A stretch of 64,000 nt of DNA, from assembly GCF_016862935.1 (NCBI RefSeq), contig NZ_BONX01000004.1, positions 62,001 through 126,000 on the forward strand. Reading direction: 5' to 3'. Of the stretch, positions 1 to 64,000 are shown piece after piece. The notes beneath the pieces were generated by a model, which did no database searches, was not told where the DNA came from, and saw nothing but the letters and a program-made list of their open reading frames with translations. The DNA is from Plantactinospora mayteni. GTDB taxonomy: Bacteria > Actinomycetota > Actinomycetes > Mycobacteriales > Micromonosporaceae. Both the position numbers and the translations under genes were made by a program. Numbering within the stretch: the stretch's first letter is position 1; every line of letters starts with the position of its first letter.

Positions 1-1629
1 CCAGGCGACGGTGGTCGCGACCATCGTTCCCGGGGTGTCGCCGCCGTCCCGGCTGGCCAGCCCGGCGAGGCTGCCCGGGGTGACCGACGGGTCGGCGGAC
101 TGCGGCGATGCGGCAGCCTGGTCGCCGCCGTCCGGAGCCGTCCCGGCACCGGCCCCGGCCCCGGTACCGCCGCCCTTGTTGACCGCGCCGACGTTCGGCA
201 GGGCCAGGTACGGGAAGGAGTCGCCGAACCGGTTGTCGTTCGCGTCCACCTTGTCTCCGGCGGCGAGCGCGTTGACCAGCTTGCCGCTCTGCGCCGCCCC
301 CTCGACGGCCTGGATCGCGATGTCGACGGCATCGTCGGTCAGCCGCCGCCCGTTCGGGAAGCCCTGGAGGTCACCGCCGAGTACGCCCAGCCGGTTCGGT
401 GTCGCGGCGACCGGCGTCGACAGGTTCAATCGGAGCATCTCGGAGGGCCGGAACCGGGCCGGCGAGACGTCCTGGTTGTTGAGCTGCGAGTTGAGGTCGA
501 CCTTGATCGGGCCGTCCGGTGTCTTCGTGGTGATCCCGGTCAGGAAGATCTCCACGAGGTCCTGCCGGGGCGTCGCCGGAGCCGGTACGCCGTAGATCGC
601 CTCGATCAGCTTCGGCAGTTCGGGGTTGGTCACCCGGGCCACCACCTCGGGGATGCCCGCGTCCTTCTCCGGCGGCAGCGAGTTGAACGCGTCCTTCAGC
701 TTCGCCGGCACCACCACCTCGTTGACCAGCGGGTTGCCCAGCCGGGAGACCTGCACTCGATCGCCGCTGCGGGGCACCTCGCCGACCTTGCCGGAGATCC
801 GTACCCGGGACCGGTCGGTGGTGGCCCAGACGCCGATCACCGGGTTGCGCTTCGCGTCCCCGCGCAGCGCCACGTCCGAGAACGGCACCTGGAGGGCGAT
901 GCTGTTGACGTTGTAGCCGGCCAGGGTGTCCTGGCCGGTCTCGCTGAGGTCCCCGCCGTAGAGCAGGTCGAAGACCCGCAGGTCCAGGAAGAACGGGTCG
1001 TCGGCCTGGCCGGCGAAGACCTTCCAGCCGCCGGGCAGCGTGGTGGTGGCGTCCCGGCGCAGCTTGGCGTAGTCCGGCATGGAGGCGTTGCCGACCCGGG
1101 ACGGCGCGACCATCCCGCCGCTGACCCGGGTCTTGAACGGCTCGCCGTCGAACGAAGACTCCAGCTTGTAGGTCTGCCGGAACAGCAGGTTCTCGTCGTC
1201 CAGTGAGGTGACCGGGCCGTTGTTGTAGAGGAACGTCGAGCCGCCCCGCCGGTCGACGTTCTGGAACGTCCACCGGAACGTCGCGTCCGGCTTGGCGTCG
1301 CCGTCGTTGTCGACCTTGATGTTGTACGCCGCGTCCGTCGCGAACGGGTAGAAGTTTGGCCCCCCGGTCGGCTCCTCGAACGGTATCCAGTTGGCGATGA
1401 ACGTGAGATAGCCGGGGCGCTCGGGGCTGACGAAGGCGTACAGGTCGGTGTTGTCGATCGCCGGGTCCATGGCGACCAGGGGTGCCTCCCGGTGGCTGGA
1501 CGCTCCGGCGGTGTTCGGCCCGAGGCCGGCCACTGCCCCGGCGAGTACGACGCAGGTCGCGGCGGCCAGCGCCGTGCTCACCCGTCGCGCGGGCCTCGGC
1601 CGTACGACCGGCCCAGGTGTGGTGCTCAT
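1..1629 (-). CDS. Secreted DUF4331 family protein, C-terminus off the window
   Basis: Runs off the left edge, so 543 residues of the N-terminal part are visible and the stop is not. Residues 1-43 form a signal peptide (basic start, then a hydrophobic stretch ending near AGA). Directly after it comes SSHREAP (44-50) and then NTDLYAF (60-66), the hallmark opening of DUF4331 proteins, whose biochemical role is not established. The body is rich in beta-strand sequence with many Asp/Asn turns. A Gly/Ala/Pro/Asp-rich low-complexity linker begins near residue 490, which suggests a spacer before a wall or membrane anchor that would lie outside the window (inference). The ATG at 1629 has a strong ribosome site, GGAGGGAAG, just upstream. 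No obvious operon partner is seen upstream; the next minus-strand gene ends 268 bp away. Confidence 0.9.
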   Translation of the reverse strand, partial: MSTTPGPVVRPRPARRVSTALAAATCVVLAGAVAGLGPNTAGASSHREAPLVAMDPAIDNTDLYAFVSPERPGYLTFIANWIPFEEPTGGPNFYPFATDAAYNIKVDNDGDAKPDATFRWTFQNVDRRGGSTFLYNNGPVTSLDDENLLFRQTYKLESSFDGEPFKTRVSGGMVAPSRVGNASMPDYAKLRRDATTTLPGGWKVFAGQADDPFFLDLRVFDLLYGGDLSETGQDTLAGYNVNSIALQVPFSDVALRGDAKRNPVIGVWATTDRSRVRISGKVGEVPRSGDRVQVSRLGNPLVNEVVVPAKLKDAFNSLPPEKDAGIPEVVARVTNPELPKLIEAIYGVPAPATPRQDLVEIFLTGITTKTPDGPIKVDLNSQLNNQDVSPARFRPSEMLRLNLSTPVAATPNRLGVLGGDLQGFPNGRRLTDDAVDIAIQAVEGAAQSGKLVNALAAGDKVDANDNRFGDSFPYLALPNVGAVNKGGGTGAGAGAGTAPDGGDQAAASPQSADPSVTPGSLAGLASRDGGDTPGTMVATTVAW

Positions 1630-1668
1630 CTTCCCTCCAAGGGTGCGGACGGTGGTGTCGTCTGCCGG

Positions 1669-1753
1669 CCATTCGGAGGGAAACCCGTCTTTGACGGGCC
1701 GTTGTGAGATTGCCGTCAGCCACCCATCCGCACCGGCCGGTGGCTCCGAATGG
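1669..1753. repeat. 10-bp inverted repeat upstream of the DUF4331 gene
   Basis: CCATTCGGAG at 1669-1678 is exactly inverted at 1744-1753 (CTCCGAATGG), with a 65-bp spacer. It lies 40-125 bp before the DUF4331 start. It could be paired operator half-sites or chance in GC-rich DNA. No gene is seen in 1630-1897. Confidence 0.35.
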
Positions 1754-1897
1754 GCTCCTCGACCCACCGGCCCCACCCCGGCGCACACGCGATCGGGCTA
1801 CAGGTCGACGGGGTCGGCTTCCGGGGGACCGAGTTCGTCCTGCTGCCCCCGAGGCAGCCGGCCAGGGCTGACCCGGTCAACTCCCGGCGGTCTCCGG

Positions 1898-2071
1898 TCA
1901 GTTCCCGGCGAGACCCGGCTCGACCACCGAGGCGTCGCACCGGTAGATCCAGGCCACCGCCTCGAACGACCAGCCGGTCCCGCCGCTGGCCATCCGGGCG
2001 TCCCGGTCCCGCTGCTCCGGCCCGCCGGGTAGGCGGAACCGGATCTTGTGGTCGGCCGACGGCGCCTGCAT
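1898..2071 (-). CDS. Small hypothetical protein, 57 aa
   Basis: An ATG at 2071 opens a 57-codon frame with consistently G/C-rich third positions and a protein-like composition (begins MQAPSADHKIRFRLPGG; contains GWSFEAVAWIYRCD). I do not recognise the family. It is the last member of a minus-strand run of tiny genes. It lies in the same reading frame as the preceding small gene, separated only by that gene's TAG stop and ten codons, so the two could be one gene interrupted by a stop. No clear ribosome site precedes the ATG, which fits either translational coupling or decay. It has one cysteine. Confidence 0.45.
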   Translation of the reverse strand: MQAPSADHKIRFRLPGGPEQRDRDARMASGGTGWSFEAVAWIYRCDASVVEPGLAGN

Positions 2072-2101
2072 CCGGGCGGTCCGGGGAAGCCGGGGCCGCT
2101 C

Positions 2102-2272
2102 CTAGCGGGACAGTGCCGCCGTGCTCACCGTTACCCGCACCGTGGGCAGGTAACGTCGGCTGGGTCCGGTCGTCGTCCCCTCCGTCGGCGACAGCTTGCG
2201 GGGCGACTCGCCGCACATCGTCTTACTGGTGCCGTCCTTGATCCGATGTACAACCACCTGGCTCTTCCTCAC
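2102..2272 (-). CDS. Small hypothetical protein, possible degenerate zinc-ribbon type, 56 aa
   Basis: A GTG at 2272, two bases after the stop of the upstream gene, opens a 56-codon frame (VRKSQVVVHRIKDGTSKTMC...). The VHRI.DGTSKT.CG start resembles, from memory, small actinomycete proteins that normally finish with a VTC..C pair. Here that position reads VTVSTA, so only one cysteine remains and a metal site could not be complete (inference). The tight spacing suggests translation coupled to the gene before it. It ends with TAG at 2102-2104, and the same frame stays open to 1898. It may be a genuine small gene or a decaying one. Confidence 0.45.
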   Translation of the reverse strand: MRKSQVVVHRIKDGTSKTMCGESPRKLSPTEGTTTGPSRRYLPTVRVTVSTAALSR

Positions 2273-2274
2273 AG

Positions 2275-2673
2275 TCAGTCCATGCCGGTGATCCGGCGCA
2301 GCTCTTCGTCCGTCGGGGTCGCCGATCGCATCAGGATCGCCACCGACGGCGGCACCCATCCCGGGTCGTGGACCTCCAGCCACGTCCCGGCGAGCTGGAC
2401 CCGGCCGCAGTCCGGCAACCCGCACGGCCGGCAACCGTCCACCGTGCGGGGCCAATGCGCCAGCATCACCTGCCGGGCCACGACGGTCACGAACTGGCGC
2501 CGCTTCGGGTCCGGGCCCGCCAGTCGGTCCGTGACCACCACCCACAGCGCCCACTCGGCGGTCGGGCACCAGGTGCCCCGGCAGCCGGCGCAGTGGCCTG
2601 ACTCGGCGTGGTTGGTGATCGTCGCCCAGGCCCAGTCGGCGGCCAGGCCGGGCGCGCTCTCCTGGCCGTTCAC
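2275..2673 (-). CDS. Hypothetical protein with two Cys-triad motifs, 132 aa
   Basis: The GTG start at 2673 overlaps the stop of the preceding gene as GTGA, so the two are translationally coupled. The protein carries the motif C-x2-C-x4-C twice: C28/C31/C36 (in HCAGCRGTWCP) and C81/C84/C89 (in GCRPCGLPDC). The first triad is followed by a Trp-rich segment (EWALWVVV), as in the upstream neighbour. Such spacing could hold zinc or an iron-sulfur cluster, but a fourth ligand is not obvious; H27 sits next to C28. No signal peptide or membrane segment is seen, so it is probably cytoplasmic. I do not recognise a named family. It belongs to a cluster of at least three overlapping small genes behind an XRE regulator. 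Confidence 0.75.
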   Translation of the reverse strand: MNGQESAPGLAADWAWATITNHAESGHCAGCRGTWCPTAEWALWVVVTDRLAGPDPKRRQFVTVVARQVMLAHWPRTVDGCRPCGLPDCGRVQLAGTWLEVHDPGWVPPSVAILMRSATPTDEELRRITGMD

Positions 2674-2924
2674 CGGACCCGCTCCAGCGCCGCCCGGACA
2701 TCCCCGGCCGTCACCGCCGCCGGCAGCGCCCCGCCGAGCAGCACCCGTACGGCGTGCTCCCGGCGGTGGACCTCGATGGCCCAGGACCAGAGCGGGCAGC
2801 CGTCCGGCCCGCACCGGACACACTCCCGCAGCGCGTGGGCGCCGAGGACGAGGCGAGCGACACCGGACTCGACAGGCACCGGCCATTCCACGGTCAGCCA
2901 GCGTCGCACCATCCCGATCACCAT
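2670..2924 (-). CDS. Hypothetical protein with one Cys-triad motif, 84 aa
   Basis: Begins at the ATG at 2924, overlapping the stop of the previous small gene (ATGGTGA), and ends in the GTGA overlap with the next. Residues 31-50 read ALRECVRCGPDGCPLWSWAI, giving C35-x2-C38-x4-C43 followed by P and a Trp-rich strand, the same layout as the first triad of its downstream neighbour. The N-terminal part (RRWLTVEWPVPV) looks like a beta-strand and the C-terminal part (AAVTAGDVRAALERVR) like a helix. It has no signal peptide. It is likely a compact cytoplasmic metal-binding protein, function unknown. Confidence 0.75.
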   Translation of the reverse strand: MVIGMVRRWLTVEWPVPVESGVARLVLGAHALRECVRCGPDGCPLWSWAIEVHRREHAVRVLLGGALPAAVTAGDVRAALERVR

Positions 2925-3106
2925 CCCGTCACCCCGGTCCGGGCGGCGAGATCGGCGGCGAGATCGGCACGCGCCTGACGGCGGCGGATGACCCGAAGCA
3001 TCCGCATACAACCACCCCTGGGCGCGCACTCCGCACACCGCTGGCCGGCGAGATGCTGGGCCACGATCTGCTCGTCGGTCTGCTGCTGGGCCACGATGCT
3101 GTCCAC
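2918..3106 (-). CDS. Hypothetical protein with one Cys-triad motif, 62 aa
   Basis: First gene of the small-protein cluster. The GTG start at 3106 is preceded by a good ribosome site, GGGAGGGA, six to ten bases upstream. Residues 1-20 (MDSIVAQQQTDEQIVAQHLA) are helical and polar. Then comes RCAECAPRGGC, giving C24-x2-C27-x5-C33, and the protein ends in a basic helix (RMLRVIRRRQARADLAADLA). The Cys-triad plus basic helix could suggest a small nucleic-acid-binding or redox protein, but this is inference. The gene lies 246 bp beyond an XRE/TPR regulator with a hairpin in between, so it probably has its own promoter. Confidence 0.72.
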   Translation of the reverse strand: MDSIVAQQQTDEQIVAQHLAGQRCAECAPRGGCMRMLRVIRRRQARADLAADLAARTGVTGW

Positions 3107-3300
3107 GCCCGTCCCTCCCGGTCCGTGGCGCCCCGGAGCCCTACGTCACGGCGCGCCACTCTCCACCTGATCCGGCGCCGGCCCGGGACGCCCGGGGGGA
3201 CGGGGCCCCGGACCGGCCGGGACGCAGCCCTGTTTGCCCGGACGGCTACAGGTCGTGTCGATGCGTCCCGTAACGGACCGTACGGGTTCGGGTACGCGGC

Positions 3301-3339
3301 ACTGCCACGCTGCGGGGGACTATCCCGCTGCGTGGCAGT
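3301..3339 (-). terminator. Hairpin terminator after the XRE regulator
   Basis: ACTGCCACGC at 3301-3310 pairs exactly with GCGTGGCAGT at 3329-3338, with a further CGGG/CCCG inner stem after a 2-base mismatch. It begins about 12 bases past the stop of the 3352-4566 gene in its direction of transcription. There is no U-run, as is usual in actinomycetes. It should separate, or attenuate between, the regulator and the small-gene cluster. Confidence 0.75.
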
Positions 3340-3351
3340 CGTCGGGGCTGA

Positions 3352-4566
3352 TCAGCCGATGCCCAGGCGCTCGGCGAGGGGACGCACGACCGGCCGGGTC
3401 GTCGGAGTCTCGCGCACCAGTAGTTCCCGCAGCACGGCCCGCATCATCACGTTCAGCCGCGACTCTTCGGGGATCTCCTGGTCAGCGCGTAGCAGCATGT
3501 GACCGGCCGCCAGGTCTTCCCGCCGAATCGCGTACGCCCGGGCAAGATGCAGAAAGTGCGTGTGGCGCCGCTCCAAACTGGGCGTCTGCTCGATGTCGAC
3601 GCGCTCCGCGATCCGAAGGGCCTCCGTGGCGCGGGACACCTCCAACGCCACCGCCGACCTGTGTACCCCGACGTTCGTCGGTCCGAAGAACAGGTGATGG
3701 GTGGTCGTCTCGCCGGTCACGCCCGCCGTCCGCTCGGCGACGTCCAGCGAGTCCGCCGCCGCACCGTCGCGACGCAGCCGCGCGTCCTGGACCGCCAGCA
3801 TCAGATGCAGGGCACCGAGCAGCGCATGCCGACCGGCCTCGGCCACCCCGGGAACGTCCTTCAGGTCGGCGATCGCGTCCCGACACAGCGCGGCGGACTC
3901 CTCGGTGTGGCCCGTCGCGCTCAGCACGTTCGCCATGTGCCAGGCCGCGCTGGCCCGGTACAGCGGATCGTCGGCGTCGTGCGCCGCGGCCAACGCCCGG
4001 TCGGCACCGAGGATCGAGATGTCGAAGGCGCCGAGCCGCTTGCCGTAGGCGCGCACGAGCAGGTACACCTCGGCCGCCAGCCGCAGCGCGTCGCGACGGT
4101 GCTCGCCGTCGACCGTGGCCAGCGTCGCCCGGGTGGTATGGATCAGTTCGGCGAGCAGCGGCCCGGTCCGGGTGTATCGCTCCCCGGATCCGTACCAGGT
4201 GTCCCAGCCCCACGCGATCGACCGGCTCAGCGCGCCGAGGTCCGGCTCCGCCCCGTCGAGAGACGGCGCGTAGGCGAGCAGGGCGGCCCGGATCGGTGCG
4301 ACGCTCTCGTGTTCGCCCGGCTCGTCCGGTAGCTGCCCGACGGGCAGGCCGGTCAGCCGGTACAGGTCGCGGACCTTGAGGATCCGGGCGATGTCGATCC
4401 AGTCGCCGATGCTGTTGACGGAGCGTTCGCCCGACTCCCACTTTCGCCAGGCGCTGACGGTGCAGCCCTTGAGCTGGGCGGCTACTTCCTGGGTGATCCC
4501 GGCGCGCTTCCGGTACAGCTTGATCCGCTGGCCCGGGGTCGTGCCGGGCTCGATGACAGGCTCCAT
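3352..4566 (-). CDS. XRE-family regulator with TPR-like C-terminal region, 404 aa
   Basis: Residues 11-66 are a helix-turn-helix of the XRE/Cro type (GQRIKLYRKRAGITQEVAAQ, then VSAWRKWESGERS). The remaining 330 residues are helical, Ala/Leu-rich and look like degenerate TPR repeats (for example YRASAAWHMANVLSATGHTE and AALRDA-like helices), the usual plan of actinomycete regulators that sense a peptide or small ligand. I chose the ATG at 4566 because GGGAGG sits eight bases before it; a GTG at 4584 is the alternative. No DUF397 gene follows, which many XRE regulators have; a cluster of small Cys-containing genes follows instead. Target unknown. Confidence 0.85.
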   Translation of the reverse strand: MEPVIEPGTTPGQRIKLYRKRAGITQEVAAQLKGCTVSAWRKWESGERSVNSIGDWIDIARILKVRDLYRLTGLPVGQLPDEPGEHESVAPIRAALLAYAPSLDGAEPDLGALSRSIAWGWDTWYGSGERYTRTGPLLAELIHTTRATLATVDGEHRRDALRLAAEVYLLVRAYGKRLGAFDISILGADRALAAAHDADDPLYRASAAWHMANVLSATGHTEESAALCRDAIADLKDVPGVAEAGRHALLGALHLMLAVQDARLRRDGAAADSLDVAERTAGVTGETTTHHLFFGPTNVGVHRSAVALEVSRATEALRIAERVDIEQTPSLERRHTHFLHLARAYAIRREDLAAGHMLLRADQEIPEESRLNVMMRAVLRELLVRETPTTRPVVRPLAERLGIG

Positions 4567-4755
4567 GGTGGCCACCTCCCGCACGAGGTCATCAACTCCG
4601 ACCGTACGTGCTGTCGGTCACCGCTGCTACGCCGGCGCGCACTGGGGTCGGCCGGTACGCCGGCCCGGTCCGGCTGCCCAGCTCGACGAGGCAGGTGCTA
4701 CGTCTCGGCGACCGCCGACAGGATGGTGCGGACCTGCGGAGCCCGGCGCTCCCGG

Positions 4756-6000
4756 CTACCAGTTCGGGGCCGGGCCGGCGATGGCCGGGATGCCCGGTAG
4801 TGACGGCGGCGTCCAGGCCGCACCCGCCGGACTGTCCGGACAGTGTGCGACCCGGAGGAACTCCTGCGCCGCGATGTCGATCGGGTGCGGCTCGGCGGCG
4901 TACAACTGGTAGTGGCTGAGGTTGCTGCCCAGCGACGCCTGCCGGCCACCGTCCCGGCTGTGCAGCGAGATGGTGAGCTGCCCGATCACCCCGCCGTCGT
5001 GGCCCCAGACCTCACCGCACGGCGTCGCCGTCCGGTAGATACCCAGGCCGTAACCGCCGAACTCCGGCGCCTCCGGGTCGAACGGGACGGTGCTGAGCAT
5101 CTCGGCGAGGGTCGCCGCCGAGAGCAGCCGGCCGCCGAGCAGCGCCCGGAAGAACCGGTTCAGGTCGTCCATCGTGGCGATCAGCTCGCCGGCGGTCCAG
5201 GCCCAGGTCATCCCGTACTCGCCGAAGTTCCGCACCCCCAGCGGCGCGAAGTACGCCCCGGCGTGCGGCCCCCGGATCGTCCGGTCCCCGCCCGGGAAGT
5301 AGGTATCGGCCAGCCGCAGTGGCCAGATCACCCGCCGGGTCACCTCGTCGGTCGCCGGGTTTCCGGTCACCCGCTCGATGACCAGTCCGACCAGGATGTA
5401 GTTGGTGTTGGAATAGCCGAAGACCTCGCCCGGCTCCCCGGTGCGGGGCAGCCCGAGCCCGATCGAGACCAGCTCGGCCGGCGAGTACGGCGTGCTACCC
5501 ACCCGCTCGACGGCGGAGAGCGAGTCGAGCAGTACGTCGGTGTAGTTGCCGATCCCGCTGGTGTGGTTGAGCAGCATCCGTACCGTCACCCGCTGCCCGA
5601 GTACGCCGGGGACCAGATCCGGCAGCCACCGCCCGACCTGGTCGTCGAGTCCGAGCGCACCCTCGTCGACGAGCCGCAGCAGGGTGGTCGAGACGAAGGT
5701 CTTGGTGATGCTGCCGACCCGGTGCCGGGACCACGGCCGGATCGGCCGGGCCTGCGCCAGGTCGGCGATCCCGGCGGCACCGATCCAGGACTGCCGGCCG
5801 GTCCGGGCGGCGGCCACCGCCCCGGGTACCCCGGCCGCCGGCACCGCGGCGAGCGCCCGGCGCAACGCCGACCGGTCCAGTTCGGGCGCGACCTCGATCC
5901 GGTACGCCCGCCCCGCCGCAGCGGTCGGGCCGACGATGACTGCGGTGGTCAGCAACAGGCTGGCCAGCATGATCCAGCGTGTCTGGGAAAAGCGCACCAT
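4756..6000 (-). CDS. Secreted serine hydrolase, beta-lactamase / D-Ala-D-Ala carboxypeptidase family, 414 aa
   Basis: Residues 1-29 form a signal peptide. The three class C / R61-type active-site motifs are present and correctly spaced: S97-I-T-K100 (nucleophile and general base), Y196-S-N198, and H334-D-G336. Length fits the family. Substrate could be peptidoglycan stem peptide, a beta-lactam or an ester; the family alone does not decide. NHTSG at 145-149 is also typical. It is convergent with nothing and stands alone: the XRE regulator lies 190 bp downstream on the same strand and a DUF433 gene starts divergently about 195 bp upstream. AGG in the leader gives a modest ribosome site for the ATG at 6000. 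Confidence 0.93.
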   Translation of the reverse strand: MVRFSQTRWIMLASLLLTTAVIVGPTAAAGRAYRIEVAPELDRSALRRALAAVPAAGVPGAVAAARTGRQSWIGAAGIADLAQARPIRPWSRHRVGSITKTFVSTTLLRLVDEGALGLDDQVGRWLPDLVPGVLGQRVTVRMLLNHTSGIGNYTDVLLDSLSAVERVGSTPYSPAELVSIGLGLPRTGEPGEVFGYSNTNYILVGLVIERVTGNPATDEVTRRVIWPLRLADTYFPGGDRTIRGPHAGAYFAPLGVRNFGEYGMTWAWTAGELIATMDDLNRFFRALLGGRLLSAATLAEMLSTVPFDPEAPEFGGYGLGIYRTATPCGEVWGHDGGVIGQLTISLHSRDGGRQASLGSNLSHYQLYAAEPHPIDIAAQEFLRVAHCPDSPAGAAWTPPSLPGIPAIAGPAPNW

Positions 6001-6195
6001 ACTGACCTACCGAGCGGCCGGGTGACGGGTGACGCCATCACCGCTGTCAGATGACAACGGCTGTTCCGGACCGTTCCCGAGAGTCCGTTTTGCCGCACTG
6101 TCCCCTGGGATAGCTGCGGCGTTTCCCTCCAGACAGCGGGGTCACTCGTCGGGTCGGTGGCCCCGGCGGATCGTGCGGCGTGGGAGACTGGCGGG

Positions 6196-6867
6196 GTGGT
6201 AAGCGTCCTTGAACGCGAGGTGTTCTCCGAGGCGGAAGCCGCGCGGTTACTGCGCGTGGCTCAGTCGACGCTGCACTACTGGCTGGAGGGGGGCGAGCGG
6301 CGGGGCCGCAGCTACAAGCCGGTGCTGCGGACCGAGGCGCGCGGCGCCCGGTCCGTGACGTGGGCGGAGTTCGTCGAGGCCGGCCTGTTGCGGGAGTACC
6401 GCCGCACGCACCGGGTGCCGATGGTGGAGCTTCGGGCCTTCATCGACCTACTCCGGGAAAGGTTCGGCGTACCCTACCCGCTGGCGGACCGGCGTCCCTA
6501 CGTCGCCGGACGCAAGCTGGTGCTGGAGGCGCAGACCGCCGCCCGACTCGACCCCGACTACTGCCTGGTGGCCGTGGTGGGCGACCAACTCCTGCTCACC
6601 CCGCCGTCGGCGGCCTTCGTCGAGCGGGTCACCTGGGACGGTGACGTGGCAGCCGGATGGCGCCCAGACCCCAACCCGCAGTCGCCGGTTCGGATCCTGC
6701 CGGATGTCCGGTTCGGCCGCCCGTCGATCAAGGGGATCAGCACCGAGGCCATCTGGGAGCAGGACGAGGTCGGGCTGGACGTCGAGGAGATCGCCGAGAT
6801 ATACCAGCTCGACGTTCCCGACGTACGGTGGGCCTTGGCGTACGAGAACTCCCAGCGCGCGGCGTGA
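6196..6867 (+). CDS. DUF433 protein with MerR-like HTH, probable antitoxin, 223 aa
   Basis: Residues 8-33 (EVFSEAEAARLLRVAQSTLHYWLEGG) form a MerR-like helix-turn-helix, and residues 166-217 match the DUF433 antitoxin pattern (RFGRPSIKGISTEAIWE... EEIAEIYQLDVPDVRWALAY). DUF433 proteins are commonly encoded immediately before PIN-like toxins, and here the stop overlaps the next start as GTGA. The GTG at 6196 is preferred because GGGAG lies nine bases upstream; an upstream GTG at 6157 would add 13 residues. The expected role is to neutralise the downstream PIN-like protein and repress the operon (family knowledge plus context). Confidence 0.85.
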   Translation: MVSVLEREVFSEAEAARLLRVAQSTLHYWLEGGERRGRSYKPVLRTEARGARSVTWAEFVEAGLLREYRRTHRVPMVELRAFIDLLRERFGVPYPLADRRPYVAGRKLVLEAQTAARLDPDYCLVAVVGDQLLLTPPSAAFVERVTWDGDVAAGWRPDPNPQSPVRILPDVRFGRPSIKGISTEAIWEQDEVGLDVEEIAEIYQLDVPDVRWALAYENSQRAA

Positions 6868-7304
6868 GCCGGACGAAACCCGCCGAGGTCCGGTTCTACG
6901 TCGACGCCGACCTACTCGGTCTCGCCCATGTCCTCGCCGGCCTGCGCCCCGACGTCACCTATCCCGGCGATCCGGGAGCGGTCATCCACAAGCGACAGCG
7001 CCCACCGTGCCCGATCGTCAGCCCCGCAGTGAAGGACCCGGAGTGGATTCCCGAGGTGGCCCGCCGCGGCTGGCTGATCATTACCCGCGACCGCCATATC
7101 CAGGAACACCATCTGGAGATCGGGGCGGTTCGGGATCACGGCGCGCGGATGGTCGCGCTGACCGGAGAGGACGCCCGTAGCGTCTTCGCCCAACTCGAAG
7201 TGGTCATGTGCCGCTGGCGCGACATCGAACGCTGTGCCTCCGAGCCACCGCCGTTCATCCACACGGCCACCCGCACCACCATGAGAAGACTCCCGCTCGG
7301 ATAA
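6864..7304 (+). CDS. PIN-like ribonuclease, probable toxin of the DUF433 module, 146 aa
   Basis: Opens with RFYVDADLLGLAHVLAGLRPD (acidic D14 and D16), has a second acidic patch near D58/E60, and carries IITRDRHI with D76. This matches the DUF5615/PIN-like pattern in which Asp/Glu residues bind a metal ion and cut RNA. The usual pair of VapC-like end acidic residues is not fully clear, so activity is inferred from fold and context. It starts inside the stop of the DUF433 gene, the tight coupling seen in toxin-antitoxin operons. C-terminal residues 120-146 look like a family-specific tail. Confidence 0.8.
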   Translation: MSRTKPAEVRFYVDADLLGLAHVLAGLRPDVTYPGDPGAVIHKRQRPPCPIVSPAVKDPEWIPEVARRGWLIITRDRHIQEHHLEIGAVRDHGARMVALTGEDARSVFAQLEVVMCRWRDIERCASEPPPFIHTATRTTMRRLPLG

Positions 7305-7435
7305 CCCGCCTCTCTGAGGCATCGCGGTGGCGACGCGGATCAGGTCACCATGTGCGGTGCCGGCGACCGCAAGGCGGAGGCGTAGACCTCGTCCACACCC
7401 CCGCCTTGGGCAGTACCGCTAGGGTCCGCCTCCGG

Positions 7436-9841
7436 TCAGCGGGCCCGGCAGGAGGCGAGTGCTCCGACCACGCCGACGCCCGGCTTGCGCAGCGGCAGTC
7501 TGGTCGACGCTCCCGGGCACCGGGGCACCGTCAGGTCGTAGACGCCCCGGCCGAAGGTGGCGGCGGTCAGTTGCCGGGTCGACTCGTGGTAGCGCAGGTA
7601 CATCACGGCCGCCTGCGGCAGGTTCGTGCCCAACGCTGCCCACTCCCCGCCGTTCCAGGCCGAGAGGTAGACCCCGACGTCGGTACCGACCACGAGCAGT
7701 CCGTCGGAGGTCGGGATGACCGAGTTCACCGGCGCGTCCGGCAGGCCCCGGCCGATGTCCGTCCAGGTACGACCGCCGTCCTGGGTCAGCATGACGTGCG
7801 GGCGGTCGCTGCCGGAGCGGAACCCGGAGAAGGTCGCGTACGCGATGTTCTTGTCCTTCGGGTGCACCGCGACCCGGGTGACCCAGGTGCCGGGGAGTTC
7901 CGCCGGGTCGACCTGCTGCCAGTTCTGCCCGAGGTCGTCGGTCCACCAGAGCCGGCCGTCGTCGGTGCCGACGTAGAGCTTGCTGCCGTCGGTCGGCGCC
8001 GCCGCGATCGTGGTGATGGTGCCCCACGGGTACCCGTTCGGGTCGTTCGGGCCGCCGCCGGTCAGGTCCGGGCTGATCGCCGTCCAGGTACGACCGTTGT
8101 CGGTGGACCGGTTGACGATGTTGCCGGCGTAGTACATGACGTTGGGGTCGCTCGGGTCGAACTGGAGCGGCGTCTGCCAGTTGCGCCGCTGCGAGACGGT
8201 CTGGTTGGTGCCGATGGTCTGTCGTGGGGTGCCGCCGCTGTTCTCCGAGCGGTAGCAGGAGCCGTACTGGCTGCACCCGAAGACGATGTTCGACGCCTCG
8301 GGGTGGATGACCACCTGGAGCCCGTCGCCGCAGCCGATCGCGTCCCACGGGCCGCCCACCCCGTTGTAGCCCCGGTTGCAGCCGTTGTCCTGCGCCCCGG
8401 CCACCTTCAGCGCCGGATCGGTCTCGGCGACGTCGACCGTGTAGAACTGCGTGTACGGCTCGTACGTCGCCTTGGTCCAGCTGCCCACACCGTTGACGTC
8501 GGAGCGGTACATTCCGCCGTCGTTGCCGAGGTAGGCCCGGTCCGGGACCTTCGGATCCCAGCGCATCACGTGCTGGTCGGCGTGCACCCCGCTGACCGAG
8601 GCGAAGGTCTGCGCCCCGTCGGTCGAGCGCACCAGGTTCACTCCGGCCAGGAAGACGTGCTCGGCGTCCTCCGGGTCCACCCAGAGCTTGCCGAACCACC
8701 AACTGAAGGTGGACTGCGACGCCTGGTTGGCGGTGACCGGGGTCTGGGTCCAGGTGTCGCCGCCGTCGTCGGAGCGGTAGAACGCCCGGAACGGACCGAG
8801 CGCGGTGCCGACGTACGCGTAGAGCCGGTCCGGGTCGCTCGGCGCGAGCGCCAGGCCCCAGCGGCCCTGGTCGGCGTCGGTCGGCAGCCCGTTCGTCATC
8901 CGCTGCCAGGTGCGACCGCCGTTGTCGGAGCGCCACAGACTGGAGCCCGGCCCGCCGTACGTCCGCTGGTGCGGCTCCCGCAGGTGGTCCCAGAGGGCGG
9001 CGTAGACCCGGTTCGGGTTGGTCGGGTCGACGAGTACCTCGGTCGCCCCGGTGGTGTTGTTCGGCGGGGTGAGCACCCGGCGCCAACTGTCGCCGCCGTT
9101 CTCGGAGAGGTAGACGCCCCGCTCACCGCCCGGCCTGAACAGGTTGCCGGCGGCGGCGGCGAAGATCCGCCGCTCGTTGCGCGGGTCGATGGCGAACCGG
9201 GCGATGGCGTGGCTGTCCTTCAGCCCCACCCGCTGCCACGTCCTGCCCCGGTTGGCCGACCGGTAGACCCCGTCGCCGCCGAAGGTGATCGAGCCACCGC
9301 CCGGCTGTGCCTCACCGGTGCCGGCGAAGAGTACTCCGCTGCGGGTCATCGCGACCGCGCCCATGCTCTGCACCCAGTTCCCGGGCCAGACGGACTCGTA
9401 GGTCATCCCGGCGTCGCTGGACCTCCAGATCCCGCCGGAGGCGGCGGCGACGAAGATCTGGTCGTCGACCTTCGGGTCTATCGCGATGTCGACGACCCGG
9501 CCGCCGATGTTGGTCGGGCCGAAGAAGCCCCACCTCTGCCGGGCCAGATCCTGGTAGGCGCCCCGGCTGCGCGCGGCGATCCCGTCCGCCTCGCCCCGGG
9601 CCTTGACGTACTTGGCGGCGGAGAGTTCCCGGCTGCCGTCGCTGAGCCGCTGCGAGGTCATCCACTCGGCGGGCAGCTCCATCGGGCCGGTCGGCATGCT
9701 TGTCGCCAGCGAGCGCTGGTCGGCGGGGTGCGGGGCCAGCGAGGCCGTCGACGACGAGGAGGCGAGGGCGCCGGCGGCGAGCAGTACCAGGGTGGCTGTC
9801 AATGCGGTGCCGCGGCGAGGGAGGCGGGGTGTGGCCTTCAT
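7436..9841 (-). CDS. Secreted BNR-repeat (sialidase/sortilin-like) beta-propeller protein, 801 aa
   Basis: A signal peptide covers about residues 1-34. The mature part contains at least six Asp-box strands of the form S-x-D-x-G-x-T-W (YRSANRGRTW, LSENGGDSW, WRSDNGGRTW, YRSDDGGDTW, STDNGRTW, TQDGGRTW) that mark BNR/VPS10-type propellers. The sialidase arginine triad and FRIP motif are not evident, so enzymatic activity is uncertain; binding to glycans or proteins outside the cell is equally possible. I chose the ATG at 9841 because AGGAGAG lies close upstream. A 6-bp-arm palindrome upstream may control it. Confidence 0.88.
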   Translation of the reverse strand: MKATPRLPRRGTALTATLVLLAAGALASSSSTASLAPHPADQRSLATSMPTGPMELPAEWMTSQRLSDGSRELSAAKYVKARGEADGIAARSRGAYQDLARQRWGFFGPTNIGGRVVDIAIDPKVDDQIFVAAASGGIWRSSDAGMTYESVWPGNWVQSMGAVAMTRSGVLFAGTGEAQPGGGSITFGGDGVYRSANRGRTWQRVGLKDSHAIARFAIDPRNERRIFAAAAGNLFRPGGERGVYLSENGGDSWRRVLTPPNNTTGATEVLVDPTNPNRVYAALWDHLREPHQRTYGGPGSSLWRSDNGGRTWQRMTNGLPTDADQGRWGLALAPSDPDRLYAYVGTALGPFRAFYRSDDGGDTWTQTPVTANQASQSTFSWWFGKLWVDPEDAEHVFLAGVNLVRSTDGAQTFASVSGVHADQHVMRWDPKVPDRAYLGNDGGMYRSDVNGVGSWTKATYEPYTQFYTVDVAETDPALKVAGAQDNGCNRGYNGVGGPWDAIGCGDGLQVVIHPEASNIVFGCSQYGSCYRSENSGGTPRQTIGTNQTVSQRRNWQTPLQFDPSDPNVMYYAGNIVNRSTDNGRTWTAISPDLTGGGPNDPNGYPWGTITTIAAAPTDGSKLYVGTDDGRLWWTDDLGQNWQQVDPAELPGTWVTRVAVHPKDKNIAYATFSGFRSGSDRPHVMLTQDGGRTWTDIGRGLPDAPVNSVIPTSDGLLVVGTDVGVYLSAWNGGEWAALGTNLPQAAVMYLRYHESTRQLTAATFGRGVYDLTVPRCPGASTRLPLRKPGVGVVGALASCRAR

Positions 9842-9905
9842 GCGGTCTCTCTCCTGTCCACACGGGAGTGCGATCCGAATCCGGTCGGTGTGCGGCCAGG
9901 CTAGA

Positions 9906-9921
9906 TTGATCACCCGATCAA
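9906..9921. promoter_or_regulatory. Palindrome upstream of the BNR protein gene
   Basis: TTGATC at 9906-9911 and GATCAA at 9916-9921 are perfect arms around ACCC. The site is 65-80 bp before the start of the BNR gene, where a promoter or operator is expected. The binding protein is unknown. Confidence 0.45.
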
Positions 9922-9975
9922 GGTCAATGCGGCGCTGTCCCAATTCGACCTCCGGGTCAACCCGCGGCCCAGGTG

Positions 9976-10482
9976 CTATCCGCCGCCACCGCTGCGGAAC
10001 CCCGGCAGGCCCGCGTCGTCGGAGTCGGGACCGACCACGGCGGTCAGCGCGGTACCGTCGGCGCAGAGCGCGGTGGCCCGCAGGTACGTCCGGCGGTCCT
10101 GGGCCCGGAGCAGCACCTCTGACTCGAAGACCTCGTCCTCGACGCTGAGCAGCTCGATGTCCGTCCGCTGCTGGTAGTGCGCGCGTACGTCCAGCGGCGT
10201 CAGCCGGATCGTCGCCTCCACAGTGGTCAACACCCCCTGCACGGCCGTACTCGTCACCCGGGCGCCCGGTGGCAGCACCAGACCGGCGACCTCGGCGAGG
10301 ACCTCGGTGCCCTCGTCCATCGGCACCCGGTCACAGCTCGGCAGGTTTGCCAGCAGCGCCTGGTTCCGGTCCTGGGCCGCCGGCTCGCCCGCACCGCCAC
10401 TGCCGCCACCCCCACAGCCGGCGAGCCCCGCTCCGGCGAGCCCGAGTACGGCGACGGCGACCGCGAGCACCCGGGATCTCAT
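9976..10482 (-). CDS. Small lipoprotein, 168 aa
   Basis: A lipobox LAGC ends at C23 after a hydrophobic signal, so the protein should be lipid-anchored outside the membrane. A Gly-rich linker follows, then a compact domain with two cysteines (SCDRV and ALCADG) that could form a disulfide. I do not recognise a named domain. It starts 18 bp after the end of the permease gene 10501-11379 on the same strand, so it is probably the last gene of the sugar ABC operon, perhaps an accessory component (inference). Confidence 0.8.
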   Translation of the reverse strand: MRSRVLAVAVAVLGLAGAGLAGCGGGGSGGAGEPAAQDRNQALLANLPSCDRVPMDEGTEVLAEVAGLVLPPGARVTSTAVQGVLTTVEATIRLTPLDVRAHYQQRTDIELLSVEDEVFESEVLLRAQDRRTYLRATALCADGTALTAVVGPDSDDAGLPGFRSGGGG

Positions 10483-10500
10483 CGGTGCAGGATGCCACGA

Positions 10501-11379
10501 TCAGCGCAGCACCCGCCAGCGTCGTACCGCGAGCAACTGCACGGTGATGACGGCCGCGCTGATCACCATCAGGACGATCGTCAGCAGGGCACCGTAGGCG
10601 AACCCGGAGAACTCGAAGGCGTGGTCGAAGATGTAGACCGGCAGGTACTGGGTGGCGTTCGCCGGTCGCCCGTCGGTGAGCACGTACGCCGGCACGAAGT
10701 TGACCTGGAGGGTGAGGATGGTGTCCCGGACCGCCAGCAGCACCAGTACCGGGGCGAGCAGCGGCAGGGTGAGCCGGCGCAGTTGGCCGAACGGGCCGCA
10801 GCCCTCCAGGGCCGCCGCCTCGTAGAGCCGACCGTCGAGCAGGCGGCGGGCGGCGAGGACGACGAGGAAGCCCTCCCCGATCGGGAAGAGCAGCATCAGC
10901 ACCACCCCGACCCGGGCGGTGGTCGGCTCGGCCAGCCAGGTGTAGCCGGGGTGCCCGACCAGGCCGAGCAGCTGGTTGAGCGGCCCGTAGAGCGGGTTGA
11001 GCACCCAGAGGAAGAGCACCGCCAGCGCCACGTCGGGGATCACCGTCGGCAGGTAGACGGCGACCCGGAACCACCGGCCGCCCGGCCGGGGCGCGGCGAG
11101 CAGCAGGCCGAGCCCGACCGCCGCGAGCAGCCGCAGCGGCACCGAGACCGCCACGTGGAACAGCGACGCCTCCAGGCTGTCCAGGAAGAAGTCGTCGGCG
11201 ACGAGCCGGCGCAGGTTGGCCAGCCCGGTGAACCGGGGGTCGCGGGTCAGCCCGGTGTGGTCGGTGAAGGCGTACCCGAGGTTGAGCAACGCCGGCAGCG
11301 CGATCAGCAGCAGCACGGCGACGCCGTACGGGGCGAGGAACATCCACGGCGTGAGCGGGCGCCGGGAGCGACTACTCAT
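10501..11379 (-). CDS. Sugar ABC transporter permease, MalF-like (CUT1), 292 aa
   Basis: Six hydrophobic membrane segments are visible, starting with TPWMFLAPYGVAVLLLIALP. The cytoplasmic EAA loop that docks on the ATPase reads YEAAALEGCGPFGQLRRLTLP, about 80 residues before the C-terminal segments as expected. It lies 26 bp after the ATPase gene in one minus-strand operon with a binding protein and a second permease. The substrate is probably a sugar or oligosaccharide; which one is not shown by the sequence. Confidence 0.92.
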   Translation of the reverse strand: MSSRSRRPLTPWMFLAPYGVAVLLLIALPALLNLGYAFTDHTGLTRDPRFTGLANLRRLVADDFFLDSLEASLFHVAVSVPLRLLAAVGLGLLLAAPRPGGRWFRVAVYLPTVIPDVALAVLFLWVLNPLYGPLNQLLGLVGHPGYTWLAEPTTARVGVVLMLLFPIGEGFLVVLAARRLLDGRLYEAAALEGCGPFGQLRRLTLPLLAPVLVLLAVRDTILTLQVNFVPAYVLTDGRPANATQYLPVYIFDHAFEFSGFAYGALLTIVLMVISAAVITVQLLAVRRWRVLR

Positions 11380-11405
11380 CGACGCGACCTGCCCGTCGGG
11401 GACGC

Positions 11406-12443
11406 CTACTCATCGACGCCCTCGGCTCGCCGCCGCCGCTGGCCGGTCTCGGTGTCGAAGCGGTGCAGCCGGTGCGGGTCGGGGCGCAGCCGCAGTCCGG
11501 CACCGGCCCGCAGCCCGTGCCGGGGGCCGGTCCGGACCGCCAGCCGGGTGCCGTCCGGGCAGCGGGTGAGCAGGATCGCCTCGCTGCCCAGCGCCTCCAC
11601 CGCCTCGACCGTCGCCTCGATCGGTCCGTCGGGGTCGAGGGCGAGGTCTTCCGGGCGTACCCCGAGGGTCAGCCCGGGGGCCTCGCCGAGCACCCCGCCG
11701 CCGGGCACCAGGTTCATCGGCGGGCTGCCGAGGAACCCGGCCACCACCAGGTCGGCCGGCTCGTCGTAGACCTGCTGCGGCGGGCCGACCTGGCGGACCC
11801 GGCCGGCGTCCAGCACCGCCAGCCGGTCGCCGAGGGTCATCGCCTCGGCCTGGTCGTGCGTGACGTGCACCATCGTGGTACCGAGATCGCGGTGCACGGC
11901 GAGCAGGTCGGCCCGGGTGGCGAACCGGAGCTGCGCGTCCAGGCTGGCCAGCGGCTCGTCCAGCAGATAGACGGTCGGCTCCCGAACCAGGGCGCGGGCC
12001 AACGCCACCCGCTGGCGCTGCCCGCCGGACATCTGGTCCGGATACCGGTCCAGCAGGTCGGCGATGCCGAGCCGCTCGGCGGCGGCCCGGGCCCGCCGGT
12101 CCGCCTCGGCCCTCGGCACCCGGCGGACCCGCAACCCGAAGAGCAGATTCCCGCGTACGGTCAGGTGCGGATAGAGCGCGTAGTCCTGGAAGACCATCGC
12201 GACCGCCCGCCGGTGCGGGGGCACCTGCGCCACGTCGGTGCCGTCGACGAGGATCCGACCGGAGTCCGGCCGGTCCAGCCCGGCGACCAGTCGCAGGATC
12301 GTCGACTTGCCCGAGCCGGAGGGCCCGACCAGGGTCAGCAGCTCGCCGGCCCGTACCTCCAGGTCGACGTCGTGCAGCGCGGTCACCGACCCGTACGCCT
12401 TGGTCAGCGTCTCCAGCCGGATCGCGCCCGGGTGGGCACTCAC
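11406..12443 (-). CDS. Sugar ABC transporter ATP-binding protein, MalK/UgpC-like, 345 aa
   Basis: Walker A GPSGSGKST at 40-48, signature MSGGQ at 138-142 and Walker B YLLDEP at 159-164 are all present, followed by the switch histidine in VTHDQAEAM. A C-terminal beta-rich regulatory (OB/TOBE) domain with GVRPEDL is typical of MalK-type subunits. The start GTG overlaps the binding-protein stop (GTGA). Actinomycete CUT1 operons often lack an ATPase and share one MsiK-type subunit, so its presence inside this operon is notable. It could also power the ATPase-less transporter at 35-38 kb (inference). Confidence 0.93.
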   Translation of the reverse strand: MSAHPGAIRLETLTKAYGSVTALHDVDLEVRAGELLTLVGPSGSGKSTILRLVAGLDRPDSGRILVDGTDVAQVPPHRRAVAMVFQDYALYPHLTVRGNLLFGLRVRRVPRAEADRRARAAAERLGIADLLDRYPDQMSGGQRQRVALARALVREPTVYLLDEPLASLDAQLRFATRADLLAVHRDLGTTMVHVTHDQAEAMTLGDRLAVLDAGRVRQVGPPQQVYDEPADLVVAGFLGSPPMNLVPGGGVLGEAPGLTLGVRPEDLALDPDGPIEATVEAVEALGSEAILLTRCPDGTRLAVRTGPRHGLRAGAGLRLRPDPHRLHRFDTETGQRRRRAEGVDE

Positions 12444-13738
12444 CGGGGCGGGTCCCGGAACAGCGGCCGGATCTTCTCCTCCAGTTGGCGCAGCCCCTGC
12501 TCGCGGCCGACCCGGCCGTAGAACACCTCCTCCAGCAGGGCATCCGTCTCGCGCTCCACCCGCGACCAGCTCGCGGTGCGCGGGGTGGCCCGCAGGTGCG
12601 GCTCGGCGTCGAGATAGACCTGCGACGAGCGCGGCGGCAGGTTCGGCTTGAGGAACTCGTCGGAGCGGGCGACGTCGAGCCGGGACGGCACCGTACGCCC
12701 CGACGCGGCCAGGATCCGCTGCCCCTCGACACCCATCGCGAACTCGATGAACCGCCACGCACCACGATGGTCGGGCCGCCCCGCGCTCATGCAGTACGCG
12801 TCGCTGTGCAGGATCGACGCCGGTACGCCGCCCGGCGCGACCGGCAGCGCCGCCACGTCCCACTCGAAGTCCTTGACGGTACGCAGCGTCGGGACCGCGA
12901 CCCGGCTGTTCAGGTACATGCCGAGGGTGCCGCGCAGGAACCGCGCCTCGCTCGACTCGCTCTGCTCCTCGGCGTCCGGCGGCACCACGTGGTGCACCAG
13001 TTGCAGGTCGAGGAACCAGTCGACGGCCTTCCGGGTGTTCGGCGAACCGGTCAGGGTGAGCGTGCTGGGCCGGTTCGGGTCGTCGACCAGGTCACCGCCG
13101 TTGGACCAGACGAACGGCGCCAGCCGGGGCACGCTCGGCTCGACGCCCACGCCGTACCGGCCGTCCCGGGTGAGCGCCTTCGCGCTGGCGAGGAAGTCGT
13201 CCCAGGTCCAGCCGGCCTTTGGCGGTGTCAGGCCGGACGCGCGGAACAGGTCGGCGTTGTAGTAGACGACCAGCGAGGAGAGGTTCTGCGGCAGGCAGGT
13301 CAGGGTGCTGCCGTCGAACCGGAAGGCGTCCAGCGCCCGCTTGCTGAAGTCACCCTCGTCCAGCGCCTCGCTTGAGTCCAGATAGGACTGGGCGGGCTCG
13401 ATCGCGCCCTGCGCGGCGAACTGTCCGTACCGGCGGTAGTTCAGCAGGAAGACGTCGGGCGGGGCGCCGCCGGCGAACGCCGTGGTCAGCCGGGCCATCA
13501 GCTCGTCCTGGGTGGCCACCGGGGAGAGCGTGACGTCCACGTCCGGGCTGGCCTTCTCGAACGCCTCGACCATCGTCCGGTAGCCGGCGATCTCCTCGGC
13601 GTCCCCGAAGAGCACGACGGTGATCCCCGCGCTCTCCTCGGGGTCGTCCGCGCCGCAGCCGGCGAGCAGGCCGGCGACGAGCAGGCCGGCGGTCCAGCGC
13701 CGCCAGGACCGGGTCGAGCGCCGCCAGGACCGGGTCAT
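12440..13738 (-). CDS. Sugar ABC transporter substrate-binding lipoprotein, 432 aa
   Basis: The lipobox LLAGC ends at C28. The rest matches solute-binding family 1: GITVVLFGDAEEIAGYRTMVEAFEKASPDVDV at the start and the characteristic VWSNGGDLVDD and GMYLNSR segments. It captures a sugar outside the cell and hands it to the two permeases. The first 14 residues contain a tandem duplication of the basic stretch TRSWRR, caused by a 20-bp DNA duplication. Its start overlaps the stop of the upstream permease (ATGA) and its stop overlaps the ATPase start (GTGA). Confidence 0.93.
   Translation of the reverse strand: MTRSWRRSTRSWRRWTAGLLVAGLLAGCGADDPEESAGITVVLFGDAEEIAGYRTMVEAFEKASPDVDVTLSPVATQDELMARLTTAFAGGAPPDVFLLNYRRYGQFAAQGAIEPAQSYLDSSEALDEGDFSKRALDAFRFDGSTLTCLPQNLSSLVVYYNADLFRASGLTPPKAGWTWDDFLASAKALTRDGRYGVGVEPSVPRLAPFVWSNGGDLVDDPNRPSTLTLTGSPNTRKAVDWFLDLQLVHHVVPPDAEEQSESSEARFLRGTLGMYLNSRVAVPTLRTVKDFEWDVAALPVAPGGVPASILHSDAYCMSAGRPDHRGAWRFIEFAMGVEGQRILAASGRTVPSRLDVARSDEFLKPNLPPRSSQVYLDAEPHLRATPRTASWSRVERETDALLEEVFYGRVGREQGLRQLEEKIRPLFRDPPR
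13697..13736. repeat. 20-bp tandem duplication at the start of the binding-protein gene
   Basis: The 19-bp core GCGCCGCCAGGACCGGGTC occurs twice in a row (near 13698-13716 and 13718-13736). It doubles the basic N-region of the signal peptide without breaking the frame. Confidence 0.85.
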
Positions 13739-14676
13739 CTGCGTCCTCCAGATCTCAGTGCCGCCAACGGATCATCGTTCAGCAGGATCCGCTGGGCCAG
13801 CAGGAAGACCAGTACGCACGGCAGGGCCGCGACGACACAGCCGGCCATCAGCAGCGGCCAGTCGGTCGGGTTCAGCAGGCGCAGGAACTGCAACCCGAGC
13901 GCGTACGTGTAGCGGTCACCGCTGTGCAGGTAGAGCAGCGGATCGATGAAGTTGGCCCAGTGGTAGGTGAAGGCGAGTACCGCCACCGCCAGGGTGGTCG
14001 GGCGTACCTGGGGCAGCGCCACCCGACGCCACACCGAGAGCCAGCGGGCGCCCTCCAGCCGGGCCGCCTCCAACTGGCTCTCCGGTACGCCGCCGAAGCT
14101 CCACGCGTAGAGCAGCACCAGGAACGGGCTGACCGCGAGCAGGGCCGGCGCCAGCAGCGGTAGGTAGGTGTCGACCACCCCGAGCAGCCGGAACAGCTCG
14201 AACCGGGTCGCCCAGACGGCGGTGACCGGGACGAGCAGCACCACCAGCAGGCCGAGTACCACCCGGCGTCGGGCGACCGGGCCGAGCAGCCGGATCCCGA
14301 ACCCGGTCAGCGAGGCGGCCAGCACCGTCACCGGTACGGCGAGCGCCACGACCAGCGCCGAGTTCGCCAGATAGCGGAACAGCGGGATCAACTCGGGCAG
14401 CCGGGCGTACGCATCCAGCGTCGGCTCGGGCGGCAGGACCTCGAGGCTACGCGGCGGTGGGAGGCCGGCGGGGCGGAGCGAGCCGACCACCATGAACCAC
14501 AGTGGAGCGGCGAAGAGCGCCGCGACCAGGGTCGGCACCACATACCGGCCGATCGCCCGGGTCGCCCGGCCGGAAGTCGGGCGGCGTCGGGAACTCGACG
14601 CTGTTCCAGGAGAAGTTCCCTGCCCCGGAGAAGTGCCCGTTCCGGGAGAAGTGCCCGGCACGCCGCGAACCGTCAT
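13735..14676 (-). CDS. Sugar ABC transporter permease, MalG-like (CUT1), 313 aa
   Basis: First gene of the CUT1 operon. Six membrane segments are visible, starting at YVVPTLVAALFAAPLWFMVVG. The EAA loop reads LEAARLEGARWLSVWRRVALP. The N-terminus is unusual: a stretch of Gly/Thr/Ser/Pro repeats (units of TSPGTG type) encoded by three 18-bp DNA repeats, which forms a disordered cytoplasmic tail. The ATG at 14676 is one choice; a GTG at 14703 would add nine residues, and neither has a strong ribosome site. Confidence 0.88.
   Translation of the reverse strand: MTVRGVPGTSPGTGTSPGQGTSPGTASSSRRRPTSGRATRAIGRYVVPTLVAALFAAPLWFMVVGSLRPAGLPPPRSLEVLPPEPTLDAYARLPELIPLFRYLANSALVVALAVPVTVLAASLTGFGIRLLGPVARRRVVLGLLVVLLVPVTAVWATRFELFRLLGVVDTYLPLLAPALLAVSPFLVLLYAWSFGGVPESQLEAARLEGARWLSVWRRVALPQVRPTTLAVAVLAFTYHWANFIDPLLYLHSGDRYTYALGLQFLRLLNPTDWPLLMAGCVVAALPCVLVFLLAQRILLNDDPLAALRSGGRR
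14604..14657. repeat. Three 18-bp tandem repeats in the permease N-terminus
   Basis: Units at 14604-14621, 14622-14639 and 14640-14657 share the core GGAGAAGTKCCC. Each adds six residues to the permease tail. Length may vary between strains. Confidence 0.85.
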
Positions 14677-14745
14677 ACCGACCCGCGACCCGCCTCTCAG
14701 CACGCTTCGATGACCGATCCCGCCGCTCGGCGCCCATCCTACGCT

Positions 14746-14761
14746 GATGATCGATATCGTC
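14746..14761. promoter_or_regulatory. Imperfect palindrome upstream of the CUT1 operon
   Basis: GATGATCGATATCGTC has 6-bp arms with one mismatch around CGAT, about 70 bp before the first permease gene. It is relatively AT-rich for this genome and placed where an operator would be. Weak evidence only. Confidence 0.3.
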
Positions 14762-14960
14762 GTACAGCCTCGGTTTCGCCTGCCCGGCGACCAGCCCCGC
14801 CGGCGTGGACAGCGGCGGCCCCGGTGCCGGAGCGGACTGCGAGGATGCCGGTGGGCGTCGGCGGCCGTTCCGGTCCCGACCGGACGACGGCAGCGCGTCG
14901 GCCCGCCAGGCCGGCACCCGCCCGGCTGGTACCGCCTGACCCGGTGGTGCGGGGCGGTGG

Positions 14961-15524
14961 TCAGCGCCGACGGCGGACCCGGTTCTCCTGCTCGTGCAGT
15001 TCCTCGACCACCTGGCAGGCGTTCTGCATCGGGTCGAGCCGGTCCGCGTGGATCGCCACGCGTTGCAGGAGTTCCTTGAAGGCCGACTCGTCCCGGCCGA
15101 GTACCCGGAGGATCTCGGCTTCGGCGCTGGCCAGGGCGGCCTGCCGGTCCTGCCAGAGCGCCTGCCCGGCCTCGGTGGCGACCACCCGTCGGCTGCGCCG
15201 GTCGGCCGGGTCGGGTTGCCGGGAGACCAGACCGGCGGCCTCCAGGTCGTCGATCAGGTAGGTGAGGACGGTCCGGTCGATGCCGAGCTGGGCGGCCATC
15301 GCGCCCTGGTTGGTCGCCAGGTTCTGGCTCGCCGAGGCGACGACCTGGTAGCCGCGAGGGCCGCCCGGCACGTCCTTGACGATCTCCTCCGCCGCGCGGA
15401 GGTAGCGCCGCATGATCACCCCGAGCGCCCAGCCGAAGTCGTCCTTGAGCAACTCCGCCGCGCTCCGCCCGCCACCGTCCTCTGGACGGGCGGCGGATGG
15501 CGCGGGAGCAGCGGTGTCGGACAC
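14961..15524 (-). CDS. MarR-family transcriptional regulator, 187 aa
   Basis: The winged-helix core is visible: NQGAMAAQLGIDRTVLTYLIDDLEAAGLVSRQPDPADRRSRRVVATEAG, the usual MarR recognition helix and wing with the DRR signature. The gene is transcribed away from an FMN azoreductase gene, and MarR proteins often control a divergent oxidoreductase, so this enzyme is the likely target. The start is a GTG at 15524. A short acidic/Pro-rich N-terminal tail precedes the domain. Confidence 0.92.
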   Translation of the reverse strand: MSDTAAPAPSAARPEDGGGRSAAELLKDDFGWALGVIMRRYLRAAEEIVKDVPGGPRGYQVVASASQNLATNQGAMAAQLGIDRTVLTYLIDDLEAAGLVSRQPDPADRRSRRVVATEAGQALWQDRQAALASAEAEILRVLGRDESAFKELLQRVAIHADRLDPMQNACQVVEELHEQENRVRRRR

Positions 15525-15582
15525 GTGGCCAGCATACCCGTCTAGAAGATCATCGCCCTCGAGATGTTCTGTAACACCAAAG

Positions 15583-15598
15583 TATCAACTTCAAGATA
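15583..15598. promoter_or_regulatory. Candidate MarR operator
   Basis: The interval between the two divergent genes is unusually AT-rich and contains TATCAACTTCAAGATA, a dyad with TATC/GATA outer arms. It lies 60 bp from the regulator start and about 80 bp from the azoreductase start. The position fits joint control. Confidence 0.45.
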
Positions 15599-15679
15599 AT
15601 CTAAATCACAGTCCTGCTGTGAAGTCGCCGATCTGCGGCTAATTTGGTCGCCGTTGCAGAACTTTCTCGGAGGTAAGAA

Positions 15680-16339
15680 GTGAGCCTGTTCCGACTCGAC
15701 GCCAGCATCCGTGGCGAGCAGTCCGTCAGCCGTGCCGTCGCCGACACCGCCGAGGCGGCGTGGGTCCGTACCCACCCGTCCGGGCTGGTCGTCCGGCGCG
15801 ACCTGGCCGCCTCGCCGGTACCGGTCGACGCCTGGCCCGCTGCGGTCAGCGCCGGATTCGTCCCGGCCGACCAGCACACCGAGGCGCAGGTGCAGGCCGC
15901 CGCCCTCGCCGCGACCTACGCCGACGAACTGGTCGCGGCCGAGGCGTACCTGTTCGCCGTGCCGCTCTACAACTACGGCGTGTCGCAGCACGTCAAGTCC
16001 TGGTCCGACCTGCTGCTCACCGACCGGCGGCTGGCGCCGGGCCAGGAGTCGCCGCTGCGCGGCCGGCCGGCGGCGCTGATCGTCACCCGGGGCGGCGGCT
16101 ACGGTCCGGGTACGCCCCGGGATGGCTGGGACCATGCCACGCCGTACTACCGCCGCTTCTTCGGGGACATGCTCGGGCTGGACCTGCACGTCAGCGAGGT
16201 CGAGCTGACCCTGGCCGAGATCACCCCGGCAATGGAGCCACTCCGGGACCTGGCCCGGCAGAGCCTCGAAGCCGGCCACACCTCGGCCGGCAAGCACGGC
16301 GAGCTGCTGGCCCAGCACGCCCTCGGCAAGGCGGCCTGA
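15680..16339 (+). CDS. azoR: FMN-dependent NADH azoreductase / quinone reductase, 219 aa
   Basis: Flavodoxin-like fold of the AzoR family. It opens with LFRLDASIRGEQSVSR (phosphate-binding loop for FMN) and has PLYNYGVSQHVKSWSDLL, the strand-loop that cradles the flavin, and TRGGGYG. It reduces quinones or azo compounds with NAD(P)H in the cytoplasm. The GTG start at 15680 has a good ribosome site, GGAGG at 15669-15673. It is divergent from a MarR regulator, suggesting induction by electrophiles or phenolic compounds. Confidence 0.92.
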   Translation: MSLFRLDASIRGEQSVSRAVADTAEAAWVRTHPSGLVVRRDLAASPVPVDAWPAAVSAGFVPADQHTEAQVQAAALAATYADELVAAEAYLFAVPLYNYGVSQHVKSWSDLLLTDRRLAPGQESPLRGRPAALIVTRGGGYGPGTPRDGWDHATPYYRRFFGDMLGLDLHVSEVELTLAEITPAMEPLRDLARQSLEAGHTSAGKHGELLAQHALGKAA

Positions 16340-16426
16340 CCGGGCGCTCCGACCGGTACGCGTCCGGGGCGGCCCGCCGGCACGCCCCGTACGCGTCCGC
16401 CGGCCCGCTGCGTAGGCTTGCTGGTC

Positions 16427-17224
16427 GTGCTGATCCTGCTGCCTCCGTCGGAGGGGAAGACCCCACCCCGCTCCGGCCGGCCGGTGAACCCGGACGCGCT
16501 GACCCAGGGGGCGCTGAACCCCGGGCGGGAACGCGTGCTCGACGCGCTCGTCGCGCTCTGCGCCGACCCGGACCGGGATCGGGCCCGGGAGGTGCTCGGG
16601 CTCAGCCCGGGGCAGGACGAGGAGCTGGACCGCAACGCCCGGCTGCGTACCGCCCCGGCGCAGCCGGCGGCCAAGATCTACACCGGAGTGCTCTACGACG
16701 CCCTCGACCTCGGTAACCTGCCCGGTCCGGCACGCGCCCGGGCCCGCCGCTCCGTACTCGTCTTCTCCGGGCTCTGGGGAGCGATCCGGATGGACGACCG
16801 GATCCCGGCGTACCGCTGTGCGATCGGGGTGAACCTGCCCGGGGTGGGCGGGCTGGCGGCGTACTGGCGCGGGCTGCTCGACCCGGTGCTCACCGAGACG
16901 GCCGGCGGCGGGCCCGTGCTCGACCTCCGCTCCAGCGGGTACGCGGCGATGTGGCGGCCCACCGGGCGGCTGGCCGAGCGCACCGTGACGGTCCGGGTGC
17001 TGCACGAGCAGGTGGTCGACGGGGAGGTCCGGCGATCCGTGGTGAGCCACTTCAACAAGGCCAGCAAGGGTCGACTGGTCCGCGACCTGCTGCTGGCCGG
17101 CGCGGCGCCCCGGTCGGCCGGCAAGCTGGTCGAGGCGTTGCGCGACCTGAAGTACACCGTCGAGGAGCAGCCGGTGGTCGCCGGCCGCCCCCGTCAGCTC
17201 GACCTGGTGGTCATCGAGCTGTGA
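16427..17224 (+). CDS. yaaA: Peroxide stress protein YaaA (DUF328), 265 aa
   Basis: Begins LILLPPSEGKT, the family signature. Also present are ALNPGRERV and, near the C-terminus, SHFNKASKGRLVRDLL, which matches the conserved basic FNK..K.KG-type element. In E. coli YaaA lowers free iron during peroxide stress. I chose the GTG at 16427 because it places the conserved MLILLPPSEGK start exactly; an in-frame TTG lies nine bases before. It follows the azoreductase by 87 bp on the same strand, so both may respond to oxidative stress (inference). Confidence 0.92.
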   Translation: MLILLPPSEGKTPPRSGRPVNPDALTQGALNPGRERVLDALVALCADPDRDRAREVLGLSPGQDEELDRNARLRTAPAQPAAKIYTGVLYDALDLGNLPGPARARARRSVLVFSGLWGAIRMDDRIPAYRCAIGVNLPGVGGLAAYWRGLLDPVLTETAGGGPVLDLRSSGYAAMWRPTGRLAERTVTVRVLHEQVVDGEVRRSVVSHFNKASKGRLVRDLLLAGAAPRSAGKLVEALRDLKYTVEEQPVVAGRPRQLDLVVIEL

Positions 17225-17412
17225 CGTCGGCCGGGACCGCCCGGCCGGAACGCCCGGAACGCCGCCAGCACGTCGTCGAGCGGCGGGGCGTCGAGCGGGC
17301 CCAGTTCGTCGGTGAGCCGGTCGCGCAGCCGGGTGAGCCGGCGACGCAGGCGTACCGGATTACGGGGTGTCGGCGACGCGCGGGGCGTCGGGGGGCGCTG
17401 GGCGTACGCCAT
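17194..17412 (-). CDS. Possible small protein, 72 aa, uncertain
   Basis: An ATG frame with Arg-rich N-terminal half and a plausible helix (RLRDRLTDELGPLDAPPLDDVLAAFRAF). It overlaps the last 31 bp of yaaA on the other strand and lies downstream of, and in frame with, the NUDIX gene stop at 17497. It could be a real small gene, a former C-terminal extension of the NUDIX protein, or noise in GC-rich DNA. Confidence 0.3.
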   Translation of the reverse strand: MAYAQRPPTPRASPTPRNPVRLRRRLTRLRDRLTDELGPLDAPPLDDVLAAFRAFRPGGPGRRHSSMTTRSS

Positions 17413-17496
17413 GGTCTCGACGACGCCGACCCCGCACGAACCGTGCCGGGTCGGCGCCGTCGGGCCCGTTCCCCGTCCCCGAACCGTCGGGCCGGG

Positions 17497-18249
17497 TCAT
17501 CGGACCTGCTCCTCTCGGGTCGGCCGGAGCAGGGCCGGATGCAGCAGGGTGGCGTCGCCGGCCCGGTAGAGCCGGGCCCGTGGCCCGCCCCGCTCGCCGC
17601 CCCGGCTGGTCGTCCCGCCGGTACTCTCCACGAAGCCGGGCACCGACAGCACCTTGCGGTGGAAGTTGCCGGGATGGAGCTGCTCGCCCCAGACGGCGGC
17701 GTAGACGGCGCGCAGCTCCCCGATGGTGAACTCCGGCCCGAGGAACGCCCTGCCCAGCGGGGTGTACTCCAGCTTGGCCCGGGCGCGTTCCAGGCCGTCG
17801 GCGAGCACGATGTCGTGGTCGAAGGCCAGCTCCAGGACGTCGTCGACCGGGACCCAGGCGACGGTGGCGGCGTCACCACCGGCCCGGGGGTCCGGCAGGC
17901 TCGGCGCGAACCCGAGGTATGCCACGGACATCACCCGCATCCGTGGGTCCCGCCCCGGGTCGCCGTAGGTGCGTAACTGTTCGAGGTGGACCCGGGCCAG
18001 GGCCGCCTCGCCCGGGCGCAGCCCGGTCTCCTCGGCCAACTCGCGGCGGGCCGCCTCGGCCAGCGTCTCGTCCTGGACGAAACCGCCCGGCAGGGCCAGC
18101 CGGCCCCGGTACGGATGTTCGGCCCGCTCGATCAGCAGCACGTGCAGCGCACCGTCCCGGATGGTCAGTACCACGATGTCGACGGTGACCGCGACCGGCG
18201 GAAACGCGGTCGGGTCGTACGCGGCCAGGAACGTGGACTCCGCGCGCAT
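17497..18249 (-). CDS. NUDIX hydrolase with NrtR-type winged-helix C-terminus, 250 aa
   Basis: A complete Nudix box runs from G55 to L77 with E61, R69, E70, E73 and E74 in place, so it should still bind metal and hydrolyse a nucleoside-diphosphate derivative. The C-terminal segment (LGPEFTIGELRAVYAAVWGEQLHPGNFHRKVLSVPGFV) matches the winged-helix of NrtR-type regulators of NAD metabolism, which sense ADP-ribose. No nad or pnc genes are adjacent. A perfect TGAGT-AAT-ACTCA palindrome just upstream suggests self-control. Confidence 0.88.
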   Translation of the reverse strand: MRAESTFLAAYDPTAFPPVAVTVDIVVLTIRDGALHVLLIERAEHPYRGRLALPGGFVQDETLAEAARRELAEETGLRPGEAALARVHLEQLRTYGDPGRDPRMRVMSVAYLGFAPSLPDPRAGGDAATVAWVPVDDVLELAFDHDIVLADGLERARAKLEYTPLGRAFLGPEFTIGELRAVYAAVWGEQLHPGNFHRKVLSVPGFVESTGGTTSRGGERGGPRARLYRAGDATLLHPALLRPTREEQVR

Positions 18250-18276
18250 CAGGCCCGCCCTCCGTTGTTCTCAACT

Positions 18277-18289
18277 TGAGTAATACTCA
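18277..18289. promoter_or_regulatory. Candidate operator of the NrtR-like NUDIX gene
   Basis: TGAGTAATACTCA is a perfect dyad 28-40 bp upstream of the gene start, in a locally AT-rich stretch flanked by TTCTC/GAGAA. Placed over the expected promoter. Confidence 0.55.
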
Positions 18290-18411
18290 CTTCGAGAAGA
18301 AGTTACCGCGCGGCGGTGACCCGCTCAACCCCCGCGCCGTGCAGTACCGGGCGGAATCGCGCGCCGCCAACCGACTCGGGGCAGGGTCAGCCCGAGCGGG
18401 ATCCGCCCCGG

Positions 18412-19359
18412 TCAGCTCCGGTGCGGCGCGAGGTCGGCCAGTATCTCCAGCATCGCGGTCACCGCCGGAGCCCGGAACTCCGGTCTGGCCGTCACCGCGT
18501 AGAGCCGGCGGGTCGGCAGCACCGGCGCGGTCGGGCGCAGCACCACGTCACGGCGCACCGCGACGGCGGCCAGGGTCGGCATCAACATCACGCCGACACC
18601 GGCCGCCACCAGAGCCTGCTTGCCGCTCCAGTCGTCGCACCAGAACCCGATCCGGGGTGCGGCACCGAGCGCCTGGGCCAGCGGGGCGACCGGCCCGAGA
18701 CAGTCGGGATGCGCCCCGTCGATCCAGGTCTCGCCGCCCAGGTCGGCCAGGCGGATCCGGCGACGCCGGGCCAGCCGGTGCTGGGCCGGCAGGACGACCT
18801 GGAGTTCCTCGTCGAGCAGGGGCACCAGGTCGACACCGTCGACACTCGTCCGGGGCGGGTCGACACCGATCGGGGCGGCCCGGGCCGCCTGCGGTTCGTC
18901 GTACAGGTGCCAGTCGGTCACCAGGGCCAGGTCGATCCGCCCGTCCCGTACCGACGGCAGCAGCGCCGCCTGGTCGAGCTGCCGGAGGCTGAGCGTCACG
19001 CCCGGATGGAGCCGACCGAACCGGCGTACCGCCTCGGGCACGAAGTGCGTGTTGACGCTCGGAAAGGCCGCCAGCCGGAGTTCGCCCGACTCCAGCTCGG
19101 CGAAGGAGGCCAGCCGGGCCTCCAGGTCCCGCAGCCGGGCGAGGCTGTCCCGGGCGAGTTCGATCGCGACCGCACCGGCCGGGGTCGGCCGGACACCACG
19201 GGCGTCCCGGCTGAACAGCCGTACGCCGAGCCGCCGCTCCAGGCCGGCGATCTGGCGCGAGACGGCCGGCTGGGTCAGCGAGAGCGCGGTGGCAGCCGCC
19301 GAGAACGAACCGCGCTCGCCGACCGCGACGAGCACCTGCAACGACCAGGGATCGAGCAT
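18412..19359 (-). CDS. LysR-family transcriptional regulator, 315 aa
   Basis: The N-terminal HTH is clear: LQVLVAVGERGSFSAAATALSLTQPAVSRQIAGLERRLGVRLFSR. The rest is the two-lobe periplasmic-binding-like effector domain. It is divergent from two methyltransferase genes across a 70-bp gap, the classic arrangement for LysR control of the neighbouring operon. Length is standard. The effector is unknown. Confidence 0.93.
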   Translation of the reverse strand: MLDPWSLQVLVAVGERGSFSAAATALSLTQPAVSRQIAGLERRLGVRLFSRDARGVRPTPAGAVAIELARDSLARLRDLEARLASFAELESGELRLAAFPSVNTHFVPEAVRRFGRLHPGVTLSLRQLDQAALLPSVRDGRIDLALVTDWHLYDEPQAARAAPIGVDPPRTSVDGVDLVPLLDEELQVVLPAQHRLARRRRIRLADLGGETWIDGAHPDCLGPVAPLAQALGAAPRIGFWCDDWSGKQALVAAGVGVMLMPTLAAVAVRRDVVLRPTAPVLPTRRLYAVTARPEFRAPAVTAMLEILADLAPHRS

Positions 19360-19395
19360 GCGTCGAGCTTATGGCAGACCCAACCAATCCGCAGT

Positions 19396-19410
19396 TGTCC
19401 GCATGGGACA
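19396..19410. promoter_or_regulatory. Candidate LysR operator between LysR and the methyltransferases
   Basis: TGTCC-GCATG-GGACA, perfect 5-bp arms with a 5-bp spacer, lies in the 70-bp divergent interval. LysR proteins typically bind such dyads in shared intergenic DNA. Confidence 0.5.
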
Positions 19411-19429
19411 CCTGACCGACGCTTGACCG

Positions 19430-20215
19430 GTGAGTCCAATCAGCACAGTCCGGGCGTACGGCCCGGATGCCGGTACCGGCGACGTCACCGCCGCCCGGAT
19501 CGCCGACCAGTTGGCCTTCCTGTCCGGATGGCTGCCCCCGGCGCCGGCCCGGATCCTCGACGCCGGCTGCGGGCGGGGCGACCTCGCCCGCGCCCTCGGC
19601 CAGGCCGGTTACGCCGTCCTGGGCGTGGACGTCGATCCGGTGGCCGTCAGCGTGGCCGCCGCACAGGGTGTCGCGGCGCTCGTGGCCGACCTGGCCGACT
19701 ACCGGGACGAGTACCCCTTCGACGTGGTGCTCTGTTCGCTCTCCCTGCACCACATGGCGGACCTCGCCGGTGCGGTCCGGCGGGCCCGGTCGCTGCTGCG
19801 GCCGGGCGGGATGCTGGTGGTCGACGAGTTCGCCTGGGAGCGGGCGGACGCCGCCACCGCCGGCTGGTACCACGATTTCGCGGCAGTGCTCGGTGCCGCC
19901 GGACGATTCGGGCCGGAGCCCGGAGCCGGGCCGGTCACGGCGCCCCACCGGCACTGGGTCGAGCGGCACCGCGACGATCACCGCCTGCACCCGGGAGAGG
20001 CCATCAGCGGGGAGATCGGCACGCTCTTCGACATCCGCGAGACCGTGCGGGTGCCGTACCTGCACCGCTATCTCGCCGAGCGGCTCGGCGACGACGCCGA
20101 CGGGCTGGCGGTGTTCACCACACTCCGACACATCGAGCGCCTGCGGGTGGCCGACGAGGGCCTCGCCGCGGTCGGCCTGCGGTTGCTCGCCCAGGCCCGT
20201 CCGGAAGGGAACTGA
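19430..20215 (+). CDS. Class I SAM-dependent methyltransferase, 261 aa
   Basis: Motif I ILDAGCGRGDLA (SAM-binding glycine loop) is followed by an acidic residue after GVDVD, then CSLSLHHM and RPGGMLVVDEF, the usual order of a Rossmann methyltransferase. Substrate unknown. GTG start at 19430. A second methyltransferase begins one base after its stop, so they form one operon, probably controlled by the divergent LysR protein. The two proteins are not close copies; the second has a longer C-terminal half. Confidence 0.9.
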   Translation: MSPISTVRAYGPDAGTGDVTAARIADQLAFLSGWLPPAPARILDAGCGRGDLARALGQAGYAVLGVDVDPVAVSVAAAQGVAALVADLADYRDEYPFDVVLCSLSLHHMADLAGAVRRARSLLRPGGMLVVDEFAWERADAATAGWYHDFAAVLGAAGRFGPEPGAGPVTAPHRHWVERHRDDHRLHPGEAISGEIGTLFDIRETVRVPYLHRYLAERLGDDADGLAVFTTLRHIERLRVADEGLAAVGLRLLAQARPEGN

Positions 20216-20216
20216 G

Positions 20217-21050
20217 ATGCACATCGTCAACACCGCCCAGGCCGCAGCGTGGAACGGGCCGGAGGGCGCCAACTGGGCCGCGCAGAGCGAGCGGGACGAC
20301 CCGGTGAACGGCGCGCTCACCGAGGCGCTGCTCAGCGCCGCCGCGATCGGGCCCGAGGACCGGGTACTCGACATCGGCTGCGGTACCGGCGAGACGACCC
20401 GGCTCGCCGCCCGGCTGGCCGTCCGGGGCCGGGTGCTCGGGGTCGACCTCTCCGCGCTGATGCTCGACCACGCCCGGGCCGCCGCGACCTCGGCCGGCCT
20501 GCGCAACGTCGAGTTCACGGCGGGCGACGTGCAGGTACACCCGTTTCCGGGCGACGAGTTCGACGTGGCGATCAGCCAGTTCGGCATCATGTTCTTCGCC
20601 GACCCGGTGGCGGCGTTCGGCAACGTCCGCCACGCGCTCCGGCCGGGCGGCCGGCTCGCCTTCGTCTGCCCCCGCGGGATGGCCGACAACGCCTGGTACG
20701 TGGCGCCGATGTCCGCGCTGCACGGCGAGCGGGACCCCGCCCGACTGCCTGACTCGGCGATGTTCTCGCTGGCCGACCCGGCGCGGCTGACCGAGGTGCT
20801 GGGCCGGGCCGGTTTCACCGACGTACGGCCCCGGCCGGTCGACGTCCCGATGGCGTTCGGGGCGGACATGGCCGAGGCGGCCGAGGGGTTCCTCGGCTCG
20901 GGGCCGGTCCTGGCGGTGCTGCAACAGGAGTGTGGGCCGAGCGTCGAGGCGGCCCGGGAGATCCTGGTCGAGGCGCTGCGCCGCTACGAGGGCCCGGACG
21001 GGGTACGCATCCCCGGGGCGCACTGGCTGGTCACCGCCCGCCGACCGTAA
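20217..21050 (+). CDS. Class I SAM-dependent methyltransferase, 277 aa
   Basis: Motif I VLDIGCGTGETT, then GVDLSALML, FDVAISQFGIMFFADP and LRPGGRLAFVC give the full class I pattern. The ATG at 20217 sits one base after the previous stop, with GGAAGGGA upstream. N-terminal residues AAWNGPEGANWAAQSE match a common subgroup of small-molecule methyltransferases. A large nested hairpin follows the gene. Confidence 0.9.
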   Translation: MHIVNTAQAAAWNGPEGANWAAQSERDDPVNGALTEALLSAAAIGPEDRVLDIGCGTGETTRLAARLAVRGRVLGVDLSALMLDHARAAATSAGLRNVEFTAGDVQVHPFPGDEFDVAISQFGIMFFADPVAAFGNVRHALRPGGRLAFVCPRGMADNAWYVAPMSALHGERDPARLPDSAMFSLADPARLTEVLGRAGFTDVRPRPVDVPMAFGADMAEAAEGFLGSGPVLAVLQQECGPSVEAAREILVEALRRYEGPDGVRIPGAHWLVTARRP

Positions 21051-21094
21051 CCGGGGTCCGGCCGCCGACCGTACCGGAACCCAGCCGCCGACCG
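21038..21094. repeat. Three copies of CCGCCGACCG
   Basis: Copies at 21038-21047, 21062-21071 and 21085-21094. The first lies inside the end of the methyltransferase gene and encodes its last residues. Confidence 0.8.
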
Positions 21095-21179
21095 GACCCG
21101 TGGACCGGCCCTGACCGTAGCCGGGACCGGTGCACGCGCACCGGTCGGCGGCTCGGGCTGTGCCGGTCCACGGGTCCGG
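21092..21179 (+). terminator. Large nested hairpin after the methyltransferase operon
   Basis: An 18-bp perfect outer stem (arms 21092-21109 and 21162-21179) encloses a second perfect 9-bp hairpin (21125-21133 and 21138-21146). This is larger than an ordinary actinomycete terminator and would fold on either strand. It probably ends the operon. Confidence 0.7.
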
Positions 21180-21251
21180 GCCGAGCGCCGGCGCGGGACC
21201 GGACCGGTGCCGGGTATTCCGCTCCGGCCCGGGATGCCACATCCTGGATCC

Positions 21252-21641
21252 ATGGGCGAGGTGCGACCGATACCGAGCGTTGGGGATCTGTTCATCGACA
21301 GCCGTGGCGGCGACCGGACGATGCGGGTCAGCTATCACGGCGACCGGGGCACCGTGGTGGTGTCGCTGTGGATCGGCACGGTGTGCCGGGGATCGTTCCG
21401 GATGGCGACCGACGACGTGAGCAGGTTGATCGCGACGCTCAACGAGATCAACCTCTCCGCCGCCCCGACCGTGCGGATCGAGACGGCCTCGCCCGGCTCG
21501 CCGCCGGACGCCACCGGCACGGCGACCGTCGGCACGGCGGCCAGCGGGACCGCCGGGGTGGACGGTCCGCCCGTCGACCAGACCGGCGACATCTCCGGCC
21601 TCGCCCGGATCGTCGCGCCGCCCACCCTCCGGGTCGCCTGA
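21252..21641 (+). CDS. Hypothetical protein, 129 aa
   Basis: Residues 20-70 (DRTMRVSYHGDRGTVVVSLWIGTVCRGSFRMATDDVSRLIATL) resemble, from memory, a short actinomycete protein core with alternating beta-strands and a helix. The last 50 residues are a Thr/Gly/Pro-rich disordered tail. No signal peptide. The ATG at 21252 is used; a start at 21207 would add 15 residues. Ribosome site weak. It precedes a two-component system by 60 bp; a link is not proven. Confidence 0.65.
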   Translation: MGEVRPIPSVGDLFIDSRGGDRTMRVSYHGDRGTVVVSLWIGTVCRGSFRMATDDVSRLIATLNEINLSAAPTVRIETASPGSPPDATGTATVGTAASGTAGVDGPPVDQTGDISGLARIVAPPTLRVA

Positions 21642-21700
21642 GTCCGACCGTACTTTTGGCCGGTTCGGCAGCCGCGCCGGACTCTCGTAGCCTGACCAGC

Positions 21701-22858
21701 GTGAACATTCGGAACCCGGTGGCCGGCCGGGGCCGGTTCGTCGCCGACGCCGGGCTCGGCATCCTGTTCGTCGCGACCCTCGTGGTCACGGCGACCGCGC
21801 TCGCCACCAGTTGGGGTGGCCGCTACTGGCTGTTCGACGGTGCCGCCGGAGCGGTGGCCGGCGGCATCGCCCTGGCGCGTCGGCGGCACCGGCTCTGGGC
21901 GGCGGTCGCCGGCCTCACCGTCGCGGCCGTCGCCATCCTGGTCGCCCGGTCCGCCGGACTGCCCGCCGAGCCCGGCCCCACCACGGCCCTCGCCCTCTCC
22001 GTGCTGGTGGGTTCCGCGGTCCGGACCCTGCCGTCACGCCCGGCCGGCGCGATCGCGGTCGGCGGGCTGGCGATCGTGCTCGGCGCCCAGTTCGCCTTCC
22101 CACCCTCCGGCACCGTTGTCGGCGGCGTCGCCGGGCTGAACGTGGTGGGCTGGCTCGCCGCGTTGACGGTGGGGCTGGGCCTGCGGCTGCTGGCCGCCCG
22201 CCGCCGGGCCGTGGCCGAGCAGGTACGCCGGGACGAGCGCCTGGAACTGGCCAGGGAGCTGCACGACGTCGTCGCCCACCACATCACCGGCATCGTGGTG
22301 CAGGCCCAGGCGGCCCAGATCGTCGCCCGGCGGTACCCGGAGCGGGCCGGTGCCGCGCTGGCCGGCATCGAGTCGGCCGGCTCGGACGCGCTGGCCGCGA
22401 TGCGCCGGGTGGTGGGACTGCTGCGCGACGCCGACGACGCGGCCCCGACCAGCGCCAACCCCGAACAGCTCGGCGATCTGGTCAGGCGCTTCGAGGGCCA
22501 CGGGCCGGCGGTACGGCTGCGGTTGCCGGACGGCGAGGACACCACGGCGTGGCCGCCGGAGGTGACCAGTACGGTGCACCGGGTGGTACGGGAGTCGCTG
22601 ACCAACATCGCCCGGCACGCCCCGCAGGCCCGGTCGGTCACGGTGACCGTCGCCCGGGACCGGGAAGCGGTCACCGTCGAGGTGGTCGACGACGCCCCGC
22701 CGGCCGCGCCGCGCTATTCGCACCGGAGCGGCTACGGGCTGATCGGGATGCGGGAACGCCTCGAAGCGCTCGGCGGCACCCTCCGGGCCGGACCGTGTCC
22801 CGGCGCCGGCTGGGCGGTACGCGCCAGTGTGCCCGTACCGGCCGGGAGCCGCCGATGA
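21701..22858 (+). CDS. Sensor histidine kinase, NarL/DesK-type, 385 aa
   Basis: Several membrane segments occupy residues 15-165. The dimerisation/phosphoacceptor helix follows with LARELHDVVAHHITG, placing the phosphorylated histidine at H188 (HisKA_3 type). The ATPase domain has RESLTNIARHAP (N-box) and GYGLIGMRERLEALGG (G-box). It should phosphorylate the response regulator encoded next, whose start overlaps its stop (ATGA). The signal, sensed in the membrane, is unknown. GTG start at 21701. Confidence 0.95.
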   Translation: MNIRNPVAGRGRFVADAGLGILFVATLVVTATALATSWGGRYWLFDGAAGAVAGGIALARRRHRLWAAVAGLTVAAVAILVARSAGLPAEPGPTTALALSVLVGSAVRTLPSRPAGAIAVGGLAIVLGAQFAFPPSGTVVGGVAGLNVVGWLAALTVGLGLRLLAARRRAVAEQVRRDERLELARELHDVVAHHITGIVVQAQAAQIVARRYPERAGAALAGIESAGSDALAAMRRVVGLLRDADDAAPTSANPEQLGDLVRRFEGHGPAVRLRLPDGEDTTAWPPEVTSTVHRVVRESLTNIARHAPQARSVTVTVARDREAVTVEVVDDAPPAAPRYSHRSGYGLIGMRERLEALGGTLRAGPCPGAGWAVRASVPVPAGSRR

Positions 22859-23511
22859 CCATCCGGGTACTGCTCGCCGACGACCAGGCGATGGTACGCA
22901 GCGGTCTGCGGCTCATCCTGGAGGACCAGCCCGACATCGACGTGGTCGCCGAGGCCGCCGACGGGGGTCAGGCGGTCGCGCTCGCCCGACGGCTGCGCCC
23001 GGACGTCTGCCTGGTGGACATCCGGATGCCCCGGCTCGACGGGATCGAGGTGACCCGCGCGCTGGCCGGACCCGACGTCCCGGATCCGCTCCGGGTGGTC
23101 GTGGTCACCACCTTCGACCTCGATGAGTACGTCTACGGCGCACTGCGCGGCGGAGCGGTCGGCTTCGTACTCAAGGACGCCGGCCCGGCGCTGCTGGTCG
23201 AGGCGGTCCGGGCCGCGCACGCCGGGGACGCCCTGGTCTCGCCCTCGGTCACCGTGCGACTGCTGCGCCACCTGCGGAGCGTCGGGGCACCCGGCAGCGG
23301 GCGCCCCGCCCGAGCGCTCTCCGAACGGGAGACCGAGGTGGTCCGGGCCATCGCCCGGGGGCGTACCAACCAGGAGATCGCGGCCGAGCTGTTCATCTCG
23401 TTGAGCACGGTCAAGAGCCACCTCTCCGGCATCCAGACCAAGCTGGGGCTACGCAACCGGGTCGAGGTGGCGGCCTGGGCCTGGGCGAACCACGTCGTCG
23501 GACTCGGGTAG
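22855..23511 (+). CDS. Response regulator, NarL/LuxR type, 218 aa
   Basis: The receiver domain has the acidic pocket D9/D10, phosphoacceptor D55 (VCLVDIRMP), T-switch in VVTTFD and K in VLKDAG. The C-terminal LuxR HTH reads LSERETEVVRAIARGRTNQEIAAELFISLSTVKSHL. It is translationally coupled to the kinase gene. No transporter or other target gene follows in the operon; the next gene is convergent. Confidence 0.96.
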   Translation: MTIRVLLADDQAMVRSGLRLILEDQPDIDVVAEAADGGQAVALARRLRPDVCLVDIRMPRLDGIEVTRALAGPDVPDPLRVVVVTTFDLDEYVYGALRGGAVGFVLKDAGPALLVEAVRAAHAGDALVSPSVTVRLLRHLRSVGAPGSGRPARALSERETEVVRAIARGRTNQEIAAELFISLSTVKSHLSGIQTKLGLRNRVEVAAWAWANHVVGLG

Positions 23512-23624
23512 CCAGCCCTCGAGAGCGCGGCCGAGCGGCTCGGCCCGGGCCGACCTCGGCTCGGGGTCACACCGCCGGCCCCGCCACCAGGGTCTCCACT
23601 CGCAGCCCAGGCGGTTGGTGGCGG

Positions 23625-24587
23625 TCAGCGGGGTGGTGCGGCGTACAGCGTTGCCAGGCCGGACACGGTGGCTGCCAGCCGCTGCCGCAGCGACTCCGGC
23701 TCCAGCACCTCGACCTCGGCGCCGAGCCGCAGGAACTGCCGCTCGGCGTGGCTGTCCGACTCGATCGGCACCCGGGCGAGGACCCAGCCGTCGGGCTGCC
23801 GTTCGCCCTCGGCCACCGCGTCCGCCACCGCGCTCCCCGACAGGTGCGGCAGTTGGTCGAGCACGCCCGGCGCGAACCGGGCCAGTGCCTCCGCCCGGTG
23901 CAGTCGGGTGCGGAACTCCAGGATCTGCGCCCGCCAGTACGCCGCCAGGTCGAACTCCGCCGGCCGGTCGAACCGCTCGGCGAGTACGGACAGCTGGCGG
24001 ATGTGGTTGACCCGGAAGGTCCGCAGGTCCCGGTCGGCCCGGGCCACCAGATACCACTTGCCCGCCTTCAGCACCAGCCCGTACGGCTCCAGCCGGCGGT
24101 CCACGACCCGGGTCCAGTTCTCGTACCGCACCGTGACGACCCGTTGCCGCCACACGGCGTCGGCGACGGCGGCGAGATGGTCGGCGCTGTCCCCGTCGTG
24201 GTACCAGCCCGGGGCGTCGAGGTGGAAGACCTGGCGCATCCGGTCGGCCCGCTCCCGCAGCGCCGCCGGCAGCGCGGCGGCGAGCTTCAGTTGCGCGGCG
24301 GCCACCGCCTCGGCCAGCCCCAGGTCGGCCGCCGCCCCCGGCAACCCGGTCAGCGCCAGTCCCTGGGCCTCGTCGGCGGTGAGCCCGGTCAACTGGGTCT
24401 GGTAGCCGTCGACCAGCTGGTAACCGTTGGCGTCGCCGTAGACCGGGATGCCGGCGGTGCCGAGGGCCAGCACGTCCCGGTAGATCGTCCGCACCGACAC
24501 CTCCAGCTCGCCCGCGAGCTGCCGGGCGGTCAGCCGGCCCCGGCTCTGCAACAGCAGGGCGATGGAGAGCAGACGGTCGGCGCGCAC
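23625..24587 (-). CDS. WYL-domain transcriptional regulator (YafY-type), 320 aa
   Basis: An N-terminal winged helix (RLLSIALLLQSRGRLTARQLAGELEVSVRTIYRDVLAL) is followed by the WYL domain with PYGLVLKAGKWYLVARADRDLRTFRV. WYL domains sense nucleic acid or nucleotide ligands. It is divergent from a DUF1579-like gene, with a perfect dyad between them that it probably binds. Confidence 0.93.
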   Translation of the reverse strand: MRADRLLSIALLLQSRGRLTARQLAGELEVSVRTIYRDVLALGTAGIPVYGDANGYQLVDGYQTQLTGLTADEAQGLALTGLPGAAADLGLAEAVAAAQLKLAAALPAALRERADRMRQVFHLDAPGWYHDGDSADHLAAVADAVWRQRVVTVRYENWTRVVDRRLEPYGLVLKAGKWYLVARADRDLRTFRVNHIRQLSVLAERFDRPAEFDLAAYWRAQILEFRTRLHRAEALARFAPGVLDQLPHLSGSAVADAVAEGERQPDGWVLARVPIESDSHAERQFLRLGAEVEVLEPESLRQRLAATVSGLATLYAAPPR

Positions 24588-24612
24588 GGTGCCGAAGTCT
24601 GCCAGCGGGGAC

Positions 24613-24627
24613 TGACAGAACGTGTCA
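24613..24627. promoter_or_regulatory. Candidate WYL-regulator operator
   Basis: TGACA-GAACG-TGTCA, perfect 5-bp arms, lies 26-40 bp before each divergent gene start. A TAGCGT -10-like hexamer at 24640-24645, seven bases before the ATG at 24653, suggests that gene may be transcribed leaderless. Confidence 0.6.
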
Positions 24628-24652
24628 GGGGTACGGCCCTAGCGTTCCCGGC

Positions 24653-25111
24653 ATGAGGAACACGGATTTCGACTTCCTGGCCGGGCACTGGACCAGCCGG
24701 CAGCGCCGACTCGTCAAGGTGCTCTCCGGCGTCGACGAGTGGTACGAGTTCGACGCGACCCTGGACTGCCAGGTACTGCTGGACGGCTCCGGCGTCTTCG
24801 ATGTGCTCAGGGCGCCGGAGCGGGACATCGAGGGGATCACCCTGCGGTTGTTCAACCCGGAGGAACGGGTGTGGCGGATCTGGTGGGCCGCGAAGACCAG
24901 CGGCGGCCAGTTGGACGTACCGGTCGTCGGGCGGTTCACCGACGGGGTCGGCGTGTTCGAGTGCGACGACACCTGGGAGGGCAGGCCGATCCGGGTTCGG
25001 TACACCTGGTCCGGGGCCGACACCGGGCAGCCCCGGTGGGAGCAGGCGTTCTCGCCGGACGGCGGGCGGACCTGGGAGGTCAACTGGGTGGCGACCTTCC
25101 GGCGCGACTAG
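24653..25111 (+). CDS. DUF1579-like hypothetical protein, 152 aa
   Basis: Begins DFDFLAGHWTSRQRRL, close to the FDFLxGxW opening of DUF1579/lipocalin-like stress proteins, and has a repeating beta-strand pattern with several Trp (WRIWWAAKT, FECDDTWEGRPIRVRYTW). It is probably a single-domain beta-barrel that binds a hydrophobic ligand. It has no signal peptide. No ribosome site is seen before the ATG, consistent with a leaderless transcript. Controlled, by position, by the divergent WYL regulator. Confidence 0.82.
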   Translation: MRNTDFDFLAGHWTSRQRRLVKVLSGVDEWYEFDATLDCQVLLDGSGVFDVLRAPERDIEGITLRLFNPEERVWRIWWAAKTSGGQLDVPVVGRFTDGVGVFECDDTWEGRPIRVRYTWSGADTGQPRWEQAFSPDGGRTWEVNWVATFRRD

Positions 25112-25377
25112 CCCCGGTCACCGAGACCGGACCACCACCGACCCCGGAGTCGTCAATGGACGGTCCGCCCCTGCCGAGACGCGAGTGGCCGGAACTACTC
25201 AGTCCGTTCGCCCCACCATTGACTAAAGGCATATCAGATCGATGAAATTCGAGCTACCTGAATTCAGTCAACGCGCTGTCACTTAATGTGCCTGAGCCAC
25301 ATTCACCTCGCTCCATACTCCGTCTGGCGCGGCATCGGTCGTACCCCCGTTTCCGCGCCCCGACGGAGGAGGAGTCA

Positions 25378-27585
25378 ATGAAACGTGCAAGGTCGGCCTG
25401 GGCCGGCACCACGGGTGTCGCGGTGACGGCGCTGGCACTCGTTCTCGCGACCGGGGTCCCGGCGCGAGCCGTCGACGACAACCTGCCGGGTGGCACCAGC
25501 ATCTCGGTCACCATCGACACCCCGGCCAACGGGGCGGTGCTGCCACCCGGCCCGGTGACCGTGACCGGCACGGCGTCGGTCGGCACCGGGCAGCCGGTGG
25601 CGAACACCGCGGTCATCTACGTGCTGGACGTCTCCGGCAGCACCGACGCGGGCGGCAACAGTTGCGGACGGATCATCGAGTGTGAGATCGCCGCCGCCCG
25701 CAACCTCAACGACAAGATCGTGACGGATCCCGCCGTCGCCGGCACCGTCGGCGGCGTCGGGGCGGTGGTCTTCGGGTCGACGGCGGTGGCCGCCGACGTC
25801 GTGCCGGGCGGCACGCCCGACGACCTCATCACCGGACCGGACAGCGACCTCGGCGGTACCGGACCGGACGCGGGTGACCGGGACATCGAGGAGGTGCTCA
25901 GCTCGGCCTTCTCCAACGCCGCCGGCAACGGCGGGGTCAACGACTTCACCCACCGGGAAGTCGAGGGCGCGACCGACTTCGCCGACGCGGTGACCCGGGC
26001 CAGGGCGGTGGCCGCGGCTGCGCAGGAGGAGCGCAAGATCGTGGTCTTCCTCTCCGACGGCGTCGCCACCGACGGCGCGGTCGGCGGCGTACAGGCGGCG
26101 CTGGCGGGTACCCCGGAGGAGGTCGACATCTACACCTTCGCGGTCGGCTCCGGCTCCTCCTGCTCGAACACCGGCGGGGGGCGCGGGAGCCTGCAACAGA
26201 TCACCGCCGCCACCGTGCCAGGCGGGCAGTGCGTCGAGGTACCCACCGAGGCGCTGCCGGACTTCCTGCCCGGCGTCATCACCTCCGAACTCAGCTCGCT
26301 GGCGCTGAGCACCACCGGGCCCGGTGGCCCCTACACCCCGATCGGCAACGCCGACATCCAGCCCGACCTGCCGCAGGCACCCGGCCCGAAGAACGTCACC
26401 TACAGCACCGGCACCCCGGCGCTGGCCGCCGGTACGCACCAGATCTGCGTACGGGCCTTCGGCAGTGACGGCGGCGGCGCCGGCTTCGTCACCGACTGCC
26501 GTACGGTCGTGATCAACGCCCCACCCGTGGTCGAGGCGGGCGGACCCTACTCCGGACAGGAGGGTACTCCGGTCGGCATCGCCGGCGACGTGACCGATCC
26601 GGACGGCCCGCCGGCAAGCCTGGACTGGGACGTCAGCGGTGGCGGCGAGCCGGGCGCGACCTGCGCGTTCGGCAACCAGGCCGCCCTGACCACGACGGTG
26701 ACCTGCACCGACAACGGGACCTACACGCTCACCCTGACCGCCGACGACGGGGTCAACCCGCCGGTGGCGGCCACCGCCACGCTGACCCTGAGCAACGTCG
26801 CCCCGGTGGTCAGCATCTCCGCCCCGGCCAACGGGGCGCTCTTCACCCGGGGCACCCCGGTCAGCTTCACCGCACCGTTCACCGACATCGGCACCAACGA
26901 CACGCACACCTGCTCGGTCGACTTCGACGACGGCAGCCCGCTCGCCGCCGGCACGGTCAACGAGTCCGCCGGGGCCGGCACCTGCGCGATCAGCCACGCG
27001 TTCACCGCGCTCGGTCCGCACAACGTGCTGGTGCGGGTGACCGACGACGACGGCGGTTCGGCCACCGCCGTGGTACGGGTGGTCGTCTACCTGCGCGGCG
27101 GTGCCTTCGCGCTCCAGGCGACCGGTCTGCTGTTGACCGTCCCGCGGACCCCCGACGTGACCTGCCCACCCGATGAGGCGCGCACCTCGGTGGCGGTCAA
27201 CGCGCCGCCGCTGTTGACCACCGGGGTACTCAACGCCAGGTGCACGCTCGACCCCGACACCGGTACGACCACGGCCCGGGCGACCGTCGCCGGCGCCAAC
27301 CTGCTCGGTGGTCTGGTCAACCTCTCCACCATCGAAAGCACCAGCGTGGCCGGGCCGGCCGGTATCACCCGGACCTCCCGGGTGGTCGGCACGATCAACG
27401 GCGCCGCCGTCGGCACCAGTAGCCCGGTGACGATCGGGATACCCGGGGTGGCCGTCGTCTACCTCAACGAGTCCACCACCAACCCCAACGGGCAGCTCGT
27501 GCAGACCGCCGTCCGGGTCCAGGTGCTCGGACTGCTCGGCCTGCCGAGTGAGGAGATCGTCCTGAGCCGGAGCTATCTGGGCTGA
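25378..27585 (+). CDS. Secreted VWA-domain protein with PKD-like and choice-of-anchor-type repeats, 735 aa
   Basis: Signal peptide 1-31 (PARA cut). A VWA domain follows with the MIDAS metal site D84-V-S-G-S88, a later T in the loop and VVFLSDGVATDG. Next are two PKD-like beta-sandwiches (PPVVEAGGPYSGQEG and NVAPVVSISAPANG onward). The C-terminal 160 residues (RGGAFALQATGLLLTVPRTPDVTCPP) resemble the choice-of-anchor P type. No LPxTG or membrane anchor is visible, so it is likely released or held by its C-terminal domain. It should bind an extracellular partner. A very strong ribosome site, GGAGGAGG, precedes the ATG. The 266-bp leader is AT-rich. Confidence 0.88.
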   Translation: MKRARSAWAGTTGVAVTALALVLATGVPARAVDDNLPGGTSISVTIDTPANGAVLPPGPVTVTGTASVGTGQPVANTAVIYVLDVSGSTDAGGNSCGRIIECEIAAARNLNDKIVTDPAVAGTVGGVGAVVFGSTAVAADVVPGGTPDDLITGPDSDLGGTGPDAGDRDIEEVLSSAFSNAAGNGGVNDFTHREVEGATDFADAVTRARAVAAAAQEERKIVVFLSDGVATDGAVGGVQAALAGTPEEVDIYTFAVGSGSSCSNTGGGRGSLQQITAATVPGGQCVEVPTEALPDFLPGVITSELSSLALSTTGPGGPYTPIGNADIQPDLPQAPGPKNVTYSTGTPALAAGTHQICVRAFGSDGGGAGFVTDCRTVVINAPPVVEAGGPYSGQEGTPVGIAGDVTDPDGPPASLDWDVSGGGEPGATCAFGNQAALTTTVTCTDNGTYTLTLTADDGVNPPVAATATLTLSNVAPVVSISAPANGALFTRGTPVSFTAPFTDIGTNDTHTCSVDFDDGSPLAAGTVNESAGAGTCAISHAFTALGPHNVLVRVTDDDGGSATAVVRVVVYLRGGAFALQATGLLLTVPRTPDVTCPPDEARTSVAVNAPPLLTTGVLNARCTLDPDTGTTTARATVAGANLLGGLVNLSTIESTSVAGPAGITRTSRVVGTINGAAVGTSSPVTIGIPGVAVVYLNESTTNPNGQLVQTAVRVQVLGLLGLPSEEIVLSRSYLG

Positions 27586-27598
27586 CCGGCACGGCGTC

Positions 27599-27628
27599 GG
27601 GGTACCGGAGTGGTCGCTCCGGTACCCC
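27599..27628 (+). terminator. Terminator after the VWA gene
   Basis: 12-bp perfect arms (27599-27610 and 27617-27628) around TGGTCG, starting 13 bases after the stop codon. Confidence 0.85.
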
Positions 27629-27661
27629 GCGTCGTCCTCTCCCGGTGCGCGGGCCCTGATA

Positions 27662-27677
27662 TTGCGGAGTTCCGCAA
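27662..27677. promoter_or_regulatory. Palindrome upstream of the SARP gene
   Basis: TTGCGGA-GT-TCCGCAA, perfect 7-bp arms, about 140 bp before the SARP regulator start. Candidate operator. Confidence 0.45.
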
Positions 27678-27818
27678 CGGATTCGAGAACTGATCATCGT
27701 CTCGTCGGAAAACCGATATCCTCGGTGACCGCGACCCTGTACTTGGTACGTCAGGCTGCGTATTTCCGATTGCCGGCCGTTGTGTCAGCCTGTCGGAGAC
27801 GCGGGGGCGGAGAGGACG

Positions 27819-30620
27819 ATGACCAACGGGGTGGAATTTGGGCTACTCGGGCCCATCGACGTACGGGTGGCCGGCCGGTCGGTACCGGTCCGGTCGCCGA
27901 AGTGCCGGGTGCTGCTGGCGACACTGCTGCTGGAGCCGGGCCGGCTCGTCTCGGTCGGGCGACTGACCGAGGCGATCTGGGATGCCCGCCAGCCGGACAA
28001 CCCACGCCGGGCGGCGCAGTTGAACGTCACCCGGCTGCGCGCGCTGCTCGACGAGGCGGGCGCGCCACCGCTGATCGCCACCGGCTCCGACGGCTACCTG
28101 ATCGAGGTCGGCACCGATCTGGTGGACCTCGGGCGGTTCCGGCAATGGCTGGTGGCGGCCGACCGGGCGGCCCGGCGATCCGACCTGGACGGCGAGTCGA
28201 CCGCGCTACGGGCGGCGCTGCGGCAGTGGCGCGGCGACCCGCTCAGCGACGTACCGTCCGAGCTGCTGCACCGGGAGAGCGTGCCCGGCCTGCGGGAAGA
28301 GCGAGTTCGTACGCTGGAGCGGCGGATCGACGTGGATCTGCGGCTCGGCCGGCACGCCGAACTCGTCGAGGAGCTGCGCGGGTTGACCGCCCGGGACCGG
28401 CTGCGGGAGCGGCTCTGGCTGCAACTGGTCACCGCACTGCACCGCGCCGGGCGCCGGGCGGAGGCGCTGGACGCCTACCACGAGGGCTGCCGGCACCTGG
28501 CCGAGGAACTCGGGCTCGATCCGGGCGAGGAGCTACAACGGCTGCACGCGCAGGTGCTCGGCGGCACCCCGACGGCACCCGCCGAGGCGGTGAGCCTGCC
28601 GCCGGTACCCCGGCAACTGCCGCCGGAGGTCTCCGGCTTCGCCGGCCGGGCCGCCGAGGTGGAGAGGCTGCACAGCCTGCTGGGCAGCCTGCTGGACAGC
28701 CGCGACCTCCGCCCGGCTGGCACGCCGGGCGTGCTGGTCCTGAGCGGTACGGCCGGGGTCGGCAAGACCGCGCTGGCGCTGCACTGGTCCCGGCGGGTCG
28801 CGGAGCACTTCCCCGACGGTCAGCTCTGGGTGAACCTGCGCGGCTACGACGGCCGGGCGACGGTGACCCCGGAGCACGCGCTGACGCTGTTCCTCCGCGC
28901 GCTCGGGCTGCCCGCCACGCAGATCCCCGCCGACCTCGACGGGCAGACCGGGCTGTACCGGTCCCTGATGGACGGTCGCCGGATGCTGGTCGTACTGGAC
29001 AACGCGGGCGACGCCGAACAGGTCCGGCCACTGCTGCCCGGCGGGACCGGGTGCTTCGTACTGGTCACCAGTCGCAGCGAGTTGTCCGCGCTGGTGGTGA
29101 CCGAGGGAGCCCGGGCGGTTCGGCTGGATCCGTTCACCGCGCCCCAGGCCCGGCAGATGCTCGGCTCGCGGCTCGGGCAGCGGCGGATCGACGCCGAGCC
29201 CGAGGCGGTGGGCCGGATCGTCGACGCGTGCGGCCGACTGCCGCTGGCACTGGCCATCGTCGCCGCCCGGGCCGCCGCCCGCCCCGCCTTCCCCCTGGCA
29301 GCGCTGGACCGGCAACTCGCCGACGCCGGGGGCGGGCTGGACAGGTTCGCCAGCCCGGACGCGGCCGTCGACGTACGCGCGGTCTTCTCGTGGTCGTACC
29401 GGACCCTCAGCGCGCCGGCCGCCCGGCTGTTCCGCCGGCTCGGCCTGCACCCCACCCCGGAGCTGTCCGCCCCGGCCGCGGCGACCCTGGTCCGGGCCGA
29501 CCCGCCGCGGATCCGGGTCCTGCTCGACGAACTCGCCGCCGCGCACCTGGTCAGCGAGTACACCCCGGACCGGTTCGTGGTGCACGACCTGCTGCACGCG
29601 TACGCCGCCGAACTCACCGCCGAGCAGGACACGCCACGGCTGCGCAGCGCCAGCCAACGCCGGCTGGTCGACTGGTTGACCCGCAGCGCCCTGCGCGCCC
29701 GACCGCTGCTCCAGCCGAGCGAGTCCGAGGTGACGGTGCCGGGACCTCCCCGGGACGTCACGCCGCTGGCCTTCTCCGGCGATCGGCAGGCCCGGGAGTG
29801 GTACGAGACCGAGCGGCACAACCTGATCGCCGCCGTGGAACTGGCGCAGTCCCGCAACTTCGACAGCCTCTGCTGGCGCCTCGCCTACGCCACCTGGGTC
29901 CACCTGCACCTGACCCGCGCCTGGGGTGACCTGATCCGGACCCACCGGGCCGGACTCTGCGCGGCCGAGCGGACCGGCGACCGGGTCGGCCAGGCGCACA
30001 TGCTCAGCGGGATCGGCACCGCCTACCGGTCGACCCGGCAGACCGCGCTGGCGGTGCAGACGCACCAGCAGGCGCTGGAGATCTTCCGGGAGGTGGACGA
30101 CCCGGCGGGCATCGCGACGGTGCTGAGCAACCTCGGCGCCGCGTACCGGGACGCCGGTGAGCACTACCGCTCGCTGCGGTGCAGCCGGCAGGCGTACGCG
30201 CTGGAACGGGCGCACGGCGAGGCCGGGAACATGTCGATCTCGCTTTACCAGATCGCGCTGACCCTGACCGTCGCCGGCCGGCCCGCCGAGGCGCTACCGG
30301 TGATCACGGAATCCCTGGAGATCCTCCGGTCGCTCGGGCACCGCCGGGGCGAGGCCCGCGCCTTGCAGGCCGCCGCGACCGCGCACGGCCAACTGGGTCG
30401 GCACGGCGCGGCGATCGACCACTACCGGCAGGCCGCCGAGATCTACCGGGACCTCGACGACCGCTGGTACCAGGCGGGCACCCTGCACCGGCTCGGCGAC
30501 GCGCTGCGGACGGCCGGGCGCCACCAGGACGGCCAGGCGGTCTGGCGGCAGGCGCTCGCGGTCTACGAGGAACTCGGCGCACCGGACGCGGCGGCCCTGC
30601 GCGCCAAGCTCCGGGAGTGA
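27819..30620 (+). CDS. AfsR-like SARP regulator with NB-ARC ATPase and TPR domains, 933 aa
   Basis: Residues 1-95 are an OmpR-like winged helix and 96-250 a bacterial transcriptional activator domain, together the SARP module. An NB-ARC/STAND ATPase follows, with Walker A GTAGVGKT at 310-317, Walker B-like MLVVLDNAGD and the GLPLA-like segment GRLPLALAIVAARAA. The C-terminal 300 residues are TPR repeats (TALAVQTHQQALEIFREVDDPAGIATVLSNLGAAY). AfsR-type proteins activate antibiotic and development genes after ligand-triggered ATPase switching. No biosynthetic cluster is in this window. ATG at 27819 with GGAGAGG upstream. Confidence 0.94.
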   Translation: MTNGVEFGLLGPIDVRVAGRSVPVRSPKCRVLLATLLLEPGRLVSVGRLTEAIWDARQPDNPRRAAQLNVTRLRALLDEAGAPPLIATGSDGYLIEVGTDLVDLGRFRQWLVAADRAARRSDLDGESTALRAALRQWRGDPLSDVPSELLHRESVPGLREERVRTLERRIDVDLRLGRHAELVEELRGLTARDRLRERLWLQLVTALHRAGRRAEALDAYHEGCRHLAEELGLDPGEELQRLHAQVLGGTPTAPAEAVSLPPVPRQLPPEVSGFAGRAAEVERLHSLLGSLLDSRDLRPAGTPGVLVLSGTAGVGKTALALHWSRRVAEHFPDGQLWVNLRGYDGRATVTPEHALTLFLRALGLPATQIPADLDGQTGLYRSLMDGRRMLVVLDNAGDAEQVRPLLPGGTGCFVLVTSRSELSALVVTEGARAVRLDPFTAPQARQMLGSRLGQRRIDAEPEAVGRIVDACGRLPLALAIVAARAAARPAFPLAALDRQLADAGGGLDRFASPDAAVDVRAVFSWSYRTLSAPAARLFRRLGLHPTPELSAPAAATLVRADPPRIRVLLDELAAAHLVSEYTPDRFVVHDLLHAYAAELTAEQDTPRLRSASQRRLVDWLTRSALRARPLLQPSESEVTVPGPPRDVTPLAFSGDRQAREWYETERHNLIAAVELAQSRNFDSLCWRLAYATWVHLHLTRAWGDLIRTHRAGLCAAERTGDRVGQAHMLSGIGTAYRSTRQTALAVQTHQQALEIFREVDDPAGIATVLSNLGAAYRDAGEHYRSLRCSRQAYALERAHGEAGNMSISLYQIALTLTVAGRPAEALPVITESLEILRSLGHRRGEARALQAAATAHGQLGRHGAAIDHYRQAAEIYRDLDDRWYQAGTLHRLGDALRTAGRHQDGQAVWRQALAVYEELGAPDAAALRAKLRE

Positions 30621-30720
30621 CCGCACCGCCGAGGGCCTGGCGCCGAGCCGACGGCCGACGGGTGGACCGGGCCGGAGAACTGGGCCGACCCACCCGCCGA
30701 CCGTCCTGATCGGACGGACG

Positions 30721-31434
30721 TTACGCCGCTCCGGCGGGCTTGTTCTCGCCGCCCGCCGGCTCGGCGGTGCCAGCCGCCCCCGGCGCGCCGCTGGTGGTCG
30801 ACTCCGGCACCGGGCTGGTGGTCGGCTCCGGCTCGGGACTGGCAACCGGCTCAGGCTGACTGCTGGCGGCGGGCTCAGGCTCGGGGCTCGTCGCCGGCTC
30901 AGGCTGGATGCTAGAGGCCGGCTCAGGCTCGGGAGCGGCAACCGGCTCAGGCTGGGTGCTGGTGGGCGCCGGGCTGGCGGAAGCGCTCGGCTCCTCGGCG
31001 GGCTCCGCCGACTCCGTCGCCTTCGCCGGCTCGTCGCCCTGCTCTGGCTCGGGGGCCGCCGCCTCGGTAACCGTTGCCGCGATCGGGCTCGGCTCGGCGG
31101 CCTCCTCGTCCTCCTCCTCTTCGTCTTCCTCTACGTCTTCCTCTTCGTCGTCTTCCTCTTCGTCGTCTTCTTCGTCTTCTTCTTCGTCGTCCTCGTCGGC
31201 GCCGACGGGGGCGTTCGGGTCGATCCAGGAGAACTCGATCTCGACGGAGATCTCCGCGCCGTCGCGCTCGATCTCCAGTTCACATTCGACCTGCTCGGGA
31301 ATGGCGACCGCGCCGGCCGCGCCGTAGAAGACCTTTCCCTCCGAATCGAGCTGGTGGGCCAACTGGCGCAGCCAGCCCGCCAGGTCCGCCCGCGACACCG
31401 ACCGCTCGTCCTCGTAGATTTCCATGGCCGCCAT
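30721..31434 (-). CDS. Amphi-Trp domain protein with extreme acidic tail, 237 aa
   Basis: Residues 4-72 match the amphi-Trp domain (MEIYEDERSVSRADLAGWLRQLA ... VECELEIERDGAEISVEIEFSW), a small domain of unknown function. Residues 80-111 are all Asp or Glu except V101. Residues 115-237 are a disordered Pro/Glu/Ser/Ala tail with QPEP and SPEPEP repeats. No signal peptide or membrane segment, so it is cytoplasmic and highly negatively charged. Such tails can bind metals, basic proteins or mimic DNA; none is shown. ATG at 31434 with GGAG seven bases upstream. Convergent with the SARP gene and close upstream of the end of the GH39 gene. Confidence 0.85.
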   Translation of the reverse strand: MAAMEIYEDERSVSRADLAGWLRQLAHQLDSEGKVFYGAAGAVAIPEQVECELEIERDGAEISVEIEFSWIDPNAPVGADEDDEEEDEEDDEEEDDEEEDVEEDEEEEDEEAAEPSPIAATVTEAAAPEPEQGDEPAKATESAEPAEEPSASASPAPTSTQPEPVAAPEPEPASSIQPEPATSPEPEPAASSQPEPVASPEPEPTTSPVPESTTSGAPGAAGTAEPAGGENKPAGAA

Positions 31435-31485
31435 GCTCGCACTCCACAGAGGATCAAACGCGGCTGGGTTCGGCAGGGCGGACGG

Positions 31486-33384
31486 CTACGGTGCGGGTTC
31501 GAGGCGGAGAAACGACATCCCGGGCATCGGCAGCGGGAAGTCGACGGTGCAGCCCCCGTCAACGACGGGTACGACCTGCTCCGGCCGGTACTCGTCCAGG
31601 GTGTCCCGGGCGCGCAGCAGCTCCCACTGTTCACCGGTCGGCCAGTCCCCGCCGTCGAGGTCCTGCCAGACCCGGCGGATGTTGGAGTGCTCCCGGTCGA
31701 CCCGCCAGTGGCGTACCCGATAACTGCCGGCGGCCAGCCCACGCAGCTCGACCCGGACGTCGCGGTCCAACCGCCGGTCCCCGCCGGCCTTGGACTGGTC
31801 GAGGGTGCCGTTCCAGACCAGCACCGTCACCGTGCCGTCGTCACCCCGGGCCGCCCACGCCTCGACCAGGCTCTCCGCCCCGTCCCCGGTCAGCGTGGCC
31901 GGCAACTCGTGCTCGCCGAGCCGGTCGGCCAGGGACAGCGCCCAGAACCGGGGCTTGCGCAGGTTGCCGACGGTCAGCAGGCCGAAGCCGCCGTGGAAGA
32001 GCCGGGGCGGGCGGCCCAGTTCCTCGAAGTGGTCGGAGGCGACCCAGTAGGCGAGCGCGTCCACCCGGTTGGCGGCCGAGCGCATGCCGCGCAGCAGGAA
32101 GGTGGCGGCGAAGACGTCGTCACTGACCGGGTTGAAGTGGGTCGGCGTGACCCCCCACTCGGTCCACAGGATGCCCAGGTCCGGGCGGCCGTGCCGGGTG
32201 CAGAGCGGGCGGAAGTCCAGCGGCGGGGCGCCGTAGGTGTGCGTGGAGACGAAGTCGATCGGCGCACCGGAGGCGTCGACGTGGTCGAGCAGCTCACCCA
32301 CCCAGCCGGCGGCGGCCGAGGCCGGGCCGCCGACCGTGAGCCCGGGGTCGACGTCCCGGACCGCCCGGACGGTCACCTCGTACAGCCGCAGGAACTCGGC
32401 GCGGGTACCGGACCAGAAGACCTCCAGGTTCGCCTCGTTCCACACCTCGAACGGCCAGTGCCGCACCTCGTCCCGGCCGTACCGGTCGATCAGGTGCCGG
32501 ACCAGGGCGCGGATCAGGTCGGCCCAGCGCTGCCAGTCCCGGGGCGGCGAGATGATCGCCCCGTACGCGAAGACGGTCTTCGTCGGGTCGCTGGCCAGGT
32601 CCCGGGGCATAAACGACAACTCGACCACCGGACGCAGGCCGAGGCTCAGCAGCCGGTCGTAGACCTCGTCCACCCGGCTGAAGTCGTGTACCGGCGCACC
32701 GTCGACCTCCCGGTAGACGCCGAGATCGTCGCAGAGGATGGCGTGCGCCCGTACGCTGCCGACCCCCAGCTCGGTACGCATGATCCGCAGCGCCTCGGCG
32801 AGTTCCGCGCCGATCGGCCGCCCGCCGGTGGTCTCCTCGCTCAGCAGGTGACTCAGGTGCTCGGAGCCGACCATCGGGCGCCACGGCCGGTGCATCGGCC
32901 GGGTCGGGCCGGACGCCTCGACCATCACCCGTACCAGCGGATCCGCTCCGGTCCCGGCCGGGCGCTCCCCACCCGCGCGGCGAGCCGTCCCGTCGAGTGC
33001 CGCCACCCGGACCGACCCGGAGAGCGGCCCGGGCTGGTCGACGTCGCGCAGCGCCGCCACGGCGTACTCGTAGGGGTGGCCGGGCTCGCCGGTGGTGTCC
33101 GCGTACGGCGGGTGGGGCACCGCCAGCACGTCGCCGCCGTGGTGGTCCAGCGGCGCCAGCGGCGCGTCCCCGGCCGACCGGTACACCTGGTATCCGATGG
33201 CGTCCGGTACCGGCTTCCAGTCGAGGGTGACCTGTCCCCGGCCCGGCGTCGCCACCAGGGCGGTCGGAGCGTCGAGGGTGAGTGGCTCGTCGTCGGCGCC
33301 ACCGGTCCGGCGCCGCCCGATCCGCCCCTGCCAGTCAGCCCGGGCCCGCTGCGCGTTCTCGGTGTTCGTCGTCTGTTCGCTCAT
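31486..33384 (-). CDS. GH39-type glycoside hydrolase with fibronectin III-like N-terminal domain, 632 aa
   Basis: Residues 38-130 resemble an FN3 domain (PTALVATPGRGQVTLDWKPV ... YEYAVAALRDVDQ). The TIM-barrel follows, with the acid/base E317 in PFEVWNEANL and the nucleophile E409 in ILWTEWG, the GH39 (beta-xylosidase / alpha-L-iduronidase) pattern. No signal peptide is visible, so it probably acts inside the cell on imported oligosaccharides. It lies downstream of a transporter, LacI regulator and secreted hydrolase on the same strand, though a terminator separates it from the last. Confidence 0.9.
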   Translation of the reverse strand: MSEQTTNTENAQRARADWQGRIGRRRTGGADDEPLTLDAPTALVATPGRGQVTLDWKPVPDAIGYQVYRSAGDAPLAPLDHHGGDVLAVPHPPYADTTGEPGHPYEYAVAALRDVDQPGPLSGSVRVAALDGTARRAGGERPAGTGADPLVRVMVEASGPTRPMHRPWRPMVGSEHLSHLLSEETTGGRPIGAELAEALRIMRTELGVGSVRAHAILCDDLGVYREVDGAPVHDFSRVDEVYDRLLSLGLRPVVELSFMPRDLASDPTKTVFAYGAIISPPRDWQRWADLIRALVRHLIDRYGRDEVRHWPFEVWNEANLEVFWSGTRAEFLRLYEVTVRAVRDVDPGLTVGGPASAAAGWVGELLDHVDASGAPIDFVSTHTYGAPPLDFRPLCTRHGRPDLGILWTEWGVTPTHFNPVSDDVFAATFLLRGMRSAANRVDALAYWVASDHFEELGRPPRLFHGGFGLLTVGNLRKPRFWALSLADRLGEHELPATLTGDGAESLVEAWAARGDDGTVTVLVWNGTLDQSKAGGDRRLDRDVRVELRGLAAGSYRVRHWRVDREHSNIRRVWQDLDGGDWPTGEQWELLRARDTLDEYRPEQVVPVVDGGCTVDFPLPMPGMSFLRLEPAP

Positions 33385-33462
33385 CCTCGCGTGATCCTCC
33401 GACCTGGCTCTCTCCGCCGACCTGGCTGTTCTGCCTTCTGTCCACCGTCTCCGGCCCAGGGC

Positions 33463-33490
33463 CCTCCGGTGGCCGGCCGGCCACCGGAGG
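33463..33490 (-). terminator. Perfect 28-bp palindrome after the secreted hydrolase gene
   Basis: 14-bp self-complementary arms with no loop, rich in GGCCGG. It starts 17 bases after the stop at 33507. It may end or attenuate transcription before the GH39 gene. Confidence 0.75.
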
Positions 33491-33506
33491 CCCGGTTCGG
33501 TCCGGG

Positions 33507-35096
33507 CTACTGCCGGGCCGGTACGGAGAACTCCTCCATCCGCATCACCGGCCGCAGCAGCCGCTCCGCCCCGCCCGGGGTGAACTGCCGGCGGAGCAGG
33601 TCGTCGCCGAGCAGGTTGCCCAGCGCGCCCAGCACCATGCCCTGGTCGAGTGCGAGATACCGCTTGGCGACGGTGCCGCTGCGCACCGCCACCGAGTCGT
33701 AGAAGCCGCCCGGACCGTAGATGTCGAAGTCCCGGCGCAGCTTCGCCAACTCGGTCTGCGCCTCGGCCGGCGCGTACTGGAGGGCCAGGAAGACCGCGTG
33801 CGGGGTGACCACCCCGTCGCCGTACGCCGCCGGTTCCGGCTGGGCGGGGCGGTCGGGGCAGCCCTCGAACCCGTAGTCGACGCTGGTCCGCTCCTGGTCA
33901 CTGGTGTAACCGGGGGTGTCCAGCCCCATCGCGTCCACGCCGTACTCGCGATAGCCACCGGCCGGGTCGGAGGCGGGCGAGAAGCCCCAGTGGCCGTACT
34001 TCGCGTCGTCCAGGCCGTGCGCGATCTGGCCGCGTACGTAGACCGGGTGGTTGCGGGCCCAACTGTTCGGCCCCCAGCGGGTCTCCGGCACGAACATGTC
34101 CGGCATGAACGCCTCGAACATGTCCCCGCCCCAGGACGGTACGAACTGGAGGCCCCGGTAGCGGTAGGCGCCCTCGAAGACCCGGACCCCGGCGTACTCC
34201 CGGTATCCGCCGACCGGCTTCATCTCCTGCCAGGACCAGTCGCAGGTGTCGGGGAAGGTCCGCCACGGGCCGAAGTAGTGTGCCGGGGGCACCTGGCCGC
34301 GCGCGATCGCGACATAGCTGATCATGCGGGTCTCGCTGTTGAAGGCGCCGTAGGTGTGGCAGGTGTAGTGCACGTCCGGCCCCCGGTCGCGGTAGTTGCC
34401 GGGCAGCGAGCAGCCGGGCGGCGGCTCGACCCAGAAGCCGCCGCGCATCAGCCCGACCGGCACGTCGGCGCCGAGCGCCTGCGGGTCGTAGTAGAAACCG
34501 AAGTCCATCGCGTTCAGCAGCGGGTCGGCCTTGCCACGCAGTTGCGGCAGCGCGTTGTGCACGATCATCAGCGCGGCGGCCAGCCAGGCGTTGTCCACAC
34601 TGGACGCGAACGGGTACACCGGGTTGCCGTCGACCGGCCAGGTGCGCAGCAGCTCCAGGGTGGCCGGGTCGTACCAGTTGTAGAACATGCCGGAGTCGGC
34701 GTGCCGGTCGAGTCGGGCCAGCGAGGACAGGGCGGCGTCGACCCGCCCGACCAGCTCCCGCTCCCCGATCAGCTTCAGCTCGCGGGCCACCAGCGCGGAC
34801 CAGATGTACGAGCCGATGTTGGTCGGCGAGGTGTACTTCGCCCGGCTGCCGGTGGCCAGGTCGCCGTCGATGTTGTCGGCGGGCAGTCCGGTACCGGGGT
34901 CGGTCATCGCCACCATGGAGCGCCAGGTGTCGGCCGCCCAGCGCAGCGCGGTGGCCCGGTCGACGGCCCCGGCCGGGGAACCGGCCGCCAGGGCCGGTGC
35001 GACCGATGCCGCCGGTGCGGCCGTGGCGGCGCCGGCCGGCAGGGTCAGGGCGAGGGTGAGGGTCGCCGCCAGGGCGACTCGGACAGGACGGATCAT
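33507..35096 (-). CDS. Secreted DUF3131/glucoamylase-like hydrolase, 529 aa
   Basis: Signal peptide about 1-26, then an Ala/Pro spacer. The mature part has the layout of DUF3131/GH144-type (alpha/alpha)6 barrels: MTDPGTGLPADNID near the start, YTSPTNIGSYIWSALVARELKLIG, PFASSVDNAWLAAALMIV, and LQFVPSWGGDMFEAFMPDMFVPE. This is consistent with an enzyme acting outside the cell on a polysaccharide. The substrate and exact GH family are not certain. It follows the second permease gene by 21 bp in the LacI-controlled operon. Confidence 0.82.
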   Translation of the reverse strand: MIRPVRVALAATLTLALTLPAGAATAAPAASVAPALAAGSPAGAVDRATALRWAADTWRSMVAMTDPGTGLPADNIDGDLATGSRAKYTSPTNIGSYIWSALVARELKLIGERELVGRVDAALSSLARLDRHADSGMFYNWYDPATLELLRTWPVDGNPVYPFASSVDNAWLAAALMIVHNALPQLRGKADPLLNAMDFGFYYDPQALGADVPVGLMRGGFWVEPPPGCSLPGNYRDRGPDVHYTCHTYGAFNSETRMISYVAIARGQVPPAHYFGPWRTFPDTCDWSWQEMKPVGGYREYAGVRVFEGAYRYRGLQFVPSWGGDMFEAFMPDMFVPETRWGPNSWARNHPVYVRGQIAHGLDDAKYGHWGFSPASDPAGGYREYGVDAMGLDTPGYTSDQERTSVDYGFEGCPDRPAQPEPAAYGDGVVTPHAVFLALQYAPAEAQTELAKLRRDFDIYGPGGFYDSVAVRSGTVAKRYLALDQGMVLGALGNLLGDDLLRRQFTPGGAERLLRPVMRMEEFSVPARQ

Positions 35097-35117
35097 GAGG
35101 TTACCTCCGGGGGTACG

Positions 35118-36026
35118 TCACTTCAGTCCGGTGGTCGCGATGCCGCGCACGAAGTGCCGCTGCAACACGATGAAGACGATCACCACCGGCAGCACCACCA
35201 CGACCGAGCCGGCGAGCAGCAGCCCGAACTTGATCTGGTTCTGCCCGACGCTGTAGAGCGCCAGCGCGACCGGCAGGGTGTACTTGTCCTCGGTGGTGGC
35301 CACCACCAGCGGCCAGATGAAGCTGTTCCAGTGGGCGAGGAAGGTGAGGATGCCGAGCGCGGCCAGCGCCGGCCGGCAGAGCGGCAGCACGATCCGGACG
35401 AAGATCCGCAGCTCGCTCGCGCCGTCGACCCGGGCGGACTCGACCAGCTCGTCGGGGATGGAGAACATGAACTGGCGCATCAGGAACGCGCCGAGGGCCC
35501 CGGCCAGGAACGGCAGCACCAGCGCGGCGTAGGTGTTGGTCAGCCCGAGGTTGGCGATCAGCACGAAGAGCGGTACGAAGGTCACCATGCTGGGCACCAT
35601 CACCGAGCCGAGTACCAGCCCGAACAGTGCCCGGCGCCCCGGAAAGCGCAGCTTGGTCAGCGCATAGCCGACGGCCGAGCAGAAGACCAGGTTGCCGAGG
35701 GTGACCAGGGTGGCCACCAGGGCCGAGTTGAAGAAGTAGGTCGGGAAGTCGAGCCGGCCGAACAGCTCCCGGTAGTTCGCCAACGTGAACTGCTCCGGCC
35801 ACCAGGTCGCCGGGACGAGCCGGATCTCGGCCTCCGACTTGAACGACGACAGCAGCATCCAGAGGAACGGGCCGACCATGGCGAGCAGGCCCGCCACCAG
35901 CAGCACGTGCAGGACGACCGTGGCCACCCGGTCCCGACGACGGCGTACCGGCCGTCGGGCGGGACCGCCGGGCGAGCCCGGCGGCTTGGCCACCGGTGGG
36001 CGGGCCTTCGTCGCCGGGGTGGTCAC
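35118..36026 (-). CDS. Sugar ABC transporter permease, MalG-like, 302 aa
   Basis: Six membrane segments; EAA loop ESARVDGASELRIFVRIVLPLCRPALAAL. GTG start at 36026 overlaps the stop of the first permease (GTGA). A Pro/Arg-rich cytoplasmic N-terminal tail of about 30 residues precedes the first segment. Pairs with 36023-36958. Confidence 0.95.
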   Translation of the reverse strand: MTTPATKARPPVAKPPGSPGGPARRPVRRRRDRVATVVLHVLLVAGLLAMVGPFLWMLLSSFKSEAEIRLVPATWWPEQFTLANYRELFGRLDFPTYFFNSALVATLVTLGNLVFCSAVGYALTKLRFPGRRALFGLVLGSVMVPSMVTFVPLFVLIANLGLTNTYAALVLPFLAGALGAFLMRQFMFSIPDELVESARVDGASELRIFVRIVLPLCRPALAALGILTFLAHWNSFIWPLVVATTEDKYTLPVALALYSVGQNQIKFGLLLAGSVVVVLPVVIVFIVLQRHFVRGIATTGLK

Positions 36027-36958
36027 CGCGACACCTCCTCGGAGGAGCGGAGCAGCCGGAACCAGAGGATCGACAGCAGCACGATCGCCACGAACAGCAG
36101 GTAGCTCATCGCCGAGGCGTAGCCGTAGTTGCCGAAGCCGAACTGGTTGTAGATGTGGTAGGAGACCGAGAGCGTCGAGTTGAGCGGACCGCCCCGGGTC
36201 ATCACCAGCGGCTCCTCGAAGAACTGGAGATAGCCGATGGTCGCGATCACCCCGACGAAGAGCAGCGTGGGCCGTAGCGACGGCAGCGTCACGTACCGGA
36301 ACTGCTGCCATCCGCTGGCCCCGTCGAGCCGGGCCGCCTCGTAGAGGTGCTGTGGGATCGCCTGCAACCCGGCGAGGAAGATCACCATCTGGTAGCCGAG
36401 ATTGCGCCAGGCGGCCATCACGATCAGCGACGGTAGGGCCAGGTCGCTCCGGCCCAGCCAGTTCGGCCCGTCCAGCCCGACCAGCCGGAGCAGGCTCTCG
36501 ACCAGCCCGGAGTCCGGCTGGAGCAGGAAACGCCAGACCACGGCGACCGCCACGATGCTGGTCACCACCGGCAGGTAGTAACCGACCCGGAACACCGTAC
36601 GCAGCCGGGTCAGCCCCGAGTTGAGCCCGAGCGCCGCCGCCAGCCCGGCCACCATCGTCAGCGGTACGCCGAGCAGTACGAAGATCGCGGTGTTCACCGC
36701 GGCCTTCACGAAAAGCTCGTCCTCGAAGAGCCGCACGTAGTTCCGCAGCCCGACGATGTTGACGGCGAACGGGTTGCGGACGTCGGCGCTGCGCAGGTCG
36801 GTGAAGCTCATCAGCAGCGAGGCGAGCACCGGGCCGGCCAGGAAGACGACGAACAGCGCGGTGAACGGCAGGGCGAAACCCCAGCCGACCGCCGCCCGGC
36901 GCAGCCGCGGACCGCTGCGTCCGCGCCGGGTGCGCGCGCCGGGGGCGACGGCAGTCAT
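36023..36958 (-). CDS. Sugar ABC transporter permease, MalF-like, 311 aa
   Basis: Six membrane segments from WGFALPFTALFVVFLAGPVL; EAA loop YEAARLDGASGWQQFRYVTLPSLRPT. It begins one base after the binding-protein stop and overlaps the next permease. Forms the translocation channel with it. Confidence 0.95.
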   Translation of the reverse strand: MTAVAPGARTRRGRSGPRLRRAAVGWGFALPFTALFVVFLAGPVLASLLMSFTDLRSADVRNPFAVNIVGLRNYVRLFEDELFVKAAVNTAIFVLLGVPLTMVAGLAAALGLNSGLTRLRTVFRVGYYLPVVTSIVAVAVVWRFLLQPDSGLVESLLRLVGLDGPNWLGRSDLALPSLIVMAAWRNLGYQMVIFLAGLQAIPQHLYEAARLDGASGWQQFRYVTLPSLRPTLLFVGVIATIGYLQFFEEPLVMTRGGPLNSTLSVSYHIYNQFGFGNYGYASAMSYLLFVAIVLLSILWFRLLRSSEEVSR

Positions 36959-36959
36959 C

Positions 36960-38222
36960 TCAGGCCCCGGTGCCGATCGAGGTCGCCCGCTGTTGCATCG
37001 CCTTGGCCGCGTCCTCCGGCTTCGCCCCGGCCTTGGTCATCTTCTCCACCTCGCCGTCGATCGCCGCGGCGATCTGCTCCCAGGTGGGGATCGCCGGCGG
37101 CGACTTGGCGTCCTCCAACTGCTTGCCGAAGGCGGAGAGCAGCGGGTCGCCGCTCAGCGCCGGGTCGTCCCAGCCCTTCTTGACCGCCGGCAGATCGCTG
37201 ATCGTCTGGTACCACTTGGTCTGCACGTCCGGCCGGCTCAGGTAGGCGACGAACTTCCACGCACCGTCGCGGTTCTTCGCGTCCTTGAAGACCGCCAGGT
37301 CACCGCCGCCGACGAAGGAGGTGGCCGACTGCCGGCCCGGCATCTGCCACAACTGGAACTTGTCCGCGCCGCCCTGCTCCTTGAGTACCCCGATGTGCCA
37401 GGGGCCGGAGGGGAACGCCCCGATCTCGCCCTTGAGGAACGCCGGTTCGAGCGTGGCCTGGGCGAGGTCCTTCGGCGCGAGCCCCTCGTCGAAGAACGAC
37501 TTGTAGAACGCGTACGCCTCGACGGCCTGCGGGCTGTCGAGGGTGAACCCGCCGCCCGTGGCCACGTCGCCGCCGTTGGACCAGACGAACGGCATGATGC
37601 TCTGCCAGGAGCCGATGGCGGAACCCGGCGGTAGCAGGTTGACGCCCCACTTGGCCCCGCCCTTGGTCTTGAGCGCGACGATCGCGGACTTGAACTCCTC
37701 CCAGGTCTTCGGCGGGGCGGTGATCCCGGCCCGGGCGGCGACGGCCGAGTTCACGTAGAAGAGCCGGGTCTCGACATACCAGGGCACGCCGTAGGAGGTG
37801 CCGTCGACGACCGTGGTGTTCCAGGCGCCCTCGAAGAAGTCCTCTTTCTTGATCAGGTCGGCCGGTGTCGGGTCCAGCCCGCCGGTCTTGGCGAACTCGC
37901 CCATCCAGGTGGTGCCGATCAGGCTGACGTCCGGGGTCTGCTTTCCGGCGATGGCGGTGGCGAGCTTGTCGTGCGCGCCGTCCCACGGAACCGGAGTCAC
38001 CGTCACCTTCGCGTCCGGGTTCTCCCGCATGAAGTCGTCGGCGAGCACGGAGAGCTTCTCCCCCTCGGTGCCCATCGCCCAGACCGTGATGTCACCGGTC
38101 GCCTTCCCCTCCGCGACCGGCGCGGACGCCTCCTCGCCGGCACCGTCGTCCCGGCCGCAGCCGGTCATCGCGAGCATCGCCGCGAGCACCACGACAGCAC
38201 CCGCCCGTCTCCATGTCTTCAT
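36960..38222 (-). CDS. Sugar ABC transporter substrate-binding lipoprotein, 420 aa
   Basis: Lipobox MTGC with C22. Solute-binding family 1 features are GDITVWAMGTEGEKLSVLADDFMRENPDAKV, PPKTWEEFKSAIVAL and VWSNGGDV. It begins one base after the LacI stop. The operon contains no ATPase, so energy must come from a shared MsiK-type protein or from the ATPase at 11406-12443. Confidence 0.95.
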   Translation of the reverse strand: MKTWRRAGAVVVLAAMLAMTGCGRDDGAGEEASAPVAEGKATGDITVWAMGTEGEKLSVLADDFMRENPDAKVTVTPVPWDGAHDKLATAIAGKQTPDVSLIGTTWMGEFAKTGGLDPTPADLIKKEDFFEGAWNTTVVDGTSYGVPWYVETRLFYVNSAVAARAGITAPPKTWEEFKSAIVALKTKGGAKWGVNLLPPGSAIGSWQSIMPFVWSNGGDVATGGGFTLDSPQAVEAYAFYKSFFDEGLAPKDLAQATLEPAFLKGEIGAFPSGPWHIGVLKEQGGADKFQLWQMPGRQSATSFVGGGDLAVFKDAKNRDGAWKFVAYLSRPDVQTKWYQTISDLPAVKKGWDDPALSGDPLLSAFGKQLEDAKSPPAIPTWEQIAAAIDGEVEKMTKAGAKPEDAAKAMQQRATSIGTGA

Positions 38223-38223
38223 C

Positions 38224-39243
38224 TCAGACCTCCGTTTCGGCGCTATGTGGACCGCAGCTCGACCGCACGACGAGCCGGGTCGGGAGTACCTCTCGACGTA
38301 CCGCGTCCTGGCTGCCGGCCATCCGGTCGTGCAGCCACCGCGCCGCGGTCGCGCCCAACTTCCGCATCGGCTGGTGCACCGTGGTGAGCCCGGCGTAACG
38401 CGCGGCCATCACGTCGTCCCAGCCGGTGATCGCCACGTCCGTGGGGACGGTCAGCCCCAGCTCGGCGGCTGCCGCCAGTGCCCCGAGCGCGACCTCGTCG
38501 TTCGCGCAGACCAGCGCCTGCGGACGGGACGGTCCCGCGAGTACCCGCCGGGCGGCCCGATGCCCGGCGTCCACGTCGAACGCGCAGCGCACCGGTGCCC
38601 GGGGCGGTGTGTGCCCGGCATCGGCGAGCGCCGCCCGGAACGCCCCGTACCGGTCGGTCACGTCGGGCGAGGTGTCCGGGTCCCCCAGGTAGGCGAACCT
38701 CCGGTAGCCGTGCCCGAGCAGGTGCTCGACCAGCCGTCGGGCGCCACTGTCGTTGTCGGCGGTGATGGTGTCCAGGGCGCCGACCGCCGCCCTGGCCAGC
38801 AGCACCGTCGGTACGCCGGTCTCGGCCACCTGCGCGACGATCCCGTCGGCGACCGTCCGGCCCATCACGACCATCCCGTCCACCCGGCGGGCCAGTTCGA
38901 GCACCTTGCGAGCCGGGTCCGGCCGACCGTGCGTGGCCAGGATCAGCACGCTGTTGCCCAGTTCGGCGGCGACCTCCTCGTAGCCGAGCACCACCTCCGA
39001 GTAGTACGGGCCGGACAGGTCGGGGAAGACGATGCCGTTCGCCGCGTGCCGCCCCTCGGCCAGGGACTGCCCCAGCCGGCTGGGCCGGAACTGCAACTCC
39101 TCCACCGCCGCCAGGACCCGGCGGCGGGTCTCCGGTGCGACGTAGTCGGTGCCGCGCAGCGCACGCGACACGGTGGCGATCGAGACGCCGACCCGCTGGG
39201 CGACCTCGTAGATGGTCGCCTGTCGCCGATCCTGCACCGCCAT
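38224..39243 (-). CDS. LacI-family transcriptional repressor of the glycan operon, 339 aa
   Basis: HTH at residues 8-53 (ATIYEVAQRVGVSIATVSRALRGTDYVAPETRRRV), followed by the periplasmic-binding-like sugar domain. ATG at 39243 with GGAG upstream. It is the first gene of the operon and its stop is one base before the binding-protein start, so it represses its own operon. Two identical operators lie 30-85 bp upstream. Confidence 0.95.
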   Translation of the reverse strand: MAVQDRRQATIYEVAQRVGVSIATVSRALRGTDYVAPETRRRVLAAVEELQFRPSRLGQSLAEGRHAANGIVFPDLSGPYYSEVVLGYEEVAAELGNSVLILATHGRPDPARKVLELARRVDGMVVMGRTVADGIVAQVAETGVPTVLLARAAVGALDTITADNDSGARRLVEHLLGHGYRRFAYLGDPDTSPDVTDRYGAFRAALADAGHTPPRAPVRCAFDVDAGHRAARRVLAGPSRPQALVCANDEVALGALAAAAELGLTVPTDVAITGWDDVMAARYAGLTTVHQPMRKLGATAARWLHDRMAGSQDAVRREVLPTRLVVRSSCGPHSAETEV

Positions 39244-39272
39244 GCCAACTCCATCAGTTCTGGTCAAATCAG

Positions 39273-39289
39273 TCCGGAAGCGCTTACAG
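39273..39289. promoter_or_regulatory. LacI-type operator, copy 1
   Basis: TCCGGAAGCGCTTACAG with the AAGCGCTT core (39278-39285) typical of LacI/GalR operators, 30-46 bp before the repressor start. An identical copy lies 37 bp further upstream. Confidence 0.85.
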
Positions 39290-39309
39290 ACCCCGGAGCG
39301 GTGGACCGT

Positions 39310-39326
39310 TCCGGAAGCGCTTACAG
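39310..39326. promoter_or_regulatory. LacI-type operator, copy 2
   Basis: Exact second copy of TCCGGAAGCGCTTACAG, core at 39315-39322. Center spacing of 37 bp from copy 1 is about 3.5 helical turns, so tetramer looping or independent occupancy are both possible. Confidence 0.85.
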
Positions 39327-39592
39327 TGGCCCCACTCTGGCCCCACCGGGCATCGCTGTCAAGGCGAGCGGGGCAGCGGCTTTACCACGATCCCGTTACG
39401 ACGGTGGTGCCGACGCCGTGACAAGCCGGAAAACTCGCCCAGCAGGTCGGCCTGGCCTCGACGCGCCCCGGGGACCCGGGGCGGTCCGGGCTGGTCGAGC
39501 ATGTTCGTGGTAGGCAGTGGCCGGGACCGCGATCGGATCGTTCACCGCCCGAGGGCCGGTGGCGTGGCGCCAGGCAGGAGACGAGACAGCGC

Positions 39593-40609
39593 ATGACGGG
39601 TCAGCGGATCGGTTTGGTGGTGCACGAGGGCCGGGCGGCGGCGGTGGCGGCGGCCGAGGCCGTCCGGCGCTGGGCGGCCGACCACTCGATCGGGGTCAGC
39701 GACATCGACGTCTGGGAGCCGTCCTTGGGGCACCAGCGACGCCGCAACGCGGGCGACGAGGCCGAGGCCGCCGGCCATCCGGCGCTGGTGGTGACGATCG
39801 GCGGGGACGGGACGTTCCTGCGGGGTGCCCGGATCGCCGCCAAGGACGGCGTACCGGTGCTCGGCGTCAACGTCGGCCGGGTGGGCTTCCTGACCGAGAT
39901 CGAGCCCACCGAGATCGACACCGCGCTGGACGCGTTCTTCTCCGGCCGGGTACAGCTCGACGAGCGGCTGATGCTGACGCTCTGCGCCTCCCGGCCGCTG
40001 GAGATCCCCGGCGGGATGGAGGCGCTGCTGCGCTACGGGCGCGGGCCGCTGCTGCCGCCACCTCCGCCACTGCCCCGGACCGCCGAACCGGTCGACCGTC
40101 CGGGCGTGGCACTGGACGTCACCGCGCTGAACGACATCGTCTTCGAGAAGCTGGCCCGCGACCGGCAGGCCAGCCTCGGGGTGTACCTGGACGAGACGCT
40201 CTTCGCGTCCTACTCGGCCGACGCCCTCGTGGTGGCCAGCCCGACCGGCTCCACCGCCTACAACTTCGCGGCCGGTGGCCCGATCCTCTCCCCCCGGCTC
40301 GGCGCGCTGGTCTTCACCCCGGTCGCCCCGCACATGGTTTTCAACCGCAGCCTGGTGATGGCCGCCGACGAGGCGGTGACGGTACGCGTCCTCGAGCAGT
40401 CCGGGCAGGTGGCGGTCAGCGTGGACGGGCAGCTTCGCGGCGTACTCGATCCCGGGGACTGGGTGACGGTGCTGCCGGCGCGGGAGCCGGCCCACCTGGT
40501 CCGGCTGCGCCCGTCCGAGTTCTACTCACGGTTACGGGAACGCTTCTCCCTCGCCGACGCGCCCGCGGCGGTGGCCGACAGCCGGCGGCCCGACCAGGCC
40601 GACGGCTGA
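39593..40609 (+). CDS. nadK: NAD kinase with Pro-rich insertion, 338 aa
   Basis: Carries the NAD kinase motif G70-G-D-G-T74 after LVVTIG and the later SPTGSTAYNFAAGGPI, which bind ATP/polyphosphate and NAD. It phosphorylates NAD to NADP. Between the two lies an insertion (about 134-171) with a run of Pro (GPLLPPPPPLPRTAEP) that typical NAD kinases lack. It stands alone on the plus strand, convergent with the Scy-like gene, and not beside recN/tlyA as the usual actinobacterial copy is, so it may be a second paralog. Confidence 0.93.
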   Translation: MTGQRIGLVVHEGRAAAVAAAEAVRRWAADHSIGVSDIDVWEPSLGHQRRRNAGDEAEAAGHPALVVTIGGDGTFLRGARIAAKDGVPVLGVNVGRVGFLTEIEPTEIDTALDAFFSGRVQLDERLMLTLCASRPLEIPGGMEALLRYGRGPLLPPPPPLPRTAEPVDRPGVALDVTALNDIVFEKLARDRQASLGVYLDETLFASYSADALVVASPTGSTAYNFAAGGPILSPRLGALVFTPVAPHMVFNRSLVMAADEAVTVRVLEQSGQVAVSVDGQLRGVLDPGDWVTVLPAREPAHLVRLRPSEFYSRLRERFSLADAPAAVADSRRPDQADG

Positions 40610-40633
40610 GCGCCCGGCCGGACAGCGCGCCGA

Positions 40634-42091
40634 CTAGTAGCGGCTGGGGTCGCCGCCGTTCGGGGTGTAGACGGGCGGCTGCGAGTGCCCGTGTTGCGGC
40701 TGGTGCGCGGGCTGCTGCGGCTCGAACATGTTCACGGAGGGCTCGGCGGGCTGTTGTTCGACCGGCTCGAACATGCTCACGACCCGCTCCGGCTGGTCGA
40801 CCGGCTCGCGCCGCTCCGGTTGCTCGGGCCGCTGCTCGGGCCGCTGCTCGGGCCGCTGCTCGGGCCGCTGCTCGGGCCGCTGCTCGGGCCGCTGCTCGGG
40901 CTGCTGCTCAGGCTGCTCGACCGGTTCGGCCAGCACCTCGGCCGGGCCGCCCCGGTTGGCCTCCTGGCGCACCGCCACCATCTGGTATTCGCCGGTCTCG
41001 CCGGTGATCGCGGCGGCGGCCATCACCGCGGCGGCGGCCCGGTCGGCGAGCCGCTTCGCCTCGCGCTGCGTCCGGGCCCGCACCTCGGCCGCCTGCCGTT
41101 CGGCCTGCTCCGCCGCCCGGCGGGCCTCGTCCAGCCGGTTGAGGTCGGTGGTCAGATCCTGGCGGACCTCGCCGAGCCGCTGCTGCAACTGGGCGAACTC
41201 CTGCTCCGCCGTGACACCCTCCTGGCGGGACTGCGCCAGCCGCTGCTGCGCGGTCTCCTGCGCGGCCTGCAACTTGCCGAGCGACTGCTGCCGCGTCTCG
41301 ATCTCTTCCTGGAGCGCGGCGAGCTGCTGCTGGTGCGCTGTGGCCTGCTCGTCCACCCGCCGCCGCAGTTCGGAGGCGTACTGCTGGGCCTCCGCCCGGA
41401 GGTTCGCGTTCTCCTCCTCGGCCTGCTTCTGCTGACGGGTCAACTCCGCCTCGGTGGTGTTGCGCAGCTCGGTCAGCTCCCGCTCCACGTTGGCCTGCCA
41501 CTGGCCCAGCTCCTGCTGGGTACGCGCCCGGGCGGCCTCGATCTCCTGCTGGATCTGGTTGCGTGCCGTCTCGAGCATCGACTCGGCCTGGGCCTGGGCC
41601 CGCTCGGCCTGCTGGGCGCTCCGCTCGCTGACCCGCTGCGCCTCCTGCTCGGCGCGCTCCCGGCCGGCCTCACCCTCGGCCACCAACTTCTCGGCCTGCT
41701 CGCGGGCGTCGGCGAGGGCCCGCTCCGCCTCGTTCTGGTGCTCGGTCGCCCGCTGGGCGGCGGCGTCGACGATCACGCCGGCCTGCTTCTCGGCCAGCGC
41801 CATGATCTGGTCGACCATCGGGCCCAGGTCGCGGAACGACGCCCGGTCCACCTGCGGCGGCCGGTCCCGCAACTCGGTCAACTCGGCCTGCACCTGCTGG
41901 AGATGGACGGTCAGCCCCTGGATGTGGCTGAACGCCTGCTCCCGTTCGGACACCAGTTTCGAGAGTTCGTTGGCGGTCTGCGCCACGTACTGCTCCACCT
42001 GCCGCTTGTCGTAACCGCGCAGGTGGGTCTCGAAGCTGGGCCGCGAAGTCTTGTCCTCGTGCAGGTCGAACAGCTCCTGGCCTTGGGACAT
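40634..42091 (-). CDS. Scy/FilP-like coiled-coil polarity protein, 485 aa
   Basis: Begins with a DivIVA-like opening (FETHLRGYDKRQVEQYVAQTANELSKL) and continues as a very long Glu/Gln/Ala coiled coil (about 45-350), the plan of cytoskeletal polarisome proteins that place growth sites at cell poles. The C-terminus is disordered and contains PEQR repeats encoded by eight 12-bp DNA repeats. ATG at 42091 with GGAGGA upstream. No signal or membrane segment. Confidence 0.88.
   Translation of the reverse strand: MSQGQELFDLHEDKTSRPSFETHLRGYDKRQVEQYVAQTANELSKLVSEREQAFSHIQGLTVHLQQVQAELTELRDRPPQVDRASFRDLGPMVDQIMALAEKQAGVIVDAAAQRATEHQNEAERALADAREQAEKLVAEGEAGRERAEQEAQRVSERSAQQAERAQAQAESMLETARNQIQQEIEAARARTQQELGQWQANVERELTELRNTTEAELTRQQKQAEEENANLRAEAQQYASELRRRVDEQATAHQQQLAALQEEIETRQQSLGKLQAAQETAQQRLAQSRQEGVTAEQEFAQLQQRLGEVRQDLTTDLNRLDEARRAAEQAERQAAEVRARTQREAKRLADRAAAAVMAAAAITGETGEYQMVAVRQEANRGGPAEVLAEPVEQPEQQPEQRPEQRPEQRPEQRPEQRPEQRPEQPERREPVDQPERVVSMFEPVEQQPAEPSVNMFEPQQPAHQPQHGHSQPPVYTPNGGDPSRY
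40821..40916. repeat. Eight 12-bp tandem repeats in the Scy-like gene
   Basis: Six exact TGCTCGGGCCGC units followed by two variants (TGCTCGGGCTGC, TGCTCAGGCTGC). Each adds four residues (PEQR type). The exact copies point to recent slippage. Confidence 0.95.
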
Positions 42092-42326
42092 GCGCCATCC
42101 TCCATATGGTCGCGAGCCCGGTGCCGGCGTCCGGGGCACACGCCGCAGGGGTAGGGCTCAACCGGCGGAGCATACACCTGCCGGCCACCGGGCGGGGTGA
42201 CCTGGCCGATCCGTACCCGGCGACCCCGGCCCGGCACCGTCCGAGCCAGACGGCGACGGCCGGCGGGCCACCGGCACCGTCCGACCCGGACAGCGAGGGT
42301 CACCGGGCCACCGGGGGGCTCTCCGG

Positions 42327-42362
42327 CGCCCCGCCGGCCGACCGGGGACGGCCGGCGGGGCG
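42327..42362 (-). terminator. Terminator after the S15 peptidase gene
   Basis: 13-bp perfect arms (42327-42339 and 42350-42362), six bases past the stop of the 42368-44260 gene. Confidence 0.85.
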
Positions 42363-42367
42363 TACGG

Positions 42368-44260
42368 TCACAGTCCGGCGGCGTGCGCGGCGCGGGTACC
42401 GCCGACGATCGGCAGTACGATCCGGCTGTTCTTCAGCGCCAGGTCGATGGTGGCCCGGTTCGGGTCGGCCTGGCTGGAGTACTGCGGGTAGCTGCCGACG
42501 ATGATCACGCCGATCCGGTGACCCGGCTGGAAGACGTAGTCCTCCGGCAGCAGCGGGAAGTCGAAGTCGTAGAGCTTGCCGGGGACCAACGGGGACGCCG
42601 TGCGGATCGACTTCCGGTTCTGTGCGTCCAGGATGCCCTTGGTGACCAGTTCGAGGTCGGCGGTGGCCACCCGCTTCTGGGTCTGCTTGTAGCAGCCGTT
42701 GTCGGTCGGGCTGTTCTCGCCCCAGCAGTCCTCGGTCGCCAGGGTGATGATGCCCTCCCCGGAGGCCCGGTGCGCCACCCGTTCGGCGGTGCCGTAGTCG
42801 ACCAGGATCGCCCCGAAGTTGGTGTCGGTCTTGTCGGCGGCGGCCCGCAGTTCCACCACCGGCGTACCGGAGATGTGCAGCGGGGCGCGCAGCGGCTCCG
42901 ACAGGTACGCCAGTCGGTTCGGCTGGACGGTGTCCGGGTTGTTGATCATCGCGTCCTGGCGCTGCGCCGGGTCGTCGGCGAAGGTCTCGGTGCTCGCCTC
43001 CCGCACCGGCGCCAGGTCGAGGCCGCCCGCGCCGCCGGTGCCCGGCTGGAGGAAGACCTCGGTCTCGCGGGTACCCGGAATCGGCCAGTCGGCGTGCGTC
43101 TCCCAGACGTCGGCGGAGCGCTCCAGGTCGACCCGGGGCTCGTCCATGATCCCGTTGCGCACCTGGTGCAGCCAGAAGTCGAACCAGCGGTGCAGGGTGT
43201 CCACCCAGACCGTCCGGCGCGAGTCGAACGGGTCGACGTGCCCCTCCTGGGAGAGCCAGAGCTTGCGCGGCACCTTGTGCTCGGCCAGCGCGTACCAGAA
43301 CTTGCTGAAGTGGTCCGGCCGGACGTTGTCGTCGTTGAGCCCGTGGTAGAGCAGTACGCTGGACTTGATCTTGTCGACGTTCTTGACGTAGCTGCGCTCG
43401 GACCAGAAGGCCGAGTAGTCGCCGGTCTCGTCACCGTCGGCGGCGCCCAGCGCGTCCCGGACCGGCTTGCAGTAGTCCCGGCGGGCCGGGTTGGTCACCG
43501 TGTTGGCCAGCGACGACACGTAGCTGTTGCCTCGGGTGATCACCCCGTTGCTGCGGGTGTAGTCGTAGTATTCGGCCGGGCCACTGATCGGCACGATGGT
43601 GGTCAGGCCCTTGACCCCGGTCACCGCCGTCGCCATCGCCAGCGAGCCGTCGTACGACTTGCCGATCATCCCGGTACGGCCGTTGTGCCAGTCGGCCCTG
43701 ACGACCTGTCCGGCCGCGTTCCGCGCGACGTTCCGGCCGTTCAGCCAGTCGATCGCCTGCTTGGCGCTCAGGTTGTCCGGGGTGCCGTTGGTGGTCGGGC
43801 AGCCGGTGGAGTTGTTGGTGCCGACCATGTCCAGCAGGATCACCGCGTAGCCGCGCGGCACGAAGTAGTTGTCGTAGAAGAGCGGCCACCGGTCGAGCAG
43901 GCCGTCACCGTCCAGGTCCGCCTTGCACTCCGACTCGTTGCCGCGGCAGACGGTCGAGTAGTACGGGCTGGCGTCCATGATGACCGGCACCTTGAGCCCG
44001 TCGGCGGTCGCCTTGGGCCGCATCACGTCGAAGGCGATGATGTCGCGCTGGCCGTCGCTGTCGCTGTCGAACGTCGAGGTGACGAAGAGCCGTTCCCGGA
44101 TCGCATCCGCGTACCCGAACACCGGCTGGGTCACGCCGTCGCGTACCACGATCGACGGTCCCCGCTGGGCGGACGCCGGTGGCGCGGCGCCGAGTACGGC
44201 CACCGCCGCCATCGGAAGCACCGCGAGTCCGACCCGCCAGATCCTACTGATCCGACCCAT
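42368..44260 (-). CDS. Secreted Xaa-Pro dipeptidyl-peptidase, S15/CocE family, 630 aa
   Basis: Signal peptide 1-31 (ASA cut). The S15 nucleophile motif GMIGKSYDGS places S202; candidate triad partners are D310/D311 in HGLNDDN and H341 in QEGHVDPF. A C-terminal beta-sandwich (residues 400 onward) is the usual galactose-binding-like lid. It releases X-Pro dipeptides, or cleaves esters, outside the cell. ATG at 44260 with AGGAG upstream. A Ca-binding-like DLDGDGLLD at 115-123 is visible. Confidence 0.93.
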   Translation of the reverse strand: MGRISRIWRVGLAVLPMAAVAVLGAAPPASAQRGPSIVVRDGVTQPVFGYADAIRERLFVTSTFDSDSDGQRDIIAFDVMRPKATADGLKVPVIMDASPYYSTVCRGNESECKADLDGDGLLDRWPLFYDNYFVPRGYAVILLDMVGTNNSTGCPTTNGTPDNLSAKQAIDWLNGRNVARNAAGQVVRADWHNGRTGMIGKSYDGSLAMATAVTGVKGLTTIVPISGPAEYYDYTRSNGVITRGNSYVSSLANTVTNPARRDYCKPVRDALGAADGDETGDYSAFWSERSYVKNVDKIKSSVLLYHGLNDDNVRPDHFSKFWYALAEHKVPRKLWLSQEGHVDPFDSRRTVWVDTLHRWFDFWLHQVRNGIMDEPRVDLERSADVWETHADWPIPGTRETEVFLQPGTGGAGGLDLAPVREASTETFADDPAQRQDAMINNPDTVQPNRLAYLSEPLRAPLHISGTPVVELRAAADKTDTNFGAILVDYGTAERVAHRASGEGIITLATEDCWGENSPTDNGCYKQTQKRVATADLELVTKGILDAQNRKSIRTASPLVPGKLYDFDFPLLPEDYVFQPGHRIGVIIVGSYPQYSSQADPNRATIDLALKNSRIVLPIVGGTRAAHAAGL

Positions 44261-44447
44261 ACACACTCCTCTTTCGCCGGTCAGGGGCGTGGGTAGGCTA
44301 CGGGCGGGGACGGTGATCGAACAACGTACATCTGTCGGAACATGATCCATCCGGCTTCGACGGCACACGGAACAAGACGGCACCCGGAACAACCTGCGGT
44401 CGCCGGGCCGTCGCCGTGCTAGCGTCCGCCGACAGCGGGTCGACGGG

Positions 44448-45290
44448 ATGGCGGTCGTGGTGCGGCAGAGCGGATCGGAGCCTCCGGCGGGCTTCCGAAT
44501 CGTGCCGGGCGCCGCCGACAGCGAGGTGATCCTGCACGTCCCGCACGCCGGTCGGCTGGTCCCGCCGGAGGTACGCGAAGGGCTGCTGCTCGACGACGCC
44601 GCCCTGGCGGCCGAACTGGCCCGGATGACCGACGCGCACACCGACCTGATCGCGGCCCGGGCCGCCACGTCCGCCCGGCGTACTCCGTGGACGTTCGTGA
44701 ACCTGCTCTCCCGGCTGGTCGTCGACCCGGAGCGCTTCCCGGACGAGCGGGAGTCGATGCGGGCGGTCGGGATGGCCGCCGTCTACACCCGGACCAGCGA
44801 CGGCTCCCGACTGCGCACCGACGACCCGGTCGCCGAGGAGGAGTTGCTCGACCGGTGGTACCGCCCCTACGCCCGCGCGGTCACCGACCTGGTGGACGCC
44901 CGGCTGGCCGTACGGGGCCGGGTGACGATCCTCGACGTGCACTCCTATCCGAGCCGGCGGCTGCCGTACGAGATCGGTGGCGCCGACCGGCCGGCGGTCT
45001 GCCTCGGCACCGATCCGACGCACACCCCGGACTGGCTGCTGGCGGCCGGCCAAGCGGCCTTCTCCGGCTACGGCGGCATCGGCGTGGACACCCCGTTCGC
45101 GGGCTGCTACGTGCCGCTGCGGCACTACGGCCGGGACCGTCGGGTGACCGCCCTGATGGTGGAGATCCGGCGGGACGGCTACCTGGTCGAACCCGGCGGG
45201 CCACCGACCGACGGCCTGGCCACCCTGGCCGGGGCCCTGGCCGCGCTGGTCGACGCGGTGCACGCCCACCCCGACCGCCGCACCGGCTGA
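44448..45290 (+). CDS. N-formylglutamate amidohydrolase family protein, 280 aa
   Basis: Metal-binding and catalytic features of the family are visible: ILHVPHAGRLVP, TDAHTDL, NLLSRLVVDPERFPDE and ILDVHSYPS. These enzymes remove the formyl group of N-formylglutamate at the end of histidine breakdown, though relatives have other substrates. No hut genes are adjacent. ATG at 44448 has no strong ribosome site. Confidence 0.9.
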   Translation: MAVVVRQSGSEPPAGFRIVPGAADSEVILHVPHAGRLVPPEVREGLLLDDAALAAELARMTDAHTDLIAARAATSARRTPWTFVNLLSRLVVDPERFPDERESMRAVGMAAVYTRTSDGSRLRTDDPVAEEELLDRWYRPYARAVTDLVDARLAVRGRVTILDVHSYPSRRLPYEIGGADRPAVCLGTDPTHTPDWLLAAGQAAFSGYGGIGVDTPFAGCYVPLRHYGRDRRVTALMVEIRRDGYLVEPGGPPTDGLATLAGALAALVDAVHAHPDRRTG

Positions 45291-45308
45291 CCCGGCCACC
45301 TCGACCTG

Positions 45309-45374
45309 GAACCCCCGGCGTCCAGCACGGTCGTGACCGGCTCGAACCCCGGCGTCCGGAACAGTCGTGACCGG
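45309..45374. repeat. Two 31-32 bp imperfect tandem repeats
   Basis: Copies at about 45309-45340 and 45344-45374 share GAACCCC(C)GGCGTCC and GTCGTGACCGG. They lie between the FGase stop and the MFS stop. Confidence 0.85.
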
Positions 45375-45444
45375 AGCCGGCTTGTCCGGGCCGGCCGGCC
45401 CGGGCCGGCCAGTGCGGTCGGCCCGGGCCGGATCGTGCCGCGGC

Positions 45445-46971
45445 CTACCGGGTCGGGGAGAGTCCGTCCGCCGCCACGGGTTCGGGGTCCGGGGCCGGTG
45501 GTGCCGGCGGTGCCGTCTCCGGACGGATCACGACCGCCGCGACCACGGCGGCGGCGATGCCACCGACCACCCCGACGATCGCGGTACTGGACATCGCCTC
45601 GACGAAGGCGTCCCGGGCCAGCCGGGCCAGGTTGTCGTCGCCGGTGGCGGTGGCGATCCGCAGGGCGTCCCCGATGGACTCCCGGGCCGCCCCGGTGACC
45701 TCGGCCGGCACCGCCGCCCGGTACGTGGCGGTCAGTACGCTGCCCAACACCGCGACGCTGAGAGCCGCACCGATCTGCTGCACGGTGTCGTTGACCGCCG
45801 AGCCGACGCCGGCCCGTTCCGGCGGCAGGGCGGCGAGCAGGGTGCCGACCGCCGGCGGTCCGGTGACGCCGCTGCCCGCCCCGATCAGGACCAGCGCGAC
45901 GGCCAGCGTCGGATAGCCGTCGGCGGGCCCGATCGAGGCGAGTACGCCGAAACCGGCGGCCATCAGCGACAGCCCGGTGGCGATCGCGACCCGGGCACCG
46001 AACCGCCTGTCGACCAGTACCCCGAGGCCGTTGCAGGCCATCACGGCGACCAGCATCGGTACGAACGCCAGCCCGGCCCGCATTGGCCCGTACCCGAGGA
46101 CGAACTGGAGGTACTGGGTCAGCGCGAGCAGTACGCCGCCGGCGGAGAGCGAGAGCAGCACGATGGAGAGGCTGGCCCCGCCGAAGTTGCGGTCCCGGAA
46201 CAGCGCCATCGGCAGCATCGGCTCGGCGACCCGGCGCTCCCACAGCGCGAACGCGGTGAGCAGCACGGCCGCGCCGACCAGGCCGACGACGGTCGGCGGG
46301 GACGACCAGCCGTCCTTGACCGACGAGATGACCGCCCAGACCAGCGCCGTCATCCCGACCGTGGAGAGCAGCGCACCGACCACGTCGGGCCGGCTGGCCG
46401 GACCGCGTGACTCGGGGATGATCACGAGCGCGGCGACGATGCCGAGGACCGCGATCGGGACGTTGATCAGGAAGATCGAGCCCCACCAGAAGTGCTGCAA
46501 CAGCAGGCCGCCGACGGTCGGGCCGCCCAGGGCGCCGAGCACCAGCACCGAACTCCAGATCGCGATGGCCTTCTTCCGCTCGGACTCGTCGAAGACCGTG
46601 GTGAGGATGGAGAGCGTGCCGGGCATCAGGAAGGCGGCGCCCGCCCCCATCAGGGCCCGGGCCGCGACCAGTTGACCGGGGGTCTGGCAGAACGTGGCCA
46701 GCACGGACGCGCCGCCGAAGACGATCAGGCCGATCACCAGGCCGCGTCGCCGGCCGTGCCGGTCGGAGAGGCTGCCGGCGGTGAGCAGCAGGCCGGCGAA
46801 GACCAGGATGTACGAGTCGAGGATCCACTGGATGTCCGAGGCGCTCGCCCCGAGGTCGCGGATCAGCGACGGGATCGCGATGTTGAGCACCATGTTGTCG
46901 ATGACGGCCACCAGCAGGCTCAGACAGAGCACACCGAGGATCCACCAGCGACGCGGGTGGGGGGTGGACAT
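45445..46971 (-). CDS. MFS drug efflux transporter, DHA2 (14-TM) family, 508 aa
   Basis: Hydrophobic throughout with the length of 14-segment exporters. Motif A-like GSLSDRHGRRRGLVIG and DNMVLNIAIPSL at segment 1 are typical of EmrB/QacA relatives. It exports hydrophobic toxins with proton influx. ATG at 46971 with GAGGT upstream. Divergent from a TetR regulator with a perfect operator between. Confidence 0.94.
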   Translation of the reverse strand: MSTPHPRRWWILGVLCLSLLVAVIDNMVLNIAIPSLIRDLGASASDIQWILDSYILVFAGLLLTAGSLSDRHGRRRGLVIGLIVFGGASVLATFCQTPGQLVAARALMGAGAAFLMPGTLSILTTVFDESERKKAIAIWSSVLVLGALGGPTVGGLLLQHFWWGSIFLINVPIAVLGIVAALVIIPESRGPASRPDVVGALLSTVGMTALVWAVISSVKDGWSSPPTVVGLVGAAVLLTAFALWERRVAEPMLPMALFRDRNFGGASLSIVLLSLSAGGVLLALTQYLQFVLGYGPMRAGLAFVPMLVAVMACNGLGVLVDRRFGARVAIATGLSLMAAGFGVLASIGPADGYPTLAVALVLIGAGSGVTGPPAVGTLLAALPPERAGVGSAVNDTVQQIGAALSVAVLGSVLTATYRAAVPAEVTGAARESIGDALRIATATGDDNLARLARDAFVEAMSSTAIVGVVGGIAAAVVAAVVIRPETAPPAPPAPDPEPVAADGLSPTR

Positions 46972-46992
46972 GCGGACCTCCGCTCGTACAGC

Positions 46993-47031
46993 GTTCGAGA
47001 ATTCTCGAACACCGTACCAGTAATCTCGAAC
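46993..47031. promoter_or_regulatory. TetR operator region
   Basis: A perfect 18-bp palindrome GTTCGAGAATTCTCGAAC (46993-47010) plus a third half-site TCTCGAAC at 47024-47031. The outer sequence is also roughly mirrored. It sits between both divergent starts and overlaps where both promoters must be. Confidence 0.85.
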
Positions 47032-47076
47032 AGCGTACGACGGTCGGTAGACTGACGGGGTCGAAAGGACTCCTGG

Positions 47077-47817
47077 ATGCCGCAGAAATCGGACCCGTTC
47101 ACCAGCTCGGTGTGGCTGCGCCCGCCCCGGACCCGGGGCCAACAGCCGACGCTGGGCCGCGAGCAGATCGTCCGTACCGCGATCGAACTGCTGGACGCGG
47201 AGGGAGCGGCCGGGCTGAGCATGCGCCGGCTCGGCACCCGGCTGGGTTCGGGCGCCACCTCGGTGTACTGGTACGTGACGAACAAGGACGAACTGCTCGA
47301 ACTCGCGGTCGACGAGGTGATGGGCGAGGTCTACGTACCCGAGGCCGGCGACACGAGCTGGCGGGTCGGCGCGTCGGTGCTGACCACCGGTACCCGGGCG
47401 ATGCTGCTCCGCCACCCGTGGGTGATCGGCCTGCTCGGGGTACGCCCGAACCTCGGGCCGAACGCGATGCGTATCGGCGAGCGCACCGTGGCGCTGCTCT
47501 CCGAGGCAGGCTTCGCCGGACTGCAACTCTCGCACGCGAGTTCGCTGCTGACCTCCTACGCGATCGGCTCGGCGACGACCATCTCGGCGATGGTCACCAG
47601 CATGCGGCAGTCCGGCATGTCGATGAGCGAGATCGCGGAGAAACTGGAGTCCCGCCTCGGGCAGATCGCCGGCGACCATCCGCACTACGACAAATGGCGG
47701 CAGGAGACCGGGACAGCCGCGTACTCCCCGGAACGGATCTGGGACGAGAGCTTCATGTTCGGGCTGGACCGGTTGCTCGACGGGCTGGAGCTGTGGCTGA
47801 ACCGACCGGATCGGTGA
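47077..47817 (+). CDS. TetR-family repressor of the MFS transporter, 246 aa
   Basis: HTH at about 22-68 (GREQIVRTAIELLDAEGAAGLSMRRLGTRLGSGATSVYWYV). The C-terminal half is the all-helical ligand domain of the tetracycline-repressor-C type. It is divergent from an efflux pump and next to the palindrome it should bind. Its stop codon lies in the first copy of a 23-bp tandem repeat. Confidence 0.95.
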   Translation: MPQKSDPFTSSVWLRPPRTRGQQPTLGREQIVRTAIELLDAEGAAGLSMRRLGTRLGSGATSVYWYVTNKDELLELAVDEVMGEVYVPEAGDTSWRVGASVLTTGTRAMLLRHPWVIGLLGVRPNLGPNAMRIGERTVALLSEAGFAGLQLSHASSLLTSYAIGSATTISAMVTSMRQSGMSMSEIAEKLESRLGQIAGDHPHYDKWRQETGTAAYSPERIWDESFMFGLDRLLDGLELWLNRPDR

Positions 47818-47856
47818 CCGCCCCCGGCCGAGGTCGGTGACCGCTCCCGGCCGAGG
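47811..47856. repeat. 23-bp tandem duplication at the end of the TetR gene
   Basis: Copies at 47811-47833 and 47834-47856 differ at one base. The first contains the TetR stop codon, so the duplication includes a second in-phase-looking copy beyond it. Confidence 0.9.
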
Positions 47857-47947
47857 GCCGGGACGGTGACTCCCGCACCGGACGCCGGGCCGCCGGGCCG
47901 GTCCCGGCGGCATGCTTCGGAGCCGGCAACTCGGGAATAACCGCCCG

Positions 47948-48991
47948 ATGCTCGGCTTTCTCCCCGCCACGCCCTGGCCGCTCGGTGTGAGCGTCGGCGT
48001 CTTCGCCGTCGCCGGCCTGGTCACGATCCTCGGCAGCATCCGGCTCGTGGCCCTGGGCGACGCCCTGGCGGACCGGACCGGCTGGGGCGAGGCCGTCTTC
48101 GGCGTGGTCTTCTTCGGCGTCGCGACCGGGCTCTCCGGAATCGTGATGACCGCGGTCACCGCGGCCGGCGGCCATCCACAGCTCGGCTACAGCAACGCGG
48201 TCGGCGGGATCGCCGCCCAGACCACCGCGGTCGCGGTCGCCGACGCCTTCCACCGCCGGGTCAATCTCGAACACGCCGCCGCCTCGCCGTCGAACCTGCT
48301 CTTCGGCTGCCTACTGATCGCCCTGCTCGCCCTCGCGCTGCTGGGCAGTTACAGCCCGAACGTCACCATCGGCGGCATCCACCCGGTGTCGGTCGCGATC
48401 GTCGCCTGCTATCTCGGCGGGCTCCGACTCATCCGCACCGCCGGCACCAGACCGATGTGGCAGGCCGTCGGCACCACCGAGACGCAACCCGACGTACCGC
48501 AGGACCACGGCGCCCTCGACAACCAGAGCATGCGCAGCCTGTGGGGGCGGTTCGCCCTGGTCGGCGTCCTCGTCGCGGCCAGCGGCTGGGCGGTGTCGCT
48601 GGCGGCCGAGAGCGTCGTCGAGACCACCGACCTGAGCGCCGGGTTCACCGGCGGAGTCCTGCTCGGCATCGTCAACGGGCTGCCGGAGACGGTCACCGCG
48701 ATCGCCGCCGTACGCCGGGGTGCGGTCACCCTCGCCGTCGCCGCCGTACTCGGTGGGAACATCCTCGACGTGATCACCCTGGTGGTCGGGGACGTCGCGT
48801 ACCGGCAGGGCTCGATCTACCACGCCGCCGGCAACGAGGACCTGTTCATCACCACCAGCGGGCTGTTCATGACCGCGATCCTGCTCGGCGGGCTGCTCGT
48901 CCGGCAGACCTGCGGCTGGGGACGACTCGGCTTCGAGGGCGTACTGCTGCTGGCCACGTATCTCGGGATGACCATCGTGCTGGCCACCTGA
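47948..48991 (+). CDS. Sodium/calcium exchanger-like (CaCA) membrane protein, 347 aa
   Basis: About 10 membrane segments in two halves. The second half has the exchanger alpha-repeat GGVLLGIVNGLPETVTAIAAVRRG and GGNILDVITLVVGD; the first half has the matching region around SNAVGGIAAQTTAVAVAD. It should move Ca or another cation. The ATG at 47948 is preferred for its position before the first segment; an ATG at 47912 would add 12 residues. Confidence 0.85.
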   Translation: MLGFLPATPWPLGVSVGVFAVAGLVTILGSIRLVALGDALADRTGWGEAVFGVVFFGVATGLSGIVMTAVTAAGGHPQLGYSNAVGGIAAQTTAVAVADAFHRRVNLEHAAASPSNLLFGCLLIALLALALLGSYSPNVTIGGIHPVSVAIVACYLGGLRLIRTAGTRPMWQAVGTTETQPDVPQDHGALDNQSMRSLWGRFALVGVLVAASGWAVSLAAESVVETTDLSAGFTGGVLLGIVNGLPETVTAIAAVRRGAVTLAVAAVLGGNILDVITLVVGDVAYRQGSIYHAAGNEDLFITTSGLFMTAILLGGLLVRQTCGWGRLGFEGVLLLATYLGMTIVLAT

Positions 48992-49095
48992 GTCCGTACC
49001 CGATCGGCGGCCGGCGCCGGCCCGCGGGCCGCGACCACCGACGACCGGCTACGTTTGGTGGCCACACCAAGCGCGACGAGGAGGCCGGACGTTCG

Positions 49096-50424
49096 GTGGA
49101 CGGCTACGGGTTACAGCTGGCACTGGTTCTGTTCCTGGTACTGGTCAACGCGGCGTTCTCCGGCAGCGAGATGGCGCTGGTGTCGCTGCGGGATAGCCAG
49201 ATCCAACGGCTGGAGCGGCAGTCGCGCGGCGGGCGGGTACTGGCGAAGCTGGCCCGGGACCCGAACCGGTTCCTGGCCACCATCCAGATCTTCATCACCC
49301 TGGCGAACTTCCTCGCCTCGGCCGCCGCCGCCGTCTCGCTGGCCGCTCCCCTGGTGCCACTGCTCGGCTTCCTCGGCTCGGCCGCGGAACCCGCCTCCGT
49401 CATCCTGGTGACGCTCCTGCTCACCTTCGTCAGCCTGGTCCTCGGCGAACTGGTGCCGAAGCGGATCGCGATGCAGCGGGCCGAGGGCTGGTCGCTGGTG
49501 GTGGCCCGGCCGCTCGACCTGCTCTCCGGGTTCTCCCGGCCGGCGGTCTGGCTGCTCAGCAAGTCCACCAACGCGGTCGTCCGGCTCGCCGGTGCCGACC
49601 CGGAAGGCGGCCCGGAGGAGGTCAGCCCCGAGGAGTTGCGGGAGATGGTCACCGCCCAGCGCGGGCTCTCCGCCGAGCACCGCACCATCATCAGCGGTGC
49701 GTTCGAGATCGCCGACCGGATCCTGCGGGAGATCCTGGTACCGCGCGGCCAGGTCGTCACCCTGCACGCCGAACTGCCCACCGGGGCGGCGCGGCGGCTG
49801 CTCGCCGAGTCCGGGCACAGTCGCGCCCCGGTCGTCAGCCGGGGCGGCCTCGACGACGTGATCGGCGTCGTGCACCTGCGGGACCTGCTCGACGACGACG
49901 CCGGTACGGTCGCCGAGCACGTCGCCCCGGCGCTGTTCCTGCCGGAGACCCTCGGGGTGACCGACGCCCTGCGCCAGATGCGCCAGCAGCGTCAGCAGTT
50001 CGCCGTGGTGGTGGACGAGCGCGGGGCCAACGACGGCATCGTGACGATGGAGGACCTCATCGAGGAGATCGTCGGCGAGATCTACGACGAGACGGACCGC
50101 GATGTCCAGGCCGTGGTCCGGCATCCCGACGGGACGCTCCTGGTCGCCGGCACGTTTCCGATCCACGACCTGCCCGACATCGGGCTCCGACTCGACGAGC
50201 CCGACGACGGCGACTACACCACCGTCGCCGGTCTGGTCCTCGCCCGCCTCGGGCACATCCCGACCGCGCCCGGCGAGACCGTCGAACTGCCGGCCTTCGC
50301 CGCGCAGGTCGAAGAGATCGACCGGCACGCCATCACCAAGGTACGGCTCCGCCCCCGGCCGACCGGGACGACCGGCGGCGAGCCGGAGGGCGACCCGGCC
50401 GGCGCCGTCGCCGAACGCCGCTGA
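49096..50424 (+). CDS. CNNM/HlyC-CorC family membrane protein with CBS domains, 442 aa
   Basis: DUF21/CNNM membrane domain about 1-190 (NAAFSGSEMALVSLRDSQIQRLERQSRGG, GELVPKRIAMQRAEGW), two CBS domains about 200-330 (ILVPRGQVVTLHAELP ... DDGIVTMEDLIEEIVGEIYDE) and a CorC_HlyC domain at the end. These proteins take part in Mg or Co efflux. GTG at 49096; GAGGAGG lies a little far upstream. Confidence 0.92.
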   Translation: MDGYGLQLALVLFLVLVNAAFSGSEMALVSLRDSQIQRLERQSRGGRVLAKLARDPNRFLATIQIFITLANFLASAAAAVSLAAPLVPLLGFLGSAAEPASVILVTLLLTFVSLVLGELVPKRIAMQRAEGWSLVVARPLDLLSGFSRPAVWLLSKSTNAVVRLAGADPEGGPEEVSPEELREMVTAQRGLSAEHRTIISGAFEIADRILREILVPRGQVVTLHAELPTGAARRLLAESGHSRAPVVSRGGLDDVIGVVHLRDLLDDDAGTVAEHVAPALFLPETLGVTDALRQMRQQRQQFAVVVDERGANDGIVTMEDLIEEIVGEIYDETDRDVQAVVRHPDGTLLVAGTFPIHDLPDIGLRLDEPDDGDYTTVAGLVLARLGHIPTAPGETVELPAFAAQVEEIDRHAITKVRLRPRPTGTTGGEPEGDPAGAVAERR

Positions 50425-50505
50425 GGACCCGGAGGGTGTGTACCGGAGATCCACGATCTACCGTGGAGCGATCGCGTTCGCTACGGGAATCCTGAGGATG
50501 GCCAA

Positions 50506-51315
50506 GTGACGAAGGAAGCGCTGCCGCCAGACCGTGTACGGCCGGACGGGCTCGACACCGGCGTGCCGCACTCCGCGCGGATCTGGAACTACTGGATGGG
50601 GGGCAAGGACAACTTCGCCGCCGACCGAGAGGCCGGTGAGGCATACCGGAGCCAGTTCCCCGGCATCGTCCCGCTGGCCAAGCAGTCCCGGCGCTTCCTG
50701 ATCCGGGCCGTGCACCACCTCGCGGCCGAGGCGGGCATCCGCAACTTCCTCGACATCGGCACCGGCCTGCCGACCCTGGAGAACACCCACCAGGTGGCCC
50801 AGCGGGCCGCCCCGGAGTCCCGGATCGTCTACGTCGACAACGACCCGCTGGTGCTGACGCACGCCCGCGCGCTGCTCAGCAACACCACCCCGGAGGGCGT
50901 CACCGACTACGTCGACGCGGACTTCCACGATCCCGACCGGATCATCGCCGACGCCCGGAACATCCTGAACTTCAACCAGCCGATCGCGGTCATGTTCATG
51001 GGGGTACTCGGGCACGTCGCCGACCACGAGGAGTCCCGGTCCATTGTGGCCCGGGTGATGGCGGCCGTGCCCAGCGGCAGCTACCTGGTCCTCTGGGACA
51101 GCACCAACACCACCGAGGGATTCGACGAGGCCCAGCAGGGCTACGACGACACCGGCGCGGTCCCGTACGTCCTGCGCAGCCCGGAGCAGGTCGAACGCTG
51201 CTTCGACGGTCTCACCCTGCTGGAGCCGGGCATCGTCTCCATCTCGCGGTGGCGCCCGGAGAGCGCCGACGCGGAGCCGGTCGACGGGCACGGCGGCATC
51301 GGGTTCAAAGCCTGA
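50506..51315 (+). CDS. DUF574 SAM-dependent methyltransferase, 269 aa
   Basis: Carries the DUF574 hallmark SARIWNYWMGGKDNFAADR near residue 22 and FLDIGTGLPT as motif I. This family is abundant in actinomycetes; its substrates are mostly unknown. GTG start at 50506. Followed at once by a hairpin made of duplicated sequence. Confidence 0.92.
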   Translation: MTKEALPPDRVRPDGLDTGVPHSARIWNYWMGGKDNFAADREAGEAYRSQFPGIVPLAKQSRRFLIRAVHHLAAEAGIRNFLDIGTGLPTLENTHQVAQRAAPESRIVYVDNDPLVLTHARALLSNTTPEGVTDYVDADFHDPDRIIADARNILNFNQPIAVMFMGVLGHVADHEESRSIVARVMAAVPSGSYLVLWDSTNTTEGFDEAQQGYDDTGAVPYVLRSPEQVERCFDGLTLLEPGIVSISRWRPESADAEPVDGHGGIGFKA

Positions 51316-51326
51316 CCTCCGGCACC

Positions 51327-51362
51327 GGCCGCTTCCTGAATGCGGTCAGTCAGGAAGCGGCC
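51327..51362 (+). terminator. Hairpin between two converging genes
   Basis: GGCCGCTTCCTGA (51327-51339) pairs exactly with TCAGGAAGCGGCC (51350-51362), 11 bases after the DUF574 stop. It can terminate from either side. Its right arm is a copy of the 3' end of the converging LTA-synthase-like gene. Confidence 0.75.
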
Positions 51363-51424
51363 TGCGGCCCGAACCACCCGGTCAGGAAGCGGCCTGCGAT
51401 CAGGAAGCGGCCTGCGGCCCGAAC
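51350..51424. repeat. Repeated copies of the LTA-synthase-like gene 3' end
   Basis: A 25-bp unit occurs exactly at 51350-51374 and 51400-51424, with a 17-bp partial copy at 51382-51398. The 51400 copy is the true 3' end including the stop codon of the minus-strand gene. Confidence 0.9.
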
Positions 51425-53277
51425 GCAGTCAGGAAGCGGTCCCGGAAGGCGTCCATCCGCCAGACCGGCGCCTGCTGGCCCGGCCTCAGGCCGTCCTGCC
51501 AGCCCCATCGGGAGATCCGGTCCAGCACCGCCGGGTCGTGCGCCACGATGGTGATCGGCACGTCCCGGTTGGCATCGGTACCGGTGACCATCGGGGAGGG
51601 CTGGTGGTCACCGAGGAAGACGACCACGGTGTCGTCGTCGCCGTACTTCTCGACGTAGGAGACCAGGCTGTTCAGCGAGTACTCGATGGACCGCCCGTAC
51701 TCGGCACGCATCTTGGCCGGGTCGGCCCAGAGTACTCGCTTCGGCTCACCCTCCTTCGCCATCGGCGCGAAGACCGATCCGTCGCCGAGGTCGGCCCAGT
51801 CCACGAGCCGGGGAAGGGGCGTCCAGGGCGCGTGACTCGACACCAGGGTTATCCCCGCCATCAGCGGGGCCGGGTTCGGCGTCCCGTGTTCGTACCGCTC
51901 GAACGCGGCCAGGACGTACTGGTCGGGCATGGTGGCCCAACTGAACTTCGGGCCGTGGTAGCCGAGCTGCCTCGAGTCGTAGACCTTCTCGTAGTCGTAC
52001 AGCTCTCCCTCGGGCCAGGCCCGGGTGACGCCCGGCATGATGCCGACGGTCCGCCAGCTCGCCCGCCGGAAGGCGCCGGAGAGGGTCAGCCGGTCGGTCG
52101 CGACGATGTTGCGGTACCGCTGCTGGTTGTCGATCCAGAGCCCGGACTGGAACGTGGAGTGGGCCAGCCAGCTGCCGCTGCCCATCGTCGGTGAGGTGAG
52201 GAAGGCGCTGCGCGAGCCGAAGCCGGCGGCGGCCAACCGCCCCGTACCGGCGTCGAGTGCCGCACCGACCTGCGGCGCGAACTCCGGGTCCTCGACCGCG
52301 TCCCGCCCGTAGCTCTCGACGAAGACCAGCAGGACGTCCTTGCCGCGCAGGCCGGTGAGCAACTGGTCGCCGGGGACGTCCCGGAAGGCGTCCACGGTGG
52401 CCAGCCGCTCGAACTCCTGCTGGCTGTGCAGGCCGTTGCGGATCTGGTGCGCGCGCCCGTGTGCCAGGCCCGCCGTGTTCCGGGCCGCCACCGGTATGCC
52501 GGGGACGATCTGCACGCCGAGTACCGCACAGGCGAGCCAGGCCGCGCCGAGCACCACGACGGTACGCGTCGCGGCGACACTGTGCCGGGCCACCAGGCGG
52601 GTCAGCCGAAGCACCGCCAGGGTCATCAGCACGAGTACCGCGACGACGAGCAGCACGGCCACGATCGCCGTACCGATCGCGCCGACCCGGCCGAACGAGT
52701 CGGTGAGGAACGAGATCGCGTCGTCCAGCAGTACCCAGTCGAGGACCGGGTCGAACTGCCGGGCGAGTACGGCGTAGAAGCCCAGATCCACGACCTTGAG
52801 CAGGCCCAGCAGACCAAGGCCGACGCCACCGAGTACGGCCGCAGCCAGTCGCGCCCCCGGTCGCAGCACGAGGACGAGGCCGACGCCGAGGAGTGCCTCC
52901 AGCGGAATGCGGGCGAAGGTGCCGAGGGTGAGCTGGGCCGGTTTGTTCCCGGCGGTGAGGGCGACCAGCACGAGCAGGGCCGCCAGTACCGTCGTCGCCT
53001 GCGCCGCGATCCGCCGAGCGGTCGAACGCTCCGGCTCTCCGGCCACCCGCACACCGGTACCGTCGCCGTGACCTCCACCGTCGCTGTCGCTGTCGGTGTC
53101 GGTGTCGGTGTCGACGGCGGAGGCGGTGTCGCTGTCGGTGTCGGTGTCGGTGTCGACGGCGGGGGCGGGGGCGGGGGCGGTCGGGGCGTCTTCGGGGTGT
53201 CCGTCCGGCAGCGGGTCGTCCCTCGTGGTCGTCTGTTCCTGGCCCGACACCTGACGGAGGCGTGTGAAGAGTGACAA
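51400..53277 (-). CDS. LTA-synthase-like membrane sulfatase-fold protein, 625 aa
   Basis: Residues 1-90 are an acidic cytoplasmic tail with repeated Asp-Thr/Ser units. About five membrane segments follow (93-265). The extracellular sulfatase/phosphatase-fold domain starts near 300 with VLLVFVESYGRD, has FLTSPTMGSGSW (nucleophile Ser/Thr region) and VVFLGDHQPSP (metal-binding Asp-His). It resembles lipoteichoic-acid synthases and related phosphoglycerol transferases. TTG start at 53277 with AGGAGAGG upstream; rare start, so uncertain. Confidence 0.88.
   Translation of the reverse strand: MSLFTRLRQVSGQEQTTTRDDPLPDGHPEDAPTAPAPAPAVDTDTDTDSDTASAVDTDTDTDSDSDGGGHGDGTGVRVAGEPERSTARRIAAQATTVLAALLVLVALTAGNKPAQLTLGTFARIPLEALLGVGLVLVLRPGARLAAAVLGGVGLGLLGLLKVVDLGFYAVLARQFDPVLDWVLLDDAISFLTDSFGRVGAIGTAIVAVLLVVAVLVLMTLAVLRLTRLVARHSVAATRTVVVLGAAWLACAVLGVQIVPGIPVAARNTAGLAHGRAHQIRNGLHSQQEFERLATVDAFRDVPGDQLLTGLRGKDVLLVFVESYGRDAVEDPEFAPQVGAALDAGTGRLAAAGFGSRSAFLTSPTMGSGSWLAHSTFQSGLWIDNQQRYRNIVATDRLTLSGAFRRASWRTVGIMPGVTRAWPEGELYDYEKVYDSRQLGYHGPKFSWATMPDQYVLAAFERYEHGTPNPAPLMAGITLVSSHAPWTPLPRLVDWADLGDGSVFAPMAKEGEPKRVLWADPAKMRAEYGRSIEYSLNSLVSYVEKYGDDDTVVVFLGDHQPSPMVTGTDANRDVPITIVAHDPAVLDRISRWGWQDGLRPGQQAPVWRMDAFRDRFLTAFGPQAAS
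53089..53162. repeat. 32-bp direct repeat encoding Asp/Thr units
   Basis: Exact 32-bp copies at 53089-53120 and 53131-53162, made of GTCGGT-type units. They build the acidic tail of the LTA-synthase-like protein. Confidence 0.9.
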
Positions 53278-53703
53278 CCCGAAGATCCTCTCCTGGAGGC
53301 CGTGTTGGCGAGGCGGGCCGGGCGCGCAGGGCGTGGCCGCACGTGAGCTAGAACGGGATTCCGACGCCTACGGTTCAACGAGCCTCTCCGAACACCCCTT
53401 GCGGTCCGTCGTGCCGGCAGGTGACGCGCGGGCGCGACCGCCACGCGGTCCAGGTGGGAAAGGGCTCGACCACCGCGCCGGACCTCGACCAACGGGTTGA
53501 CCAACGGGTCGGCCGGCGGGGCCAACGGGTCGGCCGGCGGATTGGCCGGCGGATTGGCCGGCGGATTGGCCGGCGAGCGCTCTGGGCAGCGCGGTTGCGC
53601 AATCACGCAACCAATCGACATGGTGATCTTGTCGGCCCGAGACATCGGTGCCGTCCTGTGTTTGTATCACGACGTACCGATTCCCGGGGGGAGGGAGTTG
53701 TCC
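53278..53703. other. 426-bp non-coding interval with minisatellite
   Basis: Holds the divergent promoters of the LTA-like gene and the regulator. Apart from the repeats near 53490-53575 I see no gene or RNA. Confidence 0.65.
53532..53575. repeat. 12-bp minisatellite GGCCGGCGGATT
   Basis: Three exact units (53532-53543, 53544-53555, 53556-53567) and a partial fourth. Preceded by two copies of CCAACGGGTCGGCCGGCGG-like sequence. It lies 130 bp before the regulator start. Confidence 0.9.
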
Positions 53704-54753
53704 ATGGCGGGCAGGGGCACGGGGGTACTGGCCGTCGGGCGGGCGGTACCGCTACTGGTCCGCTGGGGAGTCTCCGCCGATGCCGATCTGGTCTACCGCT
53801 GCCTGGTCACCTTCGGTGCCCGGAGCGCCGGCGGCATCGCGGCCAGCCTCGGTCTCGCCGTACGCCGGGTCCGGGCCGCGCTGGACGAGTTGGAGGACGC
53901 CGGCGTGGTCGAGCCGACCGCCGCGCCGTCCGGCTTCGGTGTCGACGCGGCGACCTGGCAGGCGGCCGAGGTGGACGTGGCGGTGACGACTCTGCAACGC
54001 CGCGCCCTCCGGCGGCCCGCCCCGGTGACCGAGGCCACGGCCGGCCTGTTGCGGCCGGGTATGGTCCGCCCGTTTCCGGCCCGGCGGCTGCCGGACCGCG
54101 AGGCGACCCGTCGGCGCATCGCCGAACTGGTGGCGCTGGAGCGGGTCGAGCACCTGGCGATGAATCCGGAAGCGGTCTTCAGCACCGACGCCCTGGCGAT
54201 CGCCGCCCCGATGGACATCGCGCTGCTCCGGCGCCGGATCCGGCTGCGGTCGCTGGGCCGCGCACCGGCCGACGGCGACCGGTCGTCGCGGCACGCGACG
54301 GAGTTCGCCCGGTTGGGCGGGGAATACCGCGAGGCGCCCCGGCTGCCACACAAGCTGATGATCTTCGACCGCCGCGTCGCGCTGGTCGCCGTCGACCCGC
54401 ACGGCCTGCACCACGGTACGTGGGAGGTCGTCGAACCCGGGGCGGTCGAGTCGTTCGTCTCGCTGTTCGTCCGGCACTGGACGGACGCGACAGATCCACG
54501 GCGGAACGGAGTACCCGAGGTCGTGCTCACACCACGAGAGAAGGCACTCGTCGGACTGCTCGCCGAGGGTCACACCGACACCAGCGCCGCGAAGGAACTC
54601 GGCATCTCCACCCGCTCGGTCACCTACGCGCTGCGGTCGCTGATGGACCGGCTCGGCGTGGAGAACCGCTTCCAACTCGGCCTCGCCCTCGGCGCGATGC
54701 AGGCGGCGAGCCCACCGAGGAACACACCGCCTGTCGAGGGAGACCATCGATGA
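53704..54753 (+). CDS. LuxR-type regulator with N-terminal winged helix, 349 aa
   Basis: N-terminal residues 25-70 are TrmB/MarR-like (YRCLVTFGARSAGGIAASLGLAVRRVRAALDELEDAGVV). A middle domain of about 200 residues contains LMIFDRRVALVAVDP, seen in phospholipase-D-like sensor regions of this family. The C-terminus has the LuxR HTH LTPREKALVGLLAEGHTDTSAAKELGISTRSVTYAL. ATG at 53704 with GGAGGGAG upstream. Its stop overlaps the next gene (ATGA), which encodes a small secreted protein. Confidence 0.9.
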   Translation: MAGRGTGVLAVGRAVPLLVRWGVSADADLVYRCLVTFGARSAGGIAASLGLAVRRVRAALDELEDAGVVEPTAAPSGFGVDAATWQAAEVDVAVTTLQRRALRRPAPVTEATAGLLRPGMVRPFPARRLPDREATRRRIAELVALERVEHLAMNPEAVFSTDALAIAAPMDIALLRRRIRLRSLGRAPADGDRSSRHATEFARLGGEYREAPRLPHKLMIFDRRVALVAVDPHGLHHGTWEVVEPGAVESFVSLFVRHWTDATDPRRNGVPEVVLTPREKALVGLLAEGHTDTSAAKELGISTRSVTYALRSLMDRLGVENRFQLGLALGAMQAASPPRNTPPVEGDHR

Positions 54754-55265
54754 AACGCCTGGTGGCGGCGCTGGCCGCCGCTGTGATGACCGTACTCACC
54801 GCCGGGCCGGCGATGGCCGCCGTGCCGGTGTGGGAGCGGATTGACTGCACCTCCGGCACGATCGACGTGGCGGCACTGGACGCGACGAAGGAGGGTGACT
54901 TCCTCACCCTCGCGGGTCGGCTCGACTGCGTCGAGGTGAAGACGGGCGCCGCCTTCGGGTACGCCGTCTACGAGCCCGGTTTCTCGCAGGGCATCGTGTA
55001 CGGGTCGCACCTGCGGCCGTACGCGCCGGCCGGGGTCAGCCCGTTCTCGGACCGGAAGCAGGTGCCGGCCGGGCCGGTGGACTTCGCGATCTGCGTGGTC
55101 ACCGACTACCTGGTCCGGATCGAGTGCGTCCGAGTGGTGTGGGACCTGTTGGACCACGAACTCGACGCCCGACCGCTGGACACCAGCGACCCGCTGGTCG
55201 ACCGCATGGTCCGACTCGTCGCGCCGGACTGGGGACCCCGTCCGGTCTGCGGGACCTGCTGGTAG
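54750..55265 (+). CDS. Small secreted Cys-containing protein, 171 aa
   Basis: Signal peptide 1-24 (AMA cut). The mature protein has six cysteines (DCTSG, LDCVEV, AICVV, IECVRV, and CGTC at the C-terminus), probably in disulfides. I do not recognise the family. It is translationally coupled to the LuxR-type regulator, so regulator and exported product are made together. Confidence 0.82.
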   Translation: MKRLVAALAAAVMTVLTAGPAMAAVPVWERIDCTSGTIDVAALDATKEGDFLTLAGRLDCVEVKTGAAFGYAVYEPGFSQGIVYGSHLRPYAPAGVSPFSDRKQVPAGPVDFAICVVTDYLVRIECVRVVWDLLDHELDARPLDTSDPLVDRMVRLVAPDWGPRPVCGTCW

Positions 55266-55350
55266 CGCGCTCAGCACGCTCGTGCCCGCCCCGGGTCGGA
55301 CGGGGAGCATCAGCAGGCTGGCGTGGTCCTCCGGGGCGAGGAGGTTCCGG

Positions 55351-56247
55351 TCAGCGGGGTACCTCGTCGAAGTCGCGGATGACCTGGTCCAGGATCTGGA
55401 AGGTGTCCCTGAGCGGCGCGGCCTCGACGAACAGCCGGTTCACCGCCTCGAAGTAGCAGTCGACGTCCTCCCGCTTGTCGAGGTAGAGCGCGCTGGTCAA
55501 CTGCTCGATGTAGACCAGGTCGGCCAGCTCCTGCTGCGGGAAACGCAGGATGGTGAAGGCGCCACCGGCCGCGGCGTGCCCGCCGGCGGCAAGCGGGATC
55601 ACCTGTAGCTTCACGTTCGGCATCTTCGTGATGATGCCGATCAGCGCCTCGATCTGATCGCGCATCACCTGCGGGCCACCGACCGGGCGACGCAGCGCGG
55701 CCTCGTCCACCACCGCCCACAGCATCGGCGGATCCGGACGGCTGAGCAGCTGCTGTCGCTCCATCCGCAGCCGTACCCGGCGCGCGACCTCGGCCTCCCG
55801 GGCGGAACCGTGGCCGAGTCGCACCACCGCCCGGGCGTAGTCCTCCGTCTGGAGCAGCCCCGGGACGAACTGGACCTCGTAGGTCCGGATCAGCGTCGCC
55901 GTCGCCTCCAGTCCCAGATACCGCTGGAACCAGTTCGGCGTCACGTCGGCGTACGGATGCCACCAGCTCGACGTGTTGGCCTCGCGTACCCGCGCCAGCA
56001 GCGTCGCCCGCTCCTGCTCGTCGTGTACCCCGTAGAGGGACAGCAGGTCGAGCACGTCGCGTTCCTTGAAGCCGACCCGGCCCAGCTCCATCCGGCTGAT
56101 CTTCGACTCGGAGGCGCGGATCGGGTCGCCCGCTTCGGCCCTGGTCAGTCCCCGTTCTTCGCGCAGTCGTCGTAGTTGGGCCCCCACCAGGATCCGTACG
56201 GCCATCGGGCCGTCGCCGGGTCCGTCCGGCTGTGCTGATCCGGTCAT
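55351..56247 (-). CDS. XRE-family regulator with DUF5753 domain, 298 aa
   Basis: HTH at about 20-70 (LVGAQLRRLREERGLTRAEAGDPIRASESKISRMELGR), then DUF5753 with FVPGLLQTEDYARAV and QLTSALYLDKREDVDCYFEAVNRL. ATG at 56247 with GGAGGTG upstream. DUF5753 regulators are usually followed by a DUF397 gene; none is here. Confidence 0.93.
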   Translation of the reverse strand: MTGSAQPDGPGDGPMAVRILVGAQLRRLREERGLTRAEAGDPIRASESKISRMELGRVGFKERDVLDLLSLYGVHDEQERATLLARVREANTSSWWHPYADVTPNWFQRYLGLEATATLIRTYEVQFVPGLLQTEDYARAVVRLGHGSAREAEVARRVRLRMERQQLLSRPDPPMLWAVVDEAALRRPVGGPQVMRDQIEALIGIITKMPNVKLQVIPLAAGGHAAAGGAFTILRFPQQELADLVYIEQLTSALYLDKREDVDCYFEAVNRLFVEAAPLRDTFQILDQVIRDFDEVPR

Positions 56248-56722
56248 TCCCACACCTCCGGGTTGCTTCCCGACGCCAAGCATGCCATTGGGTCTTGGCC
56301 AGAGCTACCGGTCGGCCACTCTAGGCGATAAGGTGCCGGACGGGCTGATCTTGGGTCACCTCGGCCATTTCTCGATCTTCCGCAGGTCACGCCGTTGCCG
56401 CCGGGAGCCTGCCCGTCGCGGATGACGGGGCGGCACGGATCGAAACTTTTTCGGCGGCGGTGTCGCCATCGAGCCCGCTCCCGGTGCGTCGCAACCTAGG
56501 GGCTGTCTCGCGGATCTCTGGCGGGCTGCGGCGGGCCCAGACGGCGCCCGGCGGCGTTGGAGGTTCGTCCGGATACAACACCGGTATCCGGACAAACCTC
56601 CGCCTTGCCGGATCACCGCCTGGACTCCGCCTCGCTCCACCGAGATCCACGAGACAGCCCCCATCCCGCTCTCCGGTACCAGGTGCCGCTGCACGCCGCC
56701 CCGGTGCCATCACCGGCACGGG
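56248..56722. other. 475-bp interval with palindromic element
   Basis: Contains the XRE promoter on the left and the 163-bp palindromic element. I see no coding gene. Confidence 0.7.
56499..56661. mobile_element. MITE-like 163-bp palindromic element
   Basis: Outer arms 56499-56518 and 56642-56661 match in 19 of 20 bases (terminal GGGGCTGTCTCG/CGAGACAGCCCC). Inner arms 56559-56576 and 56584-56601 match in 17 of 18. Both pairs share the same centre at 56580, so the whole element is one long imperfect hairpin. There is no open frame of its own. The form suits a non-autonomous transposon relic (MITE); a target duplication is not clear. Confidence 0.65.
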
Positions 56723-57688
56723 TCACACGGTCAGCACGATCTTGCCGCGGGCGTGCACGGTCTCGACGAGTTCGATCGCCTCGGCGGTCTCCCGCAGCGG
56801 GTACGTCCGCTCGATCACCGGCGTGATCTCTCCCGCCGCGACGAGTCGGGCGAGCTGGTCCAGGTCGTCGGCTCGGGTGGTCGCGGTCAGCACGCGCAAC
56901 CGCTGGCGTACGAACGGTGCGGTCGCCACGACGGCGACGAGCAGGGGCAGCGGACCCAGCAGCGGCCCGCCGGTACCGGTCGAGCAGACGTACGTCCCGG
57001 TCGGGGTGAGCAGCCGGCGGGTGGCGGAGAGGCGCCGGCCGCCCGCGAGGTCGACGACGACGTCGAAGCGGTCCGGTCCCCGGGTGACGTCCTGGCGGGT
57101 GTAGTCGACCACGTGGTCGGCACCGAGCGAGCGGACCAGTTCGACGTTCCGGGTGCCGCACACGGCGGTCACCACCGCGCCGTGCCGCTTCGCCAGTTGC
57201 ACGGTGAAGGTGCCCACGCCGCCGGAGGCGCCGTTGACCAGTATGGACTGGCCGGGGCGCAGGTCGGCCCGGCGCATCGCCTGGAGTGCGGTGGTCGCCG
57301 CGATCGGCAGCGTGGCGGCCTGCTCGTCGGTCACCCCGGCGGGTCGCCGGGCCAGCCGGTCCACGGCAACCGCCGCGTACTCGGCGAATCCGCGCTGGTT
57401 CACCTCGCCGAAGACGGCGTCGCCGACCGCGAGGCGGGTCACGCCCGGCCCGACCGCCTGGACGGTCCCGGAGATGGCCCGGCCCAGCACCGTCCGGTTC
57501 GGGCGCCGGAGCCCGGTCGCGAGGCGGGCGGCGCGGGGCAGACCGTGCAGCCAGACCCGGTCACCGTGGTTGATCGATGCCGCGTGGACCCGGACGAGTA
57601 CCTCACCCTCGCCGGCGGCCGGCATGTCGACGTCGCCGTACCGCAGCACGCCGGGCGGGCCGTACTCGTCGTGGATGATCGCCTTCAT
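56723..57688 (-). CDS. MDR-family NAD(P)-dependent oxidoreductase (quinone-reductase-like), 321 aa
   Basis: Medium-chain dehydrogenase pattern: GEVLVRVHAASINHGDR, GVTDEQAATLPIAATTALQAMRRA and the cofactor loop ILVNGASGGVGTFTVQLAKRHGA. The zinc ligands of alcohol dehydrogenases are absent, so it is a quinone-reductase type. ATG at 57688 with GGAGA upstream. It is the last of three same-strand genes after PadR and the HAAS protein, separated by 155 bp. Confidence 0.93.
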   Translation of the reverse strand: MKAIIHDEYGPPGVLRYGDVDMPAAGEGEVLVRVHAASINHGDRVWLHGLPRAARLATGLRRPNRTVLGRAISGTVQAVGPGVTRLAVGDAVFGEVNQRGFAEYAAVAVDRLARRPAGVTDEQAATLPIAATTALQAMRRADLRPGQSILVNGASGGVGTFTVQLAKRHGAVVTAVCGTRNVELVRSLGADHVVDYTRQDVTRGPDRFDVVVDLAGGRRLSATRRLLTPTGTYVCSTGTGGPLLGPLPLLVAVVATAPFVRQRLRVLTATTRADDLDQLARLVAAGEITPVIERTYPLRETAEAIELVETVHARGKIVLTV

Positions 57689-57844
57689 GATGTCTCCCCG
57701 GTCGTCGGAGGGGTTTGCGGGCAGGGTTTGCGGGCAGGGTGCGGGTACGCGCGGGTGCGCGTGTCGAGGGTGGCGGGCGGCGGCGTACCCGATCGGTCGG
57801 AGCGCTCGCGGCGGTGTGCCGGCGGTTGCCGGTGGTGCGGGCGG

Positions 57845-58810
57845 TCAGCGGCGGCGGGCTTGGCCGGCGGCCTCGCCGATGGTGTGCAGGATCGTGAGGA
57901 CGGCGGCGACGACGAGGCCGGTGTTGATCCATCGGGGAGCGCCGGTCGACCAGCCGGCCGCCTCGACGAAGGCCGGACTGAGTACCCGGTCGGTGCTGGC
58001 CAGCCAGATCAGCATGGCCGGGCTGGCGAGGTTGACCAGGGCTCCGGTGATGCCCAGGGCGAGGTTCCACCGCAGGTAGTACTTCACGTACGCGAAGCCG
58101 AGGCTGACGACCGCGACCGCCAGGAAGGCGTACACGACGCCGGTCTCCCACAGCCAGGGCGAGAGGATGCCGACGGGTCGGCCGGCGGCGTCCCGCTCGA
58201 TGCTCAGTGCTGGCGACAGCAGGATGAAGCTGGTGAAGAGTACCAGCGCCGCGGTCTCGCCGATCAGCTCGACGTACCGGATGCGGCGGCTGGGTGGCTC
58301 CGGCAGCGCGGCGGGGGTCCACCGACCGGCCCGCCACCCGGCCGGGTGTCGCCGGTAGGCGACGCGTTCCACGATCGCGAAGGCGAGCGTCGTCCAGCAG
58401 GCGATGTGGACCGCGACGGTGACCGCCGTCCCGGCGGCGGTGCCGAGCACGCCGGCGACGGTGTCGCCCTGGACCGTCCGGAGCAGCGCCACGCCCACCA
58501 CGGCGGCCGGCAGCACGGTGGCGAGCAGGATCCGCAGCAGCCGGGTGTAGTCCACGAACAGCCCGGGCCCGATCAGGTACGCCGGGCGGTCCGCGTAACC
58601 GGCGGCCAGCCGGGCCGGGTCGCCGAGTGCGGTGAGGACCGCGACCTCCGCCTCGGCCGGGTCGGCTCCGGACTCGAGCCGCTCGTCGATCGCGTCGGCG
58701 ATCGAGGTACGCAGTTCCCGTTCGATGTCGGCGCGTTGCCGCCCGGGCAGCCGGCCGAGGGCCGCCGCCACGTAGCGGTCGGTGAGGGTACCGGGAGCGG
58801 TCGTGGTCAT
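57845..58810 (-). CDS. HAAS/permease-prefix domain membrane protein, 321 aa
   Basis: Residues 8-75 match the HAAS-type N-terminal domain (LTDRYVAAALGRLPGRQRADIERELRTSIADAIDERLESG ... GDPARLAAGYADRP). About seven membrane segments follow. The start overlaps the PadR stop (ATGA). PadR/HAAS pairs are common and PadR controls the membrane partner; function unknown. Confidence 0.88.
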   Translation of the reverse strand: MTTTAPGTLTDRYVAAALGRLPGRQRADIERELRTSIADAIDERLESGADPAEAEVAVLTALGDPARLAAGYADRPAYLIGPGLFVDYTRLLRILLATVLPAAVVGVALLRTVQGDTVAGVLGTAAGTAVTVAVHIACWTTLAFAIVERVAYRRHPAGWRAGRWTPAALPEPPSRRIRYVELIGETAALVLFTSFILLSPALSIERDAAGRPVGILSPWLWETGVVYAFLAVAVVSLGFAYVKYYLRWNLALGITGALVNLASPAMLIWLASTDRVLSPAFVEAAGWSTGAPRWINTGLVVAAVLTILHTIGEAAGQARRR

Positions 58811-59142
58811 AGCTCATCTCTCAGGGTGCGGAAGGCGGCGTCCAGCGTTTCCCAGTCCTGGCTCAGCAGCTCGGCGACGTCGAGCCCCTCGCCGCTGGTG
58901 CGGTAGAACTTGCGCGGCCGGGACTCCTCGGTGTTCCAGTCGCTGGTCAGCAGTCCCTGCTTCTCCAGGCGGCGCAGCAGCGGATAGAGCGTGTTGGCGT
59001 CGACGGCGAACCCTCGCCGGCCGAGCAGTTCCAGCAGGGCGTAGCCGTAGTTGGGCTTCTTGAGGATCAGCAGGCAGGCCAGCACGACGGTGCCCCGTCG
59101 TAGCTCCTGTAGATGCGTCGAGAGAAGCTCGTCGTCCGGCAT
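58807..59142 (-). CDS. PadR-family transcriptional regulator, 111 aa
   Basis: Winged helix LRRGTVVLACLLILKKPNYGYALLELLGRRGFAVDANTLYPLLRRLEKQGLLTSDW with the PadR signature. It is coupled to the HAAS protein gene and preceded by alternating CACAC/GTGTG half-sites. Confidence 0.95.
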   Translation of the reverse strand: MPDDELLSTHLQELRRGTVVLACLLILKKPNYGYALLELLGRRGFAVDANTLYPLLRRLEKQGLLTSDWNTEESRPRKFYRTSGEGLDVAELLSQDWETLDAAFRTLRDEL

Positions 59143-59146
59143 GGTT

Positions 59147-59170
59147 CACACGATACTGTGTGCCGCACAC
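59147..59170. promoter_or_regulatory. Candidate PadR operator
   Basis: CACAC (59147-59151), GTGTG (59158-59162), CACAC (59166-59170): two overlapping dyads with 6- and 3-base spacers, ending 5 bases before the PadR start on the minus strand. Fits autorepression. Confidence 0.6.
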
Positions 59171-59237
59171 TAATGCTAGGCCATACAACATCGCGTGGCC
59201 GGCACCCATTACCGGCCGGGCCGACGGGTACGCGAGA

Positions 59238-59615
59238 ATGCTCGGCGTGGGGGTATCGAGTGCGCGGTTCCTGCGGATGGTGGAGAGGCTCGCCGAGGTC
59301 GAGAGCGCCCAGACACGGGACTACACCTCGTACAGCGTCCGGGGCCGGCGCTTCGGCTACCACTGGCCCCGCACCAGCACGGTCGGGCTGAAGCAGACCC
59401 TGTCGGAGCAGGCGGCGCTGGTCGCCGAGCGGCCGGACGTCTTCGAGGTGCAGTTCACCTCCGGCGGCTTCGGCTGGGTCGTCGTGCACCTGGCCGGGAT
59501 CGACGCCGACGAACTCGCCGAACTGGTCTACGAAGGCTGGTGCCTCTCCGCGCCCGAGGAACTCGTCGACCGGCATCCGCTCACCCCGGCGCCGCCACCC
59601 GGAGCGGGCCGGTAG
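59238..59615 (+). CDS. MmcQ/YjbR-like protein, 125 aa
   Basis: Resembles the DUF419/MmcQ-YjbR fold (FLRMVERLAEVESAQTRDYTSYSVRGRRFGYHW ... LAGIDADELAELVYEGWCLSAPEELV), a CyaY-like small domain often called DNA-binding. ATG at 59238; ribosome site weak. Convergent with the GH30 gene, 24 bp between stops. Confidence 0.82.
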   Translation: MLGVGVSSARFLRMVERLAEVESAQTRDYTSYSVRGRRFGYHWPRTSTVGLKQTLSEQAALVAERPDVFEVQFTSGGFGWVVVHLAGIDADELAELVYEGWCLSAPEELVDRHPLTPAPPPGAGR

Positions 59616-59640
59616 CCGGCGACCGGCGGCTGCCCGGGGG

Positions 59641-61053
59641 TCAGCCCCGGCCGGGGCGCTTGCCGACCAGGGTGGTGAGCGAGCGGGGCGGAAGCTCGAC
59701 CGTGGTGTGCCGGCCCCACTCCGAGACGATGTCCGGAGACTTCTCCAGGTTGTGCGTGGAGTCGGTGAGGTAGGCCGTCGGCCGCTTCAGGTCGACTCCG
59801 GTACTGACGGTCGCGTTCGTGGTGTTGAGGATCTCCACGACCTCGGTGCCGTCGGCGTTCCGGTAGGCCGACACCTTCACCCCCTCCGGTGCGCCGTCGA
59901 TGCCGAGCCGGACCGCGCCGGGCCGGACGAACCGGCTGTACGCGGCGAAGGCGTAGAGCCGCGACGACACCCGGTACGCGTCGTTGGCGTCGTCGACCTG
60001 CATCAGCGCCGCCGTGCCGCCCCGGGACGAGCCGAGCCAGAAGATGAAGGCACTGCTGTTGGCGAGGGCCAGGGTGTCGTGGATGCGCTCGGCGATCGCG
60101 ATGCCGTCGGTACCCTTGCCGCTGTCCCACGCCTCGTTCCAGCCGTCCGCGACGCTCGACGGGGCCCACTCCGACATCCAGGTGGTCGCCTTGGTCGGCA
60201 GCGGGCGGTCCGAGGGGCTCGCGTAGCCGTGACCGGTGAAGAGGTCGACGTAGCGGCGGGCCACCGGATCCGCCTCGATCGCCTCGACGTAGGCGTCCGA
60301 CTGCTGCCAGCCGAACGAGTCGCAGCAGGCCACGTCCACGCCGGCCCGCCTGGCGATCGGGCCGAGCACCTTCACGAACTCGGCGGCCTGGGCCGGGGTG
60401 AACCGCATCGAGGCGTAGGACGCCGTCCAGTCCGGCTCGTTGGTGAAGCCCAGCTCGTCGAGCCTGATCCCCTCCTGCCGGTAGAACTTGGCGTACTGGA
60501 CGAGATAGCGCGCGTACGCCTCGCGCCAGTCACCGCTGGCGCAGGTGACACCCTGTAGACCGCAGAGGGCGCCGCCGTTGGTGTCGGTGCCGTTGTCCTT
60601 CATGTAGGCCGGCGCGCTCCAGGCGTCGGCGTAGAACCGGTCGACGCCGCGCTTGCGCGCCTCCTTGGCGTACCACACCTGGGCGCCGTCCCAGCCGTCC
60701 CAGCGGTAGTTCGGGGTGGCGTCCGGCCCGCCCGGGTCGGTCGGCTGGATGGAGAGCATCGAGTCGTACTGGTCGGTCGCCGAGGAGCCGATGCCGAGCC
60801 GCAGGATGCTCGGCGCCGCGCCGGTCTCCCGGTCGAGGAGCAGGTCGAGGGCCTCCTCGCGCTTCTGCGCGGAGAGGTTGTGCACCAGCGACGAGCGCTG
60901 GAAGGCGATGGAGTAGCCGAAGCCGTCGATGACCTGGTGCCGCTCGGTCCGGTCGACGCCGATCTCGGATCGTGGGCCGGCCGCCTGCGCCGGTGCACTC
61001 GTCAGGACGGTTGCCGCCACGACGGCGGTGACCAGGGTGGTGGATCGAAGCAC
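59641..61053 (-). CDS. Secreted GH30-type glycoside hydrolase, 470 aa
   Basis: Signal peptide 1-25 (AQA cut). The barrel opens with QVIDGFGYSIAFQRSS. Acid/base E206 lies in LGFTNEPDW and nucleophile E295 in TTWMSEWAPSS, the GH30 pattern (glucanase, xylanase or galactanase). A beta-sandwich follows at the C-terminus. GTG at 61053 with AAGGAGAG upstream. Divergent from a LacI-type regulator that probably controls it. Confidence 0.92.
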   Translation of the reverse strand: MLRSTTLVTAVVAATVLTSAPAQAAGPRSEIGVDRTERHQVIDGFGYSIAFQRSSLVHNLSAQKREEALDLLLDRETGAAPSILRLGIGSSATDQYDSMLSIQPTDPGGPDATPNYRWDGWDGAQVWYAKEARKRGVDRFYADAWSAPAYMKDNGTDTNGGALCGLQGVTCASGDWREAYARYLVQYAKFYRQEGIRLDELGFTNEPDWTASYASMRFTPAQAAEFVKVLGPIARRAGVDVACCDSFGWQQSDAYVEAIEADPVARRYVDLFTGHGYASPSDRPLPTKATTWMSEWAPSSVADGWNEAWDSGKGTDGIAIAERIHDTLALANSSAFIFWLGSSRGGTAALMQVDDANDAYRVSSRLYAFAAYSRFVRPGAVRLGIDGAPEGVKVSAYRNADGTEVVEILNTTNATVSTGVDLKRPTAYLTDSTHNLEKSPDIVSEWGRHTTVELPPRSLTTLVGKRPGRG

Positions 61054-61367
61054 GAGACTCTCCTTGGCACGGTCGCGCCGCTCGCCGGCCGCCCGGACTG
61101 CCCGTCCACTCGATCGCGTCCGGCCTGAAACATTTAGCAGTATGAGTCGAAAAGGTTCGGGTGACAAGCCCATCGGCGCATCGGCCGGCTTCGGCATCCA
61201 ATCGTCACGACGAATGCGGCCCTCTTGCCGTGTCCGCCAGTTCTGCGACGATCCGGCCACCACGACTCCGGCGACGTGGCAGCCCATTGGCGTATGCCGA
61301 CGCGTGTGGAGCAATTCGTGGAGCTATTTGCGTCAGTCAAGGAGCCAGTTTCCGCTAGCCTGGCTCC
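61054..61367. other. 314-bp divergent control region
   Basis: Carries the promoters of the GH30 and LacI-type genes. A dyad TCGTC-AC-GACGA at 61202-61213 is a candidate operator. No gene seen. Confidence 0.65.
61202..61213. promoter_or_regulatory. Dyad between GH30 and LacI-type genes
   Basis: TCGTCACGACGA, perfect 5-bp arms, near the middle of the divergent region. Confidence 0.45.
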
Positions 61368-62711
61368 ATGTCGGACCCCTCCTCGCGGCGGCGCGCCCGT
61401 GGCGAAGTCGAGCGGCTGCCCAGCGGGTCGCTGCGGGTGCGGGTCTACGCCGGGCTCGACCCGGTCAGCAAGAAGCGGCGCTACCTGGTGGAGACGGTTC
61501 CCGCCGGGCCGACCGCCGAGCGGGACGCCGAGGCGGTCCGGGTCCGACTGCTCGCCGAGGTCGACGAACGTCGCGGCCAGCAGGGGCGGAGCAACCTCGA
61601 CGGGTTCGCCGCCCAGCGGGTGGCCGCCGAGGTCGGCGGCACCGGGCGTACCGTCGCGGCTGCACCGGGCGGGCCGGCGCCCGGACGGCAGCGCGGGCGC
61701 CGGCAGGGCGAGTTGACGGTCGCCGCCATCGCGGCGCTCGCCGGGGTCTCGGCGCCCACCGTGTCGAAGGTGCTCAACGGCCGTCGGGACGTCGCGCCGG
61801 CCACCCGGGCGCGGGTGGAGACGGTACTGCGCGAGCACCCCTACCGCCGCCCGGAGAGCGCCGTCCGGGGCGCCAGCATCGAGGTGCTCTTCTACGGCAT
61901 GCAGAGCCACCTGGCGGTGCAGATCATGCAGGGTGTCGAGGAGGTGGCCGGCGAACACAAGCTGGCCGTCGTCTTCGGCGACGTGTTCCACCAGGTGTCG
62001 ACCGGCCGCCCCTGGGCACAGGACCTGCTGGCCCGACGCCCGACCGGCGTGATCGCCGTACACCTGGGATTCACCCCCGAACACCACGCCACGCTGGCCG
62101 CCAGCGGGATCCCGCTGGTGGCCCTCGACCCGACCGGCGAGCCGGAGCACCCGGTCCCGTCGGTCGGGGCGACCAACTGGAGCGGAGGCATCGCCGCCAC
62201 CCGGCACCTGCTCGACCTCGGCCACCGGCGCATCGCCGTGATCACCGGGCCGACCGAACGCCTCTCCGCCCGGGCCCGCCTGGAAGGTGCCCGGGCCGCG
62301 ACGGACGCGGCCGGGGTACCGCTGGACAGCCGGCTGATCCGCACCGGCCAGTGGTTCGCCTTCGAGGACGGGCTCAACCACGGTCGCGAACTGCTGCGGC
62401 TGCCCGAGCGACCCACCGCCATCCTCTGCGGAAACGACCTACAGGCCCTCGGCGTCTACGAGGCGGCCCGCCAGGCTCGGATCCGCATCCCGGACGACCT
62501 CAGCGTCGTCGGCTTCGACGACATCTCCTACACCCGATGGTGCGGCCCACCCATGACCACCGTCCGGCAGCCACTCGCCGAGATGGGCGCCGCCGCTGCC
62601 CGACTCGTCCTGGCGCTGGCCTCGGGCGGCGCACCGCCCGCCCAGACCCGTCTCGAACTGGCGACCACCCTCATCGTCCGGGACAGCACCGCCGCGCCGC
62701 CACGACCCTGA
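61368..62711 (+). CDS. LacI-type regulator with integrase-arm-like N-terminal domain, 447 aa
   Basis: Residues 8-72 (RRARGEVERLPSGSLRVRVY ... RRYLVETVPAGPTAERDAEA ... LLAEVDERR) closely resemble the N-terminal arm-DNA-binding domain of actinomycete tyrosine recombinases. After a Gly/Ala linker, residues about 115-165 are a normal LacI HTH (LTVAAIAALAGVSAPTVSKVLNGR) and then the sugar-binding domain to the end. Codon use is the same across both parts, so this is one gene. The ATG at 61368 has no ribosome site; a TAGCCT at 61356-61361 suggests a leaderless transcript. It should repress the divergent GH30 gene. Confidence 0.88.
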   Translation: MSDPSSRRRARGEVERLPSGSLRVRVYAGLDPVSKKRRYLVETVPAGPTAERDAEAVRVRLLAEVDERRGQQGRSNLDGFAAQRVAAEVGGTGRTVAAAPGGPAPGRQRGRRQGELTVAAIAALAGVSAPTVSKVLNGRRDVAPATRARVETVLREHPYRRPESAVRGASIEVLFYGMQSHLAVQIMQGVEEVAGEHKLAVVFGDVFHQVSTGRPWAQDLLARRPTGVIAVHLGFTPEHHATLAASGIPLVALDPTGEPEHPVPSVGATNWSGGIAATRHLLDLGHRRIAVITGPTERLSARARLEGARAATDAAGVPLDSRLIRTGQWFAFEDGLNHGRELLRLPERPTAILCGNDLQALGVYEAARQARIRIPDDLSVVGFDDISYTRWCGPPMTTVRQPLAEMGAAAARLVLALASGGAPPAQTRLELATTLIVRDSTAAPPRP

Positions 62712-62812
62712 CCACCACGTCCCTGACCGGCCCCGGTCTCCGGTCAACTGGTCGAGTTCGGCGGCCGGATCCGGGAGGCTGAGCAACCGTAGGTGTACCG
62801 TCCGAAGTGGGT

Positions 62813-62835
62813 GGCCCGGGGTCACGGCCCGGGCC
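62813..62835. terminator. Hairpin before the XRE gene
   Basis: GGCCCGGG (62813-62820) and CCCGGGCC (62828-62835) with a 7-base loop. Could end the LacI-type gene or act in the XRE leader. Confidence 0.5.
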
Positions 62836-62868
62836 TCCACCACCCCAGCCGTAACCTGGGAGGCCCAG

Positions 62869-64000
62869 ATGGCCCCGACCGATGACCGCGATGCCCACGC
62901 CGCCACCCTTGGCGACAACGTCGCCCGCATCCGCCGACAGCGGCAGCTCACGCAGGAGCAGCTTGCCGAGCAAGCGGCCGTCAGTGTGGAGACGATCAGC
63001 AAGCTGGAGCGGAACCGGCGCACCACCGCGCGGATCCAGACCATCAACGCGTTGGCCCGGGCACTCGGCGTCTCCACGAGCAGCCTGTTCGGTGACGCGT
63101 CCAGCGGTGCCGCGCGAGCCGAGCCCGACCACGAGCCGCTCTCGCTGATGGACCTCCGGCGGGCGCTCACCCCGATTCGCGGCGTCGACAGCACCCCGTC
63201 CGGCGACCCGCCTACCCTGGCCCAGATCGCCGCCGAGTTGCGGGCCGTCGACCGGGCGTACCACGCCAACGAGTTCGCGGTCGCCCTCGCCGGCCTACCC
63301 CGGCTGATCGCCGACGTCCGCGCCGCCGCCAGCATGGCCACCGAGCTGGACCGGGCGGGCGCCTACGCCCTGGTCGCCCGAACGCACCACCTGACCGGGA
63401 ACTTGTTGATCCAGCTTCGCGCCCTCGACCTTGCGTACTGCGCGCTGACGGGTGCCGTCGACGCCGCCGAGGATGCCGGCTCGCCGGTCATCGGGGCGGC
63501 GGCAATGCAGGGCATGACATGGCTGCTGCTGCGGCAGGGCCGGCTGGCCGACGCGGAGCGGGCCGCAGTGACGACGGCTGACCGGATCGAGCCGCGTTTC
63601 AGTCGGGCACGACCGGACGAGTTGGCGGCGTGGGGTTGGCTGCTGCTCGGTGCCGCTGCCGCTGCCGCCCGGGACAACCGGCCGGACGACGCCACCCAGA
63701 TGATCGATGCCGCTGCGGCTGCCGCCGCGCGGATCGGTGAGCGTGCACCTGATCCGGGGCATCTGATGATGGTCGGCGGGTTCGGTACGGGCCAGGTGGA
63801 GAAGCAGAGGATCGAGTCGGCGGCGGTCGCCGGGGACGCGCGTCGGGTACTGACGTTGTCGGAGCGGATGCCACCCGGGCCGCGCGGCGGTGTGTCATCG
63901 GGCTACAACCGGCATCTGCTCGACGTGGCATGGGCGCACACGGACCTCGGCCAGTACTCCGACGCGAAGAGCATCCTATTCGGAATCCGGCACACCGCTC
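62869..64000 (+). CDS. XRE-family regulator with TPR-like region, C-terminus off the window
   Basis: HTH at about 15-70 (NVARIRRQRQLTQEQLAEQAAVSVETISKLERNRRTTARI). The rest is helical TPR-like (AGAYALVARTHHLTGNLLIQLRALDLAYCALTGAVDAAEDAG). ATG at 62869 with GGGAGG upstream. 377 codons are visible before the right edge. Same plan as the 3352-4566 regulator but different sequence. Confidence 0.9.
   Translation, partial: MAPTDDRDAHAATLGDNVARIRRQRQLTQEQLAEQAAVSVETISKLERNRRTTARIQTINALARALGVSTSSLFGDASSGAARAEPDHEPLSLMDLRRALTPIRGVDSTPSGDPPTLAQIAAELRAVDRAYHANEFAVALAGLPRLIADVRAAASMATELDRAGAYALVARTHHLTGNLLIQLRALDLAYCALTGAVDAAEDAGSPVIGAAAMQGMTWLLLRQGRLADAERAAVTTADRIEPRFSRARPDELAAWGWLLLGAAAAAARDNRPDDATQMIDAAAAAAARIGERAPDPGHLMMVGGFGTGQVEKQRIESAAVAGDARRVLTLSERMPPGPRGGVSSGYNRHLLDVAWAHTDLGQYSDAKSILFGIRHTA

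Follow-up and report, generated by a model that had tools for sequence, protein, structure and literature searches.

A LacI-family regulator with a tyrosine recombinase arm-binding domain and an array of arm-type sites at its own promoter

The 64,000-nt stretch of Plantactinospora mayteni DNA analyzed here (hereafter, the window) encodes a protein in which a domain homologous to the N-terminus of tyrosine recombinases precedes a LacI-family regulator, a probable repressor of sugar genes. The arm-LacI fusion is a conserved, old family of soil actinobacteria with a single origin, evidenced by the clades formed by its arms and by its LacI bodies, and its promoters carry an array of arm-type sites, with a like array preceding the integrases that share the arm, an arrangement that is new here. 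The reading that best accommodates these results, to which we assign a probability of roughly 0.8 in the absence of binding data, is that the captured arm autoregulates its own gene and that the LacI head controls glycosidases.

The first-pass annotation had described a continuous frame with a complete LacI repressor, and this held: the 447-aa frame contains, according to Pfam, a LacI helix-turn-helix (HTH; PF00356) at residues 121-160 and a Peripla_BP_3 domain at residues 279-441. These two elements, a PF00356 HTH and a periplasmic-binding-like body, satisfy LacI/GalR membership, although the HTH is not N-terminal. The core-binding and catalytic domains that would define an integrase are absent by Pfam; the fusion is a LacI member with an added domain, and not a member of the integrases. 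In the homologs inspected, as in the window, the start codon precedes the arm by a few to ~12 residues, and because homologs also place it closely before the arm the ATG at 61368 is a plausible, if inferred, start. A wrong start codon for the fusion was considered and rejected. The features of the locus are compiled in Table 1.

Table 1. Coordinates, strand and supporting evidence for features of the fusion locus, in window positions.
Feature	Position	Strand	Evidence
Divergent GH30 glycosidase, likely target	59641..61053	-	Pfam; GTG start at 61053 with AAGGAG upstream, read from sequence
GH30 promoter-like site TTGTCA-17-CATACT, 9 of 12	61139..61167	-	Consensus promoter scan
Candidate LacI operator GTCGAAAAGGTTCGGG inside GH30 promoter spacer	61146..61161	.	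Alignment; below cut-off, weak
Arm-type site 1, TGGAGCAAT	61307..61315	+	Motif scan
Arm-type site 2, TGGAGCTAT, 12 bp after site 1	61319..61327	+	Motif scan
Degenerate arm-type site 3, AGGAGCCA, 21 bp after site 2	61340..61347	+	Motif scan
TAGCCT, -10-like box just before ATG	61356..61361	+	Read from sequence; promoter role and leaderless start inferred
Inverted arm-type site 4, TGGCTCCA, reaching from the -10-like box to the A of the start codon	61361..61368	-	Motif scan
Arm-LacI fusion regulator, 447 aa	61368..62711	+	One open frame; distinct homologs share domain order
Integrase-type arm-binding domain, residues 11-72	61398..61583	+	Homology, tree, AlphaFold model
Arg25, position covarying with site core in integrases	61440-61442	+	Residue-site covariation
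Variable linker from arm to HTH, residues ~73-113	61584..61706	+	Low pLDDT, high pN/pS
LacI HTH and sugar-binding body, without usual hinge sequence	61710..62696	+	Pfam, model, alignment

Modeled alone with AlphaFold, the arm adopts a beta-beta-beta-alpha topology (mean pLDDT 83.9), and in the full-length model residues 11-70 reach block means of pLDDT 90-96, linker residues 83-113 fall below 50 and no helix forms at the hinge of the LacI body. The three-strand, one-helix fold that characterizes arm-binding domains is thus met in the AlphaFold model only; a Foldseek search of the arm model against the PDB yielded no match at E <= 0.001 (503 matches, best 50 inspected). Across 13 fusion pairs, pN/pS was 0.14-0.39 for the arm, 0.05-0.21 for the HTH, 0.10-0.35 for the body and 0.41-1.57 for the linker, the latter resting on 4-47 codons that are hard to align, and demonstrates that the arm is under purifying selection. 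Alignment of the HTH-body junction revealed that the fusion lacks the usual LacI hinge sequence, a trait that 61710-62696 shares with the armless loci L162, L167, L172, L173, L175-L182 and L184 in a LacI subfamily without it. Its absence from close armless proteins as well as from fused ones means that the hinge was not simply exchanged for the arm.

The proposal that residues 8-72 constitute the arm-DNA-binding domain of an integrase was borne out for residues ~11-72, but not through the profile search of residues 1-110 that had been suggested for it. Residues 1-110 alone had no match in Pfam, NCBIfam families or PDB sequences, a single chance-level match in PHROGs (E 0.32), one weak tblastn match in phage records (one phage, seen twice; E 0.1) and none in plasmid records, and a profile of the arm matched only unrelated enzymes, weakly, in the PDB. 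No Pfam arm family reached its cut-off among 59 members scanned, the best being Arm-DNA-bind_4 in eight of them (best E 0.02), and the arm of the window matched none of these families even weakly. A Pfam test is the wrong one here, because no Pfam model reaches cut-off, and homology was demonstrated instead by tblastn and alignment. Searches with residues 1-110 in 300 Micromonosporaceae genomes returned strong matches over residues ~5-80 (best E outside the own genome, 6.7e-34) at 30 loci: 14 LacI fusions, the window included, 14 tyrosine recombinases and two cut or short frames. In an alignment of 18 arm domains with 72% mean column identity, the arm of the window is 65-76% identical to ten other LacI-borne arms and 59-67% identical to the N-terminal domain of seven recombinases. 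In the two recombinases scanned whole, the shared domain leads directly into a SAM-like core-binding domain, followed by the catalytic domain. These results establish that the N-terminal domain of the fusion is homologous to recombinase N-termini, meeting the sequence-homology requirement for an arm-binding domain, and chance similarity of the arm to recombinases was rejected. One of the two recombinases scanned whole (L007) also carries a GntR C-terminal domain by Pfam, and a GntR-like region past the catalytic domain was seen by eye in integrase loci L010, L014, L019, L021-L023, L025 and L031.

It had been stated from the outset that the fusion would be refuted if all homologs started at the LacI HTH. 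They do not: a search for the same domain order found the fusion conserved in related genomes, and armless relatives also exist, up to 72% identical to the LacI body of the window. A pattern-based scan of 84,980 species genomes identified 110 relatives, the best 80 of which comprise 31 LacI fusions, one arm (L077) that the contig end cuts before any LacI part and that groups with the fusions by its arm, 34 frames with the recombinase motif and 14 others. The fusions come from Plantactinospora, Phytohabitans, Micromonospora, Paractinoplanes, Amorphoplanes, Virgisporangium, Jidongwangia, Glycomyces, Saccharothrix and Nonomuraea; at E <= 0.001, 25 of 394 genomes sampled across the class have a match, short or weak in some cases, and no second arm of the same kind was found in the genome of the window (search at E <= 1). 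The single genome of Virgisporangium ochraceum encodes both a K-type arm integrase and an arm-LacI fusion (L071, L100), and is a natural setting in which to look for cross-talk between the two.

On a tree of 94 distinct arms, inferred from 75 columns only, the 37 fused arms, 36 of which are followed by a visible LacI part, are set apart by a branch with support 99/94. Among the other 57 arms, 41 belong to frames with the recombinase motif and 16 do not, but 13 of these match a recombinase profile immediately after the arm, in its own frame or a different one, bringing the total with a recombinase behind the arm to 54 of 57; no such match was found in L131, L142 and L143. A quick tree of LacI bodies likewise separated 38 fused bodies, by a branch with SH-aLRT 100, from 13 close and five distant armless rows, with none of the 18 inside the fused clade; the five distant rows adjoin the Micromonospora fusions and belong to another LacI group. 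Some Saccharothrix fusions retain a stretch resembling RNPRTRA, which in integrases leads into the core-binding domain and which possibly indicates where the arm-LacI joint lay.

Reading the DNA upstream of the fusions, we noticed a repeated GTGGAGCYAT, with consensus CRTGGAGCYAT. At least two TGGAGC cores, on either strand and within 135 nt upstream of the arm codons, are present in 36 of 37 fusions versus 0.84% of control windows (7400 windows from the same loci), and at least three in 32 of 37 versus 0.03%. The 36 promoters carry two to five cores, the sole exception being L030, with no array in the 135 nt upstream, and core pairs are spaced by 9-12 or 21-22 bp. All eight fusions fetched later combine Arg at the position of Arg25 (R) with at least two TGGAGC cores. 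Most fusion promoters also have an inverted copy at the start codon. The sequence GCTCCATG, which includes an ATG, lies within 60 nt before the arm codons in 29 of 37 fusions, and in the window the ATG within its start-codon copy is the start codon itself. The consensus promoter scan did not report the TAGCCT box at 61356..61361. Armless LacI genes (13 close and five distant rows) had no TGGAGC in the 200 nt upstream of a guessed point in any of 18 rows, and within 500 nt one copy in four rows and two or more in none. The pair pattern is not enriched genome-wide: its looser form has 12 matches in the genome of the window, one at the fusion promoter, versus 82 for a reversed control, and in 26 genomes, mostly picked for fusions, the stricter form has 0-4 matches each, below control in nearly all, some of them sitting at fusion promoters. 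The enrichment is local. Further upstream, a block GAAACATTTAGCAGTATGA at 61126-61145 recurs almost unchanged in Plantactinospora endophytica, and is similar to the GGAAACAGTTAGCGG-like stretches that precede Phytohabitans fusions (L066, L081).

A like array precedes the integrases. The 48 integrase-type loci that could be called have, ahead of the gene, two TGGnGC (or TGTAGC) cores spaced by 12 bp, some with an inverted copy at the start codon as well, and the site logos of fusion promoters and of integrases with an R arm are nearly alike. A tRNA gene ends shortly upstream in 31 of the 32 integrase-type loci scanned (of 48 named), which places the array between the probable att site and int, a position in which arm-type sites are, by inference, expected. 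Scanning 14 fusion loci gave a tRNA in a single case, at a distance of ~7 kb, and the window has none in its entire length. A living mobile element at the window locus was rejected.

The core of these sites covaries with the residue corresponding to Arg25. Of the 94 arms, 79 had a readable pair and residue: 31 LacI arms with R and TGGAGC, 18 integrase-type arms with R and TGGAGC and 30 integrase-type arms with Lys (K) and another core (TGGTGC, TGGGGC, TGGCGC or TGTAGC). The rule thus holds in all 48 integrase-type loci with a readable pair (18/18 R, 30/30 K), 46 of which show a recombinase behind the arm (L131 and L142 do not). The 15 uncalled arms are six LacI arms, all R, and nine others, namely L104, L110 and L132, with near-arrays containing A, the divergent L139, L037 and L038, with TGGCAY, and L134, L143 and L040, with nothing readable upstream. 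On a tree of 39 integrase bodies with both traits, residue and site change eight times each, and all five independent supported pairs agree on the link (sign test P = 0.0625, the lowest attainable with five). The R/K column holds all the information on site class, and the next best arm column half.

This rule was counted on the same data in which it was first seen. A check on 39 further stretches (17 repeats and 22 new) upheld one half of it: new integrase-type arms with K had a non-A core in five of five cases (L234 by eye), whereas those with R had TGGAGC in only two of six. The four exceptions (L242, L244, L248 and L250) have arms beginning RGT, RGS or RGA, and the rule is therefore limited to RGE-type arms, as found in the fusions, and fails in more divergent ones; residues beyond the R/K position also matter for arm specificity. 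Of the remaining arms, L253 combines S with a non-A core, the divergence of L254 precludes a reading, and L226, with R and four TGGAGC, was assigned to neither the fusion nor the integrase kind. Upstream of their arm codons, the four exceptions display, by eye, TGAC(G/A)C repeats spaced by 12 bp, and such a class could point to a wider specificity code for these arms.

The fusion loci also harbor a second, palindromic motif. A first palindrome search settled on the arm-type repeats themselves, so the array was masked before the search was rerun. This uncovered the palindrome ATcGAnnnnnnTCgAT, with a score of 144.7 versus 33.4 for one set of shuffled sequences, which in 27 of 37 loci scores above the cut-off in the vicinity of the gene, versus 0.035 instances per kb elsewhere in the same loci, although the training set of the matrix consisted largely of the regions then scored. 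The palindrome falls below the cut-off in the other ten loci, the window among them, where the candidate in Table 1 aligns with TTCGAACTGGTTCGAC in P. endophytica (L075). In 11 of 12 co-directional loci the palindrome is no more than 350 nt downstream of the fusion gene, either preceding the next gene or at its start, and only two of the 12 also have one upstream, in one case overlapping the start-codon site; an overlap of palindrome and start-codon site is also the arrangement in L077. Armless sisters have related palindromes, several of them near their own start. The LacI hinge helix is known to contact a central CG in the operator; the central pair of this palindrome is degenerate and does not conform to that expectation.

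By tblastn (E <= 1e-8), 20 of 37 fusion loci contain a GH30-like gene and no integrase-type locus searched does, some loci in this count being only 2-3 kb long. Eight neighbors scanned with Pfam comprised two GH30, one each of GH62, alpha-galactosidase, GH115 and glucuronyl esterase, and two others: that of L123, GH30-like by tblastn but without a Pfam match at 1e-5, and that of L068, a peptidase M23/tachylectin protein and not a glycosidase. Taken together, the neighbors point to the use of plant cell-wall polysaccharides. The first-pass annotation had named the divergent GH30 gene as likely target, and this remains plausible by inference; the arm-type sites of the window are at the regulator's own promoter (61307-61368), and the GH30 palindrome is only a weak candidate. 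The suggestions in the first-pass annotation that the protein binds two kinds of DNA site and that a captured integrase remnant serves as second DNA contact are supported, respectively, by two conserved motif types around the genes and by homology with a single origin, in both cases without data on binding, which is inferred.

These observations can be assembled into a model in which a LacI-family glycosidase regulator would have captured, once, the 5' module of a tyrosine recombinase gene of the tRNA-integrating kind, comprising the arm-binding domain and, apparently, a promoter with arm-type sites; joint capture of promoter and domain is inferred because their layout is common to fusions and integrases. 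The arm would bind the tandem CRTGGAGCYAT array that spans the promoter and start codon of the fusion gene, resulting in autorepression or autoregulation; both this binding and repression as its effect are inferred. The LacI head and sugar-binding body would bind the different, palindromic operator at neighboring glycosidase promoters (GH30 in the window), from which sugar would release the LacI head; sugar as inducer and GH30 as target are likewise inferences. The linker, being flexible, would allow a single dimer to occupy both sites, making looping a possibility that is untested. The model is supported by demonstrated homology, a single origin, the conserved array and its counterpart in integrases, covariation limited to one arm type, purifying selection and a separate palindrome in many loci.

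One alternative is that the arm and its array are mere leftovers from the capture of an integrase 5' end, the array marking ancestry only, and that the LacI part does all the regulation. The arrangement at fusions does resemble that of integrase promoters and was probably inherited. Against this alternative, which we consider unlikely, at least two cores are kept in 36 of 37 fusions despite spacing that has drifted (9-12, 21 and 22 bp) and despite the divergence of much of the intergenic DNA around them, the arm has a lower pN/pS than the adjoining linker, and none of the 18 armless rows falls within the fused clade. It is also unlikely that the fusion acts in trans, its arm occupying the arm sites of incoming R-type elements and silencing or blocking their integrase, or their integrase acting on the fusion gene. 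The near-identical site logos of fusion promoters and R-type integrases imply that cross-binding is expected if the arm binds, but the neighbors are often glycosidases, the genome of the window holds no other arm of the same kind and there are no functional data. Finally, it is very unlikely that the LacI head and not the arm binds the TGGAGC repeats: direct and inverted copies can be read as imperfect palindromes, where the first palindrome search landed, but a like array precedes integrases without any LacI head, armless sisters with closely similar HTHs lack it, and a different palindrome emerges once it is masked.

Returning to the model of an autoregulatory arm and a glycosidase-controlling LacI head, a bolder version posits that the repressor gained a second, independent operator code in one step, through the arm and its promoter-borne sites, such that one protein recognizes two unrelated kinds of DNA site, direct repeats in controlling itself and palindromes at its targets; we regard the case for and against this claim as evenly balanced. 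Bridging of the two site types by looping, and cross-talk with mobile elements of the same code, are further possibilities under it. The fusion makes it possible to trace how part of a recombinase from a mobile element came to be reused by a host transcription factor, apparently along with its DNA sites, and offers a regulator whose two DNA-binding domains can be separated and tested. Arg25 versus Lys, in turn, constitutes a predicted specificity position for arm domains that Pfam does not recognize at cut-off. No earlier report of such a fusion was found in the open-access literature searched, with most subscription papers and bioRxiv preprints outside its scope.

The fusion can be compared with three known systems. 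LacI-family transcription factors recognize palindromic motifs of even length with a central CG consensus (PMC4052901). The fusion resembles them in its PF00356 HTH and sugar-binding body, in its frequently adjoining carbohydrate genes and in the even length of the palindrome seen in many of its loci, in the window only below cut-off, but differs in the second DNA-binding domain in front, in the direct repeats at its own promoter, in a palindrome without the central CG consensus and in the missing hinge sequence, a departure shared with its close armless sisters. The AB domains of the IntTn916 subgroup are N-terminal, consist of three strands and one helix, recognize accessory DNA near the recombination site and in some cases escape Pfam prediction (PMC8138268); the arm of the fusion is modeled with the same topology, but sits on a transcription factor devoid of core-binding and catalytic domains, in a window without a tRNA. 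Lastly, integrases of pSAM2/pACPL-type AICEs integrate at the 3' end of tRNA genes and have repeated arm-type sites next to att (PMC3364876). Although the AICE arm-type repeats, 21 nt in length and of the form GTCACCCAGTTAGT(T/C)AC(C/T)CAG, are unlike CRTGGAGCYAT (PMC3364876), the place of integration and the presence of such repeats beside att are points of likeness with the system described here.
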